From contig VDLU01000041.1 in assembly GCA_006247105.1 (NCBI GenBank), positions 1 through 13,503 of the forward strand: DNA of 13,503 bases. Direction: 5' to 3'. Below are positions 1-13,503 of this stretch, in pieces. The DNA is from Giardia muris. Taxonomy: Eukaryota > Fornicata > Diplomonadida > Hexamitidae. The notes below the pieces were generated by a model. That model was not told where the DNA came from. It did not search any database and saw only the letters and a list, made by a program, of their open reading frames with translations. The position numbers and the translations under genes are program-made. Position 1 is the first letter of the stretch. The number at the start of each line of letters is the position of its first letter.

Positions 1-72
1 GACGAGTGTGGATCGTACGACGAGAGGACGGAAGGGCCGGCCCACAACGGACGGATCGACCGATCGACAGAC
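1..72 (+). other. 3' part of the 5' external transcribed spacer
   Basis: This short GC-rich stretch lies directly before the conserved 5' end of the small-subunit rRNA, so it should be the end of the rDNA leader. No promoter can be recognised because the window opens too close to the gene. The repeated GATCGACCGATCGAC pattern near 55-68 could fold on itself. The assignment rests on position only. Confidence 0.6.
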
Positions 73-1502
73 CATCCGGTTGATCCTGCCGGAGTACTAC
101 GCTACCCCCAAGGACAAAAGCCATGCAAGCGGACACGAGGTATGAAGTGGCGGACGGCTCGGTACAACGGTACGAGTCTGACCGGGGGTGAAGGCTAGAC
201 GGATACCGCTGGCAACCCAGCGCCAAGACGAGTGCTCAAGAGCGGGGAAGGAAAGCACGCGATGGAGCGAATGCCCGGATGAGGTTCCGAGGTATTACCT
301 AGTCGGTAGAGTAGTGGTCTACGGAGGGGATGATGCCTGGCGGAGGATCAGGGTTTGACTCCGGAGAACGGGCCTGAGAGACGGCCCGTACATCCAAGGA
401 CGGCAGCAGGCGCGGAACTTGCCCAATGCGTGAAGGCGTGAGGCAGCAACGGGGGATCCCATGAAATGGGAAGACTGGGGGGTAGATGACCCCAGCACAA
501 GTCGAGGGAAAGGTCTGGTGCCAGCAGCCGCGGTAATTCCAGCTCGGCAGGCGTCGTACGGCGCTGTTGCAGTTAAAACGTCCGGAGTCGAGACGTCCAG
601 CCGGGAGGAAAGAGGAGCGCTTAAGGCGGGAGTGAGTACGAGAAAGCCCGGGACGGACATGAAGGTGAATGGGTAAGGGCATGTGTATTGGTGGGGGACG
701 GGTGAAATAGGATGATCCGACCAAGACAGACAAAGGCGTAGGCACTTGCCAAGACCATATCAGTCGAACCAGGACGAAGCCCGGGGGCGAGAAGGCGATT
801 AGACACCACCGTATTCCCGGGCGTAAACGATGCCACCGAGAGACTGGCCAGGTCGTCAGGATCGAAGGGAAACCGATCAGGGTACGGGCTCTGGGGGGAG
901 TATGGCCGCAAGGCTGGAACTTGAAGGCATTGACGGAGGGGTACCACCAGACGTGGAGTCTGCGGCTCAATTTGACTCAACGCGAACACCTTACCAGGCC
1001 CAGACGTACGGAGGATCGACGGTTGAGAGGACCTTCGTGATCGTACGAGTGGTGGTGCATGGCCGTTCACAGCCCGTGGCTTGAGCCGTCTGCTTGACTG
1101 CGACAACGAGCGAGACCCTAACCTGGATGGGACCGCCAATGGTGAATTGGAGGAAGGTGGGGCGATAACAGGTCTGTGATGCCCTTAGACGCCCTGGGCT
1201 GCACGCGTACTACACTGTGGGGATGAAACCACGTCGAGTTGTGAAGCTTGATGAGATCAAACCCCCACGTGGTTGGGATCGTGGACTGGAACGTCCTCGT
1301 GAACCTGGAATGTCTAGTAGGCGTAGGTCATCAATCTACGCCGGATACGTCCCTGCCCCTTGTACACACCGCCCGTCGCTCCTACCGACTGGGTCTTCTG
1401 GCGAGCTCCTGGGAGGGATGAACCGAACAGGGACGAACCGCGAGGCTTGGAGGAAGGAGAAGTCGTAACAAGGTATCCGTAGGTGAACCTGCGGATGGAT
1501 CC
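73..1502 (+). rRNA. Small-subunit (16S-like/18S) ribosomal RNA, diplomonad type
   Basis: This is the RNA of the small ribosomal subunit, which decodes mRNA. The universal 5' end CATCCGGTTGATCCTGCCGG begins at 73. The 530 loop (GTGCCAGCAGCCGCGGTAAT) is at about 519-538, the GTAAACGATGCCACC segment near 822, and CAACGAGCGAGACCCT near 1103. The decoding-site helix (TTGTACACACCGCCCGTCGC) is at about 1360-1379, and the 3' end GTAGGTGAACCTGCGGATGG leads into ATCC at 1502. The length of about 1,430 nt is far below the usual eukaryotic 1.8 kb and matches Giardia (about 1.45 kb). Phrases such as CCCCAAGGACAAAAGCCATG and GCGGAACTTGCCCAATGCG are also Giardia-like. GC content is moderate, unlike the very GC-rich G. 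intestinalis gene. The 3' end could be off by a few bases. No insertion or break is seen. Confidence 0.97.
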
Positions 1503-1537
1503 ATCGAGAGGGAAGGTACGAGGATGAAGGCAATGAG
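1503..1537 (+). other. Internal transcribed spacer 1
   Basis: The spacer between the SSU 3' end and the start of the 5.8S-like sequence is only about 35 nt, which is extremely compact and typical of Giardia. The right boundary is uncertain by several bases because the 5.8S start is inferred from its distance to the conserved CCTTGG motif. Confidence 0.7.
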
Positions 1538-1670
1538 ATGACGCGACCCGGTGGATGCCTTGGCTCGGGGGACGATGAAGGACGTGGCTGACGACGATAC
1601 TCGATGTGGTCCAAGCACGTGACATCGATCTTCGAATGGATCATCGGGGTGGTGGGGTGATCTACGAACT
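1538..1670 (+). rRNA. 5.8S ribosomal RNA
   Basis: This corresponds to the 5' end of bacterial 23S rRNA and pairs with the start of the LSU RNA in the large subunit. Conserved elements appear in order: CGGTGGATGCCTTGGCTC (about 1549-1566), GACGATGAAGGACGTGGC (about 1571-1588), and GTGACATCGATCTTCGAATG (about 1619-1638). The last is the counterpart of the yeast GTGAATCATCGAATCTTTGAA. The estimated length of about 130 nt is shorter than the usual 158 nt, consistent with a reduced diplomonad 5.8S. Both ends are estimates, probably within 10 nt. Confidence 0.85.
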
Positions 1671-1709
1671 GGGTTGTTCGAGGGGTTGAACGATGGGGAA
1701 TGAGATGAG
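1671..1709 (+). other. Internal transcribed spacer 2
   Basis: A very short spacer (about 40 nt) separates 5.8S from LSU. The start of the LSU is placed about 33 nt before GGAACTTAAGCATATCA by analogy with yeast, so the right boundary may shift by 10-20 nt. No other feature is seen. Confidence 0.55.
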
Positions 1710-3421
1710 GATCCCCCCCACTCCGATGAAGATGACGGGTGGAACTTAAGCATATCAGTACGCCCAGGAGAAGACACCAACCGGGATTCCTTGATTAGCG
1801 GCGAGCGATCCAGGAGTAGTCCGACCTCGAAGCGATGAGCGTTGTGAGGACTGGGGGGATGTCCTAAACCCGAAGATGGGTTGAAACCCACACCAAGGAG
1901 GGTGCCAGTCCCGTAGGATGGACACAACCCAACGACGAGTACCTCTGCTTGAGAGTGTAGAGGGAAGAGGAGGTGGTACCCTTCTAGGCTAAATACCGCC
2001 CCGAGACCGATAGAGGACCAAGTAGTGCGAACGAAAGGTGAGAAGGATCCGACCCAGGCACGTCAAAGACCCTGAACCCGGAGGCGACTCCCGACCTGTC
2101 GATGATCGATTGGTCGGCCCGTCTCGAAACACGGACCGAGGAGTTAGGACCGATCGCAGTCATGTGGCAAAGGGAAGTCAAGACTTCAAGGGGCCCCTTA
2201 CAAGGGCAGAGCGATCGGTCCTAGACCCGAAAGGTGGTGATCTACACTTGACCAGGGTGAAGCCAGACGAAAGCCTGGTGGAGGCCCATCCCGGTGCTGA
2301 CGTGCAAATCGCTCGGTCGAGTTGAGTGTAGGGGCGAAAGACTCATCGAACCACCTGGTAGCTGGTTACCTCCGAAATGTCTCCCAGGATAGCCGACATC
2401 ATGAACAGCTGCCCTAGGTAAGGCCACGATCGGTGGGAGTAGGGAGGTCACTCCTTATCCACCCTCGAACCATGAACAAGGGTGGAGCGGGGCCAACTTG
2501 TGTGGGCCCCTCAACAGTGTTGATGTCGAGTGGGCCTCTCCTGGTAAGCAGGACGGGCAAGACGGGATGAACCGACAGTCGGGGAAGGTGTGGAAGTGTA
2601 TGCTCGATCAAACGGTGTCCGTCGATCGTGACAGCTGGAAGGTGGCCTTAACAGTAGGAAGCCTCTAAGGAGTGTGTAACAACCCACCAGCCGAATCGAG
2701 GGGCCGGAAAATGGAACACGCCGAAGCATACGATCGGAACCCGACCGAGATGTGTCTCGGGTAGGAGGTCGTCATGATCGAGTCGAAGCCATGGGGTGAC
2801 ACGTGGTGGATCGAGTCATGATTGCTGATCTCGGTAGTAGTAGCCATTACTCCATCTGGAGGCCTGACGTGGAGATGGGTTCCGTATCCCTGTCGATCAG
2901 ATACGGGTGACACGATCCTAAGTCCGATGGTGTACGCCGTACCATGGGGTCATCCTCACAGGACGATAGGGCTGACCGGTTAACATCCCGGTGGTATGAT
3001 GGGGTCTTGGTGACATCCTTTCACAACGGTACATGAACGAAGACATGGTGGGAGTCATCCCGTCCTACCCCAGTCCCCCATGGCCAGTAGTACTTCAGGT
3101 CGTGCATGGCCATGATGATCACATGTCCTTCGGTCATCCATGAAACCCGTTGTGTCCCCCCCATCCTGATCGTACCACAACCGCAACAGGACTCCAAGGT
3201 GATCAGCCTCTAGGCGGGAGAGACCATGACTCAGGGAAGTCGGCAAACTAGCTCCGTAACTCGGGAGAAGGAGTGGCTCTGATCGATCAGAACCGGCACG
3301 GACCGAGGATCCCGACTGTCTACTAACAACATAGCGTCGTGCCAGTCGTCATGGATGCGTACACGACGTGATTTCTGCCCAGTGCCATGACCGTCACCAT
3401 GAAGAGGTTCATCCAAGCCCT

Positions 3422-3473
<52 letters not shown>

Positions 3474-3912
3474 GGGTAATTTCCGACGTGCATGAATGGA
3501 TCAACGAGGATCCCACTGTCCCAAGTCATGCCTCCGTGAACCTACAGACCCGGGAACGGGCGGGTGTTGGTCGGCGGGGCAAGAAGACCCTTTTGAGCTT
3601 GACTCCAATCCGATCCTGGGGGATGGATCATCGGTGCAGCATACAGGGAGGCCGCTTCCATGAGATACCCTGACGTTGTTCACCATCCACTCACCGACTT
3701 ACATCGGCACACGTCGGATGGGGAGTTTGGCTGGGCGGCGCGCCTGCTAGATCACACCGCAGGCGTCCTATGGTAAGCTCAGTGAGGTCGGAAACCTCAC
3801 GTGGAGCATAAGGGCATAAGCTTACTTGACTAGTACCCCTGTCCCGGTACTTGCCGTGAAAGCGTGGCCTAACGATCCTTCAACCGCTCCGGTAATCCGA
3901 GCGTGGAGGTGA

Positions 3913-3947
<35 letters not shown>

Positions 3948-3957
3948 GCCAAGCGCC

Positions 3958-4001
<44 letters not shown>

Positions 4002-4051
4002 CCGTCCGCATGCATCGGTGCGGAAGCGTCGGATTGTTCACCCGTCTAAGG

Positions 4052-4095
<44 letters not shown>

Positions 4096-4345
4096 TCCTA
4101 CCGACCATCTCCATGCGTCCAGTACGTCGGGTCAGTACGAGAGGAACACCGTCGCGAGCCTCCGATCTCCCGGTTGTTTGACTTGACAGTGCCGGTCTGT
4201 CGCGCTCGGGGGACTAGCACTGAACGCCTCTAAGTGTCCATCCCACCTACTCGCATGGGTTGAGGGGCTTCCCCTCGATTCGCCCGGGTTGACGACCCTT
4301 TTCTCCGACCTACTGTACGCGTGGAGCTTCTTGCGACCGCCTGAG
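1710..4345 (+). rRNA. Large-subunit (23S-like/28S) ribosomal RNA
   Basis: This RNA holds the peptidyl-transferase centre. Landmarks in order are GAACTTAAGCATATCAGTAC (1742), GGGTGAAGCCAGACGAAAGC and GACGTGCAAATCGCTCGGTC (about 2255-2319), and GGGGCGAAAGACTCATCGAA (about 2332). The GTPase-centre loop GTGTAACAACCCACCAGCCG is near 2674. TAACTATGACTCTCTTAAGG (about 3438) and GGCAAGAAGACCCTTTTGAG (about 3578) follow. The peptidyl-transferase segment TTACCACAGGGATAACTGGC starts at 3921 and the sarcin-ricin loop AGTACGAGAGGAAC is at 4134-4147. CTGAACGCCTCTAAGTG near 4218 marks the final domain. A stretch of roughly 2760-3240 is poorly conserved and is probably a lineage-specific variable domain. The 3' end is not visible as a motif. 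I place it before the G-rich repeats, giving about 2.6 kb, close to Giardia LSU length. Confidence 0.93.
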
Positions 4346-4700
4346 GTTTGGTTCGGGTTGGCATTCCCCCCGAGCCCCCGAGGGTCGAAGACCTGAGGGG
4401 TGAGGGAAGGCCGGAACAACCCCCCGAGGGTCGTGAGACCCGAAGGGGGGGCCGGAAGCGAGGCCCCCCGCCCCGAGGAAGACCTGAGGGGGTGAGGGCA
4501 TCCCCGTCATACCAGGGGGGTGGGAAGGGCTCCCTCCGGTCGTGGGACCAGGGGGTGAGGCCCCCGGTCGTAAGGGGGCATCCCCGAGGGTGAGACTTGA
4601 GGCGCGAGGTCATACCAGGGGGGTGAGGGCCCCAAGGGGGGGCGTCCCCGCCCGGATCGACCTGAAGCGAGATCAACCCCCGTGGGTCGAAGGCCCGGGT
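4346..4700 (+). repeat. GC-rich spacer with imperfect tandem and inverted repeats
   Basis: Immediately after the LSU comes a stretch dominated by CCCCGAGGG, GACCTGAGGGG and GGGGTGAGGG motifs. The phrase GTCATACCAGGGGGGTG occurs at 4506 and again at 4609 (period about 103 bp), and GGGCATCCCCG recurs near 4496 and 4577. Phrases such as CCCCGAGGGTCGTGAGACCC are self-complementary and could form hairpins that process or terminate pre-rRNA. That role is inference from position only. Confidence 0.7.
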
Positions 4701-5868
4701 ACGGGGCCTACAGAAGGATACCAGATTTGGAACGGTTACAGTGGATTTTGGATCCGGACTCGAGATCAAAAGACCGGAGGGCGAGGGCGGGTCCGCGGTC
4801 CCTCGAACGGGGGTCGTACAGGGGTCCCCCGTGGCCCACGGCCGTCCCCCTGGGCACGGAACGGATCGGGGTCCATGCCCTGGCCCGGGAGTCCACATGG
4901 GTCCTCACGGGGGCCTTCCTCCAGGGTCATTCGAGGTGTCCCCGGGGTCCCCTGGGTCCATGGGGCCCTTGAAGTCCTTCAAGATGAACGGGGACGGGGG
5001 GCCCGGTCCCTCACGGGGGGCCCTCACACGGGGGACTCATGGCTCCATCGGGGACTGGGGTCGACCCCCCGCCCTCCTTCGAGGGGGCCGGTCATCGGAC
5101 CATGTGGTCATATGGATGGCCTTCCGGGGGTCACGGTCCCCTCGGGGTGGGTCATCGAATGGGATGGGGGACTATCTTCCCCCTTCCATAGCCCGTGGGG
5201 TCCCCTCGAGTCCTCCATGAACGGGGTCACATGGGCCTTCAGAGGGTCTCCTGGGCCCGGGCCGAACAGGGGATTCCCGTGGGGTCCGACTCCCCTTGAA
5301 TCTCTGGGGGTCTCGAGCGGGGACCCAGATCCACGCCCCACAGGTCCATGGACCTTCATGGGTGGGGGGGTGGTCCATCATACGGATGGGGGTTCCTTCG
5401 GTCGGGGGTCCGTCCGGTCCTCACGGGACAGGATCCAGGGGGCCTTCACGTCCCCTCATACGGGCCACATGGACCGGGTCATCAGGGGGATCCGGGTCAT
5501 CATATGGGGCCCGGGCCTCATATCCATGGACGGGACTCCCCACGGGGCGGGCCCCCTTCATCGATCGGGTCCCTCACGGATCTTCAGAGGGTGAAATCGG
5601 ACACGGCATGGGACTTTCAGGCCCCACGGGTCATCGGACGGACGATCGAACGGGCCCCCGAGGGCACGAGTAGAGGTAGTGGGTCCATGGGGCCCGGACG
5701 ACGCTCATCATTCCAGACGGAGGGAACCCTTCCCGCTTTCTCCTTCATTCAAGTTAGGACCGGAGGGGCGCCGAAGCGACGGGCCCCTCAGAGGGGGACC
5801 GAAGGGGCGCCCGAAGGGCGAGGCCCTGTGGGCACCGGTCACTGACTGGGCGTGTCTGCGTCCCCGGG
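4701..5868. other. G-rich intergenic spacer, no gene recognised
   Basis: More than 1.1 kb of spacer has many G runs on the + strand and recurring short words such as GGGTCCATGGGG, TCATATGG and GGGGTCC. The longest open frames here are rich in Gly, Pro, Arg and Ser, lack recognisable domains, and occur on both strands, so I do not call them genes. A self-complementary cluster at about 5763-5840 (GGGGCGCC, GGGCCCCT, GGGGCGCCCGAAGGGCG) could form local hairpins. Confidence 0.6.
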
Positions 5869-6275
5869 CGGCCCGCGTCTCCGTGTCCCTCGCATCTCTC
5901 GCATCTCCGCGTCTCTCATCACCTCTCATCACTTATTATCGTCCCTTATCGTGTCTCGTGTCCCTTATCGTTCTTATCATCTCTTATCGTCCCCGTCATC
6001 TCTCATCGCTCTCATCGCGTCCCCAGCCCCCCACTCCTCTCGTGGATCCCCTGGCCCCTCTCATGCCCCCCCATGGATCCTCATGCCCTCTCATGCCATC
6101 TCATGGCCCCCATGCCCCCTGACTCCTCTTGAATCACCTCGTGGCCCCCCCTTCAGGCCTCCCCCTTCCTCCCTCAGCCCTCCCCACGCCTGCACACACT
6201 CCCCCCATCCCTCTACCACGTCGGGGAGCCCTCTCCACATCCGTCTGACTCGTCCCCCCAACCCCCAGGTCTCCA
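5869..6275. repeat. Pyrimidine-rich, microsatellite-like tract
   Basis: The + strand becomes abruptly C/T-rich. From about 5893 to 6023 it is built from degenerate CTTATCGTC and CTCATCGC words, and from about 6050 to 6125 from CTCATGCCC words. More C-rich sequence continues to about 6275. The open frame through it encodes mostly Pro, Ser and Leu and is a composition effect. Such a tract after an rRNA unit could act in termination, replication-fork arrest or recombination, but nothing here proves it. Confidence 0.7.
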
Positions 6276-6281
6276 GATCCT

Positions 6282-6313
6282 CCTGGATTAATATTTACTA
6301 ATGAAAATCCAGG
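6282..6313. promoter_or_regulatory. AT-rich hairpin containing a minus-strand AGTAAAT
   Basis: A perfect 8-bp inverted repeat, CCTGGATT (6282-6289) and AATCCAGG (6306-6313), encloses a 16-nt AT-rich loop in otherwise very GC-rich DNA. The loop reads AGTAAAT on the minus strand (6293-6299), an exact match to the Giardia polyadenylation consensus AGTRAAY. It lies about 280 bp beyond the stop of the decayed minus-strand gene at 6592. It could be a terminator or poly(A) element, or an AT-rich initiator of the kind used by Giardia promoters. Confidence 0.4.
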
Positions 6314-6591
6314 GGAATCCCGGACAATAGAGGGTTCGATCCATCATCTCGTCCCATGGGACTCCCGTCCCCCCTGCACCCTTACGACGGTGTTACGTGA
6401 CTGTGCACGCAGTGGGAGGGCCGTGGGGGTCGTGGGGATGGCAGGGGAGTTGGATGGGGTCATCCTTGGGGACGGGTCGAGAGGGATGGAGGGGCCACCT
6501 AAGGGCCTTGTGGGGGCCTATGAGCGATCTTTGGGGGGTCGGGGATCTTTGTACAGAGATGCCGTCACATCACCTCCAAGCCTCCCTGGGG
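6314..6591. other. Spacer without a recognised gene
   Basis: This G-rich stretch has a small palindromic core (ACTGTGCACGCAGT near 6401). An open + strand frame runs through it from a GTG codon at 6390, but its composition is biased and it shows no domain. I see no RNA gene. Confidence 0.5.
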
Positions 6592-7740
6592 TTACTTGTG
6601 CTCGACCCACACGTAGCTCCCGTCCATGCACGTGGATGACCACTCCTCATGCCCCGCCCTTGACAGGCCCCAATGGTTCATCTCCCCAAAGATGAAGGAG
6701 GAAGAGGCGGGGATCCAGCCACAACCAATCTCCCTGACGAATGTCGATGTGGGCTCCCGCACTACTATGGACAGGTGCCAGTCGAGGAGAACCCGTCCAA
6801 AAAAGAGCAAGGCCTCGACACGACCGGTTAAGCACCCCGAACCCGCCCCCTGTCCTCAAAGGGCCGCTTTCCCCTTGACAAGCCCCCCGACGCTTGAGGG
6901 ACGCAAAAGATCGGCATCCTCATCAACCATGATGATTCCACCACCAGGCCACCCCCTGCCTGCCAATCACCCTATATGCGTTCACATCAAAGTGGATGCC
7001 GTTGGGTTCGACGACAATTCCATCCGGCCTGCGACGACGAGGCTTGATGATGACGATGCGATCGTCCATCCAGTGACGCACGATCGGATCGTTGATGAGC
7101 GCTTTGCTCACGGAGACCTTCGAGTACAGTCCTCTTCGAGGTCATACACCACGTCCAGCATCTGGTCGTTGGTCGACGTGGATCGTACCCATAGGATGCC
7201 CTACGGATACTGGGCACTCCCGCACCAGCCGTTCACAGGGCACGTGTAGGCCATGGGCTCTCTTGGCTGCCTCCCAGAAGGGGATGAGATTGCCCGGTCA
7301 AAGATCATCCGGACCTCGGGGGCCCTCGGATACGAGTGTCCTCATTTGTGCAGCAGGGGTGGTTGTGCTTTGCCGTCCCCCGTGGCCTCCCAGTGAACGT
7401 GCTCATCGATGCTCATTTTCATCCAGGCCGGGCCTTCCGACCCTGCATGTACGAAGAACTGGAGATGGAGGTACGATCCCGACCACGTACCTCTCCTTGC
7501 CCGGATGGACGAGCTCAAGGAGCCAGTGCTCAGCATCCCAGCCCTCATCGTCGAGCTGCCTCGTGCCGATCCAGTTCCTCCCCCAAAGACCCCAACAACA
7601 GAACTGAGCCTGCAGCCGGGTAACACCATACATGGCCAGGCCTGCATCCCAGGAAGGAGGTGGGTGACACATGTGAAGCCAGGCCTCCAGTCCAAGACCC
7701 CGAGCCCATGCTTAGGCTTCAACATGCAGGTCCAGATCAA
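6592..7740 (-). pseudogene. Decayed protein-coding gene, unknown function
   Basis: On the minus strand, stretches that read like ordinary globular protein follow one another but are broken by stops and shifts. In order they include NWIGTRQLDDEGWDAEHWLL (about 7570-7510), FVHAGSEGPAWMKMSIDEHV (another frame, about 7455-7395), NLIPFWEAAKRAHGLHVP (from 7291), DQMLDVVYDLEED (near 7170), and SKALINDPIVRHWMDDRIVI (from about 7108). The last runs on to 6925. MVDEDADLLRPSSVGG follows from 6930, and the final segment ends in GSYVWVEHK with TAA at 6592-6594. Most pieces lie in just two frames, with TGA stops at 7403, about 7304, 7142, 6923 and about 6856. The stop sits inside AGTAACC, one base off AGTRAAY. 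The protein would be Trp-rich and mixed alpha/beta. I recognise no family. The N-terminus is not defined. Indel errors in the assembly could also produce this pattern. Confidence 0.55.
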
Positions 7741-8450
7741 GATGACCCGAAGGACCCCAAGTGGTCGAAGAGGACATCAGAAGGGTCTGCATGGTATCGG
7801 AAGACCATTGGGAGCCCCCGATGATACTTCGAGGGGTCATCACATCCTCCCATCGGCCTTCACTCACGACTTCATCCCCACTTGACCATCAGCTGTCCCA
7901 GCACACGCATCCGGCCTCCTCGGGCCATAGGGGTTGAAGACCTCGAACACCCCCCAAGACCCAGAAGGACCCCAGGACAGGAGATCCGACGACCATCAAT
8001 CCAAAAAACTGCCATCCATCCAGCCCTCTCCATTCACGTTCGTACCGACTCCTGACACCTGTACCCGTCCCCGTACATGGACCATCGTCATTGACATCAG
8101 GACGGATATAGGGTCGTCCCCCCCCATGACCCCAAGAGATCTCGAGAACCCAATGGAGGCCCCAAGGGTCCAGAAGAGGCATGAAGGCATGGACCAAGAG
8201 GTCATCACCTCCTTATCAGCATCACTCACGGCTTCATCCCATTCCACCCAGGACCAGAGGACTCGATGATGTCCAGCAATCAGACGATCCAAAAAACCAC
8301 CATTCGTCCTCCATGCCAACCGAGCCCCCAGCCCCCATTCGCCCGGTCCTCGGCCCTATCCGCCCTTATATTGGCCCCTAACACCTGTATCCATCCATGC
8401 ACAGGGGCCATCGGGGGGTATTACGACATGACCATCCATCCCGACCCCGA
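7741..8450. repeat. Degenerate ~380-bp duplication with minus-strand coding remnants
   Basis: Two related units can be aligned by eye. GGGGTCATCACATCCTCCCA at about 7834 matches GAGGTCATCACCTCCTTATC at about 8199. CACTCACGACTTCATCCC (about 7861) matches CACTCACGGCTTCATCCC (about 8223). CCATCAATCCAAAAAACTGCC (about 7993) matches the ATCCAAAAAACCACC region (about 8288). ACACCTGTACCCGTCCCCG (about 8056) matches ACACCTGTATCCATCC (about 8381). On the minus strand, 7996-8319 is open and reads like protein in places (GVMGGDDPISVLMSMTMVHV, EWDEAVSDADKEVM). It may be another remnant, or the repeated N-terminal part of the decayed gene ending at 6592. No domain is recognised. The right end grades into the C/A-rich satellite. 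Confidence 0.5.
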
Positions 8451-10966
8451 GGACAGGAGGACTCCACTCAAGCCTTCTACCGGCAGCAAGGCCAACCACC
8501 ACCCCCGACCTCATGGACAGAGGACCGGAGACCCCCGAAGCCAGGGCCCGCAAGGCCGACAACCCCACCATGCCAAGATGATCCATCCTTCACTCAACAC
8601 CCCCTGCATCCGACCCCATCAAGCCATCAAGGGCACGTATCCCGTCCAAGGCCCCAACCCCAGTCTCCAAGTCCCCAAAGCCTAAGAGCCCAGCCCAAAG
8701 CTCACAAAGAGGCCCCAGAGACCCCCAGCACAGGAAGAGACCCAAGGTCACAAGCACCTAATCCCCTGAAGCCCAAGCCCCCGAAGACAACAAAGGCCCC
8801 CGGCCCAGGCCCAAAGCCTCAAGAGACCCGAAGAGCTCAGCCCAAAGACCCAAACCTCCAAGACCTCAAGAGCCCCAAAGACCCCCAAGGTCCGATGCAG
8901 GAGGTCCCAAGGCCAGAGGACGAGGACCCAGCCTTCAAGGCCCAAGAGCTCAAGATGACTCGGCTCCCGCCCAAAGAGTCCCGAAGGTCCACAACTCCCA
9001 AGATCCCAATGCCCCAATGTAGAAGGACCCAAGGCCCAAAGCTCCAAAGACCCACTGCAGGAGGATCCAAGGACCAAGAAGCCCAAACATCCAAGCCCGA
9101 AGACCCCGGCCTCCAAGTCCAAGAGCTCAAGGTCCAAACCTCCAAACCCCCCCAGGAGATTCCCAAAACCCTCAAGTCTCCGAAGACAACAAAGAGGCCC
9201 CAAGAAGCCCCCAGCACAAGATCCAAGAGGTCGAAGAGCTCAAGGCCCAAAGACCCCGAGGCCAAGATGACTCCAGCTCCCAGACCCAAAGAGTCCCAAG
9301 GCCCCCCAAGGCCCACTGCAGGAGGACCCAAGCCACAAGCCCTCAGGACCCCGGATTCCGAAGACCCCCTCAAGCCCCAGTCTCCAAGTCTAAGACCCCA
9401 AACCCCCAAGGTCCAAGAAGACCTACCCCAAGACCTCGAAGAGCCAAGAAGCCAAGGCCTCAACCCCGAAGCCTCAAGACCCCAAGGTCAAAGACCCCCA
9501 ACCTTCAATACCCCAAGGCCGCAAGCCCCCCAAGGTCCCGACCTTCAATACCCCAAGTCCCCCAAGCCCGAGGCCTCATTCCAAACCCTCCAAGTCCCCT
9601 AAGACCCCAGACCCAAGCTCCGAGCATCTCAAGCCTCAACCCCGAAGACCCCAAGGTCCAAGCCCCCAGGTCTCCAACCCGAGGGCCCAAACCCCCAAAG
9701 AGGACCAAAGACCTACTGCAGGAGGACCCAAGCCTGAGAAGCCCCCAACACAAGACCCCAAGTCCCAAGGCCTCCCGAGACCCCAGCCTTCAATGCCCCA
9801 AGGCCCAAGCCCAAGGAGCCCGAAGGCCCACAACCCCAAGAGGTCTAAGACCCCAACACAAGAGCTCAAGACCCCTAGGGCCCGCAACCCCCAATGCCCC
9901 AGGACCTCGAAGAGACCCCAAGGACCCCATGCAGAAGACTCAAGGCCCAAGACCCCAAGGGGACCAAGGACCCAAGAGGCCCAACACAAGAGCCCCAAAC
10001 CTCCAAGGCTCGAGACCCCTAAGAGCTCAAGAGACCTCCAAGACCCTCAAGAGGATCCCGCAACCCAAGACCCCAGTGCAGGAGGACCCAGACCTCCAAG
10101 CCCCCCCCAAAGACCCCAAATCCCCAAGAGCCAAGCCCAAGAGACCCCCAACTCCAAGGAGCCCAAGGCCCAGCATTCAATGCCCCAAGCCCGAAGCCCC
10201 AAGAAGCCAAGCTCAAGTCCAAGACCCCCAAACCCCAACGCAAGAGCCCAAGGCCCTAAGGCCCCGAGACCCCAAACCTCCAAGGGGACCGAGGGCCCAA
10301 AGACCCCTAAGAAGACCCCCAAGGCCCTCAAGAAGCCCAAGAGCTCAAAGACCCATGGCCCCAAGACCTTGAAGAGGACCCAAGGCCCAAGTCCAAGGAG
10401 CCCAGCCTTCAATGCCCCAAGGACCCCAAAGCCAAGACCCCAAGAGCCCCAAGCCCCCATGCCTGAAGGTCCAAGGTCCCGAAGACCCCAAGGCCCTAAC
10501 ACAAGAGCCCCCCAAGGTCCAAGACCCTAAGAGACCCCAGACCCAAGGGCCAGCCCAAAGGTCAAGGGCCCAAAGCCCCCCAAGCCCAAGAGCTTCAAGC
10601 CCCCAGACCCCGAAGACCCCTAAGTCCAAGCCCCCAAGCTCACAAGTCCGAAGGCCTCAAGAGACCCCCAACACAAGAGGCTCCAAGGCCCCAAGCCCGA
10701 AGGCCAAAGCCAAGGCCTCAATGCAGGAAGACCCAAGCCCAAGAGTCCCCGAAGAGTCCAAGAGCCCAAGCCCCCAAGGTCCAAGGCTCCAGCCTTCAAT
10801 GCCCAAGACCCCTAAGACCCCTAATCCCCAAGAGCTCAAGGGCCGGCCCAAGCCCTCGAGAGTCCAAGAGACCCCGAAGAGGTCAGCCCAAGCCCCCCAG
10901 AGACCCCAAGTCCCAAGCGAGGGCCCAAGCCTTCAAGGTCCAAGACCCAAGGCCCAAAAAGGGGTC
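8451..10966. repeat. C/A-rich satellite array, block 1
   Basis: About 2.5 kb consists of endlessly varied CCCAAG, GACCCC and CCTCAAGA words, with very little T on the + strand. Longer phrases recur: TGCAGGAGGACCCAAG-type at about 8896, 9056, 9314, 9717, 10077 and 10722, and CAGCCTTCAATGCCCCAAGG-type at about 9786, 10171 (variant), 10402 and 10790. Their spacing, often 360-390 bp with shorter intervals, suggests a decayed higher-order repeat. The minus strand is rich in GGG runs (CTTGGGG), so G-quadruplexes are possible. Long open frames on both strands (Pro/Lys/Ser-rich on +, Leu/Gly/Trp-rich on -) follow from the scarcity of stop trinucleotides. The start is gradual, becoming clear by about 8640. 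Confidence 0.85.
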
Positions 10967-11054
10967 AAATTTGAGGGGGAAAAGGGAACTAGCGGAGGCA
11001 CGGCGAAAGGAAGGGGGAAGTGCCCTCCGCACGGTCCGGGGCCCGGGACGGCCT
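10967..11054. other. Junction between satellite and zinc-finger gene island
   Basis: An abrupt change from C/A-rich satellite to purine-rich sequence (GGGTCAAATTTGAGGGGGAA) is followed by GTGCCCTCCGCAC, a 4-bp stem hairpin, and a GGGGCCCGGGAC run. It directly adjoins the first copy of the conserved 3' flank. No coding sequence and no clear target-site duplication with the right junction near 12498 are visible. Confidence 0.5.
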
Positions 11055-11168
11055 AGAGAGGCTGGGACGAGGCTCGTGAGCTACTCGTAAGGGCGGAGCG
11101 CCTCTCGAGCTCCAAGGCGACAGCGGGGTATGGGTGTGGACATGCGCGATACCCAGGCTCCTGGCCCG
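11055..11168 (-). repeat. Conserved 3' flank, copy 1 (after gene copy B)
   Basis: This 114-bp segment is about 95% identical by eye to 11688-11802, with only a few substitutions and single-base indels. It begins immediately after the stop codon of copy B on the minus strand and contains CTCGTGAGCTACTCGTAAGG on the + strand. It may be a shared 3' UTR or terminator, or the intergenic linker of a tandem gene unit. Confidence 0.9.
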
Positions 11169-11174
11169 TTTACT
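11168..11174 (-). terminator. Polyadenylation signal AGTAAAC overlapping the stop of copy B
   Basis: The minus strand reads AGTAAAC, an exact match to the Giardia AGTRAAY consensus, with the TAA stop codon of copy B (11172-11170) inside it. Such overlap of stop and poly(A) signal is usual in Giardia. Confidence 0.6.
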
Positions 11175-11655
11175 TGCTAAAGAGGAAGTCGAGGAGCTTG
11201 TCCTCCTCCTGATAGCGGGCGACCACGTCCATGGGTGGGTGAGGCCGCCGAACTTCATACCCTTGCCTGCGACCCAGACGAGGGAGTCCTCAGCCCTACA
11301 GAGGGACAGGGCCCTTCCTCTTTGAGAGGGAATAGCCAACTTTGAGGCAATCGCGCCGGTTGCAAGTGACCATGCCCTTACAGGCATAGCACTTGTACCC
11401 GCCTTCCTCGTTCCAGCGGGCGAAAGGTCGGAGGCATATGGGACACGTTCCATGCTGCTGAATTGCCTCCTCCTCGTAGAAGACGAGGGGCACGCAGGGG
11501 CTCTAAATGGTCCGCTTGGACCCCCGCGACATACGGACGAGTACGAGGGGCTCGTCCACGGCAGGCCCCTGTTTGAGGACAGGCTCGTCCTCCTCATCCT
11601 CCGAGAAGGAGGAGGAGGCCGTCGTGCCGCTGATCGAGATCTCCGACTCGCTCAT
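11170..11655 (-). pseudogene. Cysteine-rich zinc-finger protein, copy B (broken)
   Basis: The ATG at 11655 follows an A-rich leader (GAAAAAG), as expected of a Giardia start. The protein opens MSESEISISG, then a Ser-rich and acidic stretch (SEDEEDEP, about residues 17-24). An in-frame TAG at 11505-11503 (codon 51) is followed in the same frame by a zinc-finger core, about residues 69-105: CPICL, then GGYKCYACK, then VTCNRRDCLKVGYS. That gives C-x2-C-x14-C-x2-C-x5-C-x4-C. A TAG at 11298-11296 ends this stretch. A shift leads to LCRAEDSLVWVAGKG in another frame, then back to the first frame for DVVARYQEEDKLLDFLFSK and TAA at 11172-11170. By alignment with copy A, the lost piece should hold a last C-P-x-C pair near 11300, disrupted here by a one-base loss. 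The fold resembles treble-clef or RING-like zinc-binding modules, but the exact family and any ubiquitin-ligase role are unproven. No intact product seems possible unless the breaks are assembly indels. Confidence 0.65.
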
Positions 11656-11668
11656 CTTTTTCGTTTTG

Positions 11669-11686
11669 CGCCCACCCGGTCGGGCG
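11669..11686 (-). promoter_or_regulatory. Leader hairpin upstream of copy B
   Basis: CGCCC (11669-11673) and GGGCG (11682-11686) form a 5-bp stem around an 8-nt loop, 13 bp upstream of the ATG on the minus strand. A hairpin of the same geometry but different stem bases precedes copy A. The A-rich AAAACGAAAAAG between stem and ATG resembles the A/T-rich initiators of Giardia promoters. Confidence 0.5.
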
Positions 11687-11687
11687 G

Positions 11688-11802
11688 AGAGAGGCTGGGA
11701 CGAGGCTCGTGAGCTACTCGTAAGGGCGGAGCGCCTCTTGAAGCTCCAAGGCGACAGCGGGGTATGGGTGTGGACATGCGTGATACCAGGCTCCTGGCCC
11801 CG
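11688..11802 (-). repeat. Conserved 3' flank, copy 2 (after gene copy A)
   Basis: This is the partner of the segment at 11055-11168. It starts two bases after the TAA of copy A on the minus strand and ends against the leader hairpin of copy B. The spacer between the two genes is therefore almost entirely this element plus the leader, giving a compact head-to-tail tandem. Confidence 0.9.
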
Positions 11803-11809
11803 ATTTACG
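11803..11809 (-). terminator. Near-match polyadenylation signal CGTAAAT at the stop of copy A
   Basis: The minus strand reads CGTAAAT, one mismatch from AGTRAAY, again with the TAA stop codon (11807-11805) inside it. Confidence 0.4.
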
Positions 11810-12464
11810 CTTTGCGAGGTCGACGCTTGAGGGTCCTGCGCTTTCTGATCTCCCTCTCGACCTCGTCCCTCTGGAACCTCTCCTGGATCCTCTGGATGAT
11901 GGGTTGACCCCGGTGTGGTTGGCAGCGTGGACGCTCATGTCACCGCCTGCGTGCCAGTATACAGAGCCGGGTCCTGCAGAGGGGGCAGCGGTTCTCCCCC
12001 AGGAGGCATGGTACATGGTGTTGAGGCACATGATTCTGTTACATGTGAGCTCTTCCTACATGCGTACATCTGTAACCCCCGAAACGATTCCATTGGGCAA
12101 ATGTCGAGACATATAATGCAGGAGCCCTCCCTCCTGTGGATCTCGCGACGGGTCTTGGTTGAGCGCTTGTAGGGAGTTCGATGCGGTCGGCTTGTGCGGC
12201 CATCTCCCACGCGTCGGGGTAATTGCCCCACGTGCGTCCACGCCCACGTCGTTGGGCATGCGCTCGGCGCGGAGCTCGGTGAAGATGGGCTCACTGTCCT
12301 CCTCATCCTCCACGAGGGGTGTCGGGAGCCTCTTGGCGCAGGCTCGGGCGTGGAGGAGGTGAGGGGTGGGAGTGGAAGCCCCATTCGAAGCCCGTGAGCG
12401 GGGGAGGCGTGGAGGAGCTCGTGGTCGTGGTCGTGGAGCTGATCGAGATCTCCGACTCGCTCAT
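11805..12464 (-). pseudogene. Cysteine-rich zinc-finger protein, copy A (broken)
   Basis: The ATG at 12464 follows CTGAAAAAG and begins MSESEISISS, the same first nine residues as copy B, then Thr/Ser- and Pro-rich sequence. The starting frame hits TGA at 12305-12303. An acidic DEEDSEP stretch like that of copy B lies just beyond in another frame. Zinc-finger pieces follow in different frames: GSCIICLDIC, GGYRCTHV (with ACR in the next frame), LTCNRIMCLNTMYHASWG, and ENRCPLCRTRLCIL. They align base by base with copy B and together give the full set of eight cysteines ending in C-P-L-C. The C-terminus is a charged probable helix (PIIQRIQERFQRDEVEREIR) with a basic tail ending RPRKA and TAA at 11807-11805, in the frame of the ATG but after further stops (a TAA and a TGA). 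The basic tail could bind nucleic acid, which is inference. At 660 bp it is longer than copy B. Confidence 0.6.
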
Positions 12465-12477
12465 CTTTTTCAGTCTT

Positions 12478-12497
12478 CCGCTCGGTCGATTGAGCGG
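12478..12497 (-). promoter_or_regulatory. Leader hairpin upstream of copy A
   Basis: CCGCTC (12478-12483) and GAGCGG (12492-12497) form a perfect 6-bp stem with an 8-nt loop, 13 bp upstream of the ATG. Its position and geometry match the hairpin before copy B although the stem bases differ. The element ends where the satellite begins. Confidence 0.5.
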
Positions 12498-13503
12498 ATT
12501 GCAGCAGCCCCCACAGCCCCCCCAGCCCCCAAGTCCAAGCCCCCCCCCAAAGAGCCCGAAGAGCCCCAAGTCCAAAGGTCCAAAGGTCCAAGCCCTCAAG
12601 TCAAGACCCCGAAGAGGACCGAGGACCCAAGAGACCCTCAAGACCAAGAAGATCCAGCCCAAGGCCCAACGCAAGAGCCCAAGCCCTCAGGGCCCTAGAT
12701 CCCGAAGTCAAGAGACCCACAAGAGCCCAAGGCCAAGGAGCCCCTAAGGTCAAGAGGACCGAGAACCCCCAATGCAGGAGGACCCAGACCCAAGACCCAA
12801 GACCTCAGGCCAAAGCCCCCGAGACCCCATCTTTCAATGCCCTAAGTCCGAGAGCCCGAAGAGGCCGAAGAGCTCAGACCCCCAGAGACCCCAGACCCAA
12901 TGTAGGAGATCCAAGGGCCAAGACCCCAAGAAGTCAAGTCCCCCAAGGGCCAGCCTTCAAGTCCAAGGCCCCAGACCCAAGACCCTCTAAGGCCACAAGC
13001 CCTCAGGACCCCAAGACCCATGCAGGAGGACCGAGGACCCAAGGGCAGCCCAAGACCGAGGCCTCAGGCCAAGCCCACAAGTCTCCTTAAGACCCCAAAC
13101 CCAAAAGCCAAGCCCAAGGTCCCAATCCAAGCCCTCCAAAGAACCGGAGAGCCCCAAATCCCCAAAGCAAGACCTGAAGCCTCAAGAGACCCCCAGCTCA
13201 AAGGCCCGAAGCCACAAGCCAAGAACCTCCTGAGACCCCAATGCAAGAGCCCAAGACCCGAAGACCCAGGCCCAAAGACCTCAGTCTCCAAGACTCAAGG
13301 GCCAGCCCCAAGCTCAAGGCCAAAGGCCCAAGACCCCCAGCCCAAGAAGACCCACCCAAGAGCTCAAGGGCCCAAGCCCTCAAGGAGCTCAAGACCTCGA
13401 AAAGACCCCAGACCCCCAAGGTCCAAGGCTCCAGCCTTCAATGCCCCAAGGCCCACAAGGCCCCAACGCAAGAGCTCAAGAGCCCAAGCTCACAAGTCTC
13501 CAA
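12498..13503. repeat. C/A-rich satellite array, block 2
   Basis: This is the same sequence type as the block at 8451-10966: CCCAAG and GACCCC words, ATGCAGGAGGACC-type phrases at about 12773 and 13020, and CTTTCAATGCC or CAGCCTTCAATGCCCCAAGG phrases at about 12831 and 13432. It runs off the end of the window. No gene is seen. The open frames, including the Leu/Gly/Trp-rich ones on the minus strand, are composition effects. Confidence 0.85.

Follow-up and report, generated by a model that had tools for sequence, protein, structure and literature searches.

In yeast, Y' elements form multi-copy protein-coding blocks beside the telomeres and encode a helicase-like protein. Within the genus Giardia, a telomere gene unit (TGU) made up of cysteine-rich/VSP, kinase and ankyrin genes has been described beside the telomeres of Giardia duodenalis, in which the GilT and GilM telomeric retroposons also occupy a subterminal position at chromosome ends (PMC10999387). 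A further precedent comes from Encephalitozoon cuniculi, where the SUB region, an rDNA-bearing terminal block, is near-identical between several ends and gene families lie in the EXT repeats (PMC4704409). For Giardia muris, the genome paper reports that ten contigs end in TAGGG, that rDNA is adjacent in half of these, that pseudogenised surface antigens lie near chromosome ends, and that telomeric regions contain no retrotransposons; the genome is described as being without known mobile elements, and one of its gene families, ARP-2, combines ankyrin repeats with a zinc finger (PMC7641422).

We analyzed contig C23 of the G. muris assembly (9.74 Mb in 52 contigs), and refer to its full length of 13,503 nucleotides as the window. 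The first-pass annotation had placed in this Giardia DNA two tandem zinc-finger-like genes inside an rDNA-linked satellite, and our contig maps agree with that setting. The two genes, here called G1 and G2, form a real and orderly subtelomeric pair that is apparently undescribed; a layout of terminal blocks homogenised between chromosome ends is already known, and the novelty lies in the genes that it contains. We consider it fairly probable that they are a subtelomeric tandem pair homogenised between chromosome ends, whose own shared ends would reflect old conversion, regulatory constraint, or both.

Each of the described systems resembles this locus in some respects and departs from it in others. 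The TGU is likewise a conserved gene set beside telomeres in the same genus but consists of other families; here two RING/PHD-like zinc proteins lie in satellite on the telomere side of the rDNA, and Pfam searches of G1 and G2 gave no match to cysteine-rich/VSP, kinase or ankyrin families. GilT and GilM share the subterminal position, whereas no reverse transcriptase was found here (a weak negative, detailed below) and the telomeric regions of G. muris are reported to be free of retrotransposons. ARP-2 offers zinc-finger proteins from the same species; an ankyrin-like gene on contig C5 (its ankyrin part judged by eye) has a RING domain above the Pfam cut-off at C5:75426, while G1 and G2 have neither that domain nor an ankyrin match. 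The SUB region comes from an unrelated organism, and the available text of its description makes no mention of a zinc-protein pair between rDNA and telomere (PMC4704409). Finally, Y' elements are also multi-copy coding blocks next to telomeres, but neither G1 nor G2 matches a helicase. The available parts of the G. muris genome paper do not mention the pair (PMC7641422), and a full-text search of open-licence papers returned no mention of the two locus tags. Our maps thereby show how telomere-proximal blocks are arranged in a compact protist genome, and they identify an orphan gene pair for which we found no discussion in the literature searched.

Table 1. Features of the window, with the basis on which each was placed.
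Feature	Position	Strand	Basis and remarks
rDNA unit	73..4366	+	Rfam matches; eukaryotic rDNA; SSU 73-1505, 5.8S 1540-1687, LSU 1713-4366
Spacer	4700..8400		Contig map and genome search
C/A-rich degenerate satellite, rDNA side of the pair	8401..10980		Skews, k-mers and contig map
Shared 3' flank of G1	11055..11168	-	Repeat search; genome-wide, two matches on each of 14 contigs (28 in total)
G1, 193-aa frame	11081..11655	-	Cysteine core; frame broken here; the 193-aa frame terminates within the flank
Polyadenylation-signal-like AGTAAAC	11168..11174	-	Found in C22, placed in the window by eye
34-bp shared start of G1	11629..11662	-	AAAAAGATG and MSESEISIS
Shared 3' flank of G2	11688..11802	-	Ends ~30 bp upstream of the G1 start
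G2, 224 aa	11805..12464	-	Frame broken here; cysteine spacing as in G1
34-bp shared start of G2	12438..12471	-	Repeat search
Satellite of the same type, telomere side	12500..13503		Contig map

The features of the window are collected in Table 1. In the genome search, the first 244 bp of the spacer segment 6301-8400 also occurred in tandem rDNA units; the rest of this segment was present in 19 of the 40 matches scored (out of 73 candidates), and among these scored matches the 19 include all pair-bearing contigs but C14. The satellite is built of CCCAAG words with an AAG spacing of mostly 7-9 nt, and on the telomere side it continues past the end of the window, with ~6.5 kb separating G2 from the TAGGG repeats on other contigs. 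It is also poor in T on the plus strand (542 T of 8393 in C22), and the long open plus-strand frames in both of its stretches probably follow from base composition.

Used as a query, the flank identified two sites on each of 14 contigs, one belonging to G1 and one to G2. Every carrier contig (C8, C9, C14, C22, C24, C25, C31, C32, C51 and C52, plus C4, C23, C49 and C50) holds the pair once, arranged as flank-G1-flank-G2 within the C/A-rich satellite, on the stretch from rDNA to telomere. The first-pass annotation had named the existence of only two copies as a refuting outcome, which as worded does not describe the genome, and its suggestion of a cassette family does not fit either: there are two kinds only, in fixed order, along with diverged relics on C5. 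A many-member cassette family or array is ruled out by the single G1 and single G2 per carrier. When a TAGGG-run start was defined as four perfect repeats preceded by any base but G, 22 such places were found on ten contigs (the first ten carriers named above), which equals the number in the genome paper, and all ten carry the pair. This telomere placement had been absent from the earlier annotation. On eight mapped contigs the order was rDNA, spacer, satellite, flank-G1-flank-G2, satellite and, where reached, TAGGG; the maps of C24 and C51 cover part of these contigs, and the C31 sequence ends within the spacer without reaching an rRNA gene. In every contig that includes both, G1 and G2 are telomere-proximal to the rDNA, with ~6.5 kb left to the telomere in C22, and their transcription would point away from the telomere. 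On seven contigs the satellite passes into the TAGGG repeats through the same junction, ATCTCCATCCGG, with 0 mismatches (including C22:27637-27658); a search allowing up to three mismatches did not find this junction in the telomeric contigs C9, C14 and C25.

We then compared the sequence around the pair between ends, leaving out the low-quality contigs C8, C9, C14, C25 and C50. Relative to C22, the 6.5 kb from G2 to the telomere contained no substitutions in any of five comparisons (C24, C31, C32, C51 and C52), and the 5 kb inward of the G1 start contained 1-5 substitutions in all seven comparisons, including four in C4, two in C32 and five in C49. Near-identity of this kind can arise either from strong homogenisation between ends or from a few ends that were assembled repeatedly. 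The latter account, which would make the many copies largely an artefact of a small number of real ends being assembled again and again, errors included, appears rather unlikely to us. It draws on the differences within the pair, which are mostly gaps in several contigs and nearly all indels in C23, and on the 70 positions altered by the published correction step (PMC7641422); against it, the block is attached in C4, C32 and C49 to different chromosome flanks, which are only 92-96% alike in their longest aligned blocks. Given a reported heterozygosity of 0.016% (PMC7641422), these flanks indicate that at least three distinct ends hold the pair, and it is by these three junctions alone that repeated assembly of few ends is excluded. 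Near-identity across ends with different inner flanks is the pattern of a homogenised subtelomeric gene, and these three ends show it. Several of the ten telomeric contigs may be the same end assembled twice, and such redundancy could inflate the count of 14.

Both frames stop early in the window copy. Over six non-overlapping stretches totaling 11,118 bases, C23 differs from C22 by 2 substitutions, 129 deletions and 2 insertions; all 131 indels are of one or two bases, and 118 of them adjoin an identical base. The LSU rRNA of C23 has 27 single-base deletions relative to C22, and the SSU is identical. The frame breaks are therefore most likely assembly errors in the form of missing bases, as judged from this comparison, because decay would be expected to bring substitutions as well; the first-pass annotation had not recognised these breaks as errors. 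Gene predictions on low-quality rDNA contigs from this assembly cannot be relied on. Across the 14 copies, the 193-residue frame of G1 is open in eight, and the 224-residue frame of G2 is open and identical in seven; in C49, G2 is altered internally with its frame still open, and in C4 it is cut by the contig end. The G2 protein is identical to GMRT_25026, annotated as "hypothetical protein [Giardia muris]". For G1, a protein search yielded no NCBI entry and only an ENA record, which has the same 193-residue frame with five residue differences.

Composition-based measures give a mixed view of these frames. The reading frame has the highest GC3 in most G2 windows, as it does in G1 until roughly the last fifth; codon-usage log-odds are mixed for both genes, and several G2 windows (e.g., 241-331) fall below zero with another frame scoring higher. 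In the last part of G1, GC3 favors a frame other than the 193-residue reading, which runs into the flank, so G1 may be frameshifted in its last part. The AGTAAAC signal overlaps a TAA at 11170-11172 that belongs to a different frame from that reading. The recurrence of this tail in two records could represent either a real shared change or a shared error. That G1 and G2 are pseudogenes riding in the satellite, their open frames merely residual, we regard as unlikely: the broken window copies, the apparent frame change in the C-terminal part of G1 and the mixed codon-usage scores would fit such decay, but the window breaks are assembly deletions, G2 is open and identical in seven contigs, dN is lower than dS, and the ENA record retains the frame of G1. 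Taken together, the dN/dS estimate given below, the open frames, the GC3 signal and the ENA frame support coding function.

Both predicted proteins begin with MSESEISIS, continue into a Ser/Thr-rich stretch and then enter a core of eight cysteines with the spacing C-2-C-14-C-2-C-5-C-4-C-13-C-2-C, with G2 having an additional Cys157 inside the 13-residue gap. A canonical RING has eight zinc ligands in cross-brace order with a set consensus spacing. The core keeps the ligand order, with a C4-C5 gap of 5, a C5-C6 gap of 4 and no His among the eight ligands, which departs from that consensus. In Pfam, where RING was tested with PF13639/PF13920, G1 and G2 fell below every cut-off; RING_2 scores were 11.6 bits for G1, 11.0 for its ENA homologue, 7.7 for G2 and 13.4 for the altered C49 copy, against a cut-off of 27.3, and none of the 64 genome-wide RING_2 matches at E ≤ 0.01 was in G1 or G2. 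PHD fingers have C4HC3 ligands and a tryptophan before the seventh; the spacing here is nearer to PHD, but a Cys serves as fifth ligand and the tryptophan position holds another residue. Structure models had pLDDT values of 44 and 37 and were too poor to use. A Foldseek search with the poor G2 model returned nothing at E ≤ 0.001, with Cbl and KPC1 RING structures appearing only among chance-level matches, and in a PDB sequence search with G2 the best matches were arenavirus Z RING proteins at a non-significant E of 0.045. By ligand order, then, G1 and G2 are RING/PHD-like, and no test applied here places them in either family. The most likely role of the two putative proteins would be that of RING/PHD-like adaptors that bind zinc, or of ubiquitin-ligase-like factors. 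Homologues among 5.8 billion proteins were limited to two G. muris entries and one ENA protein, in a search that works by shared words and may miss distant relatives; viral contigs contained no homologues. Protein and Pfam searches thus found no described family matching the pair, in line with what the first-pass annotation had stated.

The first-pass annotation also drew attention to the contrast between the ends of the two genes and their bodies, and this contrast is largely upheld. The 34 bp across the start codon are exactly identical, and a 31-bp core of this segment has two matches in the window at up to three mismatches compared to none in 200 shuffles. The 3' flanks align in ungapped pieces of 67 nt (91% identity) and 46 nt (98%). 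In C22, whose sequence is cleaner, identity between the two genes reaches 97.5% across 122 columns of the flank and 100% at the start, with sharp boundaries. By comparison, identity in the 89-codon zinc core is 51% at the nucleotide level, and 39 of its 89 residues agree. The divergence of this core is real, whereas part of the body and length differences noted originally are errors of the broken window frames, as the comparison to C22 reveals. Two methods placed dN of the core at 0.64-0.65, dS at 1.37-1.75 and dN/dS at 0.37-0.47, values that rest on one pair with saturated synonymous sites. The proposal that the bodies are diversifying is not demonstrated: dN below dS in this one saturated pair suggests purifying rather than positive selection.

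Flank divergence of ~2.5%, set against a saturated core, raises the question of how the ends have stayed alike, with two answers to weigh: conversion of the ends at a time when the bodies had already diverged, or constraint on them. Two differences between the G1 and G2 flanks are informative here. The first is paralogue-specific in 14 of 14 copies; the second holds in 14 of 14 at G2 and 13 of 14 at G1, and in all 13 copies that could be scored at both (the window site at G1 also has a one-base deletion, and the G1 site of C9 was not matched by the pattern). These fixed differences argue against frequent current conversion within the pair, although 14 copies homogenised between ends are not independent tests. 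The suggested gene conversion of the ends accordingly survives only in part: the copies show no sign that G1 and G2 still convert each other, and older conversion is favored, short of proof.

A different explanation is that the ends are functional DNA or RNA, such as a promoter or initiator, a 3'-end element or a silencing element, kept alike by selection without conversion; we view this as possible but not likely. Giardia 3' ends are expected to be short, and the ~115-bp flank reaches far past the likely 3' end. It also has no excess RNA structure (z of -0.04 to 0.51 in four folds), and the sole Rfam match of the region is at chance level (19.2 bits, cut-off 76) and lies in G2 rather than the flank. 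Three of the five residue differences of the ENA homologue of G1 are adjacent and fall in the flank-encoded tail, which indicates that this stretch can change. At the start, all eight degenerate codons are identical, an outcome with a probability of ~0.003 at the core's codon-identity rate, a figure obtained for a stretch that was picked because it is identical; this, too, counts against the explanation. In its favor, the differences fixed in all scorable copies imply that conversion is infrequent now, and the shared start contains the A-rich initiator reported for G. muris genes (PMC7641422). With neither excess folding nor an Rfam match above cut-off, the flank was rejected as a candidate non-coding RNA, and neither gene contains a processing motif of small RNAs in Giardia.

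Stop-overlapping poly(A)-like signals, AGTAAAC and CGTAAAT, are present at the 3' ends of the genes. AGURAA is the polyadenylation signal in G. lamblia (PMC9014877), and the signal of G. muris genes usually overlaps the stop codon (PMC7641422). An A-rich start combined with a stop-overlapping signal fits the pattern of other genes in this species, and both elements also speak for constraint on the ends of G1 and G2. Inverted repeats were also observed ~10-30 bp upstream of both start codons (L017:4622-4661 and 5447-5486), with 7-bp arms at G2 (shuffle p of 0.004) and 5-bp arms at G1 (p of 0.2); we treat them as a lead only.

We favor, without proof, old conversion together with a constrained core promoter, within a homogenised subtelomeric pair. 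On this preferred reading, G1 and G2 would have originated by tandem duplication of one short protein gene plus its 3' flank. The pair sits in a terminal block running from rDNA through spacer and satellite to G1 and G2, transcribed away from the telomere, and on through satellite to the TAGGG telomere, and recombination or gene conversion between chromosome ends would keep the whole block nearly identical. The bodies have diverged to synonymous saturation while retaining the eight-cysteine zinc core; the likeness of the start (the A-rich initiator plus nine codons) and of the 3' flank would most simply reflect older conversion between neighbors, and perhaps regulatory constraint. The pair offers a natural test of how similarity is maintained at the ends of neighboring paralogues whose bodies grow apart. 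A bolder proposal is that every G. muris end bears two zinc-binding proteins that act on that same end, as a self-encoding telomere-cap block so far confined to this species. We think this very unlikely; if true, the proteins would act on rDNA, satellite or telomere chromatin, or on recombination.

Relatives of the zinc core were found on contig C5, at 77.2 kb and 648.5 kb, each lacking one ligand and one interrupted by a stop. The C5 core gave an E of 8e-5 with G2 and 6e-5 in the reverse search, and only 0.005 with the ENA homologue of G1. Both loci lie in a segmental duplication (C5:75.9-78.6 kb and C5:649.9-647.2 kb; L041-L046) that is 98% identical over 2.7 kb. Satellite words are in excess there, at 1.2-1.9e-3 on the same relative strand, compared with a mean of 4.1e-4 and a maximum of 9.4e-4 in a 10-kb C4 control and 7.7e-3 in the satellite itself. 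Zinc relics beside a satellite remnant suggest that the association of zinc gene and satellite probably predates the present pair. The duplication also adjoins ankyrin-RING-like genes.

These decayed relatives and the satellite remnant inside C5, together with the presence of the pair on all ten TAGGG-run contigs and its embedding in satellite, would also be compatible with G1 and G2 being remnants of a selfish subtelomeric element that spread with chromosome ends, with a lifestyle like that of Y' or telomeric retroposons. This origin seems quite unlikely, as Pfam identified no polymerase, helicase, transposase or reverse transcriptase match in G1 or G2, RVT_1 had no match genome-wide (a weak negative, its positives coming only from three prokaryotic control genomes), and no retrotransposons are reported in telomeric regions (PMC7641422).

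The order on C5 is zinc relic, satellite remnant, a second zinc-like fragment judged by eye, and a segment 97% identical to sequence adjoining rDNA. The C5 loci may be fossil chromosome ends, a reading that this order makes attractive, but the rDNA-side segment is a dispersed repeat and its adjacency may be due to chance. No Pfam match was obtained for this repeat in the two reading frames scanned. The copy at L043:1-1643 (C5:645100-646742) is accompanied by 22 further near-full copies at 96-98% identity, and the 37 matches, partial ones included, are located inside C1-C5 and beside rDNA.
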